Source: a virus. Taken from it: a stretch of DNA of 64,000 nucleotides. Within the stretch, counting starts at the first letter, position 1, and each line of letters starts with the position of its first letter. Below the pieces are notes generated by a model, which was not told where the DNA came from, did no database searches, and was given only the letters and a program-made list of their open reading frames with translations. A program made the translations under genes and the position numbers. Below, piece by piece: positions 1-64,000 of the stretch. Location: positions 65,134 through 129,133 of IMG/VR virus record IMGVR_UViG_3300032220_001761; one strand, written 5' to 3'.

Positions 1-206
1 GTAGCTAGCATTTCATCGTGGGTAGGCTCAAAAATATAATCGTCATCTATTACCCAGCTAGATATGTCATCTGCACCGTAACTACCCTCCCACATTTCCT
101 CTCTTACATTTTGGATTGCATTTTTTTTAGCTTCGGGCGAAAGCTCGTCAAAAGTGAAGGATTGAGGTTCTTCTTCAAAGAGGGTGAATTTTTTAATCCA
201 TTTCAT
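1..206 (-). CDS. Tagged virion-type protein, 3' end outside window
   Basis: The reading frame starts at the ATG at 206 and is still open at the window edge (68 codons seen). The N-terminus reads MKWIKKFTLFEEE, the same K-x-I/L-K-x-F-x-x-F-E pattern found on five other proteins of this window and resembling T4 capsid-targeting propeptides. It is followed by an acidic, soluble segment (DELSPEAKKNA, then aromatic/acidic residues). A GATATATA box lies exactly 5 nt before the ATG, so late expression is inferred. Function unknown; packaging into the head is inferred only from the tag. Confidence 0.8.
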   Translation of the reverse strand, partial: MKWIKKFTLFEEEPQSFTFDELSPEAKKNAIQNVREEMWEGSYGADDISSWVIDDDYIFEPTHDEMLA

Positions 207-211
207 CCTCT

Positions 212-219
212 TATATATC
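212..219 (-). promoter_or_regulatory. Late-type promoter box GATATATA
   Basis: GATATATA on the minus strand, 5 nt before the start codon of the tagged gene ending at 206. Resembles the T4 late box TATAAATA; the short spacing predicts a leaderless transcript. Confidence 0.6.
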
Positions 220-223
220 CCCG

Positions 224-1273
224 TTATTTTTTCTTGTCCTTCTTATTTTCTTTAGGACTATCCTTCTGTTCGTTTAAATCTACAAATTCACCAATTTGAA
301 TACCCGGAATGATATCTTTAATGTCAGGTACGGAAATAGAAGGAGCTTTTGGAGATTCATAACCAGACGGAGTAACAGAAGATTGTTCAATATTTTGTAC
401 TGGTCGATCAAGATCCTTAAGAATATTTATTACCAATGCAGGATCAAAAAGATCCTTAGGAGCTGTTGCAACTTGTATAGGATCTCCTGTAATATCAAAA
501 GGATCATATAAACTATTTCTTGTGCTTCCAGTCTGGAATTGTGTAGTTATATTTTTATGTATTTGATACCCAAACGTAGCAGGGGAATTACCTATCCAAA
601 AAACATAAGAAGGCAATTCTAGTGCAGCAGCTGCGTGTTGCATATATGAATCTATGAAAATTCTTTTATCGCTAAACAATAAAGCCAAAGCTAAAACTCT
701 TGGATTATTAGAAAGATATTCAACACCATTTAGTCCTAGTTGATCCTCTCTTTTTATTTGTATAACTCTATAATCATTTTTAAATTCATCCACTATTGTT
801 TGTGCAAGTAATGGTGGAATATCCCTCATCCAAGAATACTTGTTGTTGGTTTGAGCACCACCAAATGGCTGAATGAGCAAAATGGGTTTAGTCTTGTTTA
901 AGAAAGAAGCAATATGATCTTTTTCCAGCACAGTGAAATAAAGCTCAGGTTTTTCACCAGCGAATTCTAAGTTATAAAGCTCGCACCAAACCTGTGACAA
1001 ATGTTTTTTCCTGTAAATCGCATCAGGACTTCCATAAGGGTCATGAGTAAAAATCAGAGTATCTCGATCCTTAATATAATCGTCATAGAAATAAGCAGTT
1101 TGTCCAAACTGGATAACTCGATGTATTCTTGGATTATTGATCCATATGTCCGGATGAGCAGTTAAAATTACTATTTTTCTGTGCGGGTATTGTATATTCA
1201 TAGCTCTAACAACTGCAGTTGCTATGACGTTCTTTCCTGCACCCCCGCTGATTTGAAAAACAATGTATTCCAT
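224..1273 (-). CDS. GT-B glycosyltransferase, heptosyltransferase (GT9)-like
   Basis: 349 residues. The start FQISGGAGKNVIATAVVRAM and the later segments ILLIQPFGGAQTNNKYS and FIDSYMQHAAAALELPSYVFWIG fit the two Rossmann halves of GT9/heptosyltransferase-like proteins, where the second half binds the nucleotide sugar and a conserved 'aDS..qHaAaAl..P' segment lines the site. The last 60 residues are Pro/Lys/Glu-rich and probably disordered. It lies directly downstream (3') of the giant fibre gene, so a role in modifying virion fibre or host surface glycans is plausible but inferred. Stop is TAA. Confidence 0.8.
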   Translation of the reverse strand: MEYIVFQISGGAGKNVIATAVVRAMNIQYPHRKIVILTAHPDIWINNPRIHRVIQFGQTAYFYDDYIKDRDTLIFTHDPYGSPDAIYRKKHLSQVWCELYNLEFAGEKPELYFTVLEKDHIASFLNKTKPILLIQPFGGAQTNNKYSWMRDIPPLLAQTIVDEFKNDYRVIQIKREDQLGLNGVEYLSNNPRVLALALLFSDKRIFIDSYMQHAAAALELPSYVFWIGNSPATFGYQIHKNITTQFQTGSTRNSLYDPFDITGDPIQVATAPKDLFDPALVINILKDLDRPVQNIEQSSVTPSGYESPKAPSISVPDIKDIIPGIQIGEFVDLNEQKDSPKENKKDKKK

Positions 1274-1324
1274 TCTATAAACTTTTAATAGTTATAGATG
1301 AAATACATTATTTGTTCCATGAAA

Positions 1325-4300
1325 TTAAGGGGTACTAAGTAGTATAGTGTAAGCAGATCCATTAATGAAAACGCAAAGTGCACACGTTGCTACTTTACAA
1401 CCAGTAAGAGCTAAAGGAACGGCAGATGATCCTAAACTTAATTTGCATGGATGAGCACTTGCATATGCACCTATTGCAATACCTCCTGTTACGTTACTAG
1501 CGCAGCCTTGTGTTGCATATCCAATTAAAGTATTATTAGAACCTGTCTCTAAGAATGCCCCTGTATAACCTGCCCATGAACCAACGAAAGTATTTTGACA
1601 TCCGTTATTAGTTGCAGCAGAACTATAACCTATATAAACGTTACCACATTTATTATTAGTTGGTCCACCAGCAGAATTTCCTATAATTACGTTTTCACAT
1701 CCGCTCGTTAATGTGCCAGCTGCTGACGTCCCGATAACTATGTTGCCCGATCCTGTTGTATTAGATTCTGCTGCTCTATCTCCAATAAATATATTAGCTG
1801 ATCCAGTAGTGTTTGAAAGGCCAGCTAGAGTTCCAACTGCAACATTAAATGCTCCATTTATATTAGAGGAACCTGCACATGATCCTATAAATACGTTTCT
1901 GTATCCTGTGGTATTTGCAAAACCAGAGTATGTTCCAACAAATGTGTTATCGCAAGATTGAAGACAGTTTTGAGGTCCAGAAATTGCTGCTCCAGCACTA
2001 TACCCAATCAACGTGTTAAAAGATCCTGTAGTATTGTAATATCCAGCACCACCTCCTAAAAATGTATTGTAAATCCCAGTAGTATTACTATATCCAGCAG
2101 ATGAACCAATAAATGTATTATCTGTTCCTGCTGTGTTGGAATATCCAGCTTGAGATCCTACGAAAGTTTGCCCATTGAAAATAGTAGAAGAATATCCAGC
2201 ACCATAACCTACGAAAACCGAATCTGCACCCGTAGCGGATGTGTAACCTGCACAAGAACCAACGTAAACATTGTTAGTTCCTACAGTGTTAGAATAACCA
2301 GAACAAGATCCTATGAAAATGTTTCCGTTAACTGGCTTAATAGAACTTGAACATGTAAGATATCCAGATCTATATCCTACAAATGTATTATCTGCACCAG
2401 TAGCGGTAAATCTTCCGCTTTCGTATCCTAAGAATGTATTATTAGCTCCCGTTGTATTACAATATCCTCCAGCCACCCCAGTTATTGTGTTGAACGATCC
2501 AATAGTATTACAGTACCCAGAATTAATACCAATATGTACGTTACTTGCCCCTGTAGTATTACAAACTCCTGAATTAGTTCCTATGAATGTATTACAGCTT
2601 CCATTTGTAGTTTTACTACCCGCACCAGCTCCCATAAATGTATTTCCTGATCCTGTGGTATTAGCACATCCAGACTTAGATCCGATCATGGTATTAAATA
2701 TTCCAGTAGTATTTAAAGATCCCGAAAAATCTCCCATGAAGGTATTGTTGCAACCTATCGTATTCGTCTTACCTGCTGAGCTTCCTATAAAAATATTAGA
2801 AGATCCTGTTGTATTTCCATATCCCGCGCAAGTACCTATAAATATACCTCCAGTCCCCGAAGTATTAGTAACCCCAGAATTTGTACCAAGGTAGGTATTT
2901 TCAATTCCTATAGTATTACCAAAACCACTATGGTATCCTATAAATACGTTGCTAGCTCCTGTTGTGTTAGCACATCCAGTTTCAGTTCCAATAAATATAT
3001 TATTACTAGCTGTCGTATTGCTTCTTCCTGCTGCATTACCTAGAAAAACGTTATTACCTCCGCAAGTATTTGATAAACCAGATGAAAGTCCTAAAAAGAC
3101 ATTACCTACACCTATATCATTAGATTGTCCTGATTGATATCCGATGAATGTATTACAGCTACCTGTGGTATTAGCTATACCATTATTTGCTCCGCCTATG
3201 AAGATGTTTCCTACACCTATAGTATTGGAATCACCTGCAGAATTTCCTATGAAAATGTTGCTAGAGCCTGTAGTATTTGACACCCCTGCACATACTCCAA
3301 CGAAAATGTTACTGACTCCACAATTGTTTGCCCTTCCAGAGCAGCTTCCAATAAATACGTTCTGTGTTCCTGTTGAATTTGTGAATCCTGCTTCAAATCC
3401 TAAAAATGTATTACTGCTCCCTGTTGATGTGGCTTGTCCAGAGCAAGATCCAACGAATGTATTTCCCGTTGCTGTTGTATTAGATTTACCAGCCTCTTGA
3501 CCAATAAATACTGAATTACAAACAGTTGTTACTGATTGACCCGCACAAGATCCTAAGAACACGTTACCAGATCCAAATGTGATTCCATGACCTGTTTGTT
3601 TACCAATTAATACGTTATTAGATCCTGTTGTATTGCTATCACCTGCACAGCTACCTAAAAATGTATTATTGATACCTGTAGTATTAGCAGCACCTGCACA
3701 ATATCCATTAAAGGTATTCTCCGTTCCAGTAGTATTTAGTACCCCTGAACTGTGTCCGATGAATGTATTTTTAGCTCCAGAGGTGTTAATTACCCCTGAT
3801 TGATAACCAATGAATGTGTTTTGACATCCAGTGGTATTAGCTTGTCCCGAATTAGCACCAATAAATGTATTTTGAGCACCCGTTGTATTTCCACATCCTG
3901 ATAAGTATCCTAAGAATGTATTATTACCTCCGGTTGTATTTCCACATCCTGATTGGTAACCCATAAATGTGTTTTGAAAGCCTGAAGTATTAAAAGATCC
4001 AGAGTCAGTACCAACGAATGTATTAGATGTACCAGTTGTATTAGATTTTCCAGAATTTGATCCTACAGATACTAAAGGAGCTGCTGCTGTTGTTGCATAA
4101 CCTGCACATAATCCAATTAAAACTGAACAACCTCCAGAGGCATTTGTAAATCCTGCTTTTGCTCCAATGAATACATTGGAACTTCCTGTGGTATTATTAA
4201 ATCCTGAACAATCACCTACTATGATGTTACATGATCCTGTTGTATTTGAAACCCCGGAAAAAGCTCCTATAAAATTGTTCCCGTTTCCAGTTGTGTTATT

Positions 4301-5710
4301 TTTAGCTGATTGATATCCTAAGAATGAATTTCCTATCCCGATTGTTGTTGCACATCCTGCTGAATCCCCAATATATAAATTGCAACTTCCAGTGGTATTA
4401 TTATACCCTGATTGATAACCAATCGATATATTAGAACATCCAAAAGTATTAAGTGCTAAGGATCCTGATCCAAGAGACACATTACATGCTCCTGTTGTAT
4501 TAGTTGACCCGGATAGGTGACCAATAAAGGAATTGAATGAACCTGCTGTATTATTAGCACCAGCACCGCCTCCTATAAAAGTATTTCTACCGCCCTGAGT
4601 GTTTGCTGCACCTGCTGAGTTTCCTATAAAAACAGAGCAACCACCTGTTGTATTAGCACATCCTGCATTAGCACCAATAAAGGTATTATTGATACCTATA
4701 GTATTAGTAACTCCTGCATTAGCTCCAATAAAGCTATTGCTAGCTCCTGTTGTGTTAGCACTTCCTGCATTAGATCCAATAAAAGTGTTACATGCACCAT
4801 AAGTGTTAACGTCTCCTGCACTACCACCTATAAAAACATTTGCAGTTCCTGTAGTATTAACGAATCCTGCTCTGTAACCTATAAAAATATTCCCACTCTC
4901 TTTGTTATATCCTCCTGCGTTTTGTCCGATAGAAACGTTACAACTTGCAGTAGCACCTGATACACCTGCACAATGACCTATATAAACATTTGAGCAACCG
5001 CTCGTATTAAATTTTCCTGAACCATCACCTATGAATGTATTTGGATATCCAGTCGAAATACACCCGGCCTCAGATCCTATCGCAATTGTTCCTCTGGTAA
5101 AACCTGCAGATGCTCCTGCAGATGCTCCGATGTAAATGTTTCTCTCACCGCTAGCACCGCTTGAACCAGCAAATGGACCAATTATAACTTCACAAATACT
5201 TGCGTCTCTAATTTTTCCAGCTTCGTATCCTATATAAATATTTCCTGCACCGGTAGTATTTGTTACGCCTGAGCATACGCCAATAAATGTATTACAGTTT
5301 CCTGTTGTGTTATCTTTACCAGCTTGAGAACCTATAAAAGTGTTTTTAGCTCCTGTGGTTGTGTCTGTACCTGCACTAGCTCCTATAAATGTATTTTCCG
5401 TAGTGGATAAACAAAAAGAAGCTTGTCCTGCACCAATTCCTAATGATGTATTAAATGTTCCGTTTGTTGCACCTGAATCAGTAACAAAAATATTAGATCC
5501 TGTTGGATCATATGCACCGGTTCCTATAAAATTACCGGATCCATCTGAAAGCTGAAAAGCTCCGTAAGGTCCATCAGATGCTGATCCGCTTCCACCGGAA
5601 GCTGCAGCACCATAAACAAATACATCATTTGCCGAATCATATAGAATTGTATCACCGGAAGCTCCTACGTCAGTAAGACAAACTGATACGAATTTCCTCT
5701 TATCTGCCAT
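1325..5710 (-). CDS. Giant repeat fibre/adhesin (17-residue IG-AG-NTTG repeats)
   Basis: 1461 residues. After about 85 N-terminal residues (Gly/Ser/Asp-rich) nearly the whole protein is an array of roughly 75-80 repeats of 17 residues with core N-T/V-F-I-G-x-x-A/S-G-x-x-N-T-T-G-x-x. The regular I-G and A/S-G turns suggest a beta-helix or trimeric beta-prism fibre, as in phage tail fibres and trimeric adhesins. Cysteine is unusually frequent at fixed repeat positions (GCxN, SCN, CSG). The last ~30 residues (LTGCKVATCALCVFINGSAY) leave the pattern and may cap the fibre. A virion fibre or host-recognition role is inferred. No signal peptide. The repeats produce many false open frames on the other strand. 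Confidence 0.85.
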   Translation of the reverse strand: MADKRKFVSVCLTDVGASGDTILYDSANDVFVYGAAASGGSGSASDGPYGAFQLSDGSGNFIGTGAYDPTGSNIFVTDSGATNGTFNTSLGIGAGQASFCLSTTENTFIGASAGTDTTTGAKNTFIGSQAGKDNTTGNCNTFIGVCSGVTNTTGAGNIYIGYEAGKIRDASICEVIIGPFAGSSGASGERNIYIGASAGASAGFTRGTIAIGSEAGCISTGYPNTFIGDGSGKFNTSGCSNVYIGHCAGVSGATASCNVSIGQNAGGYNKESGNIFIGYRAGFVNTTGTANVFIGGSAGDVNTYGACNTFIGSNAGSANTTGASNSFIGANAGVTNTIGINNTFIGANAGCANTTGGCSVFIGNSAGAANTQGGRNTFIGGGAGANNTAGSFNSFIGHLSGSTNTTGACNVSLGSGSLALNTFGCSNISIGYQSGYNNTTGSCNLYIGDSAGCATTIGIGNSFLGYQSAKNNTTGNGNNFIGAFSGVSNTTGSCNIIVGDCSGFNNTTGSSNVFIGAKAGFTNASGGCSVLIGLCAGYATTAAAPLVSVGSNSGKSNTTGTSNTFVGTDSGSFNTSGFQNTFMGYQSGCGNTTGGNNTFLGYLSGCGNTTGAQNTFIGANSGQANTTGCQNTFIGYQSGVINTSGAKNTFIGHSSGVLNTTGTENTFNGYCAGAANTTGINNTFLGSCAGDSNTTGSNNVLIGKQTGHGITFGSGNVFLGSCAGQSVTTVCNSVFIGQEAGKSNTTATGNTFVGSCSGQATSTGSSNTFLGFEAGFTNSTGTQNVFIGSCSGRANNCGVSNIFVGVCAGVSNTTGSSNIFIGNSAGDSNTIGVGNIFIGGANNGIANTTGSCNTFIGYQSGQSNDIGVGNVFLGLSSGLSNTCGGNNVFLGNAAGRSNTTASNNIFIGTETGCANTTGASNVFIGYHSGFGNTIGIENTYLGTNSGVTNTSGTGGIFIGTCAGYGNTTGSSNIFIGSSAGKTNTIGCNNTFMGDFSGSLNTTGIFNTMIGSKSGCANTTGSGNTFMGAGAGSKTTNGSCNTFIGTNSGVCNTTGASNVHIGINSGYCNTIGSFNTITGVAGGYCNTTGANNTFLGYESGRFTATGADNTFVGYRSGYLTCSSSIKPVNGNIFIGSCSGYSNTVGTNNVYVGSCAGYTSATGADSVFVGYGAGYSSTIFNGQTFVGSQAGYSNTAGTDNTFIGSSAGYSNTTGIYNTFLGGGAGYYNTTGSFNTLIGYSAGAAISGPQNCLQSCDNTFVGTYSGFANTTGYRNVFIGSCAGSSNINGAFNVAVGTLAGLSNTTGSANIFIGDRAAESNTTGSGNIVIGTSAAGTLTSGCENVIIGNSAGGPTNNKCGNVYIGYSSAATNNGCQNTFVGSWAGYTGAFLETGSNNTLIGYATQGCASNVTGGIAIGAYASAHPCKLSLGSSAVPLALTGCKVATCALCVFINGSAYTILLSTP

Positions 5711-5757
5711 TATTTATCTTTTCATGTATATATCGATACACAAAAAGATATAAAATA

Positions 5758-5784
5758 AAAAGTCCAGGGATTCCTGGACTTATA
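5758..5784 (-). terminator. Intrinsic terminator after the ClpP-like gene
   Basis: Minus strand reads AAGTCCAGG-AATC-CCTGGACTT followed by TTTTATTTTA. A 9-bp stem with a T-tract, between the ClpP-like gene and the fibre gene. Confidence 0.8.
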
Positions 5785-5804
5785 AATAGTAAAAATAGGA
5801 TATA

Positions 5805-6377
5805 CTAAGAAATGATTTCGTCAATCACACCAAGTTTCAGAGCTTCCTCTGTATCCATGAACCAATCTTTTTTGGTCTTATAAATTCTATCCAATTTCTT
5901 CTGAGTGATCTTAGTGTTTTCGAGTGTGATTTGCTCGATCATTTTTTGTAATCTAATTGCCTCAATTACTTCATCTTCCATCTCTTTAACAGTACCTCTT
6001 GCTCCTGAAGAAACCTGATGGTACAGGTAAGTAGATTTAGGATATCCAAATCTTGTGTGACCTGAAATTGATATCAGGAATCCACATGACATTGCACATC
6101 CAGTAACTATTGTATAAATGGGGATTTTACTTGCATTCATGATTCCCAAAAGACCCATGCATTGATAAACATGTCCACCATAAGAATCTATGTAGAGCTT
6201 AATTGGTTTTGGTTTATATTCAAGATCGTGTGCATAATAGATCTTAGCAATATATTCATCATCCTCATTGATTGCGATTATTGCCCTTGAGATGTTGTTG
6301 ATGGAATCTTGATCTACTTGTTTAGCTAAAAATAGATTTCTATCTTTCGGTTGTGGTAAGTTTAGTGTATTAGACAT
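5805..6377 (-). CDS. ClpP-like serine protease (S14 family)
   Basis: 190 residues, normal ClpP length. The substrate-strand region reads KLYIDSYGGHVYQCMGLLGIM, the serine lies in GCAMSCGFLISISG (ClpP: A-S-M-A/G) and the histidine in STYLYHQVSSGARG (ClpP: MIHQP). The C-terminus EEALKLGVIDEII is also typical. Phage ClpP-like enzymes can be prohead proteases or general proteases; with many capsid-tag proteins in this genome, a head-maturation role is possible but unproven. Stop is TAG, a normal stop here because read-through would run into the terminator hairpin. Confidence 0.9.
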   Translation of the reverse strand: MSNTLNLPQPKDRNLFLAKQVDQDSINNISRAIIAINEDDEYIAKIYYAHDLEYKPKPIKLYIDSYGGHVYQCMGLLGIMNASKIPIYTIVTGCAMSCGFLISISGHTRFGYPKSTYLYHQVSSGARGTVKEMEDEVIEAIRLQKMIEQITLENTKITQKKLDRIYKTKKDWFMDTEEALKLGVIDEIIS

Positions 6378-6705
6378 TTTTGACTTCTTTATATGTTATT
6401 TTAATTCCTTTTTTCTCTGCAAATTCTATTTCTTCAGCAACTCCTTTTGATTTATCCCATCCTTCCATTTTAAATACCATCAATTCATCACATTTCTCAA
6501 GAAATGTTAGACAGAAGTTTTTCCAAAATTCCCAGTCAGAAGGCATTTCACAAAATCCTAAGAGGTTGTGACCATAAGCAATTGGGGACAAAACGACGTG
6601 ACCCTCTGAAGTCATCTTAGCAGCAATTTCTGCAATAACCCTGTAATTATTTTCTCTGATACTATCGTCAGGATGTGAGTATGGGGATGCTAAATATATC
6701 AACAT
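6370..6705 (-). CDS. DUF1937-like nucleoside 2-deoxyribosyltransferase-fold protein
   Basis: 111 residues. The start MLIYLASPYSHPDDSIRENNY and the segments VVLSPIAYGH, SDWEFWKNFCLTFLEKCDELMVFKMEGWDKSKGVAEEIEFA match the DUF1937 family, small Rossmann-like proteins related to deoxyribosyltransferases (the 'W..SKGV..E...A' segment is the substrate-pocket signature). A role in nucleotide salvage is inferred. Its 3' end overlaps the ClpP-like gene start by a few bases, and its start overlaps the SLOG gene stop, so it is part of one operon. Confidence 0.85.
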   Translation of the reverse strand: MLIYLASPYSHPDDSIRENNYRVIAEIAAKMTSEGHVVLSPIAYGHNLLGFCEMPSDWEFWKNFCLTFLEKCDELMVFKMEGWDKSKGVAEEIEFAEKKGIKITYKEVKNV

Positions 6706-7214
6706 AAATTTACAATGTGTACTTTAATTTTGTGAATTGAATCTTTATGATAAAGATTAAATATAGGGATTTTTAGATCTTTTGCAATTCTCATAGCTTG
6801 ACCAGTACCCCCATTTATAGTACCTCCTCTTGTCCAACATACTACGAATGATACTGGTGTTTTTAGATCCTTCCCTAGTATCTGGAATGTATTCCTAGCC
6901 ATTAATCTTTTAGCTGCATTAGATAAAGCACTCCAATTAGGATGATATTTTTTAGCTATCTCTGTTGCATTGATTACTAACTCTTGGTCCATTGAATCCA
7001 GAAATAGATCAGATTGGTTTTTATTAAAACCCCCCCATGGTAAGTAGATTTCTTTATCGCCAGTACAATATTCTTCGAACATAGAATCCGCACCTGGTGC
7101 TGCTCCGGATCTAAGAACAAATCCCATCCTAGATAAAAAAGAAGAAACCTCCTCTATCATGGGTTTAACCCCAGGAGGTGTTTCTCTTGATCCTATGCCT
7201 GCGTAGTATTTCAT
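6699..7214 (-). CDS. SLOG-domain (DprA/YspA-like) nucleotide-binding protein
   Basis: About 171 residues. YYAGIGSRETPPGV at the start and VLRSGAAPGADSMFEEYC are the glycine-rich nucleotide-binding signatures of the SLOG/DprA-like superfamily; VVCWTRGGTINGGTGQAMRIA is the third typical segment. The start at 7214 lies just after the stop of the upstream gene; an ATG four codons earlier would overlap it. Such proteins are common in phages and are thought to bind or cleave nucleotide derivatives; the substrate is unknown. Confidence 0.85.
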   Translation of the reverse strand: MKYYAGIGSRETPPGVKPMIEEVSSFLSRMGFVLRSGAAPGADSMFEEYCTGDKEIYLPWGGFNKNQSDLFLDSMDQELVINATEIAKKYHPNWSALSNAAKRLMARNTFQILGKDLKTPVSFVVCWTRGGTINGGTGQAMRIAKDLKIPIFNLYHKDSIHKIKVHIVNLC

Positions 7215-7215
7215 A

Positions 7216-7821
7216 TTAGTTGTCAAACCAAAAAACTATTCTAAAATTTTCTTCTTCGTTGTGCCTTTCTAGTGGGTTATCGCTTCTTCTAATCCAGAAT
7301 TCTTCTCTGAATCTTTTATCCAGCTTTTCAACTAAATAATAGAGAGAGCTTTTTTCTTCCCATTCTCTGTAGACCCATCCTAGACTTTCATCTGTCCATC
7401 CAGCCCAAGAAGTAGGATTTTCTCCACCTGAATCAAGTTTAGCTGCTGCCTCAGGAGAAACCATTCCTGATCTTTTTATTGAAGGATTTTTTTCAAGATA
7501 ATCTTTAAGTTCCTTTAGTGTGTACCAACTATGGTTATGCCCATCAGATCCCCACCTTTCAGATTCATTCTTTGTGATTTCACAGATGTCTTCTGGAAGA
7601 TTCCTAGGATAGTCTATTAAACCATTTGTATCGCTTCTTACTCCAGCAAGAATTCCAAAAAGGTCGTAGTCTCTTCCTTGATAGACAGAGACTGGATCCA
7701 TTTCTCTTTCACAGTCTGGATCTTTCTCGTCGTAAAAATAATTGTGCTGCCAGTAATCGGCATTTTTCCATTTACCTGAACCTTTCTTTAGCTCAGTAAA
7801 TAAGTGAATATCGCATCCCAT
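7216..7821 (-). CDS. Conserved phage protein, MGCDIH family
   Basis: 201 residues beginning MGCDIHLFTELK, with RDYDLFGILAGVRSD and SWYTLKELKDYL. This start and the 'LFGILAGVR' segment recur in many phage genomes (from memory), but no function is known. Rich in Trp, Asp and Glu; no transmembrane segment. Stop TAA adjoins the next gene. Confidence 0.8.
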   Translation of the reverse strand: MGCDIHLFTELKKGSGKWKNADYWQHNYFYDEKDPDCEREMDPVSVYQGRDYDLFGILAGVRSDTNGLIDYPRNLPEDICEITKNESERWGSDGHNHSWYTLKELKDYLEKNPSIKRSGMVSPEAAAKLDSGGENPTSWAGWTDESLGWVYREWEEKSSLYYLVEKLDKRFREEFWIRRSDNPLERHNEEENFRIVFWFDN

Positions 7822-7822
7822 A

Positions 7823-8059
7823 TTATCTTCCGTATTTTTCTTTTAGTTCTTCTTCTGTTAGGGGTCTGTATCTTTTTACCCATTTGAGTAAAATCTTATC
7901 TCCGTTGACAACAAGATCTGAAATACACCAGTCTTTTATGACCTCGGTTTTATATCCGTTCTCTATCATTCCGATGACAACTTTTTTGTATGATTCATCC
8001 CAGAAACCAAGAGATTCCATACCTTGTTTGTGTAGATCTAAAAAATTAAGCTCCGACAT
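7823..8059 (-). CDS. Hypothetical protein
   Basis: 78 residues from the ATG at 8059 (MSELNFLDLHKQG), which overlaps the end of the Thg1-like gene by 14 nt; an ATG nine codons further upstream would overlap more. Soluble, ends PLTEEELKEKYGR. No family recognised. The tight overlap suggests translational coupling within the operon. Confidence 0.7.
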   Translation of the reverse strand: MSELNFLDLHKQGMESLGFWDESYKKVVIGMIENGYKTEVIKDWCISDLVVNGDKILLKWVKRYRPLTEEELKEKYGR

Positions 8060-8915
8060 TTTCTTCTTTTTTAGTGAATGTATCAAGAATAAATTCTCTG
8101 TCCTGAGTAAAGATCGGGGTCTCTACAGGATTCCATGATTTTCTAGTAATTACTTGATCCGGATCAATCGGATAAGTTTTACCATCATTTTTAAAAATGA
8201 AATCCTTAGCTATAAATTTATCCTCAACTTTTACAACAGAAGTTCCTCTTTTAAATCTTGTCGGGTAGTCATTCCAATTAACTCCCTTTTGTAACATCAT
8301 CATATCTTGCATATCTGATGTGCTTTTCCCCTGAAGTTCTTTGTGAGAAAACATAGACTGAGCAGCCATAGAAATTGAATTTCTTGTTGCATCTTGTTGT
8401 CTCCAAATAAAATAGTTTACAACCTCCTCAGACTCGGGGATTATCATAATTCTAGAGTCAAATTGAGCAGACTTGAACTTTTTGATCATATCTGCAGCTA
8501 TGGAAACATTCACGTCTATTTCCATTTCAGGATCCATCATGTTTCTGAACCTTCTAGATAATCTTAATTGATTAAACTTAGATGTAGCTAAAGATGCAGA
8601 AATAGAGCACATCTTCTGAAGGTTATTGTCAAACCATGCATGAGTACTTAGATCGTCATAATCGGTAACCAAAATACTGATTTCATCAGATTGAACATAA
8701 CCCATTTTAGCTCCCTGAATGTTTTCACAAAGGAACTTTGTAGTTGCATCCATATCATCAGATAGTCCTTGGTCAAAAGGTCTTTCTAAACCTCTAGTAT
8801 AACTGTGAAAAGCTTTACCATCAATTCTGATTATGATGTTTGTTCTTCTTGGAAGACTGATTCTATATCTGTCTTCGTAATTGGACTTCATTCTGTCCCC
8901 TAATCCGTCTTTCAT
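8046..8915 (-). CDS. Thg1-like tRNA 3'-5' nucleotidyltransferase
   Basis: About 289 residues. The palm-domain metal motifs are clear: IIIRIDGKAFHSYT (Asp and backbone Gly) and MGYVQSDEISILVTDY (Asp-Glu pair), together with FDQGLSDDM, CENIQGAK, AWFDNNLQKMCSISAS. Thg1 adds G-1 to tRNA-His in eukaryotes; bacterial and phage Thg1-like proteins can repair truncated tRNA 5' ends by templated 3'-5' addition. The start at 8915 (MKDGLGDRMKSNYEDRY) gives the usual family N-terminus and follows the upstream stop by 4 nt. It lies about 3.5 kb from the tRNA-like gene at 12.4 kb and the peptidyl-tRNA hydrolase, so a tRNA-maintenance role is inferred. Confidence 0.92.
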   Translation of the reverse strand: MKDGLGDRMKSNYEDRYRISLPRRTNIIIRIDGKAFHSYTRGLERPFDQGLSDDMDATTKFLCENIQGAKMGYVQSDEISILVTDYDDLSTHAWFDNNLQKMCSISASLATSKFNQLRLSRRFRNMMDPEMEIDVNVSIAADMIKKFKSAQFDSRIMIIPESEEVVNYFIWRQQDATRNSISMAAQSMFSHKELQGKSTSDMQDMMMLQKGVNWNDYPTRFKRGTSVVKVEDKFIAKDFIFKNDGKTYPIDPDQVITRKSWNPVETPIFTQDREFILDTFTKKEENVGA

Positions 8916-8919
8916 CCTG

Positions 8920-9207
8920 TCAATTATTTTTATAAAATTCTTTTCCTGATCCCTCAATGTACCTAACAGAAACTCCAGATTTTGTATGCAATTCAACAAA
9001 TGTTGGATTACCAATATTCATACAAATGTTTATACTTCTGCTTGTAACTTTCATTTCGATAAGAGGTTCCCGATCCTTTCCTAGAAATCTAATTTTTGCG
9101 TTTTCTATGTCCAGTGATTCCTCTATCTCTATTGTAACGCAATCTTTTTTCTCTGAGATAGCTCTCCAATCAGCTAGCCTAGGATCTTCGTGCAGTTCTA
9201 TTGTCAT
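8920..9207 (-). CDS. Hypothetical protein
   Basis: 95 residues, charged, with alternating beta-like segments (VTIEIEESLDIENAKIRFLG, LIEMKVTSRSINICMN). Begins MTIELHEDPRLADW. No family recognised. Stop TGA lies just before the Thg1-like start, and its start overlaps the HAD gene stop, so it is co-translated in the operon. Confidence 0.75.
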   Translation of the reverse strand: MTIELHEDPRLADWRAISEKKDCVTIEIEESLDIENAKIRFLGKDREPLIEMKVTSRSINICMNIGNPTFVELHTKSGVSVRYIEGSGKEFYKNN

Positions 9208-9590
9208 TTTAGAATTCCACTATGAATTAAAAATTCTTTAACTTTATCCCAATCGATATATGGATTTTTACCCTCCCCCGGATAGATCAACGGAGCTCCT
9301 AAAGCTGCATCATCTATATAAAGCTCCCCATAAGCCTTCGGTGAGGATGTCCAGTTTTTCTGAGATGGATTGGTCTGAATCCCATATAATGGTATTTCAT
9401 TTTTGCTGAACCAATCTACTGCGTCCTGTAGAAATTTCCCATTAGGCCGATCACTTCTCATTGTAAAAAGAACCAACTGATGCCCATTTTCTACCAACTC
9501 TTTTAATACTGGGACTGAACCTATTTCTTCTCCTATCTTAGGGAATTCATGTGCTACACACGTCCCATCGAAATCTATACAAATTACCAT
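9204..9590 (-). CDS. HAD-superfamily hydrolase
   Basis: 128 residues. Motif I VICIDFDGTCV with catalytic Asp pair, motif II-like LVLFTMRSD, and the acidic motif IV LYIDDAALG are all present. Size and sequence fit small cap-less phage HAD phosphatases annotated as hydrolases of the polynucleotide-kinase-phosphatase kind. Substrate unknown; a role in nucleic-acid 3'-phosphate or nucleotide metabolism is inferred from the neighbours. Confidence 0.85.
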   Translation of the reverse strand: MVICIDFDGTCVAHEFPKIGEEIGSVPVLKELVENGHQLVLFTMRSDRPNGKFLQDAVDWFSKNEIPLYGIQTNPSQKNWTSSPKAYGELYIDDAALGAPLIYPGEGKNPYIDWDKVKEFLIHSGILK

Positions 9591-9599
9591 AAAAATTAT

Positions 9600-9947
9600 T
9601 TACTTATCATCTATTTTAGATGTTATATTTCCATCCTCGTCCATCCAAAGAATAGTATCATTTATTGTATATTTTTTATTGTAATATACTCCCATACCAT
9701 TCTCAAATACTATAAAATATTTTCCCTCCTTCCCGGTATTTTTCTCGACAGAAACAATTGGTACAGGAAACCACTTTTTTTGATTTGCAACCATAGCTAT
9801 AGTGGTATCAACTGGATTTTCCTTCAGAACATTCGGACGGGGTTTCTCTATCTTATCCATGTCTGGAGAAGGTCTTAAAAATATCCCCCATATCAATGTA
9901 AGAATACACAAAAAGATAGAGATCGGGATTATCAGATTAATTTTCAT
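9600..9947 (-). CDS. Membrane-anchored hypothetical protein
   Basis: 115 residues: one N-terminal hydrophobic helix (IIPISIFLCILTLIWGIFL) and then a soluble domain ending NDTILWMDEDGNITSKIDDK. N-in anchoring is likely. No family recognised. Its start overlaps the end of the small gene 9937-10089. Confidence 0.75.
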   Translation of the reverse strand: MKINLIIPISIFLCILTLIWGIFLRPSPDMDKIEKPRPNVLKENPVDTTIAMVANQKKWFPVPIVSVEKNTGKEGKYFIVFENGMGVYYNKKYTINDTILWMDEDGNITSKIDDK

Positions 9948-10089
9948 TTACTTGAGATTTTTCTAATTCTTTTTTCTTGTCTAATTCTCTTAAATAATAA
10001 GATCTAATTTCTTTTCCAAGCTCCATATTGTTGGGAAACTTGTGTATTAATTCCAAAACGATTTTAGGATCTAAGTTAATCTCTTGCAT
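9937..10089 (-). CDS. Small hypothetical protein (50 residues)
   Basis: 51 codons from ATG at 10089 to TAA. Reads MQEINLDPKIVLELIHKFPN and continues with a charged helix rich in Lys/Glu. It overlaps the start of the next gene by 11 nt, as is common in this operon. Codon use resembles its neighbours. No family recognised. Confidence 0.6.
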   Translation of the reverse strand: MQEINLDPKIVLELIHKFPNNMELGKEIRSYYLRELDKKKELEKSQVNEN

Positions 10090-10127
10090 AATTTTTTAAA
10101 ATTATAGATACAAATTTCTGATTAATT

Positions 10128-10664
10128 TCATGATGCCCATATTCTTAAACTAGAGGAAGCCTCGTGATAATCCAAAAGATTATCTGTTCCTGCCTGGGTA
10201 TTACTCTTTTTGACTTTCTGTTCGTCCCAATAAAAATGCAGTGTTTCCTCGGTAAAAAATCCCCAAGGAAATATACTACTACATAGGGTTTCAAAAGAGA
10301 TTATTTTCTCACCTAACTCCTTGGATTTGTACAAAAGATAATAAACGTACATAACGGCTGCACCTGGGGTTTCACACATCATTGAAATCATAATGAATGA
10401 TTTCTTATCCATTTTAAGACCTGCATATTCTGCTCTAGATACAAGGATCTTTGCAATATGTGATGCCTTTAGAATATCATCGTACATCATATTGATCTCT
10501 GGATCTTTGTACAACAAAAGCATCATCATTATTTTACTTTCCTCGTCGTCCATATTTCTTCTTTTACCATCTTTGTCCAGTGGTTTACAGAAATATTTCT
10601 CTACTGAATTTTCCTCCGAGGTTACTGAGTAATCTAAAAAATCTTCGTATTTCTTATTTTTCAT
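10128..10664 (-). CDS. Hypothetical protein, largely helical
   Basis: 178 residues, Met- and Lys-rich, predicted mostly helical (KIMMMLLLYKDPEINMMYDD, SFIMISMMCETPGAAVMYVY). No motif recognised. Its start overlaps the preceding gene's TGA (10661). Confidence 0.75.
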   Translation of the reverse strand: MKNKKYEDFLDYSVTSEENSVEKYFCKPLDKDGKRRNMDDEESKIMMMLLLYKDPEINMMYDDILKASHIAKILVSRAEYAGLKMDKKSFIMISMMCETPGAAVMYVYYLLYKSKELGEKIISFETLCSSIFPWGFFTEETLHFYWDEQKVKKSNTQAGTDNLLDYHEASSSLRIWAS

Positions 10665-10849
10665 TTTTCAATTTTTTGCGGATTAAAATGTATTTCGACA
10701 GTGATCGATTGACTGCCATCATCATAGATGGTTTGGTTCTTACAATAAACAACCTCTCTAGCTTCAATAATCCCTTTTAGCTCATTGATGTCAGAAATCT
10801 CAGTTCCCTTCTTGTAAGTGGCTGATTTAATTAATTTTTTCTTAGCCAT
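10661..10849 (-). CDS. Small basic hypothetical protein
   Basis: 62 residues, starts MAKKKLIKSATYKKG, with beta-like TVEIHFNPQKIEK at the end. Overlaps neighbours on both sides by 4-8 nt, consistent with translational coupling. No family recognised. Confidence 0.7.
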   Translation of the reverse strand: MAKKKLIKSATYKKGTEISDINELKGIIEAREVVYCKNQTIYDDGSQSITVEIHFNPQKIEK

Positions 10850-11597
10850 TGTTTTTTATCTTTTTGTCCACAATGGAAAGAAGAGATCCTTCCAGGTGAT
10901 CACCAATTAAGGGTAAAACATCATTAAGACATAGACATGGCTTATTTCTTATAAGAAATTCTTCTGCCCTCTCTTTGCTGTGGAAGTATTTTATGTAGTG
11001 CTCAGACATACCTGGATAATACCCGTCATGCACATCGACACCTTTGAATTCTTGATCCACACAGTAGATTTTTTTATCCAGCATATAGATACCATAGAAA
11101 TATTTTTCTCCATCTTCAGAGATAAAAGTATTACCCTCTATGAACATCTTAGCAGAATACTCGTCTTTAAAATACCGGATTGAATTTTCCATCTTTATCA
11201 TCTCGGTAAGAGTTTTCTTCTCAAGATTTGCATACTGATCAACGGTAAAATAATTCTCCCCTAATTTTATCTTTTCGTTTTTTAAGGTAAAGATATATTC
11301 ATCTTTTTGTCCAATCAGCTCTTTTCCAATATCAGTAGTTTCAAAAGTTAGATGCCAAGCTTCGTAATTATTATCCACGAGATTATATCTGGTAAGCTCG
11401 TGGATTAGGTAATATGTTCCACCAAAATTTCTGCCCTTGAACCATTCAACATCACGAGTTCCTTTTTTATATTCATCCGAATTCTTAAAATCCTCAACTG
11501 TTGGATATTCGCGATCTCTATACTCAGCGGATCCATTCTTTTCAATCTCTTTAAGAAGATTAAATGCAGCATCAGATATTTCTATTTCAAATTTCAT
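10842..11597 (-). CDS. Hypothetical protein
   Basis: 251 residues, acidic and aromatic-rich, no signal peptide. Contains EWFKGRNFGGTYYLIHELTR and a C-terminal half with FIEGNTFISEDGEKYFYGIY. No family recognised. Part of the same minus-strand operon. Confidence 0.75.
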   Translation of the reverse strand: MKFEIEISDAAFNLLKEIEKNGSAEYRDREYPTVEDFKNSDEYKKGTRDVEWFKGRNFGGTYYLIHELTRYNLVDNNYEAWHLTFETTDIGKELIGQKDEYIFTLKNEKIKLGENYFTVDQYANLEKKTLTEMIKMENSIRYFKDEYSAKMFIEGNTFISEDGEKYFYGIYMLDKKIYCVDQEFKGVDVHDGYYPGMSEHYIKYFHSKERAEEFLIRNKPCLCLNDVLPLIGDHLEGSLLSIVDKKIKNNG

Positions 11598-11775
11598 TGC
11601 CTATTTTTTTAACGGTGTATTTGTACCCAGAATCTGAATTAGCTTCAAATACTTTTCTCATTTCTTCCGCTTCTTCGTAAGTATCAAATTCCCAAATCTC
11701 ACTTTGTGAATTAATGAGGATTACATTTACCTTAACCCCGTTTTGGTTTGGCATTTCTTTAATTATTACGTACAT
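11587..11775 (-). CDS. Small hypothetical protein
   Basis: 62 residues: MYVIIKEMPNQNGVKVNVIL then EIWEFDTYEEAEEMRKVFEA. The strand-then-helix pattern 'F.tyeEAeemrk.fe' is common in small phage proteins of unknown role. Overlaps both neighbours. Confidence 0.7.
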   Translation of the reverse strand: MYVIIKEMPNQNGVKVNVILINSQSEIWEFDTYEEAEEMRKVFEANSDSGYKYTVKKIGNEI

Positions 11776-12235
11776 GCTTTTTGAATTTAAAGTTATACGT
11801 TAAACCTACAGAGAAGTAATTGATTTCATCCCAGTTCGTTATTTGTGCAAAATATGACATATTATTAGAAGGGTAATATACACCAGCTCCGTATTCAAGG
11901 AATGATTTTTTATAATCCATGTAACCGCCATATCCTAAGACACCATACCCAAAAACTGGAGCCATCCAAACTGAAGGACTAGTTTTAACCTCCCAAAACA
12001 TGTTACGAAAATCTGCTTTTTCCAAACTAGCACGTCCGATTACTAATCCGGCAGTTATGTTTTCATAACAGATACCAGTTTCTAAAGAAGCATATGATCT
12101 GCTTTTAAAACTTTGAGATCCTCCTGGGATTGATATCCCACCCGAAACATACCCAGAGATTTTTGGTTCCTCTTTCTGTGAAAAAGCGATTACTGGAGTA
12201 AAAGCCAAAAGAATAATTAAGATTTTTTTCATCAT
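11759..12235 (-). CDS. Secreted, outer-membrane beta-barrel-like protein
   Basis: 158 residues. Signal peptide MMKKILIILLAFTPVIAFSQ with the Bacteroidota-style FSQ cleavage region. The mature part has alternating Gly/aromatic strands (YVSGGISIPGG, GYGVLGYGGYMDYK, YFSVGLTYNFKF) as in small outer-membrane barrels ending in an aromatic residue region. First gene of the operon behind a host-type promoter. A change to the host outer membrane is inferred. ATG ATG double start: either could be used. Confidence 0.75.
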   Translation of the reverse strand: MMKKILIILLAFTPVIAFSQKEEPKISGYVSGGISIPGGSQSFKSRSYASLETGICYENITAGLVIGRASLEKADFRNMFWEVKTSPSVWMAPVFGYGVLGYGGYMDYKKSFLEYGAGVYYPSNNMSYFAQITNWDEINYFSVGLTYNFKFKKHVRNN

Positions 12236-12254
12236 TTATTTTTTTATAATTTCC

Positions 12255-12291
12255 CTAAAGGTAGAATATTCCATCGAGATAAAAAAATATT
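12255..12291 (-). promoter_or_regulatory. Host-type (early) promoter
   Basis: Minus strand: T7-run -33 region, TGGAATATTCTA inverted-repeat remnant, -7 TACCTTTA. Drives the operon starting at 12235. Confidence 0.7.
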
Positions 12292-12315
12292 TCCTGATAA
12301 TAATTGAATAGCGCG

Positions 12316-12325
12316 TACACGTGTA
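12316..12325. promoter_or_regulatory. Palindrome between divergent promoters
   Basis: TACACGTGTA, a perfect 10-bp palindrome midway between the minus promoter at 12255-12291 and the plus promoter at 12341-12378. Possible operator; unproven. Confidence 0.3.
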
Positions 12326-12340
12326 GGAGGATTTTTTCAG

Positions 12341-12378
12341 AAAACATTTTTTTGTTTAGAGTATTATCTATACGTTTG
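12341..12378 (+). promoter_or_regulatory. Host-type promoter of the tRNA/Pth2 operon
   Basis: AAAACATTTTTTTG, then 18 nt, then TACGTTTG, an exact TAnnTTTG -7 box. It ends 16 nt before the tRNA-like gene. Confidence 0.7.
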
Positions 12379-12394
12379 CCCTGTAATTAAAAAA

Positions 12395-12475
12395 GGTCTT
12401 AGAGTTTAAACTACCATGGCTAGGTAGGTCCGCCTCTAAAACGGATAACATCGGGTTCGAATCCTGCTGAGACCA
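12395..12475 (+). tRNA. tRNA-like gene with CTA anticodon (candidate amber suppressor)
   Basis: The 5' GGTCTTA pairs with TGAGACC at 12468-12474 (7-bp acceptor with one G-T). The T arm has the classical GGTTCGAATCC loop context (one mismatch and one wobble in the stem). The anticodon arm TCCGC/ACGGA (12429-12445, one C-A mismatch) holds the loop CTCTAAA, which puts CTA at 34-36 after T33, so it would read UAG. The D hairpin CTACC-ATGGCTA-GGTAG is perfect, but about 7 extra nucleotides (GTTTAAA) separate it from the acceptor stem, which is atypical. The discriminator is A and CCA is not encoded. The two next genes have in-frame TAG codons, which supports the suppressor reading. Charging identity unknown. 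Confidence 0.6.
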
Positions 12476-12476
12476 C

Positions 12477-12574
12477 AAAAAATTCTAATAGTGTAAACGC
12501 TTAGCGGCCGGCACATATAGAAAGGGACGTATCCCAATCTTAAAGAGGAACGGTAAGGCCTCCTTGGAATTTTT
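12477..12574 (+). ncRNA. Possible structured RNA or leader between tRNA and pth2
   Basis: A 98-nt non-coding stretch. Outer ends AAAAAATTC and GGAATTTTT can pair; inside are GGGA-CGTA-TCCC, GAGG-N10-CCTC and two GGCC segments that can pair. It could be a processed leader of the pth2 mRNA or a separate RNA. No family recognised; pairing is by eye only. Confidence 0.3.
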
Positions 12575-12611
12575 AAATTGAAACTTTTTTTAAACCAAAT
12601 ATATAAGTAAC

Positions 12612-12953
12612 ATGAAGTAGATTAAATTTCAACAACCGAAACTTGTCGTTATAACCAGACAAGACATCAACCCAGGTTATCAAGTGGTACAGTCCACACA
12701 TTCAATCGCTGATTTCGCACACGACCATCCAGAGGTCTTCAGCAAATGGAAAGAAGAGTCAAACTCTATTATTTGTCTTTCCGCAAAATCTCAAGAACAT
12801 TTATTAAAGCTTTACGAGAAATATTCTCATCTAACTCAGGCATCATTGTTTTTCGAACCTGACGTAGACGAGTATACTTCATTGTGTCTTTATGGATCGC
12901 CAGAAATCCGTAAGGCCTTATCTCATTTACCCCTTTGTAAACCCCAAAATTAA
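12612..12953 (+). CDS. pth2: Peptidyl-tRNA hydrolase 2 with in-frame TAG at codon 3
   Basis: The conserved Pth2 N-terminus KLVVITRQDINPGYQVVQST, then HSIADFAHDHP and a C-terminal FFEPDVDEYTSLC segment, identify the family, which frees tRNAs from peptidyl-tRNA. The conserved region begins upstream of the first uninterrupted Met (12684). The only upstream in-frame ATG is at 12612 and gives ATG AAG TAG ATT AAA, an amber at codon 3. Either the amber is read through by the CTA tRNA encoded just upstream, or translation starts at the ATT after it. No T-rich or Shine-Dalgarno site decides the start. Length to the TAA stop (113 codons) is normal for Pth2. Lies 5 nt before the HD gene. Confidence 0.85.
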
Positions 12954-12958
12954 ATAAG

Positions 12959-13537
12959 ATGAATAAGTAGATTAAATTAGAGAAGCTCATCCAAGACATG
13001 AGCAATTGTGAACAGACAAAAGGACAATCTGTTCTACAACACGGTCAATCGGTCGAGAAATACCTATTTGACCTCATTAACCACCTTAGGTCTGGTGATC
13101 CTTTAGAGTATGAATGGAGACTACCAGATTGGGTATTAGAAAATAAGGATCTAATACTATCGTCACTTCCTGACGATGAAACACTCAGACTTTATACAGT
13201 TTATCACGATTGTGGAAAGCCATATTGTATAAAGATAGACGAGGAAGGCAAAAAACACTTCCCTAACCACGCTGAGATTTCTTATAATGTTTTCCTCCAA
13301 CATTTTGATAATAATGTAGCTGCGGAGCTAATTCGCAGGGATATGGATATCCATTTACTTAAAGCATATGGAGTTGGGGAATTTGCGTCAAGCCCATATG
13401 CTATCACGCTACTAATTACTGGTCTTGCAGAGATCCACGCCAACTGTAAAATGTTTGGCGGAACAGAAAGTACAGGTTTTAAAATTAAATGGAAAGCCAT
13501 CACCTCACGAGGCAAACAAATAATCACAAACAAATAA
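12959..13537 (+). CDS. HD-domain phosphohydrolase with in-frame TAG at codon 4
   Basis: HD signature: VLQHGQSVEKYL, then YTVYHDCGKPYC (HD pair) and FPNHAEISYNVF (second His), followed by LLITGLAEIHANC. Likely a metal-dependent phosphohydrolase; the substrate is not clear. The ATG at 12959, 5 nt after the pth2 stop, gives ATG AAT AAG TAG ATT AAA TTA, so an amber lies at codon 4 in the same frame as the HD domain. A fallback start is the ATG at 12998, which would remove 13 codons. The 14-nt context AAGTAGATTAAATT is identical to that in pth2. Stop TAA. Confidence 0.8.
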
Positions 13538-13547
13538 ATTCAATAAA

Positions 13548-13910
13548 ATGAGAACAGAAGAACAAATCAAAAAAGAAGTAATCAGTTACTTAACAAAAAC
13601 ATCAGCTCACACATTTTTAAAGCCTAAAGCTACCTTTAAATGGGGTGATGCAAAAACACCAGGGTATTATGAGTATGACTACGAGGATTCGACATACTTT
13701 AAATTATTCCAAGAAGGTGAAAAATGGTTTTATGTACAGAATGGATCAGTCAATTCATTAGACGTAGATCAGTACATAAAATACCACGGTGCTAACTCTA
13801 AGTGTGTGATCAGTAATTTTCTATTCTTAGGAAAGAAGATGAAGAGTGTTAGAAACACTAAATTTGTTAAATCACAGATTGAAGCTATTGTAAATCCTGT
13901 GAAAAATTAA
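13548..13910 (+). CDS. Hypothetical protein
   Basis: 120 residues, third protein-coding gene of the plus-strand operon, 10 nt after the HD gene. Starts MRTEEQIKKEVISYL; central aromatic segment YYEYDYEDSTYFKLF; basic C-terminus. Has an uninterrupted frame with no TAG. No family recognised. Confidence 0.75.
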   Translation: MRTEEQIKKEVISYLTKTSAHTFLKPKATFKWGDAKTPGYYEYDYEDSTYFKLFQEGEKWFYVQNGSVNSLDVDQYIKYHGANSKCVISNFLFLGKKMKSVRNTKFVKSQIEAIVNPVKN

Positions 13911-13920
13911 TCTAGTCTTT

Positions 13921-13951
13921 ATTAGGGGGTTTTGATTAACCCCCTAATTTT
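13921..13951. terminator. Bidirectional terminator between convergent genes
   Basis: TTAGGGGGTT-N6-AACCCCCTAA with a T-tract on both strands; separates the plus operon from the DUF3307 gene. Confidence 0.8.
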
Positions 13952-14339
13952 ATAAAGTCTTTACGTAGTCAAGGGTTAATATCAACTGAGCAAAATGAAG
14001 CCATTGATCGAAACCTATAACACTAAAGAAAGATGGAAATCCATAAAACTTAGAATCTTTGTATAATTTACTGGTCCACCTGCTAGTCAAATAATCAGTT
14101 ATGAAATGACAAATGAAAGTAATTGAAGTGAAAACCAATATCTGCTTTACTGTGAAAATATCTCCAAGTGAATATAAAAACGCACCTATAAATAACCAAG
14201 AAACAGAATAGACTAAAACGTGAAGGAATAGCCATTCGTTGTTCTTACTTTTATTCTTTGCCATCGTTTCATTTTGTAGAAGAAAATCTGCTACCCAATG
14301 AATGAATAATAATAGAATTATTTGGTGTTCAGTTTTCAT
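13950..14339 (-). CDS. DUF3307 membrane protein
   Basis: 129 residues with three to four membrane helices. LLLFIHWVADFLLQNETMA at the start, HFITDYLTSRWTSKLY in the middle and FFSVIGFDQWLHFAQL near the end are the conserved His/Asp-containing segments of DUF3307. This family occurs in phages and bacteria with unknown function. Its start overlaps the stop of the upstream gene. Confidence 0.88.
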   Translation of the reverse strand: MKTEHQIILLLFIHWVADFLLQNETMAKNKSKNNEWLFLHVLVYSVSWLFIGAFLYSLGDIFTVKQILVFTSITFICHFITDYLTSRWTSKLYKDSKFYGFPSFFSVIGFDQWLHFAQLILTLDYVKTL

Positions 14340-14551
14340 TGTTCTCTTTCCCAGAAAATTTCACCATCAACTAAAACCTGAACTATGTCGGGATCTTTAG
14401 TAATCCTAGCAACATAAGCACTTGGATTTTTTATCTTGTCATATAAAAGTCTTAGACCTTTACTGTCTACAGTTTCAACTACCGAACCTCCTGGTACAAG
14501 GCTTTCTGGATTTGTTCTGTGTGGATCGGATACTCTTATTATTTTTTCCAT
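14336..14551 (-). CDS. Hypothetical protein
   Basis: 71 residues from MEKIIRVSDPHRTNPES. An earlier in-frame ATG at 14587 would lie inside the promoter, so 14551 was chosen. Contains VPGGSVVETVDSKGL and ends with EIFWEREQ. No family recognised. Confidence 0.75.
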   Translation of the reverse strand: MEKIIRVSDPHRTNPESLVPGGSVVETVDSKGLRLLYDKIKNPSAYVARITKDPDIVQVLVDGEIFWEREQ

Positions 14552-14568
14552 AATTTCTATATTTTTTG

Positions 14569-14604
14569 TAAATATAGAAACTTCCATCCATATAAAAAAA
14601 TATT
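14569..14604 (-). promoter_or_regulatory. Host-type promoter
   Basis: T-run -33 region, TGGAAGTTTCTA near-palindrome, -7 TATATTTA on the minus strand; drives the gene at 14551. Confidence 0.7.
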
Positions 14605-14605
14605 A

Positions 14606-15364
14606 CTAAGCTAAAGGTGCAGTGTTCCAGGATGTTTTGTATGATCCCATATATCTGAATGCTGCGGTCTTAGAAGGATTTCTTGCTGCAACATTATCCC
14701 AAGAATTAAGATTATAATTAAGTTCTATTTGTCCCTTCTTATCTCCCTTAAATCCACCTGAAGAATTTGATATTATATTACCTCCGTCAACCACTATACC
14801 AGTATGTCCTGCCTTAGATCCTCTTGCAGTAACAATTATATCACCGGGTTGAGCTTCTTTCCAGTTTGTTATCTTTTTCCAAATTGGATTAGGTTTTTCA
14901 CTTTCTTTAGTAAGGTTTGAGTAGATTGAACTAGTTCCTAATGTAATAGCTCCATTTCCTGTTATTGAGTATCCAGTTGCTCTATAAAATATTAGGGAAA
15001 CAGCAGCTGCACATCCAAGATTTCCACCTCCTGTTCCTGGGATTTTCCTAGTGGGGACGTTCAGATTTGCATAAGCCGAATTAACTATGTTACCTATAGG
15101 ACCTGATGAAGGCTGCTCAAATTTTCCGCTATCACTTTTATCGCTAATACCAACTTTAGAACCATACTGATCCATCTCGCTAGTATTAACATTTTCAATA
15201 GGTACTCTTGGACTACCTAATCCTGTAGGGCTCTCGGCAGGATATAAATTAGGTTCTTCTATGCCTTCTTCTTCAACAGAAACTCCCATTAATTTATTAA
15301 ATAAACTAACCTCTGCTTTAAATAACTGCTCGTTTATTTGTTCAAATGTTTTTATGTGTTTCAT
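14606..15364 (-). CDS. Capsid-tagged CHAP/NlpC-like peptidoglycan hydrolase candidate
   Basis: 252 residues. The N-terminus MKHIKTFEQINEQLFKAEVS matches the tag shared by other proteins here. After a ~95-residue low-complexity linker, the C-terminal domain shows GGGNLGCAAAVSLIFYRATG (candidate nucleophile Cys) and WKEAQPGDIIVTARGSKAGHTGIVV (candidate catalytic His), the order and spacing seen in CHAP/NlpC-P60 amidases. A lysin carried in the virion head is inferred and would be unusual. Overlaps its upstream tagged neighbour by TAATG coupling. Ends TAG directly followed by TAA. Confidence 0.7.
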   Translation of the reverse strand: MKHIKTFEQINEQLFKAEVSLFNKLMGVSVEEEGIEEPNLYPAESPTGLGSPRVPIENVNTSEMDQYGSKVGISDKSDSGKFEQPSSGPIGNIVNSAYANLNVPTRKIPGTGGGNLGCAAAVSLIFYRATGYSITGNGAITLGTSSIYSNLTKESEKPNPIWKKITNWKEAQPGDIIVTARGSKAGHTGIVVDGGNIISNSSGGFKGDKKGQIELNYNLNSWDNVAARNPSKTAAFRYMGSYKTSWNTAPLA

Positions 15365-16107
15365 TATGCGAAATTAATTAATGAGGAAACTGCATCCTCG
15401 TTTGTTTTCATATGACTGTTTTCTTTCTGTGCACTTTTTACTTTTACTGCATCAGCGACTCCACTTTTAGCTGTATTACTATTTGCGCCAAATGAGGTGT
15501 AATAATATTCAACCTTAGATGGATTTTCTTTTGCAAGTTTAATATAGAAATCCTCAGTTTTCTTATTTCCCATCCAAGGATCTACAAGATAGATCTTATC
15601 GAATTCACTAGCTCCATATTTACTTAAAATGTCCATACCTGGTCTATAACCTCCTGAGAAGAGATATAATATTTTTTTACTCGGTGAATTTCCAACTTTA
15701 TCTTTTAGAGCCTTATAAGAAGAAGATCCGTTTACATTGTGATCTGTTGCAACAAAAAGATTATAATTATCAGCAATAGATCCAAAATAATCATACATGT
15801 AAATTCCACTTTTTCTTCCACCTACGTCTATTCCACCATAAACTGCTACAAGAGGATCTGAAGATGACTTACCAGAAGAAAATTTGCCATAAGATCCTAG
15901 ATCTTTTGCTTCCGAAGGAGGTGTCTCAGTTTTAACAACATCAACCTTTTTGTTTCCTTTATTTTCTGAATCTCCTGTATTACTATCGGATGAACCTTTA
16001 CCGTCTTTTTTCTTTCCAAAAAAAGAATCAGAAAACTTTTTAACATCGCCTCCAAAAAGCTGTTCGTCAAGCTTATTATATTCAGATATTGATTTTAAAT
16101 GCTTCAT
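15364..16107 (-). CDS. Capsid-tagged protein with hydrolase-like domain
   Basis: 247 residues. Tag-like start MKHLKSISEYNKLDEQLFGG, then a Ser/Lys/Gly-rich linker (about residues 30-75), then a compact domain with VAVYGGIDVGGRKSGIY, ILYLFSGGYRPGMDILSKYG and IYLVDPWMGNKKTEDFY. The strand-GGY-helix pattern resembles an alpha/beta hydrolase-like core, but no catalytic triad can be assigned. GATATATA box 5 nt before the ATG. Late, head-packaged cargo is inferred. Confidence 0.75.
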   Translation of the reverse strand: MKHLKSISEYNKLDEQLFGGDVKKFSDSFFGKKKDGKGSSDSNTGDSENKGNKKVDVVKTETPPSEAKDLGSYGKFSSGKSSSDPLVAVYGGIDVGGRKSGIYMYDYFGSIADNYNLFVATDHNVNGSSSYKALKDKVGNSPSKKILYLFSGGYRPGMDILSKYGASEFDKIYLVDPWMGNKKTEDFYIKLAKENPSKVEYYYTSFGANSNTAKSGVADAVKVKSAQKENSHMKTNEDAVSSLINFA

Positions 16108-16112
16108 GGTAT

Positions 16113-16120
16113 TATATATC
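16113..16120 (-). promoter_or_regulatory. Late-type promoter box GATATATA
   Basis: Minus-strand GATATATA, exactly 5 nt before the ATG at 16107. Confidence 0.6.
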
Positions 16121-16202
16121 CTTTTTAAAACATCGATCCTAATGTATCATTATTCGAAATATTTAGGAAATACTACTCTATAAGTAAATATTAAATAAAG
16201 AT

Positions 16203-16418
16203 ATGAAAAATTACGAAAAGCAGATTTTAGAATTCGGTAAAGAAATAGCAGACGAGGTTTTAAAAAGAGAGAAAGACCCATCTTATACATTATCATTGGA
16301 TAAGCATTCTATTTCTAGATCTATCTCTACAATTTATGACGAGGATCTTAGAAAAACAACAGAGGATCTAGAAAATTCAATAAAGAAAGAATTAAGAAGA
16401 AGAAGAGAGGAGCAATAA
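16203..16418 (+). CDS. Small highly charged helical protein
   Basis: 71 residues, MKNYEKQILEFGKEIADEVL then a long charged helix ending KKELRRRREEQ. Upstream the plus strand reads TTAAATA followed by 5 nt and ATG, similar to the late box spacing elsewhere. Function unknown. Confidence 0.7.
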   Translation: MKNYEKQILEFGKEIADEVLKREKDPSYTLSLDKHSISRSISTIYDEDLRKTTEDLENSIKKELRRRREEQ

Positions 16419-16437
16419 AATAACATATTTGAATATG

Positions 16438-16445
16438 GATATATA
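16438..16445 (+). promoter_or_regulatory. Late-type promoter box GATATATA
   Basis: GATATATA on the plus strand, 18 nt before the ATG of the ferritin-like gene. Confidence 0.5.
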
Positions 16446-16463
16446 AAGCATAAAAAGATAAAA

Positions 16464-17102
16464 ATGTCCGATTTCAAAACTTACAAAAACTTCAAGAGCA
16501 TAAAAGAGCTTAACGAAGACGAAACAGAAGAAATGGTTCCTGCTATTATAGAAGAACCAATGTCTATGGAAGAGCCTGAAACTACAACTAGTCAAAACAC
16601 TCCAATAAAGCCAAAGACTTTAAATGATATTGCTGGTAAATTATCAGAGACATTAAATGAAAGAATTGGTGACGAATACACAGCATATTATTTCTATAGA
16701 AATGCTGCTAATTGGTGCAAAGGAGCAAATTACAATAAAGCTGGTGAATTTTTTGAAAATGAAGCTTCTGCTGAATTGGAACACTCTAAAGGAGTACAAG
16801 ATTATCTAACTCAATGGAATATTATTCCTACAATACCACAAGCACCAACAAATGTTACTTTTACTAGTCTAGTTGATGTAATTAATAAAGCTTACGAAAT
16901 GGAGTACGGTCTATTAGAAAAATACTCTATGGACCAAATAGCTTTCGCAGAAATTCACCCTGCAACTTTTAACTTCATTCAAAAATATGTAGACATACAA
17001 AATAATGAGGTTTCTGAGTATTCAGATCTTTTAAATGCCTTAGAGTTAATAGATTGTAATAATAAGCTAGACGTATTATTCTTCGAGAAAAGCTATTTCT
17101 AA
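16464..17102 (+). CDS. Ferritin-like diiron protein with N-terminal tag
   Basis: 212 residues. Residues ~55-205 form a ferritin four-helix pattern: NERIGDEYTAYYFYRNAANW (helix A Glu), AGEFFENEASAELEHSKGVQ (Glu plus E-x-x-H), a third helix with EYGLLEKYSMDQIAFAE, and a fourth with YVDIQNNEVSEYSDLLN, matching ferroxidase ligand positions of bacterial ferritins. About 50 extra N-terminal residues (MSDFKTYKNFKSIKELNEDE, then acidic/Pro/Thr-rich) are absent from host ferritins and resemble the capsid-targeting tags here. Iron storage or Fe(II) oxidation is expected from the family; packaging inside the head is inferred. Terminator follows. Confidence 0.85.
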   Translation: MSDFKTYKNFKSIKELNEDETEEMVPAIIEEPMSMEEPETTTSQNTPIKPKTLNDIAGKLSETLNERIGDEYTAYYFYRNAANWCKGANYNKAGEFFENEASAELEHSKGVQDYLTQWNIIPTIPQAPTNVTFTSLVDVINKAYEMEYGLLEKYSMDQIAFAEIHPATFNFIQKYVDIQNNEVSEYSDLLNALELIDCNNKLDVLFFEKSYF

Positions 17103-17125
17103 TAATCGATAGATTAAGATAAATT

Positions 17126-17152
17126 AAAAAAGGCCCCGTAAGGCCTTTTTTT
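17126..17152 (+). terminator. Terminator of the ferritin-like gene
   Basis: AAAAAGGCC-CCGTA-GGCCTTTTTTT on the plus strand. Confidence 0.85.
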
Positions 17153-17170
17153 ATGTGCTATATTTTAGGC

Positions 17171-17206
17171 CACAAAAAATCCCGATCTTTAAAAAGACCG
17201 GGATTA
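17171..17206 (-). terminator. Terminator of gene 17223-17645
   Basis: Minus strand AATCCCGGTC-loop-GATCGGGATT then TTTTTTGTGG. Confidence 0.85.
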
Positions 17207-17222
17207 AAATATAATGCAGTAA

Positions 17223-17645
17223 TTAACCTTGAGCGTCGTCGTCAAGAGAACTAATACCAAAATTCTTAAGTAAGGATGCTCCTTTACTAACATCTGCAAC
17301 ATCAGATGGAACTATATCTTTATATTCATTAACCTTCTCGTAATTGGAATTAAAAATGGATAGGTCCATAGATAGAGGAGACAAATTGCTTACTATTACT
17401 CGGTTAAACCCTCCTCCTGGTATTTTGTTATGAGACATAAAAATGCCTGCATTTTTTACATCGTCAAGAGATGATGATTCTTTTACCCATTGGGTTAGTT
17501 CATCATAGCTAAGTTTTTCAGGTATTGTATTTTGGATAGGGTCATTTGTCATACTATCAAAAGGCATCCAATCAAAAACCATAGTCTTATCCAGTGCTGG
17601 AGCTGGCTCGAAATTTTCGAATAGTTTTATATGTTTTAACTTCAT
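17223..17645 (-). CDS. Capsid-tagged protein of unknown function
   Basis: 140 residues. Tag MKLKHIKLFENFEPAPALDK at the start. The C-terminus KGASLLKNFGISSLDDD closely resembles the C-terminus of the tagged protein at 34041-35171 (KGGGLLGKFGITDEDED), so the two share both ends although their middles differ. Late box at 17663-17670. Likely a head-associated protein; function unknown. Confidence 0.8.
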   Translation of the reverse strand: MKLKHIKLFENFEPAPALDKTMVFDWMPFDSMTNDPIQNTIPEKLSYDELTQWVKESSSLDDVKNAGIFMSHNKIPGGGFNRVIVSNLSPLSMDLSIFNSNYEKVNEYKDIVPSDVADVSKGASLLKNFGISSLDDDAQG

Positions 17646-17654
17646 CTTATTAAT

Positions 17655-17864
17655 TTATCTTCTATATATCCTCTTGAGATTTACAACCTCAGTGACAAAA
17701 AAATAAATTGAAAAAAGAACCAGCAGTATAGGTATAATCAGAAAGACAAAAAAAGATACCAGAGGTTTTTTAGGGGTATCTCCTAAAATGTGTACTATCC
17801 AAAAAGTAATGCTTATACAGAAGAGGATAGTTAATAATATTACTAATAGCGTATAAAGAATCAT
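17655..17864 (-). CDS. Small membrane protein with two helices
   Basis: 69 residues, two hydrophobic segments (LLVILLTILFCISITFWIV and FFVFLIIPILLVLFSIYFFV) and a basic C-terminus (LKRIYRR). The late box of the next gene lies inside its last codons. Function unknown; a holin-type role cannot be excluded. Confidence 0.65.
   Translation of the reverse strand: MILYTLLVILLTILFCISITFWIVHILGDTPKKPLVSFFVFLIIPILLVLFSIYFFVTEVVNLKRIYRR
17663..17670 (-). promoter_or_regulatory. Late-type promoter box GATATATA
   Basis: Minus-strand GATATATA, 17 nt before the ATG at 17645. Confidence 0.5.
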
Positions 17865-17874
17865 CTATTATATA

Positions 17875-18480
17875 TTATCTTTTTATTTTCTTATAGATGG
17901 TAACATTATCATAAATTCCTGACCAGCTAGGAACAAAAGCTTCACTTTCTACTTCTTCGAATTTAGCATATAATAAATCAAAGAAAGCATCATCTGCTGT
18001 ACACCCGCCATGGGATTCACCAACATAGATTAGATATCGACCAACTTTCATGGATTTAGCAACTTGGTAAGCCATATCCTTAGCATAAGGAGGCCAAGCC
18101 ATAAAAACGTTTCTATCTTTAAAACTTTTTACTGCAGTCTTTCCATCCATTTTTAAAATTTCTGAAGGAAAATCCATTTTCTTATTACGACACCACTTGT
18201 TTTCTAAATCTGGAGATATGTCAGTTAATATAACATCTGCTCCTTCTTTCTCTGCTAATTTTTCGGTATATCCAAATCCACACCCGACAGATAAAATCGG
18301 AGAATACTCCTTAATGACTTCTACTAAGCTTTGCGTAGGGATATGCCAACTAACACCTATCCGAAAATTCTCTCTTTTTTCATATTCTTTTACCCAGTCC
18401 TCTGAATTTTTTCCAGCTAAAGAAAATCTTTGAGTTCCACTCTCGATCACTTTTTTCCACTTTTTATCAACTAATATCAT
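17875..18480 (-). CDS. SAM-dependent methyltransferase-like protein
   Basis: 201 residues. ILSVGCGFGYTEKLAEKEGA is a class I motif I, followed by ILTDISP (motif II), and FMAWPPYAKDMAYQVAK, a motif IV variant (WPPY instead of D/N-PPY). The later strand YLIYVGESHGG also fits the fold. No target-recognition domain is visible; a small-molecule or protein substrate is as likely as DNA. Stop TAA. Confidence 0.75.
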   Translation of the reverse strand: MILVDKKWKKVIESGTQRFSLAGKNSEDWVKEYEKRENFRIGVSWHIPTQSLVEVIKEYSPILSVGCGFGYTEKLAEKEGADVILTDISPDLENKWCRNKKMDFPSEILKMDGKTAVKSFKDRNVFMAWPPYAKDMAYQVAKSMKVGRYLIYVGESHGGCTADDAFFDLLYAKFEEVESEAFVPSWSGIYDNVTIYKKIKR

Positions 18481-18862
18481 TTTCTTCTTTTCTTAAAAGT
18501 TCCTCTTTTGCTTCTATTTTTTTAAGAAGATAATCAGGATCTTCTTTGGATTTTCTTTCCTCTTCATTATATTCCAATTCAGAAGAATTAATAATCTCCA
18601 GAGTAGCAGAAAGATCATTTATCTCTTTTGCTTTCTTGAGCCATTGTGGATAAATCTTATGCTCAAAATGAGCTAATTGATATGCCCACCATTTTCCGCT
18701 TTCTGCATTAAGAACACTAATTCCCCCATTTTCTGCTGGAAGCCCAGCCAAGGATCCATCTGCTCTCCTTTTATTAGGATCTACAAAAGTATCTGCGTAA
18801 CACATAGAAATCCATCTAGCAAACCATAAAGATTTTAACTGGGATTTTTGTTTAGCTGTCAT
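18467..18862 (-). CDS. Conserved phage-type hypothetical protein
   Basis: 131 residues, N-terminal Trp-rich segment (SLWFARWISMCYADTFVDPNK) and C-terminal long charged helix (KIEAKEELLRKEE). Overlaps the methyltransferase start by 14 nt. No function known. Confidence 0.75.
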   Translation of the reverse strand: MTAKQKSQLKSLWFARWISMCYADTFVDPNKRRADGSLAGLPAENGGISVLNAESGKWWAYQLAHFEHKIYPQWLKKAKEINDLSATLEIINSSELEYNEEERKSKEDPDYLLKKIEAKEELLRKEENDIS

Positions 18863-19170
18863 ATATTAAATCTTTTAAGAGTCTTTAATTTATCAATGTG
18901 GTAACCAAGTTCCTCCAGAGATTTTGTTTCAAAGATAATTTCCTCTTTTTTACGATCCATCATTACCCTGTCGTATTCCCCTGTCTCCTTGTTACGAACT
19001 ACAAAACATGCAACATCCAATGCGTCGTCTTGTTCCCCAGATCCCCATAGAACGCTTTTCTTACGAGCATAATTTGTGCTGATTTTGTCATGAAACCATT
19101 CGTGTGTTTCAGACTCAAAGAATAATCCATCGCATTCTAGAAATTGATTTCTTTCCATATTATTCTTCAA
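18859..19170 (-). CDS. Hypothetical protein
   Basis: 103 residues, acidic and aromatic (FLECDGLFFESETHEWFHDK). No motif recognised. Overlaps both neighbours by 4-11 nt. Confidence 0.72.
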   Translation of the reverse strand: MKNNMERNQFLECDGLFFESETHEWFHDKISTNYARKKSVLWGSGEQDDALDVACFVVRNKETGEYDRVMMDRKKEEIIFETKSLEELGYHIDKLKTLKRFNI

Positions 19171-19705
19171 AAAGTTTAATTAGGTATTGGAAAACCTCGT
19201 GGTATAATTCAGTTGGAGATCCTACGAATCCCAATTCAATCATAAATTTTTCGTTCTCCTTCTTGTACATTTCAAACATTCTAGATCCAGACATTTTAGA
19301 ATACTGAACGTTTGCAATACGATCACAGAGCTTAACAAATACTGCACCTGGAGTATTTCTAATACCCTCATAATATTTCTTGTTCGCTCTCTCTTTTCTA
19401 TTCTTACCCTTCTCGTTGGTAACTGCATAGATAATATCTGCTGCATCTTCATCGAGCATTTCTTTTACGTCATTGTAAGAAACTCTTGTGTCCTCAATTA
19501 GATCGTGCCCGTAACAGGCAACAAGGATTGTTAAAACCCAATCGTCAACATCACCTTCTGCAGATCTCTCAATAACTTTGATGAAGTCTCTAGCTACCTT
19601 AGCTACCATCCGGAGATGAAACTCGTATGGTAAATACTTATCGTAAAAATGATTTGTTTTCTCGTGCTGTTCTATGCACCATTTGATTTTTCTGTCGATT
19701 TCCAT
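19160..19705 (-). CDS. RelA/SpoT-type HD hydrolase (small alarmone hydrolase-like)
   Basis: 181 residues. FHLRMVAKVARDF (first His), VACYGHDLIEDTRVSYNDVK (HD pair in the RelA/SpoT/MESH1 form 'HD.iEDT') and VKLCDRIANV (D-x-x-N) reproduce the (p)ppGpp hydrolase motif series in order. No synthetase, TGS or ACT domain: the length fits a stand-alone MESH1-like enzyme. Hydrolysis of host (p)ppGpp, or of NADPH as shown for some MESH1 enzymes, is inferred. First gene of an operon behind a host-type promoter, so early expression is likely. Confidence 0.85.
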   Translation of the reverse strand: MEIDRKIKWCIEQHEKTNHFYDKYLPYEFHLRMVAKVARDFIKVIERSAEGDVDDWVLTILVACYGHDLIEDTRVSYNDVKEMLDEDAADIIYAVTNEKGKNRKERANKKYYEGIRNTPGAVFVKLCDRIANVQYSKMSGSRMFEMYKKENEKFMIELGFVGSPTELYHEVFQYLIKLFEE

Positions 19706-19724
19706 AACTACTTTTTATATGGGC

Positions 19725-19760
19725 CAAAGTAGAATATTCCATCGACATAAAAAAATGTTT
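19725..19760 (-). promoter_or_regulatory. Host-type promoter
   Basis: AAACATTTTTTTATG -33 region, TGGAATATTCTA, -7 TACTTTGG on the minus strand. Confidence 0.65.
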
Positions 19761-19792
19761 CTATAAATATTTTTCTGCTAATAAAATTAGCA

Positions 19793-19820
19793 CAAAAAAA
19801 GCTAGGATGCCCTAGCTTTT
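19793..19820 (-). terminator. Terminator of gene 19838-20023
   Basis: Minus AAAGCTAGG-GCAT-CCTAGCTTT then TTTTGTGC. Confidence 0.85.
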
Positions 19821-19837
19821 CGTAATGATCTTACTAA

Positions 19838-20023
19838 TTAAAGTATTTCGCCGTCTCCCAGATCTTCAGTTGCCTCAACAACATCTTCTGCAGCAGATGA
19901 CAGTAAATTTTTAGTTGTATCAGGTTCTTCACCTGTAACAACATTAACCGCATCTTTTACGACAGCTACGGGCGTTAATGCTGTTTTAACAGCAGCACTA
20001 AACATGTTAGTTAAAAATCCCAT
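19838..20023 (-). CDS. Small amphipathic phage protein
   Basis: 61 residues: MGFLTNMFSAAVKTALTPVA then an acidic C-terminus (AAEDVVEATEDLGDGEIL). The Ala/Val-rich first half could be an amphipathic membrane helix. Similar short proteins occur in phage structural regions from memory, but no function is known. Confidence 0.7.
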   Translation of the reverse strand: MGFLTNMFSAAVKTALTPVAVVKDAVNVVTGEEPDTTKNLLSSAAEDVVEATEDLGDGEIL

Positions 20024-20065
20024 TCTCTTTTTTTATTTATATGAATTATCTTGGAAGAACTTTCC

Positions 20066-20269
20066 TTAGAATTGGATTAGATCTATGGCCATTTCACCAG
20101 TACCCTTTCCATTAAATGTAATTTCGTAATTAGGATCCATACCAGAGGTCATGACGTCATTAATAAGTTCGTCAATAGTAGGAAATGACTTTTCGTAATA
20201 TGAGCAGTCTAAGCTATATCCCTGGGATTTATCAACGCCAAAGGATTCAAATAATTTCAAATGTTTCAT
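20066..20269 (-). CDS. Capsid-tagged small protein
   Basis: 67 residues. Begins MKHLKLFESFGVDKSQGYS, the clearest form of the shared tag; the rest (about 45 residues) is acidic and ends EMAIDLIQF. GATATATA box exactly 5 nt before ATG. Probably late and head-associated; function unknown. Confidence 0.8.
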   Translation of the reverse strand: MKHLKLFESFGVDKSQGYSLDCSYYEKSFPTIDELINDVMTSGMDPNYEITFNGKGTGEMAIDLIQF

Positions 20270-20274
20270 GCAAC

Positions 20275-20282
20275 TATATATC
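20275..20282 (-). promoter_or_regulatory. Late-type promoter box GATATATA
   Basis: Exactly 5 nt before the ATG at 20269; overlaps the region just after the stop of the upstream gene. Confidence 0.6.
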
Positions 20283-20287
20283 CAAGC

Positions 20288-20578
20288 TCACATCGTAGCG
20301 TTGCAATTTTTGCAACCACCAGAATTATTTTCTCTCTCCCCGCCCATGCCTTTGTACTTGATCCATGGGCCATCTGGATCTCCTGTTCCATCCCAATCAT
20401 CCAGTGCCTTTTGAGCATCCACTGCGGAAGAGTAGCAGTACCTCCCTTTGTAACCCACACTATCCATTCCTATCACCAAGCCTGTGGTGAAAGCAAACTT
20501 CATAAGTCCACAAATCCCTTGTCCTGGGATTTCACGAATTGAATAGTATCCCTCCTTTTGTAATTCTTCTACTGTCAT
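20288..20578 (-). CDS. Conserved phage-type hypothetical protein
   Basis: 96 residues: GYYSIREIPGQGICGLMKFAFTTGL then YCYSSAVDAQKALDDWDGTGDP and a C-terminal Gly/Asn/Cys tail (GGCKNCNATM, one CxxC). 'A..Al..WdG.gDPpG.WIK.KG' recurs in phage proteins of unknown function. Confidence 0.78.
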   Translation of the reverse strand: MTVEELQKEGYYSIREIPGQGICGLMKFAFTTGLVIGMDSVGYKGRYCYSSAVDAQKALDDWDGTGDPDGPWIKYKGMGGERENNSGGCKNCNATM

Positions 20579-21030
20579 ATTTTTTTATCCAATGCTTTTT
20601 TTATCTCACCAATAGAGGGCTTGTTTTTCCAGTGTCCTAGTACCTTAATGTTATCAGTCCAAAATTGGATTGCCTCTATCTCATCATCAAGTGTACAAAT
20701 GTGCATATTAATCCCATATTCCGGATTAGTAGTAACCTTATGACTGAACATCCAAGCTCTTTGTTGCTGGACAAAATTTATAACTAAAGCCTGATCCCAG
20801 ATTTTCAAATTTGTAAAGATAGCAAGAATAGGTCTGCTAATAACTCTTTTTTTATTATCATCCACATCAGACTTTATGTGCTGTATGAGGATCCAATCGC
20901 CAAATTTCCATTTATGATTTCCAAGATCATCCCAGAAAAAAGGTATTTTATTATCAGATTCTTCGTCTAGAGACTTGTAATTTAAAAACCAATCTCTAGC
21001 TTCTTCCATGTTATTGAATATCATTTGCAT
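20575..21030 (-). CDS. Hypothetical protein
   Basis: About 151 residues from MQMIFNNMEEARDWF; the upstream gene ends at 21021, so a start at 21030 or 21024 fits better than the ATG at 21051. Trp-rich (KWKFGDWILIQHIK, RAWMFSHKV). No family recognised. Confidence 0.72.
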   Translation of the reverse strand: MQMIFNNMEEARDWFLNYKSLDEESDNKIPFFWDDLGNHKWKFGDWILIQHIKSDVDDNKKRVISRPILAIFTNLKIWDQALVINFVQQQRAWMFSHKVTTNPEYGINMHICTLDDEIEAIQFWTDNIKVLGHWKNKPSIGEIKKALDKKI

Positions 21031-21455
21031 CTTTCTTTTAGTTCTTCCCAAGTAGGTTTAGTTCCAGGATCGACAAACATTTCCCATCCATCTTCGTAGA
21101 TCTCTCTTTGTGTAAAGATATAATTTGGATCTGATCTATCGACGTATTTTAGAACACCCTTATCATTCTCTATATGAAGATATGCACTATCGTATTCAGC
21201 TCCATCCATATGGAAATGATCACAAGTAGAAGACCCTGCGAGATGAGGTTCTTTGTCTTGCAATTCCTTAGCATATTTCATTTTTGCCTGAAACCAATCC
21301 TTAACAAAATCCCCGCTTTTGAATTCAAATTTTTTCTCACTCGTGTGAATGTAAACATGATGATATACGAGTGTTGAGGGATTCAATTCTATGCGATTAC
21401 CGTCATCGTCATAATCATGAGAACATCCATCATAACTAATTCCAATTACTGCCAT
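21021..21455 (-). CDS. Hypothetical protein
   Basis: 144 residues, His/Asp/Tyr-rich (GCSHDYDDDGNRIELN, STCDHFHMDGAEYDSAYL). First gene of an operon with 20575 and 20288. No family recognised. Confidence 0.75.
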   Translation of the reverse strand: MAVIGISYDGCSHDYDDDGNRIELNPSTLVYHHVYIHTSEKKFEFKSGDFVKDWFQAKMKYAKELQDKEPHLAGSSTCDHFHMDGAEYDSAYLHIENDKGVLKYVDRSDPNYIFTQREIYEDGWEMFVDPGTKPTWEELKERCK

Positions 21456-21470
21456 ATTGTTTTATTTTTG

Positions 21471-21503
21471 TAAAGATAGAAAAATCTATACAAATAAAAA
21501 ATG
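21471..21503 (-). promoter_or_regulatory. Host-type promoter
   Basis: -7 TATCTTTA with the TAGATTTTTCTA repeat variant and T-run upstream, minus strand. Confidence 0.6.
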
Positions 21504-21514
21504 AAACAGAAAAA

Positions 21515-22882
21515 TTAATTATGCGATATGCTAGATGGCGTAACAGGTAAGGAATTAACAGTCACTGTTCCAGACCCTACACCTTGACACCCATTCTGGT
21601 CTGTACCCGTTACGTTATATGTTATCGTTGAAGGAGGTGTAGATACAACACTAGGACCAGTTGTTTGATTGAGCCATGTTGGTGGATTCCAAAGATATGT
21701 TACAGCTCCAGAGGCATTAAGAATAGCGCTATCTCCCGGACATATATCAACAGAATTCACAGTAATTACGGGATTTGGGTATACATTAACTGTATAAGAT
21801 AGAGTATCACTACAACCCAGCTCAGTAACCGCAATCAAAGAAACTTCGTATTGTCCAGGGGAAGAATATAAATGCGTTGGATTTTGTTGGTTTGAATTAG
21901 TGCCATCACCAAAATTCCACAACCAGGATATTATAGGGCTATGAACTGAAGTAGTACTATTTACAAGATTTAAAGGAAATCCTATACAAGGATTGTTATA
22001 ACTAAATCCCATCTGTGGATCTGCTGGATTTATGATAGATGATAGATTAGCAACACATCCTGAAAATGATATTATCTCACATGTTATTAAATTATAATTA
22101 CTAGGATTTACAGTAATGGTTTGTGTTGTCTCTCCAGTGCTCCAATTATATGATTGGAATCCAGGAGGAGCTGTTAAAACAGCTACAGTATCACCAACAC
22201 AATAGTTAATTTCTATCTCCATAGGTTGGCAGGAAATAGCATCTATATAAGCATATCCAAAATGCCCACCCAAAGCACAATCTCCTGTTCTAAACTCAAC
22301 AGTAACTGGCTGACCTATATAAGCGGTAAGATCCACACCAACGGTGGTCCAGTTTCTATAGGTTATTAGAATAGGATCTCCCTGACTGTCTATTCCAGGA
22401 CAGGTTTGAAACCCAGGAAGATTTGATGCCGCGCTAACCATATATTCAGTACATGGTATAGCATTTCCTCCAACAATTACCCTAGTATCAAATCTAGGCT
22501 GTTCTTCTTCAATGTGTCCAGGATCTTCAAAAATTACGGCATAGCTATAGGTAAAAAGAGTTGTGTTTGGAGTAACAGTAAAGGTATACCTTAAAGCCTC
22601 AGCTTGATTATTGATGTTTGCATTCCCCAATCTAGCCGAGAAATTTCCTCCCCAGGGACAAACTACTGGAACCTGGTTGCATGTATTTGGATCAGTTCCA
22701 TTTCCACTCGTAATAGTATGTCTCCCTGGAACTATCCCCATTACTGGAGTATTGATCGGACAACAAACACCTCTCATCCCTTGCCATCCGGTAAAATTCC
22801 CAAGCTCGAAATCTGCATTTAAGCACTGAGAAAATGTTTCTAATCCTGTTATGATTAGTAATAGTGTAATTAAAAATCTCAT
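21515..22882 (-). CDS. Secreted PKD-domain protein ending ISHN
   Basis: 455 residues. Signal peptide MRFLITLLLIITGLETFSQ; a jellyroll-like carbohydrate-binding region (about 20-225; DFELGNFTGWQGM, VTVEFRTGDCALGGHFGYAYID); Ig-like segment; a PKD domain (WLWNFGDGTNSNQQNPTHLYSSPGQYEV at ~320-345) and a partial further repeat. The last residues are VTPSSISHN. This architecture is typical of large Bacteroidota surface proteins exported by T9SS, but the usual C-terminal sorting domain is missing here and lies on the next gene. TAATG overlap couples it to that gene. Role in phage biology unknown. Confidence 0.85.
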   Translation of the reverse strand: MRFLITLLLIITGLETFSQCLNADFELGNFTGWQGMRGVCCPINTPVMGIVPGRHTITSGNGTDPNTCNQVPVVCPWGGNFSARLGNANINNQAEALRYTFTVTPNTTLFTYSYAVIFEDPGHIEEEQPRFDTRVIVGGNAIPCTEYMVSAASNLPGFQTCPGIDSQGDPILITYRNWTTVGVDLTAYIGQPVTVEFRTGDCALGGHFGYAYIDAISCQPMEIEINYCVGDTVAVLTAPPGFQSYNWSTGETTQTITVNPSNYNLITCEIISFSGCVANLSSIINPADPQMGFSYNNPCIGFPLNLVNSTTSVHSPIISWLWNFGDGTNSNQQNPTHLYSSPGQYEVSLIAVTELGCSDTLSYTVNVYPNPVITVNSVDICPGDSAILNASGAVTYLWNPPTWLNQTTGPSVVSTPPSTITYNVTGTDQNGCQGVGSGTVTVNSLPVTPSSISHN

Positions 22883-23466
22883 TATCTTATTAAAACTATA
22901 TGCCCTATTTTTTGGCCCTCAATCCCATTAACATCCTTCCAATTAGCTTTATAAACATAAACGTCATCTTGAACATAGTAAAAAGGATCACCTATAGGTT
23001 TATTCTTTACATATGTTCCATCCCACCAATCGTCCATTGATGTAGCGTAATAAATCTCTTCACCCCAGCGATTGAAAATCCTCCATTCAATCTCTACTAT
23101 ACCTATTCCCTTAGGTCCCCATCTATCATTAACCCTATCATTATTTGGTGTGAATGCGTTGGGAAAATATATTGCAGCTTCCGCACACTCTATAACATGA
23201 ACTATATAATTCTCCTCAGGTGAAGAGCATAACCCATTTAGCTCAACCTCAATATTAAAATCCCCAGGCTCGGTCCAAGTTATGGTTACGCTACTGTTGT
23301 TTGAAATTGTATCGCTTCCAAGTCTCCATAGCCAGCTACCCACTGAATTAGAAGAGGAGTAATAGGTAAATGTATTTCTATTACCAGGACACAGCTCTAC
23401 TGTTTGTTGTCCTTTGGCCAGCATAAAATTCAACAGTAGAATTAATACTATCCAAAACGTTTTCAT
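22882..23466 (-). CDS. Secreted PKD + CHU_C (type B T9SS sorting domain) protein
   Basis: 194 residues. Signal peptide MKTFWIVLILLLNFMLAKGQ, a PKD-like domain (~25-100), then a complete gliding-motility-associated C-terminal domain: IYFPNAFTPNNDRVNDRWGP, FNRWGEEIYYATS, WWDGTYVKNKPI, VYVYKANWKDVNG, GHIVLIR. This is the TIGR04131/CHU_C type-B signal that sends Bacteroidota proteins through the type IX secretion system. Export to the cell surface of infected host cells is the expected outcome if the host has a T9SS. TAATG overlaps on both sides place it in the middle of a three-gene unit. Confidence 0.92.
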   Translation of the reverse strand: MKTFWIVLILLLNFMLAKGQQTVELCPGNRNTFTYYSSSNSVGSWLWRLGSDTISNNSSVTITWTEPGDFNIEVELNGLCSSPEENYIVHVIECAEAAIYFPNAFTPNNDRVNDRWGPKGIGIVEIEWRIFNRWGEEIYYATSMDDWWDGTYVKNKPIGDPFYYVQDDVYVYKANWKDVNGIEGQKIGHIVLIR

Positions 23467-24026
23467 TAGTTGTGTGATATAGGAGAAATCGTAGGTAAAG
23501 GTAAAACCGTTACCGTGCTATTAGCACTAAATACACAACCAGCCAAAGTATAGGTATAGGTAACATTCGAAGTACCAACGCCAGCGGTTTGCGGACAAAA
23601 TTGGCTACCTGTAACACCGTTTCCTCCCCAAATCCCACCGAGTGGAGTCCCTGTTAAATTTGCACAGGGTTCATCCAAACAGTAAGGGCCCAAGGCTAAT
23701 ATAGTAGGTACAATATTAAGGATAAACACGTTAATGTTTACCGGAGGACTAACGCATCCTGCTGCGTTAGTTGCAAAAACCGATACAGCATTTGGTATTA
23801 ATCCTGGAGATGCTGCACTCCAATCTACGTTGATAATGTTTGTTCCTTGACCAGATACAATAACTCCAGGAGATAAAACTGTCCAGGTATAAGTATTCCC
23901 AGGAACGTTTGTTACCTGGTATATGGAGCCAGGAGTTTGGTAGCACACTGTGTCAGGGTTTATCGTTGATTGACCATCACACAGGAATGGAACTAATAAC
24001 AAAATCAGAAAAATAATTTTTTTCAT
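23466..24026 (-). CDS. Secreted Ig/PKD-like protein ending ISHN
   Basis: 186 residues from MKKIIFLILLLVPFLCDGQ (signal peptide); a start ten codons earlier adds a non-signal leader and was not chosen. Ig/PKD-like segments with paired Cys (VFATNAAGCVSPP, GPYCLDEPCANLTGTPLGG, AGCVFSANSTVTVLP) as in Bacteroidota adhesins. C-terminus LPTISPISHN, the same ending as the protein at 21515-22882. First of three coupled secreted genes. Function unknown. Confidence 0.82.
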   Translation of the reverse strand: MKKIIFLILLLVPFLCDGQSTINPDTVCYQTPGSIYQVTNVPGNTYTWTVLSPGVIVSGQGTNIINVDWSAASPGLIPNAVSVFATNAAGCVSPPVNINVFILNIVPTILALGPYCLDEPCANLTGTPLGGIWGGNGVTGSQFCPQTAGVGTSNVTYTYTLAGCVFSANSTVTVLPLPTISPISHN

Positions 24027-24058
24027 CTTTTTAGTTATAATTAAAAATGTAAACACCT

Positions 24059-24136
24059 TTACATTTCGAAATAAGCTAATTTGTGTCCGGGAATTTGGAC
24101 TATTGCAGGCATGATAGGTGGATACCCATCTAACAC
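24059..24136 (-). CDS. Possible short leaderless ORF (25 residues)
   Basis: GTG start immediately after a GATATATAT late-type box; reads LDGYPPIMPAIVQIPGHKLA and ends TAA. Too short to judge; could be non-coding. Confidence 0.25.
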   Translation of the reverse strand: MLDGYPPIMPAIVQIPGHKLAYFEM

Positions 24137-24202
24137 ATATATATCAAAAAAAATCTACTATAAGACATCTTTATATAAAAAATCTATCAATATATTAAAG
24201 CA

Positions 24203-24236
24203 CACAAAAAAGGGATAGAGCTGTGTCTCTATCCCC
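24203..24236 (-). terminator. Terminator of gene 24273-24461
   Basis: Minus GGGATAGAGACACAGCTCTATCCC then TTTTTTGTGTG. Confidence 0.85.
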
Positions 24237-24272
24237 TCGCCTAGGACTTCTATATGAGCATTTTAAAGAGCT

Positions 24273-24461
24273 TTATTTCTTCTCTAATCTGTGATATAGA
24301 TTCACAGCAATAAATGCGGCTACAACTAATCTTATAAGTAATTTAGCAGGTGTTAAATAAAAGAACCCATGATTTTCGTCCATAGAGAGTGAGGCATTCA
24401 CTGTGAAGATCAATATGAAGGAAATTATATAGATAGATAAGAATGATAAGAATTTATTCAT
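24273..24461 (-). CDS. Small membrane protein
   Basis: 62 residues with two hydrophobic helices (FLSIYIISFILIFTVNASL; LLIRLVVAAFIAVNLYH) and basic C-terminus. Weak TATATTTA -7 box upstream at 24509. Function unknown. Confidence 0.65.
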   Translation of the reverse strand: MNKFLSFLSIYIISFILIFTVNASLSMDENHGFFYLTPAKLLIRLVVAAFIAVNLYHRLEKK

Positions 24462-24508
24462 TTCAAAATGTTTTTTTCTAATACCGATGTTATTGAGTAT
24501 AGTTTCAG

Positions 24509-24516
24509 TAAATATA
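24509..24516 (-). promoter_or_regulatory. Possible -7 box TATATTTA
   Basis: Minus strand, preceded by AATTC half-site; weak -33 region. Lies just beyond the stop of gene 24524-25045. Confidence 0.35.
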
Positions 24517-24523
24517 GAATTTA

Positions 24524-25045
24524 CTATTTATTACTTATCGTTTCAGCTACATATTCAGTATATGAAATGCTTCGATCTATCATCTCACTTAGATAATCTG
24601 CATATTCTTTAGAAACATCTGTATTAGTAATCCCTGTGTAATTATCTAATGAAACTAATTCTTCGTAGGGAAGATCAAATTTAGAAAAGTCATTACCTAT
24701 ATAACGATATATTGGTCTTGAATCTATTCTAGAATTTCCTATAAACTCAAGGTCACTTCTTTCTATATCAAAATCGTAAAGAGATATAACTATAGATCTT
24801 TTAAGAAGGTCTTTATTCTTAGGAGTCATCTCCATAGGTCCAAATGGAGTTTTATCCTTTTTACTCTTAACCTCCTCTTTTTTCACCGCCGGGTATTTAA
24901 AGTCTCCAATAAATTCCCCATACACTGAAGAGGTTTCTATTTTTTTATTCTCACCTTTTATGGTAGAGATTGTTTCCTCCACCTTAGGTTCAGTAAATTT
25001 TTTATCCTTGTTACCGCCAATAAGTTTTAAAAGAGAATCTAACAT
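24524..25045 (-). CDS. Hypothetical protein
   Basis: 173 residues: MLDSLLKLIGGNKDKKF, a Lys/Glu-rich linker (to ~75) and a folded C-terminal part (YRYIGNDFSKFDLPYEELVS). Upstream TATAAATG resembles the T4 late box. No family recognised; a virion-associated role is possible. Confidence 0.7.
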   Translation of the reverse strand: MLDSLLKLIGGNKDKKFTEPKVEETISTIKGENKKIETSSVYGEFIGDFKYPAVKKEEVKSKKDKTPFGPMEMTPKNKDLLKRSIVISLYDFDIERSDLEFIGNSRIDSRPIYRYIGNDFSKFDLPYEELVSLDNYTGITNTDVSKEYADYLSEMIDRSISYTEYVAETISNK

Positions 25046-25161
25046 ACAACATCATTTATAAAATTATAGGAAGTCTCAAAAGATAAGTTTCTGACTCACA
25101 AAAACTTTAGATTTATCCAAGAAAAATTCAAGGAAACCCTTATAAACATTAGGAAAATTAA

Positions 25162-25169
25162 GATATATA
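25162..25169 (+). promoter_or_regulatory. Late-type promoter box GATATATA
   Basis: Plus strand, 8 nt before the ATG of the lipoprotein gene at 25178. Confidence 0.5.
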
Positions 25170-25177
25170 GTTCTAAG

Positions 25178-25399
25178 ATGAAGACTCTATTCATCCTTCT
25201 TTTATTATCTGTTTTTGCATCATGCTCCCCAGATTTTTCAAAACCTAAATATTCTAAAAGGATTTGCAGATCTAGTCATGGATGGGAAAGAAGACATTTG
25301 CCCATTATAAAAACAGGTACTTTTAGAAATCCATTAATAAAAAAAGAGGCTAGAAGAGAAATGCTAGCAACTAAAATAATAAGTTTTGACCCGTGGTAA
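25178..25399 (+). CDS. Small lipoprotein
   Basis: 73 residues. MKTLFILLLLSVFASCSPDF is a lipoprotein signal (lipobox F-A-S-C); the mature part is basic (ICRSSHGWERRHLP). Its stop overlaps the next gene's GTG start. A membrane-anchored factor such as a superinfection-exclusion or spanin-type protein is possible; unproven. Confidence 0.7.
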   Translation: MKTLFILLLLSVFASCSPDFSKPKYSKRICRSSHGWERRHLPIIKTGTFRNPLIKKEARREMLATKIISFDPW

Positions 25400-25794
25400 G
25401 ATTATTCTTCCTTTTCGTTTTTATGTTTCCTTCATTGGCTTTTTCTCAGTCTTTGATACAAGGTGATCTAGTCCTTACCCCTATAGTTGATGGTATAGAG
25501 CCATATCAATTTATACAGGATTTTAGAATTCAATATACTGACAGCGGAAGGTGCACAGATGAATCTTTTGTTGAACTAATTACAGAAGGAGGGCACGTAT
25601 CTCTCAAACCAATAAGATTTGCGATATCATGCAAAATAGTATCGTGGGGTAGGATAGCGAATGAAAAAGATATGTCCATCCTTTTAAACTACCCGATTAT
25701 TATGGTAAGGATAGAAAATCCTCAATCTGAAAACATATTTTATTTTAAGATAGAAGACACTGAAAAAATAAGATCAATACTAAAAAAATACTGA
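25393..25794 (+). CDS. Secreted hypothetical protein
   Basis: 133 residues from a GTG that overlaps the previous stop (GTGGTAA). Signal peptide RLFFLFVFMFPSLAFSQ with FSQ end. Mature part contains two Cys and is beta-rich. No family recognised. Middle gene of a plus-strand trio of exported proteins. Confidence 0.75.
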   Translation: MVRLFFLFVFMFPSLAFSQSLIQGDLVLTPIVDGIEPYQFIQDFRIQYTDSGRCTDESFVELITEGGHVSLKPIRFAISCKIVSWGRIANEKDMSILLNYPIIMVRIENPQSENIFYFKIEDTEKIRSILKKY

Positions 25795-25795
25795 C

Positions 25796-26704
25796 ATGAA
25801 ATCGTTCATACTCCTGTGCTTATTTCTGATTGGATTATCATCAGATGCTCAGACTTTTTATATGGATTCAGTTATTACATATACACAAGGACTCACGAAT
25901 AGTGGAAATCAGGTAACTTCTTCTAGATCCAACCCATTGAATTCTTTAGACCAGCCACAGATGAATGATATTGAAACTGGGAATCTGAATTTCTTTTCCC
26001 TTGGATTTGGTGGTTCTATAGTTTTAAAAACAGAATATCCTGTCTTAGTAAATCCTCTTTCTCAATTACAAATATTTGAAACTACATATAATTACGATTG
26101 TAGCTACTATCCAGAAAAGGCCAAAATATACGTTTCAAAAGATAATCAAAATTTTGAGCTTTTAGGGGAGACGTGTGGAAATAATAATACTATCTTCTCA
26201 TTGTATCAAAAAATAGATACAATAAATTACATAAGAATTAATGACTGCAGCGACACTTCAAAGTTTTCTAATTTCTTAGATGCAGATGCTTATGACCTTG
26301 ATGGGATACAGATTTATAACCTAGTACCTCTAAGCATAGAGCTTGACTTTTTTAATGTAAGAATGGAGGAGGAAATGCTTCTTATAAATTTTAGAACCTT
26401 ATCTGAATCTGGTACATTAAGATTTTATATTCAGTCATCAACTGACCTTATTAATTTTAAGGATCTGGAAATATATTTTATCGGGGCAAACTACTCAAGC
26501 TTCCCAAGAGACTATTCAGGATCTATTAAATACAACCAGATAGAATCAGTAGAATACGTAAGGTTAAAAGAAGTAGATTTAAACGGAGATATCTTTTACT
26601 TCGATCCAGTTCCAATTACAAAAAAATATAAAGTACTAAAAGGAACCTTTTACGATCTTCTAGGAAGACAAACAAGAGAAGGGAACTTTCTTATAAAGTA
26701 CTAA
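25796..26704 (+). CDS. Secreted protein with T9SS type-A-like C-terminus
   Basis: 302 residues. Signal peptide MKSFILLCLFLIGLSSDAQ. About residues 20-180 resemble a discoidin-like jellyroll; residues ~185-270 an FN3/Ig-like domain of Bacteroidota surface proteins (LSIELDFFNVRMEEEMLLIN). The end GTFYDLLGRQTREGNFLIKY resembles the last strands of type-A sorting domains ('yDllGr.v...g.Y.ik'), though shortened. T9SS export is inferred, weaker than for 22882-23466. Confidence 0.75.
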   Translation: MKSFILLCLFLIGLSSDAQTFYMDSVITYTQGLTNSGNQVTSSRSNPLNSLDQPQMNDIETGNLNFFSLGFGGSIVLKTEYPVLVNPLSQLQIFETTYNYDCSYYPEKAKIYVSKDNQNFELLGETCGNNNTIFSLYQKIDTINYIRINDCSDTSKFSNFLDADAYDLDGIQIYNLVPLSIELDFFNVRMEEEMLLINFRTLSESGTLRFYIQSSTDLINFKDLEIYFIGANYSSFPRDYSGSIKYNQIESVEYVRLKEVDLNGDIFYFDPVPITKKYKVLKGTFYDLLGRQTREGNFLIKY

Positions 26705-26936
26705 TCTTTATTCTTTTTCTTATGTAAGCCTTGTCCTCTATATTAAACCAATACATTGTGGCTTGTCCTATTCTGGTATCAAAACAAGAATAAGAGGCAA
26801 TAGGTGTTTTTTCTATATTCTTAATCAGATTTGTGTCTTTGGTTATAAGTACAAATTCACATTCGTTCTCAGTGCTATACGTTTGGCTGAAAGAGATGAA
26901 AGGGATAAGTAAAAAGAGAAGTGACAATTTCTTCAT
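26691..26936 (-). CDS. Small secreted protein
   Basis: 81 residues. Signal peptide MKKLSLLFLLIPFISFSQ, then a Cys-containing 60-residue mature part (ENECEFVLITKD, SYSCFDTRIGQ). Converges with and overlaps the previous gene by 14 nt. Function unknown. Confidence 0.7.
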   Translation of the reverse strand: MKKLSLLFLLIPFISFSQTYSTENECEFVLITKDTNLIKNIEKTPIASYSCFDTRIGQATMYWFNIEDKAYIRKRIKISTL

Positions 26937-27022
26937 TTCGTGTGTTTATAAAACATATCGAAAGTAATAAAATAAGTTTCTTTGTAAATGATTTTTTATA
27001 TTTACAAATAAAATTATCAGAT

Positions 27023-27829
27023 ATGCCAGAAGGACCAGAAGTAAAAAGAATGTCAATCAATATCTCAGAGAGAATAGAAGGTGATAAGATTACAGAGGCT
27101 TTAGTACTCGGAGGGAAATGGATAAAGAATCCGCCAAAGAATATAAACGAATTTCAAAAAGATCTTCCAAGCAAGGTTCAGAATATATCCGCAAAGGGGA
27201 AATCTATTCAGATCTATCTAGAAAATGGATGGACGATATGGAACACATTAGGCATGTCAGGGGGTTGGAAGGATAACCAGGGGAAACATTCACACTTTAG
27301 TATATTGACCGATAAGGGCAAAAAAATATGGTTTGATGACACAAGAAGATTTGGTAATCTGATATTCATAAAAGATCAAAAAGATGTACAGGAGAGATTG
27401 AATAAAATAGGACCGGATCTATTAAACGAAGACGTGTCATTCGATACATTCTCTAATATTATAAAAAGAAGAGGATCCAAACCAGTATCTAAAGTTCTTA
27501 TGGATCAATCTATGATTTCAGGAATAGGCAACTATATAAAATGCGAAGTTCTTTACAGGTCCAAAATATCTCCATGGAGATTATGTCAAGACATCTCAGA
27601 TGAAGAGATGCAGGACCTTTATAAATATTCTTTACTGGTAATCAAGAAAAGTTTTGATCAAGGAGGAGCTACACTTTCTACCTATACAGATATGGATGGT
27701 AAAAAGGGTGAATTTGTTTTCTTTTTTATGGTTTACATGAAAAAAAATTGTCCTCTAGGATACGAGGTAAAAAGAGAAATTACACCAGATGGTAGGACTA
27801 CTCACTGGGTACCAGAAATTCAAAAATAA
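27023..27829 (+). CDS. Fpg/Nei-family DNA glycosylase, zincless
   Basis: 268 residues. Starts MPEGPEVKR with catalytic Pro1-Glu2 (start chosen for this reason); WNTLGMSGGW, DDTRRFG and MISGIGNYIKCEVLY (H2TH) are typical. The C-terminal four-Cys zinc finger is missing and replaced by CPLGYEVKREITPDGRTTHWVPE, a 'zincless finger' with the PDGRTTHW arginine loop, as in NEIL1 and mimivirus Nei. Repair of oxidised bases through glycosylase/AP-lyase activity is expected. Confidence 0.93.
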   Translation: MPEGPEVKRMSINISERIEGDKITEALVLGGKWIKNPPKNINEFQKDLPSKVQNISAKGKSIQIYLENGWTIWNTLGMSGGWKDNQGKHSHFSILTDKGKKIWFDDTRRFGNLIFIKDQKDVQERLNKIGPDLLNEDVSFDTFSNIIKRRGSKPVSKVLMDQSMISGIGNYIKCEVLYRSKISPWRLCQDISDEEMQDLYKYSLLVIKKSFDQGGATLSTYTDMDGKKGEFVFFFMVYMKKNCPLGYEVKREITPDGRTTHWVPEIQK

Positions 27830-27852
27830 TAGGCACTTATATTTTTCTAAAT

Positions 27853-28281
27853 TTAGCAGCTATATGGTATATCAAAATCTGATATAGTAAATAGTCCATC
27901 TAAATTGTGCAAAAGGTCTCCTGGATTAACTCCAAAGGTTCTATAATCTGATAATATCTCTTCACCTGGTTGGATATCTCTAGAAGCGTATGTTGCTTGG
28001 ATTTCATTATCCTCAACTGTGTTAGGCTCAATAGAGTGATTTATGAATCTGCCGTTATCTACACAGAGGTAGTAAAGATCATTGTTTCTGTAGGAATATT
28101 TGTCAAGATATTCTAGCTCTAATAGGGATAATCCCTTTATTTTATTCTTTGCATAAACCCTATCGAAATCAGAATTAAATTCCCAGATCTTAGTTCCTTT
28201 AGGTATAAATTCTACTGCAAAGCATCCTAATCCAGCATTAGGAATTTGACTCATTTCAAGCTTTGTTTTTACTAAAAGCAT
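27853..28281 (-). CDS. SET-domain protein
   Basis: 142 residues. IPNAGLGCFAVEFIPKGTKIWEF (SET-N), GRFINHSIEPNTVE (the R-F-I/x-N-H-S motif), ASRDIQPGEEILSDY (GEE-x-x-x-D-Y) form an almost complete minimal SET domain. These are protein-lysine methyltransferase signatures; small bacterial/phage SET proteins have unclear targets. No pre/post-SET cysteines except a terminal Cys. Modification of a host protein is inferred. Confidence 0.85.
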   Translation of the reverse strand: MLLVKTKLEMSQIPNAGLGCFAVEFIPKGTKIWEFNSDFDRVYAKNKIKGLSLLELEYLDKYSYRNNDLYYLCVDNGRFINHSIEPNTVEDNEIQATYASRDIQPGEEILSDYRTFGVNPGDLLHNLDGLFTISDFDIPYSC

Positions 28282-28292
28282 AATACGTATTC

Positions 28293-28484
28293 TTATTTTT
28301 TAAAATTGCTTATTAAAATCAAACTCCAGGGAAAGATCAAAGATATGATAGATCCCGTAATAATAACATCCTCCAATGATTTTACAGATTTGTTTCCAGC
28401 AACACATATAAAGATCATAGCGGTAATCATAACCCCTACAGGAACACCTTCGTGTTGTTTTAATCTTCTAAAGTATTCTCCCAT
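28293..28484 (-). CDS. Small membrane protein
   Basis: 63 residues: basic N-terminus (MGEYFRRLKQHEG) and two helices (VMITAMIFICVAG; IITGSIISLIFPWSLILI). Resembles small phage membrane proteins; function unknown. Confidence 0.65.
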   Translation of the reverse strand: MGEYFRRLKQHEGVPVGVMITAMIFICVAGNKSVKSLEDVIITGSIISLIFPWSLILISNFKK

Positions 28485-28545
28485 ATAATGTTGAAATTAA
28501 GAATTATATCTATCACAGAGAGAAAAGATTCAGACATACATAAAA

Positions 28546-29700
28546 TTAATTGTGCTGAATTGGTCCAATCGAAAAGGGAGGATAAATGGGAGCAAAGTTA
28601 GGTAATCCCATCCTGGAATTTCTTCCAGCAAGATCTATAGTCAAATTAGAGTACCCACAGCCTAACCCAGGAATATTTGGAAAATTGATCACTGACAAAA
28701 ATGCGCTATTGCGAGAAACATAAATTTTATTATCAGGACCCCGCTGTAAAGAACCCATAAATGGCCCACCAGAGAAAATTAGAGTTCGCGTTGCCTGTAT
28801 CGTTGATAAAACATTACTTGAGATGTCCCACTGAATTAGATTTCCCGAATTTGTAGAAGCATAAACCATTTGACCGTTTGGTGAAAACTCACACCCATAC
28901 GCTCCGATTTCAGTTGATAGAGTTTTTGCATTTGTAACAAATCCTGTGTTTGAATCAAAATCATAAAGCTCTACCTTGTTAACCCCGCTACCCGAAAAAC
29001 CGTAATAACACGCAAGCAATTTTGTTCCGTCCGGACTTGCTTTAAGTTGTCCGTAAGCACTTTGAGTAATCCCACTAGGAACAGCACCAGATGCTGACCA
29101 GGCTTGTATATTACCAATTCCTGTTGCATCAACGGACCAACATCTAAATACACTAGAATTCCAATCTTTGGTTATTATCCAGAGGTCTTGATTATTACAG
29201 CTTCTAACAGCACAAAGTTTCTCGCACGAAAGCTGTGCTGGGGAAAGCAAAGCTACATTTTTATTAGACGTTACAGCCCCTAACCCTCCAGATAATGACA
29301 TATCAACCTCAGACCAACGTATGCCATCAGGACCTGCATCATTATCACTAGTGAATATGTAATAGATATTGGTTGACATTGGCTTTTTAACAATTATAGA
29401 GGATTGTGTGGATGAAAAATCACCCAGTAACCCATTGCCATTCGTCATCATTAAATGATTTCTGTTCCAAACAGTTATACCGTTTGTATAAAAAAGTAGA
29501 TTCCCCGAATTGTCTGATATTGTAGCAACACCTTCAGTAGTTGTCAATGCACCATTAGTCAAAGCAACTGGAGCTCCGGAATTAAATGTTATACCTGCAT
29601 TTGATCCAAAATACCAATTTGAATAAGGACCTGCTTGAGGTTTTATTGGTAGGGAGTATAAAAAAAGTGAGAGATTAAGTAAGATGAAGAAAAATTTCAT
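28546..29700 (-). CDS. Secreted beta-propeller protein ending IQHN
   Basis: 384 residues. Signal-type N-terminus MKFFFILLNLSLFLYSLPIK; then NWYFGSNAGITFNSGAPVAL and WD/YVTN-like repeats (LKASPDGTKLLACYYG, CEFSPNGQMVYASTNSG, RGPDNKIYVSRN, LPNFAPIYP) typical of secreted Bacteroidota propellers that normally carry a C-terminal CHU_C domain. Here the CHU_C part is absent and the protein ends PFSIGPIQHN, similar to the ISHN ends at 21515 and 23466. Its start overlaps the stop of the gene upstream. Function in infection unknown. Confidence 0.85.
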   Translation of the reverse strand: MKFFFILLNLSLFLYSLPIKPQAGPYSNWYFGSNAGITFNSGAPVALTNGALTTTEGVATISDNSGNLLFYTNGITVWNRNHLMMTNGNGLLGDFSSTQSSIIVKKPMSTNIYYIFTSDNDAGPDGIRWSEVDMSLSGGLGAVTSNKNVALLSPAQLSCEKLCAVRSCNNQDLWIITKDWNSSVFRCWSVDATGIGNIQAWSASGAVPSGITQSAYGQLKASPDGTKLLACYYGFSGSGVNKVELYDFDSNTGFVTNAKTLSTEIGAYGCEFSPNGQMVYASTNSGNLIQWDISSNVLSTIQATRTLIFSGGPFMGSLQRGPDNKIYVSRNSAFLSVINFPNIPGLGCGYSNLTIDLAGRNSRMGLPNFAPIYPPFSIGPIQHN

Positions 29701-29951
29701 TCAAGGTCTTCCTTAGCTTTGATTTCGTTATAGATATAATCTATGGCATCTGTGCATCTTTTCTTGCACTTCTCTAAAAATCCTATATATTGAATAAGTT
29801 CATCTTTACTTATCTGATGATCTTTTTCTATCATATCTTTTAGAATTCCTAAAGATGCTGTTAAAATAGAGATTCCTCCATTGTGCTCGTGAATCCCATG
29901 GTGTATGATCTTTCCTCGTTCGGTTTCGTAGAATTTTTTAGGACCCTCCAT
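29697..29951 (-). CDS. Hypothetical helical protein
   Basis: 84 residues from MEGPKKFYETERGKIIHHG; an ATG 16 codons earlier lies across the late box and was rejected. Helical with HHGIHEHNGGISILTASLGI and two Cys near KKRCTDAID. Function unknown. Confidence 0.7.
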   Translation of the reverse strand: MEGPKKFYETERGKIIHHGIHEHNGGISILTASLGILKDMIEKDHQISKDELIQYIGFLEKCKKRCTDAIDYIYNEIKAKEDLE

Positions 29952-29965
29952 GATGTTGTATGTTG

Positions 29966-29973
29966 TATATATG
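29966..29973 (-). promoter_or_regulatory. Late-type promoter box (CATATATA)
   Basis: Minus strand, 14 nt before the ATG at 29951; heads the unit containing the propeller gene. Confidence 0.45.
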
Positions 29974-30045
29974 CCTTCTTTTAGCGAAAAGCAACACAAA
30001 AGGTTACAGTAAACAAAATAAAAGTTTACAGTAAAAAGATAAAGA

Positions 30046-30348
30046 TCAATCTCTATTTTTTTCTAGCATTTTCTCCAGGATTTTTTCACGATCTTTAATC
30101 TTATCAAGAATCATTTTTTTCTCCTCTGGATCATTGTCATAGGTTAAATCGTCACGGAGATCGTCTAACTGAGAAAGGATCTCTTCCATGAAAATAATTT
30201 TTTCATCTTTCTCTTTGCGAGTTTCCTTTTTACCTCTTATAGAGCTCATGATAGAAGAAATCCCCTCACCCGAATTAATAGCAAGATCTACAAAGATACC
30301 AAAAGCTATTAGTGTAAAAGGAACAGTTAAAATTTCTATTGTTGTCAT
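30046..30348 (-). CDS. Membrane-anchored coiled-coil protein
   Basis: 100 residues: one N-terminal helix (IEILTVPFTLIAFGIFVDLA) then a charged coiled coil from ~45 (FMEEILSQLDDLRDDL, KIKDREKILEKMLEK). Could be a spanin- or scaffold-like protein; no firm evidence. Confidence 0.7.
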   Translation of the reverse strand: MTTIEILTVPFTLIAFGIFVDLAINSGEGISSIMSSIRGKKETRKEKDEKIIFMEEILSQLDDLRDDLTYDNDPEEKKMILDKIKDREKILEKMLEKNRD

Positions 30349-30367
30349 TTTTCGATTTATTTAAAAA

Positions 30368-30670
30368 TTACCAAAGATCCTCGCTGAAAAGGGTCTCTTT
30401 TAATTCACTGATTTGTCCAGAACTATAAGCAATGTGTGCAGCTTCTTTTCTACCAACGAATCTATTTTTATTAGTGAGAAATCCCTGCTCTCGCTCGAAG
30501 ATCCCAAGTTTTTGTCTTTCTCCAACAAGCCCACCGATTTGAGGAAAAATACATCCATGTCTCCATCCGCATAAAACCAATCCTGTATCTACATTAGATG
30601 GTTGGAGATTATATTTTTTTCCGTCATCAAACCAGATAGCGGCGCACATTATGTACTCTTTTTCATTCAT
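30368..30670 (-). CDS. Conserved phage protein
   Basis: 100 residues from MNEKEYIMCAAIWFDDG. CAAIWFDDGKKYNLQPSNVD, LCGWRHGCIF and GFLTNKNRFVGRKEAAHIA make up a family repeatedly seen in phages ('aaI.f.dG......P.gi..G.v..G.RH..'). Function unknown. Start overlaps the upstream gene's TGA. Confidence 0.85.
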   Translation of the reverse strand: MNEKEYIMCAAIWFDDGKKYNLQPSNVDTGLVLCGWRHGCIFPQIGGLVGERQKLGIFEREQGFLTNKNRFVGRKEAAHIAYSSGQISELKETLFSEDLW

Positions 30671-30995
30671 CGTCGCTTTCATATCTTTCTATGATGGGTT
30701 TATTTTCAACTTCCTTTAGATCAGATTCCAGTCTTTTCAAAAAACTTCCCTCTCCGTCATCTCCACTAACAAGCCAATCTATCCTCTGAGCATAAACCTC
30801 AGCCTGCCTTAAGATTTTAAGACCCTCTTTAAATTTTTCAATAACCTCTGGAGGGTATTCATAATAATGGGTTCCATCCCAAGAATTTCTGTTTCTCTTT
30901 GGAATCTCCTTCCCATTAATTATTATCAATTGCTCAACACTGTCAGCAATTTCACGGATCTTATACTGACTGTAATCAAAGTGACCTCCACTCAT
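30663..30995 (-). CDS. Conserved phage protein, MSGGHFDY family
   Basis: 110 residues. Starts MSGGHFDYSQYKIREIADSV; PPEVIEKFKEGLKILRQAEVYAQRIDWLVSGDDGE is the second conserved part. A widespread small phage family of unknown function. Confidence 0.88.
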   Translation of the reverse strand: MSGGHFDYSQYKIREIADSVEQLIIINGKEIPKRNRNSWDGTHYYEYPPEVIEKFKEGLKILRQAEVYAQRIDWLVSGDDGEGSFLKRLESDLKEVENKPIIERYESDDE

Positions 30996-31006
30996 ACATT
31001 CTAATT

Positions 31007-31336
31007 TTAACTTTTCTCGGTATCCTCTGGGCCTTTAAATCTGGATAATAGATCCTCCATTAAATTTTGGAAAGCTGCTTTTTTAGCATTTTCCAGTTCA
31101 TTCTGGATTGTTCTTATACCTAATACAAATCCAGCGAAAAAAAGTTTCTTCTCGTAAGGGGAAATATCAGCATCGCATTTTCCAAATTCATCCTCTCTTA
31201 TTCTCTCTATCGAGTCGAGAATACATTGGTGAATCGTTTGATTGTTTCTAAGATTTTCACTGATTATTTCCTCAGCAATTTCGCAAAAATTTTCAGGAAT
31301 ATTCAATCCTTCCGTAATAGTTTTTTCATCTGCCAT
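31007..31336 (-). CDS. Hypothetical protein
   Basis: 109 residues from MADEKTITEGLNIPENF (an earlier ATG lies in the promoter-proximal leader). Helical, acidic, with C-terminal NLMEDLLSRFKG. First gene of the operon running to 29697 or further. Confidence 0.75.
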   Translation of the reverse strand: MADEKTITEGLNIPENFCEIAEEIISENLRNNQTIHQCILDSIERIREDEFGKCDADISPYEKKLFFAGFVLGIRTIQNELENAKKAAFQNLMEDLLSRFKGPEDTEKS

Positions 31337-31360
31337 TTTTATATTAGTTAGAATTACCAC

Positions 31361-31400
31361 CTAAAGATAGAATATTCTAACCAAATAAAAAAATATTTTT
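31361..31400 (-). promoter_or_regulatory. Host-type promoter
   Basis: T7-run, perfect TTAGAATATTCTA palindrome, -7 TATCTTTA on the minus strand. Confidence 0.75.
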
Positions 31401-31404
31401 AAAG

Positions 31405-31620
31405 CTATTTAGGAATCTTAGGAGTTCCAAGTAAAACTGTATCCGTTATTGGAGTCCATCTATAATAAACAGTATCAAGATCCAAAGAGTTCATTCTCTC
31501 CTCCTTAGCCTTTCTGTTCTCCCTCCTTTCCACTCTCTTTTGCATTTTTCTGTATTCCCTTGGTATTCTTGGTTTACAAAAGGAAAGAAATAAAACCGAT
31601 AGTAGTATTAGGTATTTCAT
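31405..31620 (-). CDS. Small lipoprotein
   Basis: 71 residues from MKYLILLSVLFLSFCKPRIP, a lipoprotein signal with Cys16; the mature part is very basic then ends TPKIPK. An ATG eight codons upstream would start inside the late box. Stop TAG, with an in-frame TAA two codons later. Confidence 0.72.
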   Translation of the reverse strand: MKYLILLSVLFLSFCKPRIPREYRKMQKRVERRENRKAKEERMNSLDLDTVYYRWTPITDTVLLGTPKIPK

Positions 31621-31631
31621 AGGATAAATCC

Positions 31632-31640
31632 TATATATTC
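31632..31640 (-). promoter_or_regulatory. Late-type promoter box (AATATATA)
   Basis: Minus GAATATATA, 11 nt before the ATG at 31620. Confidence 0.5.
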
Positions 31641-31676
31641 CCAAAATATTTATTCTCAGCTTCTCATTTAATATTT

Positions 31677-31871
31677 TTACGAAGGATCTACTTCTTCTAC
31701 TGTTTCAACGATAGTAAATGCTACAGGATAAGAAGCTATCAATTTATTGGTTTCCCCGTATTCCCCTTTCCAGAACATATACGCTCCTTCATTAACAGTC
31801 ATCTCCCTGGCTTCAATAGTTCCTTCTACTGATGTTCCTGGGATTTTACAATAAACTCTATACGTTGTCAT
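31677..31871 (-). CDS. Small hypothetical protein
   Basis: 64 residues: MTTYRVYCKIPGTSVEGTIE, two beta hairpins, ends VEEVDPS. No family recognised. One nt after the metalloprotease-like gene. Confidence 0.7.
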   Translation of the reverse strand: MTTYRVYCKIPGTSVEGTIEAREMTVNEGAYMFWKGEYGETNKLIASYPVAFTIVETVEEVDPS

Positions 31872-31872
31872 T

Positions 31873-32499
31873 TTAAATATTTTCAGTTATAAATAAATTT
31901 CTTAGGTCTTCACTAAGATTAACGTAGTCCATGTTAAACTGATCAGACATAGCCTCTAATACATTCTCATTCTGGTAAGGAGCATTTCCAGGCTCTGACC
32001 ATTTTCTGGTGATTTTTAGGTAATTGTAAAAATGGACATAAGCATTTGACTTCTTGATGTATCTTGGGATGTCAATGGGAAGATCAAACCTCTTCGCCAT
32101 TTCTACAGATCTTTTCTCGTTATCCAATTCTAGATCTCTAGAAATATTAATGTATTTCTCTATACCTGAAACATCTTCACCACCTATCCACTTATCAACA
32201 AAATCCATTGCATCAGTAGCTTTTCCCCAAAGATCAAAATCATCCTTATCTAGCCATTGGGTCATGTGGCAATATTCATGAACTAGAATTTCCAGCCAGT
32301 CAGTTCTTTCATCAGCAAAACATAATATTGGATGGTCAAACGTTTCATCTGTACCGTCACTGAAAAATCCGCTGCATTTAATCGATTCTGTTAGCTCTAC
32401 AAAAGGAGCATTAAATCTCCTATATTCTACTCCATGTTTTTCGCATTCAGACCTAACGTGAGCTATAAATATTTCTACCTTTTCGTTGTTGTTCATCAA
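31873..32499 (-). CDS. Zinc metallopeptidase-like protein (HExxH)
   Basis: 208 residues. WLEILVHEYCHMTQWLDKDD carries the zincin HExxH signature; an acidic third ligand may lie in the following helix. N-terminal part FVELTESIKCSGFFSD resembles IrrE/ImmA-like or SprT-like small peptidases, C-terminal part helical. Target unknown; ImmA-like enzymes cleave repressors, so cleavage of a regulator is one possibility. Confidence 0.75.
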   Translation of the reverse strand: MMNNNEKVEIFIAHVRSECEKHGVEYRRFNAPFVELTESIKCSGFFSDGTDETFDHPILCFADERTDWLEILVHEYCHMTQWLDKDDFDLWGKATDAMDFVDKWIGGEDVSGIEKYINISRDLELDNEKRSVEMAKRFDLPIDIPRYIKKSNAYVHFYNYLKITRKWSEPGNAPYQNENVLEAMSDQFNMDYVNLSEDLRNLFITENI

Positions 32500-32501
32500 T
32501 T

Positions 32502-32690
32502 TTATAGGGTATCGGTTTCCTTTAGTTTCACTTCATAGGTAGCATAGATCTTATGAGCTGCAATCTTTGCCCAATCCTATATACTACTCCCATGCTTTGC
32601 AAATTCTGATTTAATCCTAGACTCTATTCCAAGAATTATTCTATCCTTGTCTTTATCCTCTGGCTTGTGTGTATTATCTTTTCCTTCCAT
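32502..32690 (-). CDS. Hypothetical protein interrupted by in-frame TAG at codon 38
   Basis: 63 codons from ATG at 32690 to TAA. MEGKDNTHKPEDKDKDRIIL...EFAKHGSSI, then TAG (32577-32579), then DWAKIAAHKIYATYEVKLKE and TAA. The 24 codons after the amber continue in the same frame with clear coding character, and SSI-x-DWAKIAA is a natural helix where Glu or Gln would fit. Either the amber is suppressed by the CTA tRNA of this phage or the gene is a recent pseudogene. No internal Met start after the TAG is available. Confidence 0.6.
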
Positions 32691-32694
32691 TTAA

Positions 32695-32949
32695 TTAATA
32701 CCCGTGCTTAATTTTCAAAAAAACAGCTTCTTTCTTTCCTTGCTCGCCAAACCTGACATCCTCAAGGACTGCTATAGTAACATCAGTATTAACCCCTGCA
32801 TCCTCCATCAGCTCAGAAAAATAACTAAGCACCATAGTATCAGGTATTTCATTACCATGTTCATAAGGCTTACAGCATTCACTAATCATGTTACCAAGTG
32901 TAGACGTGAGTCTATTTACAGCGATTTGCTGTTCTTTATTTAATTTCAT
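32695..32949 (-). CDS. Hypothetical protein
   Basis: 84 residues, MKLNKEQQIAVNRLTSTLGN, helical. Ends AVFLKIKHGY. Its start overlaps the stop of the zinc-finger gene. Function unknown. Confidence 0.75.
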   Translation of the reverse strand: MKLNKEQQIAVNRLTSTLGNMISECCKPYEHGNEIPDTMVLSYFSELMEDAGVNTDVTIAVLEDVRFGEQGKKEAVFLKIKHGY

Positions 32950-33608
32950 TTGTTGCTTATATTATTCAATACCTCGAAAGCATCTCCTCCAAAATCAATC
33001 TCTATTGTTCCTTTACTTCTAAGCATTTTCTTAGAAACTTCTACAACCTCCTTGCAAGTCTCAACAGAAAACATCCCTATATGAGTATAGTCCTTATCTG
33101 TGCCTAATGTTTCAGACAGCCATTTATAAGCCTCCGTTCTTTTCATTATCCCAGATTTCCATATCTGGTCAAAATAATGATGAGCTTCCTTCTTTGCCTG
33201 TCTTAGCTCATAATTGGCCAATCTTCCAAGAGATCTGGTTCCAATATTATCCTTATGAACTCCGCAATAAGCATCGCATGGTTTACAGTAATAAATCATA
33301 CCATAGCTCACACCTCCATAAACAACTGCGCTATCTACAAATTCCGATTTATCGTAGCAGTAAGGACAGATCTTACCCTTCATTATAGCATCTCTCTGAT
33401 CGTCTGATTGATTTACTATTTCCCACTTGATCTCTTTTTTCTTTATGGTATTCTCACACTGGGTAATAGCCCAATCAATCTTACTTGGGTCGATGGTATC
33501 AACAGACCCGTACATCTTATTAAAAAGACCTACCTCACCTTCTGTACACCCAGACAGTAGAGCTCTTAAAATATTTCTCCCCGCCTCTATTAATGTTTCG
33601 TTTCTCAT
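32946..33608 (-). CDS. Zinc-finger protein, DUF3268-like
   Basis: 220 residues. The central part CPYCYDKSEFVDSAVVYGG then MIYYCKPCDAYCGVHKDNI (two CxxC pairs) and SLGRLANYELRQAKKEAHHYFDQIW matches the DUF3268 zinc-finger family of phages. N-terminal part LFNKMYGSVDTI and C-terminal LGMFSVE-type region are probably additional helical domains. Nucleic-acid binding is inferred from the zinc ribbon. Confidence 0.85.
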   Translation of the reverse strand: MRNETLIEAGRNILRALLSGCTEGEVGLFNKMYGSVDTIDPSKIDWAITQCENTIKKKEIKWEIVNQSDDQRDAIMKGKICPYCYDKSEFVDSAVVYGGVSYGMIYYCKPCDAYCGVHKDNIGTRSLGRLANYELRQAKKEAHHYFDQIWKSGIMKRTEAYKWLSETLGTDKDYTHIGMFSVETCKEVVEVSKKMLRSKGTIEIDFGGDAFEVLNNISNK

Positions 33609-33612
33609 ACTT

Positions 33613-33650
33613 CAAAGATAGAAAAAGCTACGCTAATTAAAAAATGTTTT
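33613..33650 (-). promoter_or_regulatory. Host-type promoter with perfect TATCTTTG box
   Basis: AAACATTTTTTAATTAG -33 region and exact TAnnTTTG; the inverted repeat is degenerate here (TAGCTTTTTCTA). Confidence 0.75.
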
Positions 33651-33687
33651 TACCAGTAAAGGTATAGATTAATCTAGAAATAAAAAA

Positions 33688-34017
33688 TTACCTTGCGTCT
33701 CTAACGAATCTAACAGGATAGAGATTGTACATAGATGTTAGGTTTATACTGTCACCAAAAATAGTCTTTGCGGTTGAGCCATCATATTCATAATGTGATG
33801 TCCAGTAAGGTCTCTTGTAGTGGATATTTAGAACCCGATACTCCATTGAAAGTCTAATAAGATACCTCATCTCATTAGGAGTAGGTATCCTCCAGAAGTC
33901 CATATATTCAGCAGAAGCCATAGCCTCCCATGCAGTAAAGTAGCTAACCTCATTTTGAGTTTTGGATGGAAGATCGTGATCCATCACTTCAATATTTCCA
34001 ATTCTGTAAATCTTCAT
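33688..34017 (-). CDS. DUF1566/Lcl-like protein
   Basis: 109 residues. FTAWEAMASAEYMDFWRIPTPNEMRYLI, RPYWTSHYEYDG and LYPVRFVRDAR follow the DUF1566 (Lcl_C) pattern 'W.eA...a....WRlPt..El..l...YWss.......vRcVR'. The family has a C-type-lectin-like fold and is often surface or fibre associated. No signal peptide. A second copy lies at 35339-35677. Confidence 0.75.
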   Translation of the reverse strand: MKIYRIGNIEVMDHDLPSKTQNEVSYFTAWEAMASAEYMDFWRIPTPNEMRYLIRLSMEYRVLNIHYKRPYWTSHYEYDGSTAKTIFGDSINLTSMYNLYPVRFVRDAR

Positions 34018-34040
34018 ATATCTTCCAGGATCTAAAATAA

Positions 34041-35171
34041 TTAATCCTCGTCTTCGTCAGTAATACCGAATTTACCAAGTAGACCCCCACCTTTGATAAT
34101 ATCTGCATCCTTAGTGAAATGATTTACAACATTAGGTAAAAAATTTCGACTTTTTAATGTGTTAATTATCCTACTGAAATTAATAGGACTTTCATTTTTA
34201 ATTCTTTCTAATACATCAATCATTTTAGGTTCTAGTGAACTTGAATTAAAATCTGTTCCCCCGCTCTCTAGCTGATCTAGAACTGCTTTATTAAAAGATT
34301 TGATTGTTGCAGAAATCTCAGGGCTTGTATCTTTAATAATATTTTTATTGAATCTGTTTACGTCATCCGCCAATTGTTTATAAACCCTATTTTGTAAAGC
34401 TTTATATGTTTTAACCCTGATATCACTTGAAACACCAACACATACTCTATGAAGATTACCCCATCTCCAAGAATTTTCATCAATAAATTCATCAAATAGA
34501 CCAAACGGTGTGAAGTACTTATTTCTAAAGCTCAGACACTGATCATTGGTTTGCTCCTCATGAAATCCATAAACTGAATCAAGAAACTTATAACTATCAG
34601 TTGATGTAACCAAATTGGGATCATTTATATAGGTTCCAATGTCGCTCTCTTTTTTAGAAACAATAGCATCTATAACATCTGAGGGATTATACTTCTTAGC
34701 AATACCTATTATTTTATCAAAAAGCCCTTTATTTTTTGTTATCTTATTAAAAACACTATCTCCTGGATTTATACCATCAAAAACAAATTTATCTAAAAAA
34801 TTAACATTTAAACCCTTGATTCTACTAAGATAATAGATGGATAAGAAATCTATGAATTGTGTAAGTGTATTAAAAACAAAACGACAAGAAGGACCAATCT
34901 GAATCCCTCCGTAATAAACAGTACCATTTCGACTAATCTTAAAATCGTACCTACCCTGTGTATCTAAAACCAACCCCTTTGCCTTATTAAATCTGAACCC
35001 ATTATTTACTCTCGAAAAAGCAGATCCTGGACTACTTAAAGAATTATAGTTAGCCATCTCAGGAGAATTATTAATCTCATCAAGCTCAGCTTGAGTGGTA
35101 GGTATCTGGAAGGTATATCTATATGAAGATAAACTACCTTCAAACAGTGCAAAATTTTGTAAATGCTTCAT
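34041..35171 (-). CDS. Capsid-tagged large protein of unknown function
   Basis: 376 residues from MKHLQNFALFEGSLSSYRYT, the shared tag; five extra upstream codons would be read from the late box itself and were rejected. The middle has no clear motif (YNSLSSPGSAFSRVNNGFRF; ISATIKSFNKAVLDQLESGG). C-terminus KGGGLLGKFGITDEDED matches the C-terminus of the tagged protein at 17223. GATATATA exactly 5 nt before ATG. Probably a late, head-associated protein; size comparable to T4 internal ADP-ribosyltransferases but no such motif was found. Confidence 0.8.
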   Translation of the reverse strand: MKHLQNFALFEGSLSSYRYTFQIPTTQAELDEINNSPEMANYNSLSSPGSAFSRVNNGFRFNKAKGLVLDTQGRYDFKISRNGTVYYGGIQIGPSCRFVFNTLTQFIDFLSIYYLSRIKGLNVNFLDKFVFDGINPGDSVFNKITKNKGLFDKIIGIAKKYNPSDVIDAIVSKKESDIGTYINDPNLVTSTDSYKFLDSVYGFHEEQTNDQCLSFRNKYFTPFGLFDEFIDENSWRWGNLHRVCVGVSSDIRVKTYKALQNRVYKQLADDVNRFNKNIIKDTSPEISATIKSFNKAVLDQLESGGTDFNSSSLEPKMIDVLERIKNESPINFSRIINTLKSRNFLPNVVNHFTKDADIIKGGGLLGKFGITDEDED

Positions 35172-35176
35172 GCCTT

Positions 35177-35184
35177 TATATATC
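35177..35184 (-). promoter_or_regulatory. Late-type promoter box GATATATA
   Basis: Exactly 5 nt before the ATG at 35171. Confidence 0.6.
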
Positions 35185-35338
35185 ATTGATCAATATGGTG
35201 AATTCTATCAAAAGTCATCTTTTACCTCCTAGATATACGCGTGTCTCGAGGCCCCTAGGCTCTTTCTAAGATTCTGTAGATATTTCTAAGAATTGCCCAA
35301 GTCTGGTTCAGATTTGACAAAGACCCCTAAGATCTGGT

Positions 35339-35677
35339 TCAGATCTCCCTCACCATTATAACACCACAATGAGAAGTCAACTTCTCCCTAGAAGTAAAAT
35401 AATCACCGTGAACAGAGAACCACACAATAGCTCTCGAAAAATCAATATGTTCACCATTAGTCCAATATAAAGTGGAAGGCAATGGCCATATATTATAAAC
35501 TCCAAGATCCTTAAAAGTATAAATAAACAGGAACTCTTGACGGGAAGGCAATCTCCAAACCTCTTTTAATCCCCCATCCCTATTCTTATGCGAAACAGCA
35601 GTCATAGCTTCGTGCCAAGTGGACTTCACCCCTTTAAGGGTAAAATCAAACTCAAGATTCATTCCCGTAATAACCAT
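35339..35677 (-). CDS. DUF1566/Lcl-like protein, second copy
   Basis: 112 residues (or 107 from an internal ATG at 35662). STWHEAMTAVSHKNRDGGLKEVWRLPSRQEFLFI, STLYWTNGEHIDFSRA and CGVIMVREI give the same motif series as 33688-34017. Late-type box 4 nt before the first ATG. The intergenic DNA downstream (35187-35338) is GC-richer and contains TCTGGTTCAGAT twice. Confidence 0.75.
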   Translation of the reverse strand: MVITGMNLEFDFTLKGVKSTWHEAMTAVSHKNRDGGLKEVWRLPSRQEFLFIYTFKDLGVYNIWPLPSTLYWTNGEHIDFSRAIVWFSVHGDYFTSREKLTSHCGVIMVREI

Positions 35678-35681
35678 ACAC

Positions 35682-35693
35682 TATATATAAAGG
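35682..35693. promoter_or_regulatory. Overlapping divergent late-type boxes
   Basis: TATATATA read leftwards for 35677 and TATATAAAGG read rightwards for 35715; the two boxes share bases. Confidence 0.5.
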
Positions 35694-35714
35694 ATTATTA
35701 TATTTACCCCCAGA

Positions 35715-36134
35715 ATGAATGTTATTTTCACAGACATAGACGGAGTACTCAATCTTAATGTTGGGTCATCAAGAGCCTGGAGTCCATCAGCGATAGACAT
35801 CTATGACAGGATCTGTGAAGAGTTCGATCTCAAACCAGTCATCTCATCCACCTGGAGAACCAATCACACCAAAAAAGAACTTCAAAGGATATTCGACTAC
35901 TGGGGCATACAAACACCCATCTATGACTTCACCCCCATACTATTCAATGAACCCAGAGGAGTAGAGATAGAGACATGGCTCAGAGAAAATCCATGTGATA
36001 AATGGATAGTCATAGACGACAACATCTCAGGGATAACACCCTATGTGGGCAATGTAGTTAAATTCAGAGGATGGATGGGTCTGACAGAAGATGAATACCT
36101 AGAGATCAAAAAGATCTTTACTACAAATCCCTAG
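35715..36134 (+). CDS. HAD-like (SAK-type) protein
   Basis: 139 residues. MNVIFTDIDGVLNLN (motif I), PVISSTWRTNHTKKELQ (motif II with Ser-Ser-Thr-Trp-Arg), RGVEIETWLREN and KWIVIDDNIS (acidic motif IV) match the HAD 'Swiss-army-knife RNA repair'-type domain found alone in many phages. Phosphatase activity likely; substrate unknown. Stop is TAG and overlaps the convergent methyltransferase gene. Confidence 0.85.
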   Translation: MNVIFTDIDGVLNLNVGSSRAWSPSAIDIYDRICEEFDLKPVISSTWRTNHTKKELQRIFDYWGIQTPIYDFTPILFNEPRGVEIETWLRENPCDKWIVIDDNISGITPYVGNVVKFRGWMGLTEDEYLEIKKIFTTNP

Positions 36135-36810
36135 TACCAGTCACCACATGAAAACTCCTCTCCCTCTTACGCTTGTCCAAGACGACAATGCTATCATAGA
36201 AATGTACACCCCATAACCATCTAGACCAATAGTCATCAGGTATCTCATTAGTGTATTGTCGGTTAACTCTATCAGTCAATACCTTACAGTAATTAGTAAA
36301 GGTACCACTGTTATTTAATCCACCACCATACCCAGACCAATAAGAAGTATGAGTGTCCTCACATAAATAAACACCTCCATCCTTCACATGAGGGAATAAC
36401 ACATCAAGACTAACAATCTGCTGGTTCATAGTGTGACCACCATCATCAATGACTATATCAAATGGACCATGCTCACTAACTATCTTACCAAGTAGATCAC
36501 GATCCTCCTGACTACCTATATAAACATGAATACCCTCCTCATTCAACTTAGCACATCTGGGATCTATATCCAGTCCAACAATCTTAGTACCCTCACCGAA
36601 GTAGTTCTTCCACATAATAGCAGATCCTCCATTCTGAACACCTATCTCTAAGATGCTAGGACTCTTACCCCTAAATCGACTAAAGTGATGATCATAGATC
36701 TCAAAGTAGTGCCACCACTTATGAATACGTAGATCCTTGTTATTTAAGAAATACTCTTCCAGCCAGTTACTAGCAACTAACCCATCAGTATCATATCTTG
36801 GAGCATCCAT
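36121..36810 (-). CDS. Class I SAM methyltransferase (macrocin/TylF- or Methyltransf_24-like)
   Basis: 229 residues. SILEIGVQNGGSAIMWKNYF (motif I), KIVGLDIDPR (II), FDIVIDDGGHTMNQQIVSLD (motif IV with D-D-x-x-H) and GGVYLCEDTHTSYW identify a sugar/antibiotic-type O-methyltransferase. Near phage glycosyltransferases it may modify surface or fibre sugars. Ends TAG followed directly by TAA. GATATAAAAG late-like box upstream. Confidence 0.88.
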   Translation of the reverse strand: MDAPRYDTDGLVASNWLEEYFLNNKDLRIHKWWHYFEIYDHHFSRFRGKSPSILEIGVQNGGSAIMWKNYFGEGTKIVGLDIDPRCAKLNEEGIHVYIGSQEDRDLLGKIVSEHGPFDIVIDDGGHTMNQQIVSLDVLFPHVKDGGVYLCEDTHTSYWSGYGGGLNNSGTFTNYCKVLTDRVNRQYTNEIPDDYWSRWLWGVHFYDSIVVLDKRKRERSFHVVTGTRDL

Positions 36811-36832
36811 AAAAGACTTCTTTTATATCTCA

Positions 36833-36839
36833 TACAAAG
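36833..36839 (-). promoter_or_regulatory. Late-like box GATATAAA
   Basis: Minus strand, about 22 nt before the ATG at 36810. Confidence 0.4.
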
Positions 36840-36860
36840 ATCCTTTAAAGTGTTTCGCCT

Positions 36861-36948
36861 CGAACCCTAGGAAACCCCCGTTCCGGTGCGCACGTAAAAA
36901 TTTCAAAACAGAACACCCCCACTTTTTAGGGCCTACCCCCATCCCCCT
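36861..36948. repeat. 88-bp direct repeat, copy 1
   Basis: Starts CGAACCCTAGGAAACC, contains TTCCGGTGCGCACGTAAAAA and ends with ACTTTTTAGGGCCT and a C-rich tail. About 80 percent identical to 37224-37312; the two flank the tagged gene 36953-37201. GC-rich against an AT-rich background. Confidence 0.75.
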
Positions 36949-36952
36949 CTAG

Positions 36953-37201
36953 TCACTCAGAGGGAACCTGGATAATAATGGAATTCCCTAAACGGGTCAA
37001 TTTAAAATCAGACGGAGTGAGATTAGTATAGTAATCTAGATAGAAGGCAGTACGATCAAATTCATCCAATACCTCCTGCTCATTCACCTTTACACAATTA
37101 GGGACCTTCCTAGATCCCTTAAGCTTAGTACCAATCTGCTTATATCCCTTCCAACAAGGGTTCTTACGGGATTCAAGGAATTGATTGTAACTCTGTATCA
37201 T
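36953..37201 (-). CDS. Small tagged protein with NPCWKGYKQIG motif
   Basis: 82 residues. MIQSYNQFLESRKNPCWKGY, then KQIGTKLKGSRKVPNCV and an acidic/aromatic end. The 'dPCWkGY..iG.K.k.g..VPNCVp' motif recurs in proteins of marine T4-like phages, as I recall, often close to a T4-type capsid-targeting N-terminus. Late-like TATAATATA 4 nt before ATG. Head association inferred. Lies between two copies of an 88-bp repeat. Confidence 0.75.
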   Translation of the reverse strand: MIQSYNQFLESRKNPCWKGYKQIGTKLKGSRKVPNCVKVNEQEVLDEFDRTAFYLDYYTNLTPSDFKLTRLGNSIIIQVPSE

Positions 37202-37205
37202 ACTC

Positions 37206-37215
37206 TATATATTAT
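37206..37215 (-). promoter_or_regulatory. Late-type box TATAATATA
   Basis: 4 nt before the ATG at 37201, minus strand. Confidence 0.45.
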
Positions 37216-37223
37216 AACAAACG

Positions 37224-37312
37224 AGGCGAACCCTAGGAAACCACATTTCCGGTGCGCGCGTAAAAATTTAGTTTTGGAACACCTCCACTTTTTAGGGCCT
37301 GGCCCTATCCCC
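37224..37312. repeat. 88-bp direct repeat, copy 2
   Basis: GCGAACCCTAGGAAACC...TTCCGGTGCGCGCGTAAAAA...ACTTTTTAGGGCCT; see 36861-36948. A shorter, diverged third copy (GAACCCTAGCAGACCACCAA) starts near 37353. Confidence 0.75.
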
Positions 37313-37419
37313 CTGGATAATCATAGACAGTCCAAGAGAGTATACACGGGGTTGAACCCTAGCAGACCACCAATTTCTGGACTCATAAATTTTTCAGGGG
37401 GCCTAGGGGGAGGGAAAAT

Positions 37420-37870
37420 CGCCATAAGGACCCCCGTGCCCCCTATTTGCTTAGATTTGGGGACCTATAATATAGTACCTATATAGACGTAAGGCCCCTC
37501 CCTAAAAACGGGGGCCTAAAAGGGGGGTATTTTAGGGGGCCTAAAAGGGCCTTAGAAAAGGGAGCCTTTTTAGGGGGTCTAAAATAGGGGAGGGCCTTAA
37601 AAGGGGGTGCCCCGTATAGATAAGGCTTTCTTTAGTTAACTCTTATTTGGGAGGGGGTGCCCCGAGGGCATATAATAATGCTTAGCTAGATGCTGTGTTT
37701 AGAGGGGGTGCCTCAAATTGCTATAGTTTGCTCTATTAACCACTATTAGTAGGGAGGGGGTTCCTCGGGGGTGGATTTAGTGTTTTTCTCTTTTTCTCTG
37801 GAGGAGGTTCCTTATCTGGATAGATCTTTCTTTCCACTGGGGGTGCCTCCGGGCCACATTGCTAGCTGTT
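37420..37870. other. Non-coding G-rich boundary region with element array
   Basis: No credible gene between 37202 and 37941. From 37500 to 37620 the plus strand is a run of G3-G6 tracts separated by CCTAAAA/TTTTA units (possible G-quadruplexes). From about 37605 to 37850 the motif GGGGGT(T/G)CC(T/C)C recurs about six times, roughly every 45-55 bp, separated by AT-rich DNA. It separates the mixed/late left part from the early right part. An origin, packaging or regulatory role is possible; nothing proves one. Confidence 0.6.
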
Positions 37871-37941
37871 GCTAGTTTGGAGCCCACAAAAAAACCCATC
37901 TTTCTTGGATGGGTCTATTTGTTAAGATGTGTTTACTTAGT

Positions 37942-38157
37942 CTATTTTCCTTCCCAGGCTTGGATTAGATCTTTTGGTGATATCTCATCACCTCCTTCAA
38001 AGCTTTTATACTCGTTTTCTGTGATGGCTTTAATAGATAAGCCTTGGTCATGTAGTGAATCTATGAGTTCTGATTTAATATCTTCTTGTTTTTCGAATCT
38101 CATGGCTGCGAACATATGTTCTTTTAGGTATACTCCTATGTATGCTGGTTCGTTCAT
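37942..38157 (-). CDS. Small hypothetical early protein
   Basis: 71 residues MNEPAYIGVYLKEHMFAAMR, acidic, ends LIQAWEGK with TAG stop. Host-type promoter upstream. No family recognised. Confidence 0.75.
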   Translation of the reverse strand: MNEPAYIGVYLKEHMFAAMRFEKQEDIKSELIDSLHDQGLSIKAITENEYKSFEGGDEISPKDLIQAWEGK

Positions 38158-38174
38158 TTGTTTATTTAGATGTT

Positions 38175-38210
38175 TAAATATAGAAAATTCTATTTAGATA
38201 AAAAAATGTT
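38175..38210 (-). promoter_or_regulatory. Early promoter
   Basis: AAACATTTTTTTATC, TAGAATTTTCTA palindrome, -7 TATATTTA; GAGGAACCCC element 34 bp upstream. Confidence 0.8.
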
Positions 38211-38367
38211 TCTTGGATTTTTTATTACATCCGATTCTATGCTGGGGTTCCTCATAGACTTATAGCTGCTCTATGGAATTCTGTAGCTGTAGCATCTTTT
38301 GCTCTATGCTACTATATATGGGGTGCCACCTCGCGGCTCCCGTAGCTGTTGGAGCTTTCACCACACA

Positions 38368-38397
38368 CAAAAAAGGCTTGGCGATTCACCAAGCCCT
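38368..38397 (-). terminator. Terminator
   Basis: GGCTTGG-TGAATCG-CCAAGCC then TTTTTTGTGTG on the minus strand, after gene 38417-38821. Confidence 0.85.
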
Positions 38398-38400
38398 CTT

Positions 38401-38460
38401 ATAAATTCTTTCTGTGTCATTTTTTAAATATTCCTTGTTTAATCATCATGTTCAATAGCC
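38401..38460. repeat. Direct repeat flanking gene 38417-38821, 3' copy
   Basis: TATAAATTCTTTCTGTGTCA followed by TTTTTTAAATA-T/C-TCCTTGTTTAATCAT; ~90 percent identical to 38800-38860. It holds the end of this gene and the first codons (MTQKEF) of a lost further copy. Confidence 0.75.
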
Positions 38461-38821
38461 TCTTACTTCCAATACCTTCTATATTACCACTCCAATCCTC
38501 AAACCACCCACCACCACCAATTAGAGCACTCAACTTGACACTCCCTTCATTCTTGAACACCACACCAGGAGGAAGAGAAGTGAGAGCACTCAAATAGACA
38601 TCCCCTCCATTCTCAAACTTCACACCAGAAGGAAGCGAAGTGAGAGCTCTCAACTCGACATCCCCTCTATTCTTGAACACCACTCCAGGAGGAAGAGAAG
38701 TGAGAGCATTCAAATTGACATACCCATCTTTATCTCCTCCAGTCACCACTATCAGATCTCCCTCTACATCATAGGAGTATTCTTCCTCTTTTAATATGCT
38801 TATAAATTCTTTCTGTGTCAT
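38417..38821 (-). CDS. LTSLPPGVVF-repeat protein
   Basis: 134 residues. After ~35 residues there are four repeats of about 20-24 residues with core ALTSLPPGVVFKNRGDVELR, a beta-solenoid/leucine-rich type seen in phage and giant-virus proteins. Ends MMIKQGIFKK. Flanked by direct repeats that contain the start and end of the same gene, so it is the survivor of a tandem duplication. Function unknown. Confidence 0.8.
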   Translation of the reverse strand: MTQKEFISILKEEEYSYDVEGDLIVVTGGDKDGYVNLNALTSLPPGVVFKNRGDVELRALTSLPSGVKFENGGDVYLSALTSLPPGVVFKNEGSVKLSALIGGGGWFEDWSGNIEGIGSKRLLNMMIKQGIFKK

Positions 38822-38860
38822 TTTTTAAATACTCCTTGTTTAATCATAAAATTCAATAAC
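38800..38860. repeat. Direct repeat flanking gene 38417-38821, 5' copy
   Basis: Covers this gene's first codons and, just upstream, the tail (FMIKQGVFKK-stop) of a lost earlier copy. Confidence 0.75.
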
Positions 38861-39016
38861 CTATCCTATATATACAAACCAAAACAGGTCCTTTCGAACC
38901 CTCCTAAAGAAAAAAATGTTTTCTGGGAAGAGTTTAAATATAATGCGTGGCGCTGATCCAGACTATTTGGGGTTCCTCCTCGCGGCTACCGTAGCGGTTT
39001 TATTTTTTCTTTGGTC

Positions 39017-39050
39017 ACAAAAAAGGCCTGGAGATTATCCAAGCCCTCTT
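39017..39050 (-). terminator. Terminator
   Basis: GGCTTGG-ATAATCT-CCAGGCC then TTTTTTGTG; after gene 39068-39409. Preceded further left by GAGGAACCCC and a GCTACCGTAGC palindrome (38974-38996). Confidence 0.8.
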
Positions 39051-39067
39051 TAACATAACCAATCAGC

Positions 39068-39409
39068 CTAAGCTTTCTTTTTCCTTTTACCTTTTCTGTA
39101 GAGGTGAGCATCTTCGTTGTTTACTTCCCAATAGAATATCTCCCAGTAGCCAGAGAGTGAGTAACCAATATCTCTATAGAGTTTACGAACTTCTTCTGAG
39201 TTCTTATTTAACCCCATAGTATGGAAAAGGTACCAGAGGTCATTAAGAATACCCTTGTCGATGATTTCACGAACCTTAGGGTTTTCTTTCCAACGGATTG
39301 TGCCATGGTCATCTGTGATGATTTCGTGGTCGTGATGCCATTCCTTATCCACGATTAATTTGTAGTCTTCGTCTATTAGAGCGACTTCTTCTCTGGAGAT
39401 TGTTTTCAT
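39068..39409 (-). CDS. Hypothetical early protein
   Basis: 113 residues, His/Trp/Asp-rich (DKEWHHDHEIITDDHGTIRW), ends with a Lys-rich tail KGKRKKKA and a TAG stop. No family recognised. Confidence 0.78.
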   Translation of the reverse strand: MKTISREEVALIDEDYKLIVDKEWHHDHEIITDDHGTIRWKENPKVREIIDKGILNDLWYLFHTMGLNKNSEEVRKLYRDIGYSLSGYWEIFYWEVNNEDAHLYRKGKRKKKA

Positions 39410-39411
39410 AT

Positions 39412-39567
39412 CTAAAACATTTTTATTCTTAGTTGTTGTCTAACACACTCAAGGTCTGCTCCTGTGATTTCATTCGAGCAGTTGTATGTGAGGCCTACTA
39501 GTTCATCATAGGTCTTAACCTTGTTGGCCTTTGCCAATTTGTAGAGCTCTTTAAATCCTTCCGACAT
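39412..39567 (-). CDS. Small hypothetical protein (51 residues)
   Basis: MSEGFKELYKLAKANKVKTY then DELVGLTYNC and a basic end; stop TAG 3 nt before the next ATG. Codon use is normal for the region, and the gene follows an early promoter. Confidence 0.65.
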   Translation of the reverse strand: MSEGFKELYKLAKANKVKTYDELVGLTYNCSNEITGADLECVRQQLRIKMF

Positions 39568-39569
39568 AT

Positions 39570-39647
39570 TTAGTTTATTAGAGTGTTTACGAAAGCGTGG
39601 AATAACATAGCTGAGAGTATTATAATGTAGATTGTGAATAGAATCAT
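39570..39647 (-). CDS. Possible 25-residue membrane peptide
   Basis: MILFTIYIIILSAMLFHAFV and NTLIN; one hydrophobic helix; first ORF after the early promoter; 2 nt before the next gene. Small size makes it uncertain. Confidence 0.45.
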   Translation of the reverse strand: MILFTIYIIILSAMLFHAFVNTLIN

Positions 39648-39667
39648 CTTGTTTATTATTTATACAG

Positions 39668-39705
39668 CTAATGTAGAAAATTCTATTTGAATAAAAAAAT
39701 GTTTT
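39668..39705 (-). promoter_or_regulatory. Early promoter
   Basis: AAACATTTTTTTATTC, TAGAATTTTCTA, -7 TACATTAG on the minus strand. Confidence 0.8.
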
Positions 39706-39762
39706 CTGGGAATAATCAAAAGAATTTTTTACTTGTTTTTTGCTATAATAAAAAAGAAGAAT

Positions 39763-40881
39763 ATGAAACCTAGCATTTGTTTAGTGATGATAGTTAAGGA
39801 CGAGAGTGATGTGATTTTGAGGTGCCTCCGTTCAGTCTCCAACTTTATCAGTTATTGGGTTATAGTAGATACTGGTTCTTCTGATGGTACACAAGATATA
39901 ATCAGGACATACATGTCTTCTGCGGGGGTTCCTGGGGAGCTGCATGAAAGAGCGTGGGTTAATTTTTGTCACAACAGAAATGAGAGTATTCAGTTAGCTT
40001 CGGGTAAGAGTGATTACATGTTAATAATAGATGCTGATGATTACTTAGAGGTTGCTAATGAGGAGGCGTTTTCTAGTTTGACATCAGATGCTTATCAGAT
40101 GGATTTGGCTTTAGATGGTTTAGAGTATAGAAGGTTACAGATTTTAAAGTCAGGATATGATTGGAAATACGAAGGAGTATTGCATGAGTATATTAAGGTG
40201 CCTCAGATAGAAGAGTATAATGAAGGTTTAATAGCAGGTGTGGTAATGATAGCTAATGTTAGTGCTCCATCGGGGGATGCTAAGTATCTTGAGGATGCTA
40301 GAATCCTAAAGCAAGCTATGGATGAAGAAGGTGTCACCGATGATCTACGAAGAAGATATATGTTTTACTATGCTCAGAGTTTAATGTGGGGTAATGAGTT
40401 AAGAGCAGCTATCCATTGGTTTGAAGAGAGAGCTAAGATCGGGGGTTGGCCAGAAGAGATCTACGTCTCTCTCTGGTTTGCTGCTAAACTAAAGTGGCAG
40501 TTAAATGATAGTGAAGATAGTGTAATCAACTCATATCTTAAAGCATGGGAGGCACGACCGAACAGACACGAAGCAGTATACGAATTACTAAAGATACTCT
40601 ATGACGCAGAGAGATGGCACCTCGGATTCACTATTGCTCGTTCATGTATAAATGCGAAAGGTTCTAATGATACCTTATTTGTGAATAGACAGATTAGAGA
40701 TTGGGGTATCTATAATTTATATGCTCAATACGCATTCAAATGCGGTCACCTTACAGAAGCAATGGGTGTAACAGAAAGACTGATTAATTCAAGCGTATTT
40801 GCTTCAATCCCTTCAGACGAGCAAAGTAAGATAGTAAACAATTTAGAGGTTTACGAAATGAGCCTGATCAGCTCTTACTAG
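39763..40881 (+). CDS. Family 2 glycosyltransferase with C-terminal helical repeats
   Basis: 372 residues from MKPSICLVMIVKDESDVILR (an ATG ten codons earlier is less likely). VIVDTGSSDGTQDIIRTYM, NRNESIQLASGKSDYMLIIDADDYLEV (D-x-D) and LHEYIKVPQ are GT2 signatures; residues ~190-370 look like TPR helices, as in GT2 proteins acting on glycans or glycoproteins. One of few plus-strand genes in the right half. Stop TAG; overlaps the end of a convergent gene. Confidence 0.9.
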   Translation: MKPSICLVMIVKDESDVILRCLRSVSNFISYWVIVDTGSSDGTQDIIRTYMSSAGVPGELHERAWVNFCHNRNESIQLASGKSDYMLIIDADDYLEVANEEAFSSLTSDAYQMDLALDGLEYRRLQILKSGYDWKYEGVLHEYIKVPQIEEYNEGLIAGVVMIANVSAPSGDAKYLEDARILKQAMDEEGVTDDLRRRYMFYYAQSLMWGNELRAAIHWFEERAKIGGWPEEIYVSLWFAAKLKWQLNDSEDSVINSYLKAWEARPNRHEAVYELLKILYDAERWHLGFTIARSCINAKGSNDTLFVNRQIRDWGIYNLYAQYAFKCGHLTEAMGVTERLINSSVFASIPSDEQSKIVNNLEVYEMSLISSY

Positions 40882-41043
40882 GGGGTTCCTACCCTTTCGT
40901 TGCTTCTTCACAGTTTTAGTTGGGAAAACTTCTCTTACTGTTTCAAACAAAGATTCGATTTGGTTCTGGGGAATGTTATCTAGCATAAGACCAAACATTA
41001 ATGAATCTATTTCTCCCGGTTTGTAAATGTGTTGTTGCTGCAT
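40843..41043 (-). CDS. Small hypothetical protein overlapping the GT2 gene end
   Basis: About 66 residues (MQQQHIYKPGEIDSLMFGLM, then LFETVREVFPTKTVKKQRKG). The last ~13 codons run opposite to the GT2 gene, and a GGAACCCCCT element lies inside the frame. The first 50 residues look coding; the end is uncertain. Confidence 0.5.
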   Translation of the reverse strand: MQQQHIYKPGEIDSLMFGLMLDNIPQNQIESLFETVREVFPTKTVKKQRKGRNPLVRADQAHFVNL

Positions 41044-41103
41044 CTTCATTATAGTAGGCGCCTTCTCTTTGGATTCGTAGCGGAGTTTTAAAAACCAAAG
41101 TCC

Positions 41104-41132
41104 ACAAAAAAAGCCAAGGTCTCCCTTGGCTT
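41104..41132 (-). terminator. Terminator
   Basis: GCCAAGG-GAGA-CCTTGGC then TTTTTTTGTGG, after gene 41159-41470. Confidence 0.85.
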
Positions 41133-41158
41133 ATTCACTAACCCACTAACTAACCAAT

Positions 41159-41470
41159 CTAATTTTTTTCTTCCCAGATTTTATTTACTATCTCCATCCG
41201 GTAATTCGGGTTGTCATCAAAAGCTTCACTTTTGTCGAGGAGAATATTTGCGATCCTTGACATCTTACTTCTTCGGATTGCACGTTTTTGTTTTGCGTCT
41301 TCATCCGGACTGAACAGTGCGATGAGACAGATAATTGAAAGGGTCATGGTCATTACTGCAAATGCCATCTCGTTAAGAGGATCTGCGAAGTAGATAACTT
41401 TTTGAATGTCACCACTTAAAGTGAGTAATGATATCAGAAGGGAGATTAAGAATCCTAAGAAGTATTTCAT
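41159..41470 (-). CDS. Two-helix membrane protein
   Basis: 103 residues: two hydrophobic segments (FLGFLISLLISLLTLSG; AVMTMTLSIICLIALFS) and a charged cytoplasmic tail (RAIRRSKMSRIANILLDK). TAG stop. An early membrane protein could act in superinfection exclusion; no evidence beyond topology. Confidence 0.72.
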   Translation of the reverse strand: MKYFLGFLISLLISLLTLSGDIQKVIYFADPLNEMAFAVMTMTLSIICLIALFSPDEDAKQKRAIRRSKMSRIANILLDKSEAFDDNPNYRMEIVNKIWEEKN

Positions 41471-41491
41471 ATCGTTTTTTTTTGTTGAAGT

Positions 41492-41528
41492 AAATGTAGA
41501 TAATTCTATTTGAATAAAAAATATTTTC
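41492..41528 (-). promoter_or_regulatory. Early promoter
   Basis: TTTTTTATTC, TAGAATTATCTA, -7 TACATTTA. Confidence 0.75.
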
Positions 41529-41538
41529 CAATTTTTAT

Positions 41539-41694
41539 TTAGGCCGTTTTAACCCAATTTAAAAAATAGTGAGCGGCTTCTAATTGTTCTCCACTGTAGA
41601 GTTTAGAGGCTTTGTTAATGGTTAATCCCTTTTGAACTCTTTCAAGTATTCCGTAATGGATTGCCCAGAATTTAGTGATTTTGTCTGAAGTCAT
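41539..41694 (-). CDS. Small early protein (51 residues)
   Basis: Start at MTSDKITKFWAIHYGILERV; the frame is open 41 codons further upstream only because the promoter has no stop. Continues QKGLTINKASKLYSGEQLEA. Helical, possibly helix-turn-helix-like; function unknown. Confidence 0.7.
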   Translation of the reverse strand: MTSDKITKFWAIHYGILERVQKGLTINKASKLYSGEQLEAAHYFLNWVKTA

Positions 41695-41722
41695 TTTAAT
41701 TTCTTTTAATTGGTTAGTGGGA

Positions 41723-41760
41723 CAAATGTAGAAAATTCTACTTAGATAAAAAAATGTTTT
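41723..41760 (-). promoter_or_regulatory. Early promoter
   Basis: AAACATTTTTTTATC, GTAGAATTTTCTAC palindrome, exact -7 TACATTTG. Confidence 0.85.
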
Positions 41761-41761
41761 C

Positions 41762-42070
41762 TGGGAAAAGTTGAAAAATATTTTCTGGCTGGAGTAGGTG
41801 CTGCGGGGGTTCCTCATATTTTATCTCCAGCAGAGATGTCGTAGGTTTAGGGAGGAGAATGCAGGGGAGAGATACTGGGGTTCCTCATATCATCTGAATC
41901 TGTTCTGGTTAAATCTGGTATTATCCTGGATCAGAGAAGGAACCTCGGGAAGAAGTCCTGATCTATCTCTGGATAGAGTTTTGATGAAGTAGTGTAAAGT
42001 AGGATAAATTCACATCTGTCCTCGGGGGTGCCTCGGGATAACCTCTATGCCGGCCTAAGTTTTTTTCTTT
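41762..42070. other. Non-coding spacer with three GGGGTTCCTC elements
   Basis: Copies near 41811, 41879 and 42026 (GGGGGTTCCTC, GGGGTTCCTC, GGGGGTGCCTC) and a CACATCTGTC motif near 42011. A 64-codon plus-strand frame here does not look coding. Confidence 0.55.
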
Positions 42071-42076
42071 GGTCCA

Positions 42077-42110
42077 CAAAAAAGGCCTGGTGATTAACCA
42101 AGCCCTTTTT
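42077..42110 (-). terminator. Terminator
   Basis: GGCTTGG-TTAATCA-CCAGGCC then TTTTTTGTGG, after gene 42127-42291. Confidence 0.85.
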
Positions 42111-42126
42111 AGCGGAATTAATTTCC

Positions 42127-42291
42127 CTAACTTATTCCCTTTATGATTTCATCCCTTTCCTCTTGAAGCATGACATTGTTCATGAATGAAATAAGGATGT
42201 CTGAGGCTGTTAAGCCATGTTCACCATTCTCTACCATATCAGCTATCATTTCACCGATGGCATCATTTCTCATTTGTTCGTTTGCACTCAT
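42127..42291 (-). CDS. Small early protein (54 residues)
   Basis: MSANEQMRNDAIGEMIADMV, then ENGEHGLTASDILISFMNNV and a charged end; stop TAG. Acidic helices. Clear promoter and terminator frame it as a single-gene unit. Confidence 0.7.
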   Translation of the reverse strand: MSANEQMRNDAIGEMIADMVENGEHGLTASDILISFMNNVMLQEERDEIIKGIS

Positions 42292-42319
42292 TCTTTTATT
42301 TTTTTAATTGGTTATAAAG

Positions 42320-42358
42320 CTAATATAGAAAATTACACTTGGATAAAAAAATGTTTCC
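42320..42358 (-). promoter_or_regulatory. Early promoter
   Basis: AAACATTTTTTTATCC, TGTAATTTTCTA, -7 TATATTAG. Confidence 0.8.
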
Positions 42359-42451
42359 TTGGATTATTTTTTTGAGGTCCTGTTAAGGAATTCTTGTAGG
42401 GAGGGGGTTCCTCGTCTTGTATCCTATGGAGTAGGAAGTATAGATTTTCTT

Positions 42452-42495
42452 CGTACGTACGCACGTATACGCACGGAGCCCCTGGGGAGTCCCCG
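42452..42495. repeat. CGTACGCACG repeat element, copy 1
   Basis: CGTACGTACGCACGTATACG then CACGGAGCCCCTGGGGAGTCCCC. Alternating purine-pyrimidine part followed by a G/C inverted repeat. Similar copies at 45056, 48764 and 59733; nearby 42550-42580 has three AGATGTCTA units and 42500-42530 CTGTTGCTGTAG repeats. Confidence 0.75.
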
Positions 42496-42659
42496 TTTAT
42501 AATCCGTTGCTGTAGCTGTTGCTGTAGCAATCTGGGGTTCCCACTTGTCTTATAGATGTCTAATAGATGTCTAATAGGTGTTTAGTTGGATTACCGTAGG
42601 GAGAGTAGCCTGCGGATCCCCAGCTGATTCTCCTTGCAGAGAGAAAATTTAGGTCAACA

Positions 42660-42688
42660 AAAAACCCAGACTTGTGGGTCTGGGTTTA
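42660..42688 (-). terminator. Terminator
   Basis: AAACCCAGA-CCCACAAG-TCTGGGTTT then TTTTGTTG, after gene 42717-43349. Confidence 0.85.
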
Positions 42689-42716
42689 CTTTGAATCTCC
42701 GAAGAGTACCAATCAA

Positions 42717-43349
42717 TCAAAAGATATCAAAGGCTTTGAGTAATCTGTGTGCTTTGTATTCGTCTTCTTTATTAAATCCGTCAGGGATGATAATCTGACC
42801 CCAAATTGAAGGATCTGCTTCTAGACCAAGACGAGCGTTGTCTGGATATGTTAATGCTTCGTTCCAGGTGCCAAGGTCCTTAAGGATTTGAATGGAGTTA
42901 GCGTACATTCTTTTGTTGCACTCTGGTCCGATGCCGGTGTCGATACTCTCAGGTACAGTTAAAGGCATCCCACACTTACAGCAGCGACCTTCGTGGTAGA
43001 TAGAGAGTTTAGTGAAGTCCTCTAAACGACTTAGGTTCTTTAGGAGCCAAACCCAGGTTTTGAAACCGATGAAGTTTGTGTCCCAATAGCGACGTTTGAA
43101 CTTACGCTCGTTGGTGTCAAGGAAACCAAGGAACTTGTAACCGTGGTCGTTGTCACCTAGAGTCTTACACTCGATGGCAAATTTACCAGGAACTGGTTTG
43201 TAGTTCTTCTTGATTTGCTTCACCTTAAAGGTGAGGTAGTTACCAGTCTCGTTGTTCTCAAGAGTGAACACTGAGCGACCAGCGAAAATAAAATTACGGA
43301 ATTGTTCCGGTGTGATTGACTTGCGGGTAAGTGGGCGTGAAGATTTCAT
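42717..43349 (-). CDS. DUF6011-type zinc protein
   Basis: 210 residues. The C-terminal half has EGRCCKCGMPLTVPESIDTG followed by IGPECNKRM, the DUF6011 four-Cys zinc motif ('C..CgrpLtdp.S...GiGP.C'). N-terminal ~110 residues form a beta-rich domain (NYLTFKVKQIKKNYKP, DHGYKFLGFLDTNERKFKRR). Probable nucleic-acid-binding early protein; precise role unknown. Confidence 0.85.
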   Translation of the reverse strand: MKSSRPLTRKSITPEQFRNFIFAGRSVFTLENNETGNYLTFKVKQIKKNYKPVPGKFAIECKTLGDNDHGYKFLGFLDTNERKFKRRYWDTNFIGFKTWVWLLKNLSRLEDFTKLSIYHEGRCCKCGMPLTVPESIDTGIGPECNKRMYANSIQILKDLGTWNEALTYPDNARLGLEADPSIWGQIIIPDGFNKEDEYKAHRLLKAFDIF

Positions 43350-43377
43350 CTTTTATCTTTTTAATTGATTGGTAGAG

Positions 43378-43415
43378 CAAATATAGAAACTTCTACCTAG
43401 ATAAAAAAATATTTC
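43378..43415 (-). promoter_or_regulatory. Early promoter
   Basis: AATATTTTTTTATC, GTAGAAGTTTCTA, exact -7 TATATTTG. Confidence 0.85.
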
Positions 43416-43472
43416 TTGGAATTTTTTCAGAAAAAATATAACCCGGCTAGCGTGTGCTGCTGGGGTGCCTCG

Positions 43473-44498
43473 TTATTGGTAATAGACGGTAGGTTCAAAT
43501 GTTCCTGGTACAAACCGACTAAGAAGGTATTGGATGTCTCCATCCGGGTTTCCTCCGTTTACAGTTGAGAGAGCTAATGGCACATACACATCTAAACCTG
43601 CTGCATTCTCTCTCAAAGGATCATCAACTCCTATAAAGACTAAATCATCCCCGACTGTTGCACCTAATGATAAGAGTGATGGCATATTAACATCAGTGAG
43701 ATTATAACACTCAGCAAATGTCTGACTACCTATTGAAAGAACAGACTGTAGAGCTACGCTTTGTAAGCTTGAGCATCCTTTAAAACATCCTACTCCACAT
43801 GTGAGTAGTTTATCATTATAAATCTGCTGTATAGCAGAACAGTCTATGAAGACGAAGTCTCCCAACTGTTCAACAACATAGGTTTGAAGATATGCTAGGT
43901 TGGAACAATTACGAAATGCGTAATCATCTATAGCCAGACATGATTGTACATCTAACGTGTCAATATTGGAGCTATCAAAAGCTGAAGGTCCTATATGCAA
44001 TGTTGATGTGCTTGTATATGACGATAAAGAAGATCCATAGAATGCACTATCAGCAACACCGATAACTTTACCACTCTCTTCGAAATCTTGTATTTGAAGG
44101 CTAGTATTAAACAAAGAAGCTGGAATGACCATATCAGGATCACCGTTACCTCTCAGAACAACGATTGAAGAAGCACTTACAAACTCAACAGTAGTAAACG
44201 GGGCACCTTCTGCTGGAAGATCGAAGAAAGTGTTCCATTCGCTAAGAGAAGTAGGATCTCCCACTGGATAGCCATTAGCTGAATCGAATTTCATCTGTAC
44301 ATAATACTCAGGACCAGTAGGTGGAATGTATCCACCTCCTGCACCGCCTCCGACTAATAGAGCTGATCCACCTAATGCCATTGATTGAGCGTTGTCATCT
44401 TCTTCTTGTTCTCTGAGGTGCATTCTCCACTTACGATCCAATTCTTCTTTATCGATCTTTACACCCCACTTAATATTAAAATGCTCTCTGTTTGACAT
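43473..44498 (-). CDS. BspA-type LRR fibre-like protein (late)
   Basis: 341 residues from MSNREHFNIKWGVKIDKEEL; 12 upstream codons include the late box and were rejected. After a charged start and a Gly-rich hinge (GGGAGGGYIPP), residues ~130-300 are LRR_5/BspA repeats (SAFYGSSL, AFDSSNIDTLDVQSC, AFRNCSNLAYLQTY, CFKGCSSLQSVAL, TFAECYNLTDVNM). BspA repeats bind host or matrix surfaces and occur in phage tail proteins. GATATATA exactly 5 nt before ATG: a late gene inside the early region. Confidence 0.85.
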   Translation of the reverse strand: MSNREHFNIKWGVKIDKEELDRKWRMHLREQEEDDNAQSMALGGSALLVGGGAGGGYIPPTGPEYYVQMKFDSANGYPVGDPTSLSEWNTFFDLPAEGAPFTTVEFVSASSIVVLRGNGDPDMVIPASLFNTSLQIQDFEESGKVIGVADSAFYGSSLSSYTSTSTLHIGPSAFDSSNIDTLDVQSCLAIDDYAFRNCSNLAYLQTYVVEQLGDFVFIDCSAIQQIYNDKLLTCGVGCFKGCSSLQSVALQSVLSIGSQTFAECYNLTDVNMPSLLSLGATVGDDLVFIGVDDPLRENAAGLDVYVPLALSTVNGGNPDGDIQYLLSRFVPGTFEPTVYYQ

Positions 44499-44503
44499 CT
44501 CAA

Positions 44504-44511
44504 TATATATC
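44504..44511 (-). promoter_or_regulatory. Late-type promoter box GATATATA
   Basis: Exactly 5 nt before the ATG at 44498. Confidence 0.6.
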
Positions 44512-44560
44512 ATCCGGAAAAGATAAGAATTCACATCTGTCGTTCTGAGGATCCTCAGTT

Positions 44561-44620
44561 ATCTTTCAGATGTCTTTCAGATGTCTTTCAGATGTCTTCA
44601 GCTCTTTTCAGCTCTTTTCT
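44561..44620. repeat. Tandem CTTTCAGATGT repeats
   Basis: Three and a half copies of CTTTCAGATGT followed by two CTTTTCAGCT units; non-coding; next to a GAGGAACCTCC variant and a GCTACCGCAGC stem. Confidence 0.7.
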
Positions 44621-44675
44621 CCGGGGAACCTCCTCGCGGCTACCGCAGCGGTCTTTGCGAAACTTATTCCCACAA

Positions 44676-44698
44676 AAAAAGATCCCGAAGGATCTTTT
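44676..44698 (-). terminator. Terminator
   Basis: AAAGATCC-TTCG-GGATCTTT then TTTTGTGGG, after gene 44724-44906. Confidence 0.9.
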
Positions 44699-44723
44699 TG
44701 AGAATTTAGAAACAAAGATAGTT

Positions 44724-44906
44724 TTAGCTTGCAACTAATAATTCATTCTTTGCTTCTAAAACCTTAGCATAATGTTCCCAATTAATTGAGTTGACATTGT
44801 AGCCTTCTTGAATCATTTTAGCTCGTCTTGTCTCTACGAGTTTTCTGAAGTTCATTTTAACTTGTATTGAGCTAAAATTGAGGAAGATGTTTTTAAATTG
44901 CTTCAT
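44724..44906 (-). CDS. Small early protein
   Basis: 60 residues, basic N-terminal half (MNFRKLVETRRAKMIQEGYN) and an AKVLEAKNELLVAS helix at the end. An inner Met at codon 18 could be the start. Function unknown. Confidence 0.65.
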   Translation of the reverse strand: MKQFKNIFLNFSSIQVKMNFRKLVETRRAKMIQEGYNVNSINWEHYAKVLEAKNELLVAS

Positions 44907-44927
44907 AACTTTGATTGATTAGTTTTA

Positions 44928-44965
44928 CAAATGTAGAAAATTCTACTAATAATAAAAAATGTTTT
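44928..44965 (-). promoter_or_regulatory. Early promoter
   Basis: AAACATTTTTTATTA, GTAGAATTTTCTAC, exact -7 TACATTTG. Confidence 0.85.
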
Positions 44966-45055
44966 TATGGATTTTACTAAAATAATATCATTATATAAGG
45001 GAAAAGGTTTCGATCCTTTTCAACTATTATACTCTGAGGGTCCTCAAAAACCCCT

Positions 45056-45100
45056 CGCGTACGCACGTATGCGCCCGGAGTCCCTGGGGAGACCCCGTTC
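45056..45100. repeat. CGTACGCACG repeat element, copy 2
   Basis: CGCGTACGCACGTATGCGCC then CGGAGTCCCTGGGGAGACCCCG; see 42452. Confidence 0.75.
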
Positions 45101-45134
45101 TTTTTTACATATGTGGAAACTATTTAAAGTCTAG

Positions 45135-45142
45135 AATATATA
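45135..45142 (+). promoter_or_regulatory. Late-type promoter box AATATATA
   Basis: Plus strand GAATATATAAGG, 25 nt before the ATG at 45168. Confidence 0.5.
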
Positions 45143-45167
45143 AGGTAAGTAAATAAACTATAATATC

Positions 45168-45470
45168 ATGATTGATTTTAGCACTTATTTCGGTTCCTTA
45201 ATGATGATGGCTTCTGCTGTTACACTTATTACCGGATGGATTAACACTCACGTAACACAGTTATCGGGGTGGAAAGCTCAGCTTTTAAGCTGGGGAGTTT
45301 CAATTGCTCTTGCATTTGTTGGAGCATGGAAAGGCTTAGGTCTTTTCCAGGAAGCTGATGTTTTGAACACTATTATTAATGGTGTTGGTGTGGGATTAGT
45401 TGCTAACGGAGTCTTCTCTGTAGAGTTCGTTCAGCAAATTCTTGCATTCTTGAAAGCTAAGAAGGTTTAA
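45168..45470 (+). CDS. Putative holin
   Basis: 100 residues with three hydrophobic segments (SLMMMASAVTLITGWI; LLSWGVSIALAFVGAW; IINGVGVGLVANGVF) and a short basic tail AFLKAKKV. Size, topology, Ala/Gly content, a late-type promoter and a single-gene unit fit a phage holin or a related small pore protein. No endolysin lies next to it in the window. Inference from topology only. Confidence 0.65.
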   Translation: MIDFSTYFGSLMMMASAVTLITGWINTHVTQLSGWKAQLLSWGVSIALAFVGAWKGLGLFQEADVLNTIINGVGVGLVANGVFSVEFVQQILAFLKAKKV

Positions 45471-45492
45471 TTTTAAGCTTTATTTATTAAAG

Positions 45493-45519
45493 GAGGGGAT
45501 TTCGATTCCCTCTTTTTTT
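45493..45519 (+). terminator. Terminator of the holin-like gene
   Basis: GAGGGGAT-TTCG-ATTCCCTC then TTTTTTT on the plus strand. Confidence 0.9.
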
Positions 45520-45554
45520 GTGGCCGGCCCATATCGTTGTGGGGGTTCCTCATA

Positions 45555-45911
45555 TCATCTGTCCATGAAAGGAAAGATTTCATAGAAGTAATAGAAGGAT
45601 TTAGTTTGAACAAACTCTATGATGTAGTAATGAGGATCCTTCCAGAGTTTAGTTTGGTAATTTCCTACTAATTCATTACAGTAGTAGACTGCTGAGGTAT
45701 CACCGAAACACTCTATAGTTAACGCATTATTATACAGTTTTAAAGTGCTATCTGTTTTCTGAAGGAAGTAAATCTGATCTGTTAAATTAAGGCTGTTATC
45801 AACAGCAAAACCTGACTCTTTGCTTCTGTTAATTAGATAAAGTGAAAATCTATCATCCTGTGCAAATGATGATAACGGAAATAGTAGGAATATAAAAAAG
45901 ATGAATTTCAT
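45555..45911 (-). CDS. Secreted hypothetical protein
   Basis: 118 residues. Signal peptide MKFIFFIFLLFPLSSFAQ with FAQ end; mature part with two Cys (IECFGDTSAVYYCNELV) and Tyr/Phe-rich end. Late-type box upstream. A periplasmic or surface protein in the host; function unknown. Confidence 0.78.
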   Translation of the reverse strand: MKFIFFIFLLFPLSSFAQDDRFSLYLINRSKESGFAVDNSLNLTDQIYFLQKTDSTLKLYNNALTIECFGDTSAVYYCNELVGNYQTKLWKDPHYYIIEFVQTKSFYYFYEIFPFMDR

Positions 45912-45921
45912 TTATCACATG

Positions 45922-45929
45922 TATATATC
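45922..45929 (-). promoter_or_regulatory. Late-type promoter box GATATATA
   Basis: Minus strand, 10 nt before the ATG at 45911. Confidence 0.5.
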
Positions 45930-45981
45930 TGGGGTTCCTCATCTTGTATCCGATCGGTCGGTCTGATTTCTGTAGGTCACA

Positions 45982-46006
45982 AAAAAAGAGACCGAAGTCT
46001 CTTTTT
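45982..46006 (-). terminator. Terminator
   Basis: AAGAGAC-TTCG-GTCTCTT then TTTTTGTG, after gene 46027-46380. Confidence 0.9.
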
Positions 46007-46026
46007 AATTTTTTGTTTTTGTTTGG

Positions 46027-46380
46027 TTATCTTAAACCTTCGTGATACTCACCAACAGGATAACCTTGTTCCTTTAACTCTTTGATTGCCTCTTTGTCCC
46101 ATTTAGAAGGGATTGCTGATTCAGCTTTGAGCATGTAAGCTTGACTCTCTTCGTCTTCATCGTCATACACAACTGCAACGTCATAGTACGTTCCGAAGTC
46201 ATGTGCACAAGAGATGATTCTTAAACCTGTTCCATAAGGAGGTTTTCCTATGGATCTGGTTATTTGATTTATCAAAGCATTAGCTTCCATCTTGCTAAAC
46301 TTTGAGTAATCGTTTTCACCTAGCTGGATGCAAGGTTCGTCGTGGGGAACTGATGTTCCTAATTCAAATTGATCTCTCAT
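46027..46380 (-). CDS. Hypothetical early protein
   Basis: 117 residues: MRDQFELGTSVPHDEPCIQL, then SKMEANALINQITRSIG and acidic DEDEESQAYM. Translationally coupled (TAATG) to the gene before it. Pattern resembles small phage proteins of unknown role. Confidence 0.78.
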   Translation of the reverse strand: MRDQFELGTSVPHDEPCIQLGENDYSKFSKMEANALINQITRSIGKPPYGTGLRIISCAHDFGTYYDVAVVYDDEDEESQAYMLKAESAIPSKWDKEAIKELKEQGYPVGEYHEGLR

Positions 46381-46547
46381 TATTTATTTGGGTTTAGTTG
46401 GTTAATAAGTTTATCAGCTTCTTGTTCGTTACTAACAGGAATTAATTTTCCTTCACCTAAAACGTACCATCCATCGTAACGTTTTTCTTTTCTTAAAGGT
46501 CCTGAAGTGTCAAAAGATTCTCCGTCTGAAAATTTTAATAAGCTCAT
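46380..46547 (-). CDS. Small early protein (55 residues)
   Basis: MSLLKFSDGESFDTSGPLRK then YDGWYVLGEGKLIPVSNEQE and ADKLINQLNPNK. TAATG overlap with the next gene. Clear beta-turn-rich coding sequence; function unknown. Confidence 0.7.
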   Translation of the reverse strand: MSLLKFSDGESFDTSGPLRKEKRYDGWYVLGEGKLIPVSNEQEADKLINQLNPNK

Positions 46548-46574
46548 TTAATCTCTTTTAATTGGTTAGTGACG

Positions 46575-46612
46575 CTAATATAGATAATTCTACTTGGATA
46601 AAAAAATGTTTT
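46575..46612 (-). promoter_or_regulatory. Early promoter
   Basis: AAACATTTTTTTATCC, GTAGAATTATCTA, -7 TATATTAG; GAGGAACC element about 46 bp upstream. Confidence 0.8.
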
Positions 46613-46705
46613 TCAAATTATTTTTTGAAGAAGATGTGGGTTCACATCTGTCATCGGAGGTTCCTCAGACGGTCTGGCTGATCGCGACAGTTTTTAGACC
46701 AACAA

Positions 46706-46733
46706 AAAAGGTCCAGGAATACTGGACCTTTTC
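46706..46733 (-). terminator. Terminator
   Basis: AAGGTCCAG-TATTC-CTGGACC then TTTTTTGTTGG, after gene 46753-47040. Confidence 0.85.
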
Positions 46734-46752
46734 TTGTGAACGTTTTCTGATT

Positions 46753-47040
46753 TTACATCAGCTGATCAATATATTTGACTGCTGCTTTTTTGCATTCATC
46801 CATTGTGGCGAAATGCGTTAATAAGGCATTTTTCATGTCCTTACCAGGATTGTGGTTGTCGGTTTTGGTCCATGCTACTTCTTTTAGGTGTTTCTTTTCA
46901 AACCCTTCTAGCACATAAAGCTGTACTGCTTTACCCATTCCATAGACACCTCGGTCTTTTTCGATGAGCATGAATTTGTGACCTTTGTAATCAATTCTTA
47001 CTTCGTTTGGTGCCACCTGAGTGAATTTTGCTTTTGACAT
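46753..47040 (-). CDS. Hypothetical early protein
   Basis: 95 residues, MSKAKFTQVAPNEVRIDYKG, beta-rich then a C-terminal helix (THFATMDECKKAAVKYIDQL). No family recognised. Confidence 0.78.
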   Translation of the reverse strand: MSKAKFTQVAPNEVRIDYKGHKFMLIEKDRGVYGMGKAVQLYVLEGFEKKHLKEVAWTKTDNHNPGKDMKNALLTHFATMDECKKAAVKYIDQLM

Positions 47041-47066
47041 GTTCTTTTTTTTAATTGGTTATGCTG

Positions 47067-47104
47067 CAAATATAGAAAATTCTACTTGGATAAAAAAATG
47101 TTTT
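47067..47104 (-). promoter_or_regulatory. Early promoter
   Basis: AAACATTTTTTTATCC, GTAGAATTTTCTA, exact -7 TATATTTG. Confidence 0.85.
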
Positions 47105-47117
47105 CTAAAAATAACCA

Positions 47118-47199
47118 CAAAAAATGAGGCTCAGGGAGGTGGCGAAATACCCTGAGCCTCGATGTAACTTTCGTAACATCACGGTCCTAAGCCGTGGAT
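47118..47199 (-). ncRNA. Candidate small RNA with three hairpins
   Basis: Minus strand, directly after a late-type box and ending in a terminator. Hairpins in order: CACGG-loop-CCGTG; GATGT-T-AC-GAAA-GT-T-ACATC (GAAA tetraloop, one T-T mismatch); GAGGCTCAGGG-loop-CCCTGAGCCTC followed by ATTTTTTGTGG. The neighbouring gene upstream has its own terminator (47252-47282) and no ORF fits between, so the last hairpin would terminate only this transcript. No RNA family recognised. Confidence 0.5.
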
Positions 47200-47203
47200 G
47201 ATC

Positions 47204-47211
47204 TATATATC
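47204..47211 (-). promoter_or_regulatory. Late-type promoter box GATATATA before the candidate RNA
   Basis: Preceded by a GGGGGTTCCC element in the orientation opposite to most other copies. Confidence 0.5.
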
Positions 47212-47251
47212 GGGAACCCCCGCAACTTTACCGATGGACGTAAACTTTTCC

Positions 47252-47282
47252 CACAAAAAAACCCGAGAGTAATCTCGGGCTT
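47252..47282 (-). terminator. Terminator
   Basis: GCCCGAGA-TTAC-TCTCGGGT then TTTTTTGTGG, after gene 47302-47568. Confidence 0.9.
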
Positions 47283-47301
47283 AATTAGATTAAGGGTATT
47301 C

Positions 47302-47568
47302 CTAATTCTTACATTCTTCAAGCTTTTCAGCAACAAGTTCACCAATTGTTTTTTTCCCTTGAATAACTTGAACCTCACTAATGAAGTTGTGAAGATGCTT
47401 CATTAAGAGATTAGCATGTTCAGGATCTTGTGAAGCTGTAAGAATTGTCATTGTTGAATGGGCAATGAAAAGACTTTGACCATCTTCTGAAATTGATCCT
47501 GTGATACCAAGCAATGTTGATAATTCTGCGATCTTGTTAATAAGCTGACTTTTGTTTGGTGATTCCAT
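47302..47568 (-). CDS. Hypothetical early protein
   Basis: 88 residues from MESPNKSQLINKIAELSTLL (50 upstream open codons are promoter DNA). Helical with SLFIAHSTMTILTA; ends VAEKLEECKN, TAG stop. Function unknown. Confidence 0.75.
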   Translation of the reverse strand: MESPNKSQLINKIAELSTLLGITGSISEDGQSLFIAHSTMTILTASQDPEHANLLMKHLHNFISEVQVIQGKKTIGELVAEKLEECKN

Positions 47569-47596
47569 TTTACTTTCTTTTAATTGGTTAGTATCG

Positions 47597-47635
47597 CTAA
47601 TGTAGAATATTCTACTTGGATAAAAAAAAGTTTTC
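47597..47635 (-). promoter_or_regulatory. Early promoter with perfect palindrome
   Basis: T-run, GTAGAATATTCTAC (perfect 14-bp inverted repeat), -7 TACATTAG. Confidence 0.85.
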
Positions 47636-47747
47636 AGAAAAAAAATCCAATTTTTTTTATAGAGAAGAATTAGGGCTGGCTGCCCGATTCTTCGTCGGGG
47701 GATCCTCGGAAGAATCATCTGTTAACATCCTGAATTCCTTTGGCCAC

Positions 47748-47774
47748 AAAAAAAGGAACCGAAGTTCCTTTCTT
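47748..47774 (-). terminator. Terminator
   Basis: AAAGGAAC-TTCG-GTTCCTTT then TTTTGTGG, after gene 47802-48050. Confidence 0.9.
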
Positions 47775-47801
47775 TGCTCATTTAATTTTCAACACCCAGG
47801 C

Positions 47802-48050
47802 CTAATCGACCCAGATTTCTTGTGTATCAGAAACGCTTCGCCAAGCTCCCTTTTCAAGGTCGTAGTATGAAGTTGCGTTTCCTGGTTTTGTTCCTCCCTT
47901 AGGTTGGTTTGTTGAAGGAACTCGATTTAGGTCCAAAGTTCCTAAAGCGATACGAAGTTCGCCTCCAACCTTTCTGAAATAAAATTTCTGTGCGCCTTGA
48001 CGAAGTCTGTCTTTGAGTTCGTCGTGAGTGATTTTTGTTAAACTTGCCAT
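47802..48050 (-). CDS. WYL_2/DUF2693-like small beta-barrel protein
   Basis: 82 residues. FYFRKVGGELRIALGTLDLN, PKGGTKPGNATSYYDLEKGA, WRSVSDTQEIWV follow the DUF2693/WYL_2 pattern (SH3/Sm-like) 'F.k..G..R.A.GT......P........Y.D...g.wRs'. A longer relative is at 58509-59006. Regulatory or nucleic-acid-binding role is suspected from the fold. TAG stop. Confidence 0.8.
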   Translation of the reverse strand: MASLTKITHDELKDRLRQGAQKFYFRKVGGELRIALGTLDLNRVPSTNQPKGGTKPGNATSYYDLEKGAWRSVSDTQEIWVD

Positions 48051-48078
48051 TTTGTTTTTCTTTAATTGGTTAGTGAGG

Positions 48079-48116
48079 CAAATATAGAAAATTCTATTGA
48101 ATAAAAAAAAATATTT
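48079..48116 (-). promoter_or_regulatory. Early promoter
   Basis: T8-run, TAGAATTTTCTA, exact -7 TATATTTG. Confidence 0.85.
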
Positions 48117-48221
48117 CTTGGAAAAAATAAAAAATATTTTTCTGAATAATTCGGCGGGCCTGATCAGCTTCTGGGGTTCCTCATTTTTGATCTCCTCCGA
48201 TAATCCGTTGGAGGAGGTTCC

Positions 48222-48626
48222 TTAACCGAACATAGTCAGGAAGCTGTTTCTTGACATCATACTTTCTATCAGTTGCTGAACTCTTTCATACTTCTTAGTT
48301 TCAATTGTTGTCCTTGAATCGATTCTTAGTTTGAGGGTTCCTCCGATACTTATAGCCTCGTAGTAGCCTAGTTGATGTTCTTTATTACAGAACTGTAACA
48401 TTGAAGATTCATTTAAAGTTGCACCACAAAAGTTACACCATTTAAGTTTAGGACCTGTTTCTTTAGGTACATTAACAACAATCTTTTCCTTAGGCTTAGT
48501 GTGAAGTATGGGTAATGCGTTTGCTTTTCCTGCTTTTCTGTCTCTGTATGCTTTATCTGTACATTTTTTTGAACAGTAAACTCCTCTTTTATTATGTTCT
48601 TGTCCGCATTGTATGCAAGTATCCAT
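48222..48626 (-). CDS. Zinc-ribbon protein
   Basis: 134 residues. Two Cys4-type motifs: CIQCGQEHNKRGVYCSKKC at the start and WCNFCGATLNESSMLQFCNK in the middle, separated by a Lys/Pro-rich linker. C-terminal helical tail. DNA- or RNA-binding is inferred. GATATACAT late-like box directly before the ATG. Confidence 0.82.
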   Translation of the reverse strand: MDTCIQCGQEHNKRGVYCSKKCTDKAYRDRKAGKANALPILHTKPKEKIVVNVPKETGPKLKWCNFCGATLNESSMLQFCNKEHQLGYYEAISIGGTLKLRIDSRTTIETKKYERVQQLIESMMSRNSFLTMFG

Positions 48627-48763
48627 ATGTATATCTTTGTTCTTTATATTGTAAATGTAAAGAAAAATTACAAGGCGATGCTTTTTTTATGAGGGGGTTC
48701 CTCTGTTATCTTTATGTGATTTCGATTCCGAAAGAAGAGCTATTAGTCTCTGTGTTTCCCCCT

Positions 48764-48811
48764 CTACGCACGCACGTACGCACGTATACGCACGGAGCCC
48801 CCAGGAGGGCC
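48764..48811. repeat. CGTACGCACG repeat element, copy 3
   Basis: TACGCACGCACGTACGCACG then TATACGCACGGAGCCCCCAG; the longest alternating purine-pyrimidine run of the four copies. Confidence 0.75.
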
Positions 48812-48817
48812 ACACCA

Positions 48818-48848
48818 CAAAAAAGGCCGATACTTAAAGTACCGGCCC
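48818..48848 (-). terminator. Terminator
   Basis: GGCCGGTACTT-TAA-GTATCGGCC type stem then TTTTTTGTGG, after gene 48886-49131. Confidence 0.85.
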
Positions 48849-48885
48849 CGACGTGTTAGGTCTATAACCAATTAAAACGCCAACA

Positions 48886-49131
48886 CTATATCGTAAAAGG
48901 ATGATGTGGATACTCTTCGTTCCATCTCTCCATTAAATTCAACCAATAATTTTTTTCGTTCTTGTATCGTAATACAACTTTAGTTAGCTCCGGATAACCT
49001 TTAGCTAAGTTATTCATATTCTCCAGATCTGCTTTGTACATTGTCTTGATTAAAGAATCAATAAATGATCCAGCCATGTCTTTTTTGTGCATGCAAAATT
49101 CATACTCAGCTGTAGATAATTTTTCTGACAT
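48886..49131 (-). CDS. Hypothetical early protein
   Basis: 81 residues, helical: MSEKLSTAEYEFCMHKKDMA, LIKTMYKADLENMNNLAKGY. TAG stop. Its 3' UTR contains the complement of the AACCAATTAA leader. Confidence 0.72.
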   Translation of the reverse strand: MSEKLSTAEYEFCMHKKDMAGSFIDSLIKTMYKADLENMNNLAKGYPELTKVVLRYKNEKNYWLNLMERWNEEYPHHPFTI

Positions 49132-49133
49132 AA

Positions 49134-49451
49134 TTAATATTTAGGTGGTGTAAAAAATAAAATGATTGCTCCTCCTTCTCTGAACTCGTCTTGTGCTAAA
49201 ATAACGCCGTCTAGCCGAGCTTTATCTGATGAACTAAGGTTATACCACTTAGCAACATATTCGGCTTCGTATGCGAAGCCTATTGGCTCCTGACGGCTCA
49301 TAGAACCAACGCAATATCCTAACTCTTTTAAGTGATTCTCTGCTGCATAGAATGCTTTGAATGTTCCATTAGCAGGGAAGTCTACAGCATGAACGATTTC
49401 ACGGTCTTGCCAGAATTTACCTTTTAGATGTGATGCGTGTTCGTGTGACAT
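49134..49451 (-). CDS. Conserved phage-type hypothetical protein
   Basis: 105 residues from MSHEHASHLKGKFWQDREIV, start just after the upstream stop. FKAFYAAENHLKELGYCVGSMSRQEPIGFAY and NLSSSDKARLDGVILAQDEFREGG form a domain that recurs in phages (from memory), function unknown. Confidence 0.8.
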   Translation of the reverse strand: MSHEHASHLKGKFWQDREIVHAVDFPANGTFKAFYAAENHLKELGYCVGSMSRQEPIGFAYEAEYVAKWYNLSSSDKARLDGVILAQDEFREGGAIILFFTPPKY

Positions 49452-49452
49452 A

Positions 49453-49686
49453 TTATTGTTCAAATTGATGTTCTTCAATTATACTAGCTCCGTAGATGTC
49501 TCCGTTTGCTCCGAAGCCAAACTTCTTACTTTTTATTTCAACAAGATAAAGAGTTCCTTCGCTCCAAAATGACCCACCTTTTTTTCTTTCTTCGAAAGCA
49601 TCCTTAGCTTCTTTTAATTCTTTGTGAATCTCGTAGCCGTCGCCATCAGGATCAGCTTCGATAATCATATATGTTTTATTAGACAT
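49453..49686 (-). CDS. Small early protein
   Basis: 77 residues: MSNKTYMIIEADPDGDGYEI, KELKEAKDAFEERKKGG, beta-rich end. First of a three-gene unit. Function unknown. Confidence 0.75.
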   Translation of the reverse strand: MSNKTYMIIEADPDGDGYEIHKELKEAKDAFEERKKGGSFWSEGTLYLVEIKSKKFGFGANGDIYGASIIEEHQFEQ

Positions 49687-49704
49687 TGAATTATATTATG
49701 AGCG

Positions 49705-49742
49705 TAAAGATAGAAAAATCTATTTAGATAAAAAAATCTTTT
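49705..49742 (-). promoter_or_regulatory. Early promoter
   Basis: T7-run, TAGATTTTTCTA, -7 TATCTTTA; GAGGAACCCCCGCA 49 bp upstream. Confidence 0.8.
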
Positions 49743-49845
49743 CCTAAATTTTTTTCATCGAAGTATGCAAAGCGGCTGCATACCTTGCGGGGGTTCCTCA
49801 CCACGACATCCGTGTTGCGGATGCTAAAATCCAAAGGCCACAAAA

Positions 49846-49871
49846 AAAGCCTGCTCTTTTGAACAGGCTGA
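49846..49871 (-). terminator. Terminator
   Basis: CAGCCTGTTC-AAAA-GAGCAGGCT then TTTTTTTGTGG, about 65 nt after the stop of 49938-50159. The 3' UTR between them holds CACCAGG/CCTGGTG pairing segments. Confidence 0.85.
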
Positions 49872-49937
49872 TCTGGCAGGAAAATACACCAGGTATCAGG
49901 AGTTTGGCAGCATCGCTTTATCCTGGTGGTTTGTTTA

Positions 49938-50159
49938 TCAGGAGTTGATTAAACTGTCAAATGTGTAATAGTTTCTTGTATCTCTGCGTAGGCGAAGAAC
50001 TTTGTGTTCCTTACCTTCTTCGTCTGTATGAAATTTACCAGTTTCTTCAAATGTTACTGTTGACCCAGGTTTCAATGTTGTAATTCCCTTTTCAGTGAAT
50101 TTAAGGCTAGAAAACATCTTCAGTTGTTTCTCAAGCGTTACCGTTACTTTGCGATTCAT
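49938..50159 (-). CDS. Small early protein related to C-terminus of 55578-55979
   Basis: 73 residues. LKPGSTVTFEETGKFHTDEE then KVLRLRRDTRNYYTFDSLI corresponds to AKPGTELTFEEMGKKGKATL and YRVRRGKRNFFTTSKELV of the other gene. A compact beta domain of unknown role, basic. Confidence 0.75.
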   Translation of the reverse strand: MNRKVTVTLEKQLKMFSSLKFTEKGITTLKPGSTVTFEETGKFHTDEEGKEHKVLRLRRDTRNYYTFDSLINS

Positions 50160-50190
50160 ATTCTATTAAAGCTTAATTTTTGATTTTTGT

Positions 50191-50436
50191 TCACAAGATT
50201 TGCTGATAATTATAAAAGTCGTTGAAAATATAGACTCTTTGACCTCCGTATTGATCCATTCCTCGGACTATTAGACTGTTTCCTTGCCACATTGCAGATT
50301 CAATTTCCATGTACAAGTTTGGGCTAGGTACATTTTGATAGTTGAATCTATCGTAGTATAAACTAATTGAGTTGTTTCTAGGGTTAACCTGAATAACTCC
50401 GTATGCTTTACACATTTCCCAGTTCATCTGTTTCAA
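50191..50436 (-). CDS. Hypothetical early protein
   Basis: 81 residues, Tyr/Asn-rich beta protein (NSISLYYDRFNYQNVPSPN, QRVYIFNDFYNYQQ). Function unknown. Confidence 0.72.
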   Translation of the reverse strand: MKQMNWEMCKAYGVIQVNPRNNSISLYYDRFNYQNVPSPNLYMEIESAMWQGNSLIVRGMDQYGGQRVYIFNDFYNYQQIL

Positions 50437-50449
50437 GTGTTTAGTTTTG

Positions 50450-50487
50450 CAAATCTATGATATTTTTCTATTCTAAAAAAACTTTAT
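50450..50487 (-). promoter_or_regulatory. Host-type promoter, variant
   Basis: -7 TAGATTTG and T7-run upstream; the inverted repeat is not conserved. Confidence 0.55.
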
Positions 50488-50509
50488 GCAACTTTTTAAC
50501 ATATAAATG

Positions 50510-50968
50510 TTAATAAGGTATTTTTATAACCATCACCTCGGTTCTGGTCCCAAAAATCGGTTTGTCATCTTTTTCAATGCCTCGGATGTAAACAAAAGCA
50601 TATCCCGTAGTATTACTAGCTACTGGAGATTTAACTTCTAACTCGTCCAAGACATAAACTTTATCAATGACTTCCATTATGCTTTCATAGTTCTTTCTAG
50701 AATCTTCATCTTCGAACATTACAGCACCAAAGAATTTTTTCCTGAAGTCTGTTGAGGATTGCTCATCAATAAGAAAGTCAACATCAGTTGGGAAGGTATA
50801 TCCTCTCACACTTACAATATCAACTTTCGTTTCAGTTACTCTTCTTATCAATTCCTTTATAGTGTATTCACCACGGAACTCTAATCCGAACTTCTCAAAG
50901 AAGATCCGGTAGAAATCACTGATGTGGATGTCACGATTAGAAACCAATTCTAAAAGAGTGTTTGTCAT
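50510..50968 (-). CDS. Hypothetical early protein
   Basis: 152 residues, MTNTLLELVSNRDIHISDFY, then FEKFGLEFRGEYTIKELIRR and a C-terminal beta part with TGYAFVYIRGIEKDDKPIFG. No family recognised. Confidence 0.75.
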   Translation of the reverse strand: MTNTLLELVSNRDIHISDFYRIFFEKFGLEFRGEYTIKELIRRVTETKVDIVSVRGYTFPTDVDFLIDEQSSTDFRKKFFGAVMFEDEDSRKNYESIMEVIDKVYVLDELEVKSPVASNTTGYAFVYIRGIEKDDKPIFGTRTEVMVIKIPY

Positions 50969-50970
50969 TC

Positions 50971-51066
50971 TTACTTTGGTTTGTTTATTGGTTTCGTTCC
51001 TTTAGCGATTTCATAATAATAACCGCTTTGTTTTGGCTTGGTAGCCGATGATTTGACTTTTGCCAT
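50971..51066 (-). CDS. Very small basic protein (31 residues)
   Basis: MAKVKSSATKPKQSGYYYEI then AKGTKPINKPK. Between an early promoter with TATATTTG and the next gene (2 nt away). Could be a leader peptide. Confidence 0.5.
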   Translation of the reverse strand: MAKVKSSATKPKQSGYYYEIAKGTKPINKPK

Positions 51067-51090
51067 TGTTATTAGTTTTAAAATTTAGCG

Positions 51091-51128
51091 CAAATATAGA
51101 TTAATCTACCTGATTAAAAAAAGATTAC
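51091..51128 (-). promoter_or_regulatory. Early promoter
   Basis: T-run, GTAGATTAATCTA palindrome, exact -7 TATATTTG. Overlaps the end of the ART-like gene. Confidence 0.8.
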
Positions 51129-51439
51129 CCCATTTTGAAGAGGTGAATCTCTTTAATTGCTTTAGCCGGGATGTTCTTAGGAGATAGTAAACTCTTACCT
51201 ACTCCAAACAATTGCACCATAAATGGAGAATGATCAGTACCTTCTTCTAACTTCTTCTCATCAACTTCTACCTCCACTATGGCTAGTAAAGTCTCGCCTT
51301 GTGCACGTAATCTGAATCCTATCCATCTCTGAGCTGATTCAATTGAATCAGTGAGATAGACACCTTCGAATCGAGAGATCAATCCTTTCTTCTTAATTGA
51401 CTCTACGTTGTTTGCGGATGTTGCGTGATATAGTCTCAT
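51125..51439 (-). CDS. ADP-ribosyltransferase-like / RNA 2'-phosphotransferase-fold protein
   Basis: 104 residues. MRLYHATSANNVESIKKKGL, then EGVYLTDSIESAQRWIGFRL and FGVGKSLLSPKNIPAKAI fit the small ART-like fold: strand with H-x-T for NAD ribose, GvYLT-x-s-x-x-A (second strand) and a late acidic/SP segment. T4-type phages use early ARTs (Alt, ModA) to modify host RNA polymerase; here size and context (early region) are compatible, but the catalytic Glu is not certain. Confidence 0.72.
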   Translation of the reverse strand: MRLYHATSANNVESIKKKGLISRFEGVYLTDSIESAQRWIGFRLRAQGETLLAIVEVEVDEKKLEEGTDHSPFMVQLFGVGKSLLSPKNIPAKAIKEIHLFKMG

Positions 51440-51645
51440 TGTGCAGAAGTTTTAGGTGCAAACATTTTACGTCCATTATCCATGAAGGTGTCATAAGCTT
51501 CGTGACCCATGTCATCTCGTAGCTCATTCTTCATTTGGCTAAGCTCCGATGCCATTTCAAATGCCTTAATTGGATTGGTCTCGCTTTTAAGGTCCCAGTT
51601 CAGATCGATAATCTTACTTAATTTTTTTCTTTGTGGTTCAGTCAT
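51436..51645 (-). CDS. Small early helical protein
   Basis: 69 residues: MTEPQRKKLSKIIDLNWDLK, ASELSQMKNELRDDMGHEAY. Overlaps the ART-like gene by 4 nt (ATGA), so the two are co-translated; possible partner, unproven. Confidence 0.72.
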   Translation of the reverse strand: MTEPQRKKLSKIIDLNWDLKSETNPIKAFEMASELSQMKNELRDDMGHEAYDTFMDNGRKMFAPKTSAQ

Positions 51646-51672
51646 AACTTTTAATCTAATTGGTTAGTATCG

Positions 51673-51710
51673 CTAATGTAGAATATTCTACTTAGATAAA
51701 AAAATGTTTC
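51673..51710 (-). promoter_or_regulatory. Early promoter
   Basis: AAACATTTTTTTATC, GTAGAATATTCTAC (perfect), -7 TACATTAG. Confidence 0.85.
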
Positions 51711-51724
51711 CTGAAATATTTTTA

Positions 51725-52126
51725 TTACCCAAAGATTACTTCTTTATAGAATACAGTTTGAAGAATACAATCTGCAGTATCTGCATCATCATTCTCGTTA
51801 ATCGCATCCATTAAATGACGTAGGGGTGTCATAGCCACACGTGAATGAACATGCTTTAAGGTAATTGATTTATTACCTACTCCGTTCTCTTCATCAACTA
51901 GAGTTAGCTTACCACCGATTCTTAGGATTTCCATCCAAACATCTTCTCGACAAATTGTGTCTGTAAAGATTCCTTTCTTTTGTTTGTCTGTCAAACTTTT
52001 CTTTGCCTCTTTGTAATCCTTTTCGGTATAATCTAGAGATAATCCATAAGAGGAAATGTTACTACCGTTACACAATGCGTTGTGAAAGTGTTTTTCTGAT
52101 TCTTCGTGAGTTAATACGATTTTCAT
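51725..52126 (-). CDS. Conserved phage-type hypothetical protein
   Basis: 133 residues: MKIVLTHEESEKHFHNALCN, SYGLSLDYTEKDYKEAKKSL, CREDVWMEILRIGGKLTLVD. The middle 'edv.meiLr.GgkL...D.E' pattern recurs in phages. Function unknown. Confidence 0.8.
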   Translation of the reverse strand: MKIVLTHEESEKHFHNALCNGSNISSYGLSLDYTEKDYKEAKKSLTDKQKKGIFTDTICREDVWMEILRIGGKLTLVDEENGVGNKSITLKHVHSRVAMTPLRHLMDAINENDDADTADCILQTVFYKEVIFG

Positions 52127-52155
52127 GTCTTTATATTTTTAATTGGTTAATGACG

Positions 52156-52193
52156 CTAAAGTAGAAACTTCTACTTGGATAAAAAAATGTTTT
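52156..52193 (-). promoter_or_regulatory. Early promoter
   Basis: AAACATTTTTTTATCC, GTAGAAGTTTCTAC, -7 TACTTTAG. Confidence 0.85.
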
Positions 52194-52249
52194 CTGAAAA
52201 AATTCCAATTATTTTTATAAGGAAAAAGTAGGGAAAAGTAGGATGTGCT

Positions 52250-52262
52250 GCGGGGGTTCCTC
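52250..52262 (-). repeat. GAGGAACCCCCGC spacer element (representative)
   Basis: Non-transcribed spacer element between a terminator (right end at 52301) and the next promoter. Similar copies, same orientation, near 38244, 38969, 41811, 41879, 42402, 45542, 45931, 46658, 48174, 48693, 49791, 52971, 55482, 57037, 57968, 59225, 62893; reverse at 47211. Confidence 0.75.
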
Positions 52263-52300
52263 GGCAGTCTTATGCTAGCCATAGGTTTTTCTTAGGCCAC

Positions 52301-52327
52301 AAAAAAAGGACCCGAAGGTCCTTTTTG
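52301..52327 (-). terminator. Terminator
   Basis: AAAGGACC-TTCG-GGTCCTTT then TTTTGTGG, after gene 52344-52547. Confidence 0.9.
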
Positions 52328-52343
52328 ATGATTGCTGAATTTT

Positions 52344-52547
52344 CTAATCATCCAATTCTTCGTAGTCATCTTCATCTACGAATATTCCATATTCATTTAT
52401 GTAGGAATCGACGTTTGCCTGATCTCCTTCAACTGAAAATGTTCCATCCTCGTTCATGTCAACTTCCAAATCATAATCTTTTTCAATCTCTTCCTTAGAT
52501 CCTCCAGGAATACGAGGGTCGTTAATTAATGCTCTTACCTTTGCCAT
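52344..52547 (-). CDS. Small acidic early protein
   Basis: 67 residues from MAKVRALINDPRIPGGSKEE; the ATG at 52601 would overlap the upstream gene. Strongly acidic end (FVDEDDYEELDD). DNA-mimic-like acidity is noted but no function is assigned. Confidence 0.72.
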   Translation of the reverse strand: MAKVRALINDPRIPGGSKEEIEKDYDLEVDMNEDGTFSVEGDQANVDSYINEYGIFVDEDDYEELDD

Positions 52548-52560
52548 GTTCTTGATTAGA

Positions 52561-52854
52561 TTAGTTAATGTTAATTTTGATTCTTTTGTTTTCTGATCCA
52601 TCCCATTCGGTTTTTACACCGTGCTTATTAAGAACAGATACGATTTCGTTTCCGTTGCCGGACCAAGCAAGATGACATTCTCCAGTACTCCTCAATTCCG
52701 AGTTATCCTGGTTGTGATAGAAAACTGCTCGTTCGCCTTTTTCATCTGGTACTTCTGCCCATGCACATGTTTGACAGCATTTAAAGTTTTGACGTGCAAA
52801 GTAACCTAACTTACGGAGCTCTTTAAAAGCTTCTGTTAAATTTGATTTGTTCAT
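52561..52854 (-). CDS. DUF6891-like protein
   Basis: 97 residues. LRKLGYFARQNFKCCQTCAWAEV, VFYHNQDNSELRSTGECHLAW, VLNKHGVKTEWDGSENKRIKI reproduce the DUF6891 pattern 'GyfA..nf.CC.sCg...VFyh.QD......G.l.l...G......v...L...G....WdG....RI'. Function unknown. Confidence 0.8.
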   Translation of the reverse strand: MNKSNLTEAFKELRKLGYFARQNFKCCQTCAWAEVPDEKGERAVFYHNQDNSELRSTGECHLAWSGNGNEIVSVLNKHGVKTEWDGSENKRIKININ

Positions 52855-52882
52855 GTTATTTTGTTTTAATTGGTTAGTGAGG

Positions 52883-52920
52883 CAAATGTAGATAATTCTA
52901 CTTGGATAAAAAAATGTTTT
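52883..52920 (-). promoter_or_regulatory. Early promoter
   Basis: AAACATTTTTTTATCC, GTAGAATTATCTAC, exact -7 TACATTTG. Confidence 0.85.
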
Positions 52921-53018
52921 TGGAAATATTTTTTAAATAAACCTATAGGTTTGGACAACATCCGAAGCCGGGGGTTCCTCAACATCGCCTCCACAGCCAC
53001 ATCCAGAATTCCTTTGCC

Positions 53019-53049
53019 CACAAAAAAGGCCCGGAATTACTCCGAGCCG
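53019..53049 (-). terminator. Terminator
   Basis: GGCTCGGA-GTAA-TTCCGGGCC then TTTTTTGTGG, after gene 53077-53517. The 3' UTR also contains TTAATTGGTTAG. Confidence 0.85.
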
Positions 53050-53076
53050 ATTTTGATTTATAACCCAACTAACCAA

Positions 53077-53517
53077 TTAATGGCCTCCGACCAGCAATTC
53101 AGATCCATCTAGAACTGCTGACAATTTCTGTGGTGGTTGATTTCTTGCAGAGTAACCATCTTTGATTACCCATTCGTTGTCCTTCGTGAATAAGTAGCCA
53201 TACTCTTCAAGGTCACCTGCAAAGTAATTCTCTACTGCAATGCTTTTTTTAGCTTGCAAAGGTTCTCCACGGTCACGGTGATAAGCTACTGTTACACCCT
53301 CTGATGGGTTTTCGAATGTGTGTCCTTCCGGGGCATCAATTTCTTTATCCAAAGAACTAATTGACCCAAGGGCAATTAACTGCTCGACCTTCTTACGGTC
53401 TTGATAGTGGTCATTCAATATACGACCATTGTTTTCAGGATAACCATCCCAGTGGCAGTAAACTGAAGTTACTGATCCATCTTGATTTTCGATTCCGATT
53501 CTTGAACGTGTTGCCAT
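53077..53517 (-). CDS. Conserved phage protein with YCHWDGYP motif
   Basis: 146 residues. MATRSRIGIENQDGSVTSVYC then HWDGYPENNGRILNDHY and IALGSISSLDKEID match a large phage family ('RigI...DG.v.siYcHwDGYp...G..L..hY......v..Li.lG.iS.l'). C-terminal GYLFTKDNEWVIKDG also typical. Function unknown. Confidence 0.9.
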   Translation of the reverse strand: MATRSRIGIENQDGSVTSVYCHWDGYPENNGRILNDHYQDRKKVEQLIALGSISSLDKEIDAPEGHTFENPSEGVTVAYHRDRGEPLQAKKSIAVENYFAGDLEEYGYLFTKDNEWVIKDGYSARNQPPQKLSAVLDGSELLVGGH

Positions 53518-53546
53518 GTTTTTATTTTTTTAATTGGTTAATGACG

Positions 53547-53584
53547 CTAATGTAGAAAATTCTATTTGAATAAAAAAATGTTTT
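53547..53584 (-). promoter_or_regulatory. Early promoter
   Basis: AAACATTTTTTTATTC, TAGAATTTTCTAC, -7 TACATTAG; directly follows the neighbouring gene with no terminator. Confidence 0.85.
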
Positions 53585-53855
53585 ATGGAATATTTCCAAT
53601 TTCAGTTGCAAGAATTGTAATACCAAACTCGTCATCAACATCAGGACCATGAACACCTGGCTCGTAATCAGGATCACCATCTGCAAAGTATTCGCCTATA
53701 AGTCCCTGAAGTTCATCTTCATTGTTAGCTCTCCAAAGTTCTGTTCGAGTGTCTTCAGAATCTTCAACATCTACCCAAACCACTGCAAATAGTTTTTCTC
53801 CTTTTGGATCACCGTTGATTTTGCTCTCGTCAATTGATACATTAAATGATTTCAT
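53583..53855 (-). CDS. Acidic hypothetical early protein
   Basis: 90 residues, very acidic (DVEDSEDTRTELWRANNEDE, YFADGDPDYEPGVHGPDVDD). Starts MKSFNVSIDESKINGDPKGE. Acidity and size would suit a nucleic-acid mimic; not proven. Confidence 0.75.
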   Translation of the reverse strand: MKSFNVSIDESKINGDPKGEKLFAVVWVDVEDSEDTRTELWRANNEDELQGLIGEYFADGDPDYEPGVHGPDVDDEFGITILATEIGNIP

Positions 53856-53883
53856 GTTAATAGGATTTTAATTGGTTATGACG

Positions 53884-53920
53884 CTAATGTAGATAATTCT
53901 ACTTGGATAAAAAAATGTTT
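53884..53920 (-). promoter_or_regulatory. Early promoter
   Basis: AAACATTTTTTTATCC, GTAGAATTATCTAC, -7 TACATTAG. Confidence 0.85.
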
Positions 53921-53942
53921 TAAGAATTAAATCTATTCTTTC

Positions 53943-54206
53943 CTAAATACATCCTTTCACGTGACGTAGAGCTTCCTCGTATGAACTACAAAGAAAGTCG
54001 TGCTCATCGCTGTCACCCCTCCCGATAAAAAATCCTGGCACCCATTCAGGTTGACAACTTTCTTTCTTCGAGAGAAAAGTTATCTGGAGTTCTTTCTCCA
54101 CTGTGAGATCGCTGCTAATCATGTAGAGGTTGTCAAAGTGAGTGTCTTTTTTCACTGTCCCGTTGAGGGCTTCCGCTAATTTTCTAGCTTTTTCTGGTAC
54201 TCTCAT
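53943..54206 (-). CDS. Hypothetical early protein
   Basis: 87 residues: MRVPEKARKLAEALNGTVKK, then WVPGFFIGRGDSDEHDFLCS and a C-terminal helix. No family recognised. Confidence 0.75.
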   Translation of the reverse strand: MRVPEKARKLAEALNGTVKKDTHFDNLYMISSDLTVEKELQITFLSKKESCQPEWVPGFFIGRGDSDEHDFLCSSYEEALRHVKGCI

Positions 54207-54233
54207 TTTCTTTTAGTATAATTGGTTATGACG

Positions 54234-54270
54234 CTAATGTAGATAATTCTACCCGGATAAAAAAACGCTT
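54234..54270 (-). promoter_or_regulatory. Early promoter
   Basis: Shared core with GTAGAATTATCTAC and -7 TACATTAG; the -33 end is CGTTTTTTTATCC. Confidence 0.8.
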
Positions 54271-54277
54271 CGGAGGA

Positions 54278-54526
54278 TTAAATCCATTTTTTTCTGTAGT
54301 CGTGATAGTGAAATCTATCACCAGAATGGTCATCTCTAAATATCAAAGTGTACTGGCCATCTCCTAGCTCTCCAGTTACACTATATCTAAAACCCCAATC
54401 CTCCTTAAGGTCTTTTCTAGCGGATTCCCTAGAGCATCTTGAAAGCTCTTCCCAGAGAGTGATAAGGGCGCTCAGAGCCTTCCTATTCTCCTTTTTGAGG
54501 TCATCATATGAGAGTATTCTTGTCAT
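54278..54526 (-). CDS. Hypothetical early protein
   Basis: 82 residues: MTRILSYDDLKKENRK, then RKDLKEDWGFRYSVTGELGD and HSGDRFHYHDYRKKWI. Basic-aromatic. No family recognised. Confidence 0.74.
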   Translation of the reverse strand: MTRILSYDDLKKENRKALSALITLWEELSRCSRESARKDLKEDWGFRYSVTGELGDGQYTLIFRDDHSGDRFHYHDYRKKWI

Positions 54527-54554
54527 ATCTTTTAGAATTAAATTGGTTATTCCG

Positions 54555-54592
54555 CTAATATAGATAATTCTACTTGGATAAAAAAATGTTTT
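54555..54592 (-). promoter_or_regulatory. Early promoter
   Basis: AAACATTTTTTTATCC, GTAGAATTATCTA, -7 TATATTAG. Confidence 0.85.
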
Positions 54593-54639
54593 TCAAATTA
54601 TTGGTCTCCGTAATCTCTAGACCACTCAGCTATGATTGA

Positions 54640-55014
54640 TTAAAAACTGAAATCATGTTCAAGTACTTTACCCTCGTGTGCTGATAGCCACCATACAAGA
54701 TAAGCTGCCCCTGCATAGTAGTGGTTATCCTCAACATCGTTATTTTTTCCATGCAAACTAGATGTCCACCATTTATTGGGTTTAGCTAGGTCTTCTTTCA
54801 ATTGTTTGTGATCACCGATCTTTTTAAAAGACCTAATCGCAACTTTTACAACTTCTTCAGTTATAGCTTTACGAGATTTCTCTAAAGCTTTTTCTATAGG
54901 ATAGATGAAGATCTCCCTGTTATCATATCCTCCAGGAACACCCCCAACACTTAGATAATTTGTACCATTTTTGTTCGATACTTTAAAATTTTTTGTGTTT
55001 GCCCAGAAACTCAT
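54640..55014 (-). CDS. Hypothetical early protein with possible lost C-terminus
   Basis: 124 residues: MSFWANTKNFKVSNKNGTNY, VGGVPGGYDNREIFIYP, WWTSSLHGKNNDVED, AAYLVWWLSAHEGKVLEHDFSF. Stop TAA at 54640. Beyond it the same frame continues SIIAEWSRDYGDQ to a TAA at 54598, which looks like a genuine C-terminus. The TAA may be a recent nonsense change. No family recognised. Confidence 0.75.
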   Translation of the reverse strand: MSFWANTKNFKVSNKNGTNYLSVGGVPGGYDNREIFIYPIEKALEKSRKAITEEVVKVAIRSFKKIGDHKQLKEDLAKPNKWWTSSLHGKNNDVEDNHYYAGAAYLVWWLSAHEGKVLEHDFSF

Positions 55015-55042
55015 AATTATTTATTTTTTATTGGTTATGACG

Positions 55043-55080
55043 CTAATGTAGATAATTCTACTTGGATAAAAAAATGTTTT
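55043..55080 (-). promoter_or_regulatory. Early promoter
   Basis: AAACATTTTTTTATCC, GTAGAATTATCTAC, -7 TACATTAG. Confidence 0.85.
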
Positions 55081-55085
55081 TCAAA

Positions 55086-55370
55086 TTATTCTATAATAAT
55101 AAATGTAGTTTCTTCTTCACTAAGAACTTCTGTGTCAAGACCTATTGCTCTTAATATCGGAAGAAACACATGCGGATATTCAAGTATTGTTAGAAATCCA
55201 TTCTCTCTAAGATAGTCTGCTGTGAAGCCAATCCCCTCACCGTTTTCTTCAATTCCTACAGTAACAAATCCTCGATACTGTTGGTGGTTAGAATCAAACT
55301 GTGGATCGTTCTTAATTTGAAACAAAAAGTCAATTACCTTTTGTACTTCTTCTTTTTTTAGTTGTCTCAT
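55086..55370 (-). CDS. Hypothetical early protein
   Basis: 94 residues: MRQLKKEEVQKVIDFLFQIK, then GFVTVGIEENGEGIGFTADY and ILRAIGLDTEVLSEEETTFI. No family recognised. Confidence 0.75.
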   Translation of the reverse strand: MRQLKKEEVQKVIDFLFQIKNDPQFDSNHQQYRGFVTVGIEENGEGIGFTADYLRENGFLTILEYPHVFLPILRAIGLDTEVLSEEETTFIIIE

Positions 55371-55399
55371 AGTATTTATAATTATAATTGGTTATGACG

Positions 55400-55436
55400 C
55401 TAATTTAGAATATTCTACTTACATAAAAAAATGCTT
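55400..55436 (-). promoter_or_regulatory. Early promoter
   Basis: T7-run, GTAGAATATTCTA, -7 TAAATTAG; GAGGAACCCCCGCA 46 bp upstream. Confidence 0.8.
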
Positions 55437-55527
55437 TCCAATTATTTTTGAAGAAGATGCGAGATCACATCTGTCTGCGGGGGTTCCTCATCAGGTATCC
55501 AGGCCGGCCGGTTTTTTCCATTGGCCA

Positions 55528-55558
55528 CAAAAAAACCCAAGCTTAGGCTTGGGTTTTT
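55528..55558 (-). terminator. Terminator
   Basis: AAACCCAAGCC-TA-AGCTTGGGTTT then TTTTGTGG, after gene 55578-55979. Confidence 0.9.
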
Positions 55559-55577
55559 GATTTGATGGTTTGTGCTT

Positions 55578-55979
55578 TTAGTTTGCCGGCTCAACCAACT
55601 CTTTTGAAGTGGTGAAGAAGTTACGTTTTCCGCGACGTACTCGGTACAATGTGGCTTTACCTTTCTTACCCATTTCCTCAAAGGTGAGTTCTGTTCCGGG
55701 TTTAGCACATGAAGAGTTTACATCTTCAATACGCTGGTTCCAGTACAAGCGAACTGGGAAGCCAAATGTTTTGGTGAAAGACTCAGCCACAGATTCTGCG
55801 GTTGGTGCTGCTTCAGCCTTTTTGGTTTTCACTTTAGCTGGTTTGGTATCTACCGGTGCCTCATCAACTGGGCGACCAACCAATCCTGCTTTTTTGCGCT
55901 CACGGTATGCTTTGTCGTAAGCTGCTTTTTTTGCTTTTTTGTCCTCTGCTGACATAACTGAATTTTTTGAATTTTTCAT
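55578..55979 (-). CDS. Basic early protein with KPGTELTFEE domain
   Basis: 133 residues from MKNSKNSVMSAEDKKAKKAA. Basic first half (AYDKAYRERKKAGLVGRPVD, Lys/Ala/Thr-rich linker), then residues ~75-130 form a domain related to the protein at 49938-50159. The Lys-rich part suggests DNA or RNA binding. Function unknown. Confidence 0.78.
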   Translation of the reverse strand: MKNSKNSVMSAEDKKAKKAAYDKAYRERKKAGLVGRPVDEAPVDTKPAKVKTKKAEAAPTAESVAESFTKTFGFPVRLYWNQRIEDVNSSCAKPGTELTFEEMGKKGKATLYRVRRGKRNFFTTSKELVEPAN

Positions 55980-56021
55980 TTTACCTTTTTTTAAGTTAAA
56001 CTTTATTTTGATTAGACTTTG

Positions 56022-56060
56022 CAAACTTAGAAGAAACTATTTGAAGAAAAAAATGTTTTC
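56022..56060 (-). promoter_or_regulatory. Host-type promoter, variant
   Basis: Exact -7 TAAGTTTG and AAACATTTTTTTCTTC -33 region; the inverted repeat is degenerate (TAGTTTCTTCTA). Confidence 0.7.
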
Positions 56061-56080
56061 TGAAATATTCCAATTATTTT

Positions 56081-56350
56081 TTAGGAAACTCTTGGAGGAG
56101 GGACTGGACCTGCAGGCTTCATCAAGTCATCAAATTCCTCTTCAGTTAAGAGTGTAACTTTACACCAGTTCTGTTCCCATTCTGCGCAATACTCTTCTTT
56201 AATGTACGCAATTGCATCCTCACTAGATTCATCCTCCTGTATCACCTCAAGAACGTCCTGTTCGGTGATTTCAAAATCCTCAACTTTAACTCCCCCTGGA
56301 AGATAAGCTTCTGGTCCTGTGATAATTGCTTTGAATTTTAAAGTATCCAT
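56081..56350 (-). CDS. Acidic hypothetical early protein
   Basis: 89 residues: MDTLKFKAIITGPEAYLPGG, DVLEVIQEDESSEDAIAYIK, EQNWCKVTLLTEEEFDDLMK, Pro-rich end. No family recognised. Confidence 0.75.
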   Translation of the reverse strand: MDTLKFKAIITGPEAYLPGGVKVEDFEITEQDVLEVIQEDESSEDAIAYIKEEYCAEWEQNWCKVTLLTEEEFDDLMKPAGPVPPPRVS

Positions 56351-56370
56351 TTTTTAGTTGATTAGTGCCG

Positions 56371-56409
56371 CTAATATAGATTATTCCACTTAGATAAAAA
56401 AATGTTTTC
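56371..56409 (-). promoter_or_regulatory. Early promoter
   Basis: AAACATTTTTTTATC, GTGGAATAATCTA, -7 TATATTAG. Confidence 0.8.
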
Positions 56410-56427
56410 TAAAAAATTTCAAAACTG

Positions 56428-56919
56428 TTAATCACACTCGAAATTCCCTCCAACCTCTTGTGGTGCTCCTTCAAGAGATGCGAGTTGGTTACCATAGCAC
56501 TCGAAATCCCCTCCAACCTTTTGCGGTGCTCCTTCAAGAGATGTGAGTTGGTTATAAACACACACGAAATCCTCTCCAACCTCTTGTGGTGCTCCTTCAA
56601 GAGATGTGAGTTTGTTATGTCCGCACTTGTAATTCTTTCCAACCTTTTGTGGTGCTCCTATAAGAGATGTGAGTTGGTTACTATTGCAAGCGAAATTCCC
56701 TCCAACCTCTTGTGGTGCTCCTTCAAGAGATGTGAGTTTGTTATGACTGCAATAGAAAGATCCAGATATTTTGCCAAACTTAATCTTTCTAAAACTTTTT
56801 AAATTCGTATAGGTACAAGTAAAATGTCCCTCTACATCAACAAGCCCTTTAGAATTTAATTCCCAAGTTCCATGAACATTATTATTAAGAAAATTGGTTT
56901 GTGCTTTAGTTAATTTCAT
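56428..56919 (-). CDS. LTSLEGAPQ-repeat (LRR-like) protein
   Basis: 163 residues. After ~55 residues (MKLTKAQTNFLNNNVHGTWE, FRKIKFGKISGSFYCSHN) come five repeats of 20 residues with core KLTSLEGAPQEVGGNF-x-C. Such repeats are common in phages and mimivirus-type viruses; possible protein-protein interaction scaffold. The repetitive DNA leaves long open frames in other readings too. Confidence 0.85.
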   Translation of the reverse strand: MKLTKAQTNFLNNNVHGTWELNSKGLVDVEGHFTCTYTNLKSFRKIKFGKISGSFYCSHNKLTSLEGAPQEVGGNFACNSNQLTSLIGAPQKVGKNYKCGHNKLTSLEGAPQEVGEDFVCVYNQLTSLEGAPQKVGGDFECYGNQLASLEGAPQEVGGNFECD

Positions 56920-56957
56920 AAGTATAAGTATAAGGTATAAGTATAATTGTTATGTCG

Positions 56958-56994
56958 CTAATATAGAATATTCCACATGGATAAAAAATGTTTT
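56958..56994 (-). promoter_or_regulatory. Early promoter
   Basis: AAACATTTTTTATCC, GTGGAATATTCTA, -7 TATATTAG; GAGGAACCCCCGCATGACAG 43 bp upstream. Confidence 0.8.
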
Positions 56995-57082
56995 CAGAAA
57001 AATAAACCTATAGGTTGATTCACATCTGTCATGCGGGGGTTCCTCAGTGCGTCGGAGGAGAGCTTCACACAAAACCTTAGCA

Positions 57083-57110
57083 CACAAAAAAAGGAGCCGA
57101 AGCTCCTTTC
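57083..57110 (-). terminator. Terminator
   Basis: AAAGGAGC-TTCG-GCTCCTTT then TTTTGTGTG, after gene 57128-57847. Confidence 0.9.
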
Positions 57111-57127
57111 CGTTTTCAGATTCATTT

Positions 57128-57847
57128 TTAATCCCACCACCAAATAAGTTCAACTGAGAAGTATGTTCCGCTATCATCATGTTGAGTAACATCAATTCTC
57201 ACACTGTCAGCCTTGATAGACTTTCCCTTAGGTTCCCAATGTTCTTTAAAGAAAGCCTGAACTCTCTCCAGGTCTTTCTTATCAATAAATTCGTAATTTA
57301 AAATAACATACTCACATCGATGATTGGTTTTCCAACTGTGCATCGTGTAGCCTGTATTTGGGTTGTTAACCCCGTAATCCCTACGCGGAGCAAGACTGTC
57401 AATTTTAGAAACTGCTGCTCCAACATTGCTATGATTGAAATCGTTCCAAGAACCTCCAGCTGAAAGATATCCTCTAAGACGCTGAGCATCCAACTCAATG
57501 AAACCTCCGAATCCTAACTCACTCTGAGCTTTGTATATCTTATAGCCCAATTCATAGTAAAGATCTTTAGTCTTTGACAACATCTTGTTGTGATGATTCT
57601 TGTATTTCTCTTTCAAAGAAACAAAAAGCTCGTTGGCATTTTCCTCTGTGATTGATGAATGCTCAAACACTTCAGTAGGTTTTTCATAACAACGTGTGTC
57701 AACACCAGGGAAGCAATGTGCGAATCCCATTGAAACCATAACATTCCAAACCACTCCTCTTTTGGTTTCAAAAGGAAGCTCGTTGAAAAGATCTGGTGTA
57801 AGATTTGGGTTTACTGACCCGTTGATAATTGGCTGAATAGATTCCAT
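57128..57847 (-). CDS. Hypothetical early protein
   Basis: 239 residues: PFETKRGVVWNVMVSMGFAH, CYEKPTEVFEHSSITEENAN, GSWNDFNHSNVGAAVSKIDS, ends FSVELIWWWD. One of the larger early proteins; no family recognised. Confidence 0.82.
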   Translation of the reverse strand: MESIQPIINGSVNPNLTPDLFNELPFETKRGVVWNVMVSMGFAHCFPGVDTRCYEKPTEVFEHSSITEENANELFVSLKEKYKNHHNKMLSKTKDLYYELGYKIYKAQSELGFGGFIELDAQRLRGYLSAGGSWNDFNHSNVGAAVSKIDSLAPRRDYGVNNPNTGYTMHSWKTNHRCEYVILNYEFIDKKDLERVQAFFKEHWEPKGKSIKADSVRIDVTQHDDSGTYFSVELIWWWD

Positions 57848-57874
57848 TTCTTTTTTTTTAATTGGTTAGTGTCG

Positions 57875-57912
57875 CTAATGTAGAAACTTCTACTTGGATA
57901 AAAAAATGTTTT
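57875..57912 (-). promoter_or_regulatory. Early promoter
   Basis: AAACATTTTTTTATCC, GTAGAAGTTTCTAC, -7 TACATTAG. Confidence 0.85.
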
Positions 57913-58019
57913 CTGAAAAATATTGTTTAATGTTTATCACTCAACTTTAAACGGTGATTACTCACCCCGAGGGGGTTCCCCGGTTAAATACGCCTGTTGG
58001 TATCCGGAAAACACCAACA

Positions 58020-58050
58020 ACAAAAAACCCAGGATTTCTCCTGGGCTTCT
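58020..58050 (-). terminator. Terminator
   Basis: AGCCCAGG-AGAAAT-CCTGGGTT then TTTTGTTG, after gene 58074-58472. Confidence 0.85.
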
Positions 58051-58073
58051 TGATAACCAACAAAAATAAATTA

Positions 58074-58472
58074 TTATGCTAAGTCTTGCAATATATTCTG
58101 TAGACTCCTTCTTGTATTAGAAAGCATCTCCTGCTCCATTTTTTTTCTCTTGTTTTCTAAAACCCTCTTGAATTTCATAGTGAGCTTATTGTGTATCTTT
58201 TCATTCAACAGAATGTGATACTCATATTTGCCATTGATAATCCTTAGGTCTGTTCCATCCATTATGATGAATATGTCATCTGAATGAACGTAGTAGGTCA
58301 AAGAAAGAGGAGCCATCAATAATTCAACATCCGGTTTAAGTAGGGATCTTTCAAATATTTTAATAGCCAATTCTTGTGTTTCTGTTATTACTGGAGGTGG
58401 GACAAAATCAAACCTTTTAAGAGTATTTCCCGCTCCTAATAAAAACCTATAGAATTTTCTTTTGATGCTCAT
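58074..58472 (-). CDS. Hypothetical early protein
   Basis: 132 residues: MSIKRKFYRFLLGAGNTLKR, TYYVHSDDIFIIMDGTDLRI, NGKYEYHILLNEKIHNKLTM, C-terminal charged helix. No family recognised. Confidence 0.75.
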   Translation of the reverse strand: MSIKRKFYRFLLGAGNTLKRFDFVPPPVITETQELAIKIFERSLLKPDVELLMAPLSLTYYVHSDDIFIIMDGTDLRIINGKYEYHILLNEKIHNKLTMKFKRVLENKRKKMEQEMLSNTRRSLQNILQDLA

Positions 58473-58508
58473 GTCTATTTTTTTACAGATGGTTATGAAA
58501 AGGTTTCT

Positions 58509-59006
58509 TTAATTTATTAATTTGTCCCATCTTTCCTTTAGCTCAGCAAACTCTAAAGGATCCTCAGAGCATTTTTTAGCCACACGAATTAGATTTTTGA
58601 ATTTGCCATTCAATAGTTCTGAAGCATCTTGTTGAGTTGCATCAACTATCAAGTTAATAAATCTAGCCAACCAAAGATCCTGTAGGTCTCCGTCATTCCA
58701 AAGCATAAACTGAATCTCTTCTTCAGTAAGTAATGGCATTCCTGGAATCTCCATAAGAGAATTCGCATCTACGGAAATTAATGAATCAGATGTAATAGAA
58801 CGCCACTCATTAATTTCAATATCGAAATAAGGTGTACCCTTAGTTGCCTTTACTCCTCCTTTAGGATGTAAGCCCTCAGGGATCATGTCTAACCTTGACG
58901 TTCCTTTTGCCTCTCTTATGCTACCGTCTTTTTTGGTGTATTCAAATTTAAGCTCACCATGCTTAATCTTCTCCTCGAACGATTTGTGTGTTACATTCAA
59001 CTTCAT
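58509..59006 (-). CDS. WYL_2/DUF2693-like protein with C-terminal helical extension
   Basis: 165 residues. Residues ~15-85 repeat the pattern of 47802-48050: LKFEYTKKDGSIREAKGTSR, LHPKGGVKATKGTPYFDIEI, EWRSITSDSLISVDA. Residues ~90-165 are helical (LLTEEEIQFMLWNDGD, ELKERWDKLIN). TGATG overlap with the upstream small gene. Confidence 0.8.
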   Translation of the reverse strand: MKLNVTHKSFEEKIKHGELKFEYTKKDGSIREAKGTSRLDMIPEGLHPKGGVKATKGTPYFDIEINEWRSITSDSLISVDANSLMEIPGMPLLTEEEIQFMLWNDGDLQDLWLARFINLIVDATQQDASELLNGKFKNLIRVAKKCSEDPLEFAELKERWDKLIN

Positions 59007-59164
59007 CAGTACTCTATTAATTGCTTTCTGTGCTTTGGTTTTTTGTTCTTCTTTAATTCAACTACTCGAGGTTTAAAACGGCCGTCATAAAATCCAGCCA
59101 TTTTAGCTTCTTCACGCTGTGATGCCTTGTACATGTTGAATAATATTTTACCGCTCTTTTTCAT
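59006..59164 (-). CDS. Small basic protein (52 residues)
   Basis: MKKSGKILFNMYKASQREEA, then KMAGFYDGRFKPRVVELKKN and a Lys/His-rich end; stop TGA overlaps the next ATG. Clear coding character; promoter with TATATTTG just upstream. Confidence 0.7.
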   Translation of the reverse strand: MKKSGKILFNMYKASQREEAKMAGFYDGRFKPRVVELKKNKKPKHRKQLIEY

Positions 59165-59169
59165 GTCCA

Positions 59170-59205
59170 CAAATATATTTAGAATTTTCTAAAAATAAAA
59201 ATATT
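59170..59205 (-). promoter_or_regulatory. Host-type promoter, variant
   Basis: -7 TATATTTG, TAGAAAATTCTAAA-type repeat; weaker -33 T-run. Confidence 0.6.
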
Positions 59206-59317
59206 TATGCCTGAAAAAATTAACCACGTTTTGAACATCCTGTCGGGGGTTCCCCAAAAATGCTAGCATAAAACCGGATGATATAATCCGAGTTCGGGGG
59301 TTCCATGGAGGGTATCA

Positions 59318-59710
59318 TCAGTGGAAAGGATCTAAATCAGGATTTGGTATCTGTTCCCAGAACTTCTTAGCGTTTGGTAGACCCTGTAAAATACCAATCT
59401 CATTATTACGATCTTTAAGAACTATCAGAGCATCTATATTTTGACCATCATCTAATAATTCTTTTATCTCGTTAGCAACTTCATTTGTAACTTTTGCTTG
59501 GTAAACAACGGTTCTTCTTTGTGAGTTATGATAAGCACTCATGTACATACCGTTTACCATGTTGTTTCTTTCCTTCTTATTCTTATCAGCATCATCTTCG
59601 CCGAAGATAAGAATGTCTGTAAATGAGTGTTTACCCACCACAGGATCTGGAATGAAGCTAACTAATCCGTGGCAATCAGCCAATCCTAAGTATGTTTCTA
59701 GTTGTTGCAT
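59318..59710 (-). CDS. Hypothetical early protein
   Basis: 130 residues: MQQLETYLGLADCHGLVSFI, NGMYMSAYHNSQRRTVVYQA, VTNEVANEIKELLDDGQNID. A GATAAATA late-like box lies 11 nt before the ATG. No family recognised. Confidence 0.75.
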   Translation of the reverse strand: MQQLETYLGLADCHGLVSFIPDPVVGKHSFTDILIFGEDDADKNKKERNNMVNGMYMSAYHNSQRRTVVYQAKVTNEVANEIKELLDDGQNIDALIVLKDRNNEIGILQGLPNAKKFWEQIPNPDLDPFH

Positions 59711-59721
59711 AGTTTATTATG

Positions 59722-59729
59722 TATTTATC
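59722..59729 (-). promoter_or_regulatory. Late-type box GATAAATA
   Basis: Minus strand, 11 nt before the ATG at 59710. Confidence 0.45.
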
Positions 59730-59732
59730 CCT

Positions 59733-59775
59733 CACGTACGCACGTACATACGCGGGGTCCCTCGGGCGCCCCCTC
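59733..59775. repeat. CGTACGCACG repeat element, copy 4
   Basis: CACGTACGCACGTACATACG then CGGGGTCCCTCGGGCGCCCC; overlaps the 3' end of the gene at 59776 only at its edge. Confidence 0.75.
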
Positions 59776-59994
59776 TTATTTACCTATCCTGAATGATTCT
59801 ATTTTTTCTTTCATCTCTGATATTAGTGACAAAGACTTCGAAAGATCATCAGGATGAATCTTCTTTCTTTTAACTAGATCGTTCAGGATATCTCCGGGAT
59901 CCTGTCTATGGTAAAGACGATCTATAATTTCATCCCAAGGAAGCAATGTCTGGTTCTGATTCTGATTCTTCGTCATATTCGTATTCGTATTCAT
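59776..59994 (-). CDS. Small protein overlapping the neighbour
   Basis: 72 residues (66 from the ATG at 59976): Asn/Gln/Thr-rich start, then LLPWDEIIDRLYHRQDPGDI and IHPDDLSKSLSLISEMKEKI. Its first 47-65 nt overlap the acidic end of the upstream gene in a different frame. Confidence 0.68.
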   Translation of the reverse strand: MNTNTNMTKNQNQNQTLLPWDEIIDRLYHRQDPGDILNDLVKRKKIHPDDLSKSLSLISEMKEKIESFRIGK

Positions 59995-60190
59995 TATTAT
60001 CTATTATAGTAAATTCTGAAGGGATTATTTCCTTAATGTCTGATATCTTGTGGTTTACGAACACGCTCTTACTAGGATACCATATTTTTAACATGAGATA
60101 TCCAAGTTCGGTAACATAAGCTATCGGTGCTCCTCTATATCCGAGGATCCCCCGACCGTTTGGGGTATTGATTTCGATTTCTGTACTCAT
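59930..60190 (-). CDS. Hypothetical protein
   Basis: 86 residues from MSTEIEINTPNGRGILGYRG; GATAAATA lies exactly 5 nt before this ATG, which supports it over the ATG at 60214. Ends in a Glu/Tyr/Ser low-complexity tail (EYEYEYDEESESEPD). Function unknown. Confidence 0.75.
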   Translation of the reverse strand: MSTEIEINTPNGRGILGYRGAPIAYVTELGYLMLKIWYPSKSVFVNHKISDIKEIIPSEFTIIDNNEYEYEYDEESESEPDIASLG

Positions 60191-60195
60191 ACATT

Positions 60196-60203
60196 TATTT
60201 ATC
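60196..60203 (-). promoter_or_regulatory. Late-type promoter box GATAAATA
   Basis: Exactly 5 nt before the ATG at 60190; close to the T4 late box TATAAATA. Confidence 0.6.
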
Positions 60204-60213
60204 CCAGAACCCA

Positions 60214-60247
60214 CAAAAAAAAGCCTAACCGAAGTCAGGCTTTTTTG
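60214..60247 (-). terminator. Terminator
   Basis: AAGCCTGAC-TTCG-GTTAGGCTT then TTTTTTGTGGG, after gene 60268-61368. Confidence 0.9.
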
Positions 60248-60267
60248 AAAGACATAAATTTGTTTTC

Positions 60268-61368
60268 TTAGTTGAAAGGAGATAGGATGATGTTCTCCAT
60301 ATCGTAGGTACCTGACATGATCTTACCGGCTTCTTTTTGGATAACTCTTCGGTCATCTTCTGAAACCTTAAATACGCTGTCGTGAGTTGCGAAGTGTGTT
60401 AGTCCATTAACCATGTCCCAAACAGTTGTACCAGTTTTAGCGTTCTTCTTTTTGTCAGCATTCATGAGACTAGGAATGATACCGAAGTCAATGAACTTCT
60501 TGTCTGTTTCTTGGATAGGTACCCATTTACCAATCTCATCCTTCTTAGCTCCAGAGTGTCCAATGATCAACTCTGCTGCTGCTTCAAGTTCAGCGTAGCT
60601 GCAATTAGTTGTCATTGCTTTTTTTACTCGCTCTTCAAAAGAGAATGGTTTGTAGTTTCTTTTCTCCAAAGCTCCTAGGTGAGTTCTAAGTTCCTCCATG
60701 TAAGAAGGTCCTAAGCCTTTAAGCTTATAAGACTCTCCAAAGCTTTCACCGATCATTCCATTGAGACAAACCAAACGGTTCATGTAAGGTGAAACGATGA
60801 TGCCTTTATCGAGAGAGTTTGATAGAGTGATTCCTCCTTGGAAGAATTCGTCTTTGAAATCACCGATCTGAAATCCTGCATTAGGATTAAAGCAATTGAT
60901 AGTGATACCACCATCATTGGGGTTGATTGAGAAGTCACGTACCAAAAGGTTGTGATCATCGATGATGTCATTTGCAACACCGAAGAAAGTACCATTAGAA
61001 ACGTACTGACTATCACGCTTCAAAAAGCCGATGATCTGTTTTTCTTTAGGGTTAGCAACGATGGTGATTGTGCTCATGCCTTGTTGGATAAGAGCACTCT
61101 TCATTTTGTTAACAATGCTGCTGGTTGCTTCTTCCCCGAAGAACTTATCCACTCGTCCTTGGAATTGGATAGGCACTCCAAGGATTTTTGCCAACTGCGA
61201 GAAAGCCTGGCGGTTCATAGCAATTGGTTTATCCTTGATGTGGATTACACCGGTATTGACAATTCGAATATCCCCGAGTGGAACTGTTTTCCTAATCGGT
61301 TGGACTTTGAGAGCTTGAGCCATACGAGCGTCGTAGACTTGCTGTGATAAGGTTTGAACTGCTGCCAT
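60268..61368 (-). CDS. DUF932-like protein
   Basis: 366 residues. FSQLAKILGVPIQFQGRVD, FLKRDSQYVSNGTFFGVANDI, IIVSPYMNRLVCLNGMIG and TTVWDMVNGLTHFATHDS follow the DUF932 (phage/plasmid-like TIGR03299) pattern of segments. Function of the family is not established; often encoded near recombination or anti-restriction genes. Single-gene unit with promoter TAAATTTG. Confidence 0.82.
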   Translation of the reverse strand: MAAVQTLSQQVYDARMAQALKVQPIRKTVPLGDIRIVNTGVIHIKDKPIAMNRQAFSQLAKILGVPIQFQGRVDKFFGEEATSSIVNKMKSALIQQGMSTITIVANPKEKQIIGFLKRDSQYVSNGTFFGVANDIIDDHNLLVRDFSINPNDGGITINCFNPNAGFQIGDFKDEFFQGGITLSNSLDKGIIVSPYMNRLVCLNGMIGESFGESYKLKGLGPSYMEELRTHLGALEKRNYKPFSFEERVKKAMTTNCSYAELEAAAELIIGHSGAKKDEIGKWVPIQETDKKFIDFGIIPSLMNADKKKNAKTGTTVWDMVNGLTHFATHDSVFKVSEDDRRVIQKEAGKIMSGTYDMENIILSPFN

Positions 61369-61393
61369 TTTATTTTTTATTTTATTGGTTTTA

Positions 61394-61430
61394 CAAATTT
61401 AAGAAATACTCTTTGAGATAAAAAATGAAA
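61394..61430 (-). promoter_or_regulatory. Host-type promoter, variant
   Basis: Exact -7 TAAATTTG; inverted repeat degenerate; -33 TTTTTATC. Confidence 0.65.
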
Positions 61431-61436
61431 AGGAAA

Positions 61437-61470
61437 ACCTGGGATCCACTGAACCAGTTTCACCCAGGCA
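61437..61470 (-). terminator. Terminator
   Basis: CCTGGGTG-loop-ATCCCAGG then TTTTCC, after the RadA-like gene; partly imperfect stem. Confidence 0.65.
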
Positions 61471-61481
61471 CCCACACATCT

Positions 61482-62444
61482 TTATTCGTCCTCGAATTTA
61501 TCCTCCACCATTCCAAATGCTGCATCAAATCCGGATGACTCTTTTCTAAGTTCTTCTTTCTCACTCTCAAGCACCTGACGAGCAGCTTCATCCAATTCAT
61601 ATCTGGTTGAGTCATACCTAACGTCTCCAGTTGCTGAAAGGTCAAAGAACATACGCTTATTCACTTCACCTCTACGATTCTTAGTGAAGGTAACATATCT
61701 TGTTCCGTCTTCTTCGAAACGTACCTCCATCATACCAGTGGTGTTGTGCTTAAGCTTGTTTGATCCAACAAAGCTACCTCCTTTGTTAACCTGTTGGATA
61801 CACAGGAAGCTCGTATATAAACTCTTCTCGTTCTTACCAGAGTTATTGTTACGCATTTGATCAATCAACCATTTCTCAGTGGCTCCGGTAGTCATACCAT
61901 TGGCTTCCTTTACTGTATCCTGCACCTCAACGAAGGAGTCAATTAATACGATGTCATATCCCCTGTTAAGCATATGCTCAACTATAAGCTTAGGGTTCTG
62001 ATCCAAATACTCTCCAAGGAAAAGAATGTCGATTGTACCGAACTTAGGGTAACGCTTCACGTAACCATATAAATCGATACGATCCATTTCAGCAGAGATG
62101 AAAAGAACTGAAGCTCCAGAGGTTTGTAGATCAGATAGGATATCCATCGCAACCGTACTCTTACCTACACCTGGGTCTCCAACCATCATAAAGTTAGTAG
62201 CCCTAGGAAACCCACCAGCGGTGGACAAAAGGGTATCAATGGGCTTACCCGTCTTGATCGGCTCAAAGAGCTTAGGATCAAAGGTTAAGTCCTCCATCTT
62301 GACACATTCAGGAAGAACGGTTAATACTTCAGGCTGGGACATCTGTACCCCTGCCGCAAGGCGCTTAGCCTCGAATGATTTGCGAACGCTCTCGGCTATC
62401 TTTGCTTTAGCCTCTTCGCTCATTGGTTTACGATTTGTACTCAT
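61482..62444 (-). CDS. RadA/RecA-like ATPase
   Basis: 320 residues. TNFMMVGDPGVGKSTVAMDIL (Walker A), GYDIVLIDSFVEVQ (Walker B), VLFISAEMDRIDLYGYVKR and FLCIQQVNKGGSFVGSNKLKH (RadA KNRFG-like/sensor region) identify a RecA-fold ATPase of the RadA/Sms or phage replicative-recombination type. No Zn finger or Lon-like C-domain; C-terminus is Glu/Lys-rich. Role in recombination or replication is expected. Early promoter with TACATTAG. Confidence 0.9.
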   Translation of the reverse strand: MSTNRKPMSEEAKAKIAESVRKSFEAKRLAAGVQMSQPEVLTVLPECVKMEDLTFDPKLFEPIKTGKPIDTLLSTAGGFPRATNFMMVGDPGVGKSTVAMDILSDLQTSGASVLFISAEMDRIDLYGYVKRYPKFGTIDILFLGEYLDQNPKLIVEHMLNRGYDIVLIDSFVEVQDTVKEANGMTTGATEKWLIDQMRNNNSGKNEKSLYTSFLCIQQVNKGGSFVGSNKLKHNTTGMMEVRFEEDGTRYVTFTKNRRGEVNKRMFFDLSATGDVRYDSTRYELDEAARQVLESEKEELRKESSGFDAAFGMVEDKFEDE

Positions 62445-62468
62445 TTGTGTGTGGGTTTTAATTTAACG

Positions 62469-62506
62469 CTAATGTAGAAAATTCTATTTAAAGAAAAAAA
62501 TGTTTT
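62469..62506 (-). promoter_or_regulatory. Early promoter
   Basis: AAACATTTTTTTCTT, TAGAATTTTCTA, -7 TACATTAG. Confidence 0.8.
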
Positions 62507-62516
62507 GCGAAATTTT

Positions 62517-62789
62517 TTAATCCTTTGCATAGTGCTTCAATAACCCAGGTGAAGCATTAACCATTGTACCGTTACAGTTAACAACGATGTTCTTTTGGTT
62601 AATCTTAGATATTCTCCCTGGTCCGTAATACCAACGTGGGTCATCGGAGATCACAATGTCACCAACAGCGAACTGAGACTTAGCTTCATTTCTACGATCT
62701 CTTTGGATTGTATTAATGGTTTTAACAAGATCACTTAGCTCTTCTTTAGAGCAGTTGCGAACGAATGTTTTAACTTCTAATAAATTCAT
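62517..62789 (-). CDS. Small SH3/KOW-like protein
   Basis: 90 residues: helical start (MNLLEVKTFVRNCSKEELSD), then SQFAVGDIVISDDPRWYYGP and GRISKINQKNIVVNCNGTMV, the 'f.vGDiV..........G.v..i......V......' pattern of KOW/SH3-like barrels. Nucleic-acid or protein binding possible. Confidence 0.78.
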   Translation of the reverse strand: MNLLEVKTFVRNCSKEELSDLVKTINTIQRDRRNEAKSQFAVGDIVISDDPRWYYGPGRISKINQKNIVVNCNGTMVNASPGLLKHYAKD

Positions 62790-62816
62790 ATGTCTTTTTT
62801 TTAATTGGTTATAACG

Positions 62817-62854
62817 CTAATGTAGAAAATACTACATAAGAAAAAAAATGTTTT
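62817..62854 (-). promoter_or_regulatory. Early promoter
   Basis: AAACATTTTTTTTCTTATG, GTAGTATTTTCTA, -7 TACATTAG; GAGGAACCCCCGCA 39 bp upstream. Confidence 0.8.
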
Positions 62855-62943
62855 TGAAAAAAACTTCACATCCGTCCGTCGCATCCTCTGCGGGGGTTCC
62901 TCAGTGCGTCGGAGGAGCACTGCACAGCAAAACTTTAGCCCAC

Positions 62944-62969
62944 AAAAAAAGAGGCCGAAGCCTCTTCTT
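62944..62969 (-). terminator. Terminator
   Basis: AAGAGGC-TTCG-GCCTCTT then TTTTTGTGGG, after gene 62994-63821. Preceded by TTAATTGGTTAGG and TTTTAATTGG in the 3' UTR. Confidence 0.9.
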
Positions 62970-62993
62970 TACTACCAATTAAAACCTAACCAA

Positions 62994-63821
62994 TTAAGCT
63001 TTTACTCGATCCAAGTATTCTTTGATCTTCTGAGCCATCTCGTAATTCTCTTCCTCTACTGCTAGCTGTTCGAGATAGTTCCAAGCAAACTCCTGGTAAT
63101 CACCAAAGAGAGATTTATTGTAAGCTACCTTCAAATACATCTTAGCCCAATTATTCTCAAGATCCTCTTCATCCATCTCTTCAATACGTGAAGGAATGTA
63201 ATCCCATTCATCACGAATTTCGCAAGCCATCATGTAGGCATCTTCAGATCCACCCTCTGGGATATTCTCCATAATCACATCACCAGCCTTCATGTGATAC
63301 TCTCCAACATTGTGACCGAAGTCCTCATCAGCAAAGCTAACTTTAAAAGTTGCCTTCGGATATTTTTCACTTAGCGTTTGTATCAATCGAGCTGGAGTTG
63401 CCCAAGCTGTTTCAAACTTGATATCTCCATTCTCACGACGATCTTGCTCGTAAGCATTCCATTTGGTACCCCAAGCATTTCGTTGCCAATCGTACCAGTT
63501 ATCAAACCCGTACTTCTTAATAAACTGTACACTCATCTCTTTGGTAATCCCTCTGGATACACCAAATCTTTTCTCGTGCTCTTCCAAATCCCCAGCAGCA
63601 ATACGAGCTTCTTGCTTATCGTATTCTTCCTGCGAGATAATTTGAGCTGGAGAAGTTGTACCTTTTAGTTCCTCAGGTAGAGGAGCAGCCTTATGGAAAT
63701 CAATGTGCAAATGATGGCGTTTTCCATCCTCTTCATAAATAGAAGAGATCTCTGATTTAATTTTAGTTACTAGTTCTTCTGAACCTTCAATTGTAAGAAT
63801 GTTAACTACGTGATTTGGCAT
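62994..63821 (-). CDS. DUF1281/Api92-like protein
   Basis: 275 residues. MPNHVVNILTIEGSEELVTK, then DFHKAAPLPEELKGTTSP, NWYDWQRNAWGTKWNAYEQD and FETAWATPARLIQTLSEKYP and SFADEDFGHNVGEY are the classical Api92/DUF1281 segments (ferredoxin-like, found in phages and plasmids). The C-terminal ~70 residues add helices (LEQLAVEEENYEMAQKIKEY). Function unknown. Confidence 0.9.
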   Translation of the reverse strand: MPNHVVNILTIEGSEELVTKIKSEISSIYEEDGKRHHLHIDFHKAAPLPEELKGTTSPAQIISQEEYDKQEARIAAGDLEEHEKRFGVSRGITKEMSVQFIKKYGFDNWYDWQRNAWGTKWNAYEQDRRENGDIKFETAWATPARLIQTLSEKYPKATFKVSFADEDFGHNVGEYHMKAGDVIMENIPEGGSEDAYMMACEIRDEWDYIPSRIEEMDEEDLENNWAKMYLKVAYNKSLFGDYQEFAWNYLEQLAVEEENYEMAQKIKEYLDRVKA

Positions 63822-63848
63822 GACTAATTATTATTATTGGTTATGTGG

Positions 63849-63885
63849 CAAAGATAGAAAAATCTACTTAAAGAAAAAAATGTTT
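63849..63885 (-). promoter_or_regulatory. Early promoter with exact TATCTTTG
   Basis: AAACATTTTTTTCTT, GTAGATTTTTCTA, -7 TATCTTTG. Confidence 0.8.
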
Positions 63886-63886
63886 T

Positions 63887-64000
63887 CTAAACTTTTTCAA
63901 ATGTTGGATCTTGAGGCAAATAAAACTTGCACTCGCTAACCCAAATAGGATCAAAGTCTAATGGCCAGTTAGCCCATCCATTCTTCCTACCATGGGGGTT
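63887..64000 (-). CDS. 3' end of a gene that starts beyond the window
   Basis: 37 codons seen, ending TAG: PHGRKNGWANWPLDFDPIWV then SECKFYLPQDPTFEKV. Trp-rich and clearly coding; identity unknown. Confidence 0.7.
   Translation of the reverse strand, partial: NPHGRKNGWANWPLDFDPIWVSECKFYLPQDPTFEKV

What the first reader, a model, noticed from the sequence alone, without database searches (positions are those of the whole stretch)
12395..13537. Amber-reading tRNA-like gene directly upstream of two genes with in-frame TAG near their starts
Seen: a plus-strand unit with a host-type promoter, a tRNA-like sequence whose anticodon loop CTCTAAA gives CTA, then pth2 and an HD gene. The pth2 frame that encodes KLVVITRQD runs back to ATG AAG TAG ATT AAA at 12612; the HD frame runs back to ATG AAT AAG TAG ATT AAA at 12959. 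Both TAGs lie in frame with the conserved domain. Known: some phages encode suppressor tRNAs and reassign stop codons. Here at least 14 other genes in the window end in TAG (for example 5805, 31405, 36121, 39068, 41159, 47302), so this is not a general recoding. Inference: expression of the tRNA-recycling enzymes is made dependent on the suppressor tRNA, a possible self-regulating switch.
Basis: partly seen in the sequence, partly recalled or inferred. Interest (0 to 1): 0.9.

Follow-up and report, generated by a model that had tools for sequence, protein, structure and literature searches.

The report
Amber-gated Pth2/HD operon in phages
Many unrelated large phages place a stop codon just after the start of one particular gene pair and carry a special tRNA able to read that stop codon, which looks like a dedicated on-switch built from a tRNA, and it gives a target to phage suppressor tRNAs that had none.

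Summary
The finding holds and is much wider than the window. The window (190.7-kb IMG/VR virus fragment, Bacteroidota-type phage) has a CTA-anticodon tRNA (12395-12475), then pth2 (ATG-AAG-TAG-ATT) and an HD gene (ATG-AAT-AAG-TAG-ATT). All 48 distinct pth2 relatives recovered from IMG/VR carry an in-frame TAG, never TAA or TGA, 1-8 codons after an ATG. In 47 of 47 assessable cases no ATG/GTG/TTG lies between the TAG and the first conserved strand. Isolates infecting Tenacibaculum, Cronobacter, Serratia, Pectobacterium, Acinetobacter, Xanthomonas, Stenotrophomonas and Salmonella show the same; mycobacteriophages have (A/G)TG-TAG-GTG. Some members carry a second TAG inside the conserved protein, so it must be decoded. 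A CTA tRNA was found in all 17 near-complete gated genomes examined and in none of three ungated relatives. Elsewhere TAG is an ordinary stop. Best reading: a dedicated tRNA plus TAG translation switch that makes Pth2/HD synthesis depend on the phage's own amber tRNA, probably as a delay or anti-leak AND gate. Decoding is strongly supported by sequence; its biological purpose is inferred. The XacN1 authors reported two CUA tRNAs with no identifiable target (PMC5852040); this supplies one.

The parts
12371..12378 (+). TACGTTTG, candidate Bacteroidota-type -7 promoter element (TAnnTTTG) 16 nt before the tRNA
   Evidence: read in the sequence; family consensus from general knowledge; not confirmed by the sigma-70 scan. 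Similar TAnnTTTG elements stand before the tRNA in L006, L008, L009
12395..12475 (+). tRNA with CTA anticodon (loop CTCTAAA), 8-bp acceptor / 4-bp T stem, 8-nt acceptor-D linker; followed by CA at 12476-12477
   Evidence: custom finder, sub-threshold Rfam tRNA match, covariation over 11 homologues
12612..12614 (+). ATG start of pth2
   Evidence: sequence; in-frame ATG conserved in all 48 distinct relatives
12618..12620 (+). TAG gate of pth2 (codon 3)
12621..12953 (+). pth2-like frame downstream of the gate (110 codons plus stop)
   Evidence: Pfam PTH2 above cut-off; profile to archaeal Pth2 E 2e-10; AF2 pLDDT 94, Foldseek to Pth2 structures E 1.6e-6
12959..12961 (+). ATG start of the HD gene
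   Evidence: sequence; relatives
12968..12970 (+). TAG gate of the HD gene (codon 4)
12971..13537 (+). HD-domain frame downstream of the gate (188 codons plus stop), PHROG 14850
   Evidence: PHROG 14850 E 7e-63; Pfam HD just below cut-off; AF2 pLDDT 96

Best explanation
This is a dedicated two-part translation switch: a phage tRNA with anticodon CUA, and TAG codons placed at codons 2-9 (in some phages also inside the protein) of one module, a Pth2-fold protein and an HD-domain phosphohydrolase. Ribosomes that start at the ATG stop at the TAG and release a 1-8-residue peptide unless the phage amber tRNA decodes the TAG; only then are Pth2 and HD made. SHOWN by sequence comparison: the in-frame gate, its restriction to TAG, the lack of an alternative start, internal TAGs that require decoding, and co-occurrence with the CTA tRNA. 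INFERRED: that the tRNA is charged and efficient in vivo, and what the switch is for. I think most likely it is a coherent feed-forward AND gate (mRNA and tRNA both needed) that delays and leak-proofs the module until the phage tRNA has accumulated; I give that purpose about 0.4. In several phages the tRNA lies just upstream on the same strand, probably in one transcript; in others it acts in trans.
For: 48/48 distinct IMG/VR pth2 genes have a TAG 1-8 codons after an in-frame ATG, 0 TAA, 0 TGA, although TAA is 48-89% of ORF ends in these genomes; 47/47 lack ATG/GTG/TTG between TAG and the first conserved strand; the codon after TAG varies (ATT 34, GTA 5, ATA 4, GTT, ACA, ACT, AGC), so it is not a fixed nucleotide motif or an AUU start. 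HD: 18 of 23 loci gated by TAG, 2 fused to a gated pth2. Internal TAGs: LR756501 pth2 (FP-TAG-IYEQW, a column holding E/H/N/D/S/V in relatives), L265 pth2, and the HD of eight GAP32-type phages at residue 47 with changing flanking bases. Domain-order swap: XacN1 and CM1 encode HD-Pth2 and have the TAG before HD. pT24 encodes a Pth2-HD fusion with one TAG. CTA tRNA in 17/17 near-complete gated genomes against 0/3 ungated relatives. CTA tRNA within about 6 kb, always same strand, in 29/48 loci against 0.05 expected per locus. Mycobacteriophages Myrna, Cane17 and ScoobyDoobyDoo: promoter-like hexamers place the likely 5' end at (A/G)TG-TAG-GTG, with a CTA tRNA within 0.3 kb downstream of pth.
Against: No protein or readthrough data: everything is comparative. 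In mycobacteriophages a GTG follows the TAG directly and is the annotated start. The finder missed a CTA tRNA near 19 of 48 loci, many of them fragments. Absence in two of the three ungated relatives (Hallingskeid, LR745208) rests on a pattern search, only partly backed by scanning; RaK2 was scanned whole, but has a TAG 34 codons after an ATG that I could not interpret. Related phages are not independent observations. The atypical tRNA has no demonstrated synthetase. For the feed-forward purpose there is no expression-timing evidence.
Confidence: 0.87

Rival explanations
1. Non-AUG initiation: the TAG ends a short upstream minigene (M-x-stop) and Pth2/HD start at ATT, GTA or another weak codon right after it, in the manner of an infC-type AUU start.
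For: ATT follows the TAG in 34 of 48 cases; M-x-stop minigenes promote peptidyl-tRNA drop-off, a topical link to a Pth (early drop-off: PMC10192219).
Against: The next codon is also GTA, ACA, ACT, AGC or AAC. TAA is never used although a minigene could end in any stop. TAGs inside the conserved domains cannot be bypassed this way. It does not explain co-occurrence with CTA tRNAs.
Confidence: 0.05
2. Feedback homeostat: Pth2/HD destroy or deacylate the suppressor (peptidyl-)tRNA, so readthrough sets its own level and protects TAG-terminated genes.
For: Gate, tRNA and a Pth2-fold protein sit together; TAG remains a normal stop in these genomes, so runaway suppression would be costly.
Against: RaK2-type phages keep Pth2 without gate or amber tRNA, so Pth2 has a role independent of the tRNA. 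The catalytic Lys of canonical Pth2 is not conserved. No biochemical data.
Confidence: 0.2
3. Translation-state sensor: readthrough reports the RF1 to charged-tRNA ratio, or tRNA damage by host defences, and turns Pth2/HD on under that condition.
For: Gate position at codons 2-9 lies where peptidyl-tRNA drop-off is frequent (PMC10192219). Discriminator bases and acceptor ends of the CTA tRNAs differ, so the amino acid seems not to be what matters.
Against: tRNA cleavage would lower, not raise, readthrough; no data on RF1 levels.
Confidence: 0.2
4. Ordinary host or near-cognate readthrough, the CTA tRNA being unrelated cargo.
For: Low-level readthrough occurs in all bacteria.
Against: 17/17 against 0/3 co-occurrence, same-strand adjacency in 29/48 loci against 0.05 expected per locus; TAG only.
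Confidence: 0.04
5. Sequencing error or pseudogene.
For: None beyond the stop codons.
Against: Same arrangement in dozens of independent assemblies and cultured isolates, with proteins otherwise intact and conserved.
Confidence: 0.01

Closest known systems
Phage stop-codon reassignment (code 15, TAG to Gln, with suppressor tRNA; crAss-like and Lak phages)
   Same: A phage-encoded suppressor tRNA reads UAG inside phage genes; proposed in the literature to regulate expression of lysis and structural genes (PMC10879173, PMC9523058).
   Different: Here TAG stays an ordinary stop (3-19% of ORF ends). Only pth2/HD (plus one other ORF in LR756502) are recognisably affected, with the TAG placed at the N-terminus.
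Local recoding by dedicated tRNAs (pyrrolysine UAG, selenocysteine UGA)
   Same: A dedicated tRNA decodes a stop codon in few genes while it remains a stop elsewhere.
   Different: No PylS/SelB/SECIS sought or seen; position is N-terminal and variable, the surrounding residues are not conserved, and the tRNAs have different architectures and acceptor ends, so no special residue seems to be required.
Synthetic suppressor-tRNA feed-forward leak dampener (Ho et al., NAR 2020, PMC7969014)
   Same: Same logic: stop codon in the regulated gene, suppressor tRNA as second input, AND gate.
   Different: Engineered, not natural; the natural one is conserved across phages of three bacterial phyla.
Orphan CUA suppressor tRNAs of jumbo phages, e.g. 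XacN1 (PMC5852040) and RsoM2USA (PMC8504454)
   Same: Same type of tRNA; XacN1 is one of the gated phages here.
   Different: The XacN1 authors stated that they could not identify target genes; here the HD-Pth2 gene (ORF364) is identified as one. RsoM2USA gave no hit in my tblastn searches, so it was not tested.
Phage lambda bar minigenes and Pth (general knowledge; minigenes and Pth reviewed in PMC8012679)
   Same: M-x-stop mini-ORFs and peptidyl-tRNA hydrolase.
   Different: Here the minigene is in frame with the Pth-like gene and only TAG is used.

Membership tests
Phage code-15 (TAG reassigned) genomes | TAG is sense genome-wide and largely absent as a terminator | tested here: not met
   TAG ends 3-19% of ORFs of 150 or more codons; no excess of long frames continuing after TAG except possibly LR756502
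Phage code-15 (TAG reassigned) genomes | Phage-encoded CUA suppressor tRNA | tested here: met
   17/17 near-complete gated genomes
Pyrrolysine-type local recoding | PylS synthetase and tRNAPyl with its characteristic compact fold | not tested
   PylS was not searched. The CTA tRNAs are standard cloverleaves or an 8/4 type with a long linker; ARAGORN's label 'Pyl' follows from the anticodon
tRNA | Cloverleaf with T arm, anticodon arm and acceptor kept by compensatory changes | tested here: met
   131/132 acceptor and T cells, 43/45 D cells paired over 11 sequences
tRNA | 7-bp acceptor, 2-nt acceptor-D linker, 5-bp T stem | tested here: not met
   window tRNA has 8 bp, 8 nt and 4 bp; Rfam score below gathering
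Amber-suppressing tRNA | Is aminoacylated and inserts an amino acid at UAG | not testable with these tools
   needs a charging or reporter assay
Pth2 peptidyl-tRNA hydrolase | Pth2 fold and family profile | tested here: met
   Pfam PF01981 above cut-off, hmmsearch 2zv3 E 2e-10, Foldseek 2zv3 E 1.6e-6
Pth2 peptidyl-tRNA hydrolase | Catalytic lysine of the GKxxAQ motif | tested here: not met
   aligned position is Y in the window and Y, Q, L, E or others in relatives; catalytic role of this Lys taken from general knowledge
HD-domain phosphohydrolase | H...HD...H...D metal-binding residues | tested here: met
   invariant H24, H79-D80, H100, D124, H128 in 18 sequences; Pfam HD 20.8 bits against cut-off 22; fold search gives only weak HD matches

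The most novel reading that the evidence does not exclude
A natural class of gene control in which a phage's dedicated tRNA, not a protein or a riboswitch, is the regulator: stop codons at the start (and sometimes middle) of one conserved module make it silent until the phage's own amber tRNA is present. It is conserved across phages of Bacteroidota, Pseudomonadota and Actinomycetota that use the standard code, and in one sub-lineage it is reinforced by an amber-containing leader peptide overlapping a terminator-like stem (tRNA-operated attenuation).
Probability: 0.6. Interest if true: 0.95.

Novelty: new variant of a known kind. Interest (0 to 1): 0.92.

Why it matters
Jumbo-phage genome papers repeatedly report CUA suppressor tRNAs in standard-code phages with no known use; the XacN1 authors looked for targets and found none (PMC5852040). 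This names a target that is conserved across hosts from three bacterial phyla. It shows that gene callers have mis-started or split these proteins (for example GAP32_397 to 399 and CBB_406 to 408). It proposes a mode of regulation that so far existed, as far as I could find, only as an engineered circuit. And it can be tested at once in a standard laboratory system (mycobacteriophages of Mycobacterium smegmatis mc2 155). The 11-member 8/4 tRNA family is also of interest to tRNA biology.

Tried and rejected
(1) TAGATTA as a nucleotide motif or genome-wide signal: not enriched in the window and only weakly or not at all across records; the codon after TAG varies. (2) Wider amber-gated regulon: scans of the held parts of 13 genomes give pth2 and HD repeatedly, plus background at the same level as TAA/TGA and one further likely case in LR756502. 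(3) A four-base UAGA codon: it would put pth2 out of frame; LR756504's tRNA that ARAGORN calls 'tcta' folds equally with a 7-nt TTCTAAC loop. (4) Opal gate in L290/L291: the TGA is the end of the overlapping upstream gene, and no TCA tRNA was found. (5) Opal or amber versions in Atu_ph07 (UCA suppressor, PMC6102473) and RsoM2USA (CUA): no homologue reached in tblastn, so untested. (6) Bacterial genomes: no relative found in the GTDB scan. (8) HD fold search gives no confident relative; the only sequence hint is the HD part of a poly(A) polymerase, E 0.007.

Full report
WHAT IS IN THE WINDOW. The window is part of a 190,674-base IMG/VR virus record. Its nearest DNA relative is a 634,780-bp huge-phage genome, LR745206. 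At 12395-12475 lies a tRNA-like sequence with loop CTCTAAA, anticodon CTA. ARAGORN and the Rfam gathering threshold miss it; Rfam's tRNA model matches it below cut-off (25.1 bits, E 0.0027). pth2 reads ATG(12612)-AAG-TAG-ATT and then 110 open codons; the HD gene reads ATG(12959)-AAT-AAG-TAG-ATT and then 188 open codons.

THE tRNA IS REAL BUT ODD. Searching with a structure rule (7-nt loop with CTA, anticodon stem, T arm, acceptor) found the same architecture near pth2 in L001, L002, L006 and L008, and in trans in LR745206 (507340) and LR756502 (609761). A divergent likely member stands before pth2 in L009 (seen by eye). Eleven sequences share an 8-bp acceptor, an 8-nt linker (consensus near ACTTAAT), a 4-5-bp D stem, a 6-bp anticodon stem whose loop-closing pair is a mismatch in 8 of 9 scored, a short variable loop and a 4-bp T stem. 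Acceptor and T pairs hold in 131 of 132 cells and D pairs in 43 of 45, with many two-sided changes. In other gated phages the CTA tRNA is a standard cloverleaf. The tRNA type, acceptor ends and discriminator differ between phages; what is constant is the CTA anticodon.

THE GATE IS UNIVERSAL IN THIS GENE FAMILY. All nine IMG/VR relatives with 58-90% identity show ATG-(1-2 codons)-TAG. A profile-based scan gave 60 loci, 48 distinct proteins down to about 35% identity; all 48 have TAG, none TAA or TGA, 1-8 codons after an in-frame ATG, most often directly after codon 2 (the script's single 'TAA' entry, L265, is a coordinate slip, since one search shows MNN-TAG-KLIIITR). In 47 of 47 no ATG, GTG or TTG lies between the TAG and the first conserved strand. 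The following codon is ATT in 34, otherwise GTA, ATA, GTT, ACA, ACT or AGC, so neither a sequence motif nor an AUU start explains it. For HD, 18 of 23 loci are TAG-gated, two are fused to a gated pth2 (MKKDLTTL-TAG-V), and three (L286, L290, L291) have no amber gate.

CULTURED PHAGES. Tenacibaculum phage pT24 encodes a Pth2-HD fusion behind MK-TAG-ITK and an annotated tRNA-Sup 2.6 kb upstream. Cronobacter GAP32, Serratia BF, Pectobacterium CBB and Xanthomonas XbC2 have M-(A/T)-(Q/H)-TAG at pth2 and another TAG at residue 47 of HD (ELDTG-TAG-GDPVLLEV). Eight such genomes keep it while flanking bases change. Their annotations split these genes into fragments. Acinetobacter ME3 has MT-TAG-IHENKK and an annotated CTA tRNA about 0.5 kb upstream. 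Salmonella phage Arash has ML-TAG-NKHWIY and a CTA tRNA about 0.5 kb downstream. Xanthomonas XacN1 and Stenotrophomonas CM1 encode the domains in the reverse order, HD-Pth2, and the TAG sits at codon 3 before HD: the gate follows the start of the module, not a domain. Mycobacteriophages Myrna, Cane17 and ScoobyDoobyDoo read (G/A)TG-TAG-GTG; hexamers TTGACA and TACAGT/TACCGT/TAGAGT place the likely 5' end of the mRNA at that (A/G)TG (leaderless; my inference). A CTA tRNA lies within 0.3 kb downstream of pth in each. There the annotated GTG start is a real alternative.

INTERNAL TAGs PROVE THE POINT MOST DIRECTLY. LR756501 (735 kb) has a second TAG in the middle of Pth2 (FAQEFP-TAG-IYEQWSK); the aligned column holds E, H, N, D, S or V in relatives, and two CTA tRNAs lie 2.3 kb downstream. 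L265 has another internal one (AKEWH-TAG-VSNYL), and the GAP32 group has one in HD. These proteins cannot be made whole without decoding TAG.

CO-OCCURRENCE. A CTA tRNA was found in all 17 complete or near-complete gated genomes I could examine: LR745206, LR756502, LR756504, LR756500, LR756501, pT24, GAP32, BF, CBB, XbC2, ME3, XacN1, CM1, Arash, LR756511, Myrna and Cane17. ScoobyDoobyDoo is an 18th by annotation. Three relatives with an ungated Pth2 gave none: RaK2 (whole genome scanned), Hallingskeid (pattern search plus 40 kb scanned) and LR745208 (pattern search). With 17/17 and 0/3 a Fisher test gives about 0.0009 by my arithmetic, but the genomes are related and not independent. Among the 48 IMG/VR loci a CTA tRNA lies within about 6 kb, always on the same strand, in 29, against 0.05 expected per locus from whole-genome scans. 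At a stricter threshold CTA (16 loci) exceeds each of the ten other anticodons tried (highest 9).

NOT A GENERAL RECODING. TAG ends 3-19% of long ORFs in these genomes. Genome scans show no other gene family with this arrangement, save one orphan ORF of LR756502 (MKNN-TAG-INYRTKD, 229 aa) 1.5 kb upstream of its CTA tRNA.

HOW IT WORKS. Shown by comparison: the ATG-TAG frame is under selection for TAG decoding, coupled to a CTA tRNA. Inferred: without charged amber tRNA, RF1 ends translation after 1-8 residues; with it, full Pth2 and HD are made. Because RaK2-type phages keep Pth2 without gate or tRNA, Pth2 does not exist to serve the tRNA; more likely the tRNA serves as regulator of the module. 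The design equals the synthetic suppressor-tRNA feed-forward leak dampener (PMC7969014), including, in some lineages, two TAGs. I therefore favour a delay or anti-leak AND gate (about 0.4) over a feedback homeostat (0.2) or a translation-state sensor (0.2). Four genomes (LR745206, LR756502, IMG/VR records of L222 and L225) add a short leader ORF, M-(M/N)-TAG-I-x-T-Y-...-P-P-stop. Its stop lies in the 5' arm of a stable stem (-25 to -30 kcal/mol) followed by a T-rich stretch, upstream of pth2. This looks like an attenuator opened by amber readthrough, which is inference.

THE PROTEINS. Pth2: Pfam PTH2 above cut-off, closest to archaeal Pth2 by sequence and fold, but the position of the catalytic lysine (GKxxAQ) is Y, Q, L or E; activity is uncertain. 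HD: PHROG 14850, itself partly a Pth2-HD fusion, with invariant metal-binding residues; substrate unknown, weak sequence similarity to the HD part of a poly(A) polymerase.

NOVELTY. Phage suppressor tRNAs and stop-codon recoding are known. I found no report of a dedicated amber gate on one conserved module in standard-code phages; my literature search covers only open-licence PMC papers. The XacN1 paper explicitly reports failure to find targets of its two CUA tRNAs. I rate it a new variant of a known kind (local stop-codon recoding), with a fair chance that it is a new class of regulation.

Noticed in passing
L018 (LR745206) -172 to -18 before the pth2 core; same in L019, L222, L225: Short leader ORF with its own TAG at codon 3, ending Pro-Pro-stop inside a terminator-like stem (CCTCCTTA.../...TAAGGAGG, then T-rich): possible amber-operated attenuator.
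   Followed up: partly
L184 13590-14276 minus (LR756502, gate near 611.28 kb): A third amber-gated ORF (MKNN-TAG-INYRTKD..., 229 aa, no Pfam hit), 1.5 kb upstream of the CTA tRNA.
   Followed up: partly
window 12395-12475 and ten relatives: tRNA family with 8-bp acceptor / 4-bp T stem, 8-nt acceptor-D linker and a mismatched loop-closing anticodon pair (31-39).
   Followed up: yes
window 12621-12953: Phage Pth2-like proteins lack the catalytic lysine position of canonical Pth2 despite a well-predicted Pth2 fold.
   Followed up: partly
Myrna NC_011273 33522-33593; Salmonella phage Arash OQ632216 49176-49247: tRNAs annotated as Ser and Phe have CTA anticodon loops (amber), so deposited annotations hide suppressor tRNAs.
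   Followed up: yes
GAP32 JN882285 290126-291027 and relatives: Pth2 and HD genes are annotated as several hypothetical fragments because of the in-frame TAGs.
   Followed up: yes
L305 (RaK2) about 2886-2998: RaK2 pth2, ungated, has an in-frame TAG 34 codons after an ATG and 4 codons before its annotated ATG; meaning unclear.
   Followed up: no
Agrobacterium phage Atu_ph07 (PMC6102473): Reported to carry an opal (UCA) suppressor tRNA and two putative peptidyl-tRNA hydrolases: a TGA-gated version would be a natural test; no homologue was reached by tblastn here.
   Followed up: partly
LR756502 whole record: TAG ends 19% of long ORFs, more than in its relatives (3-11%).
   Followed up: no
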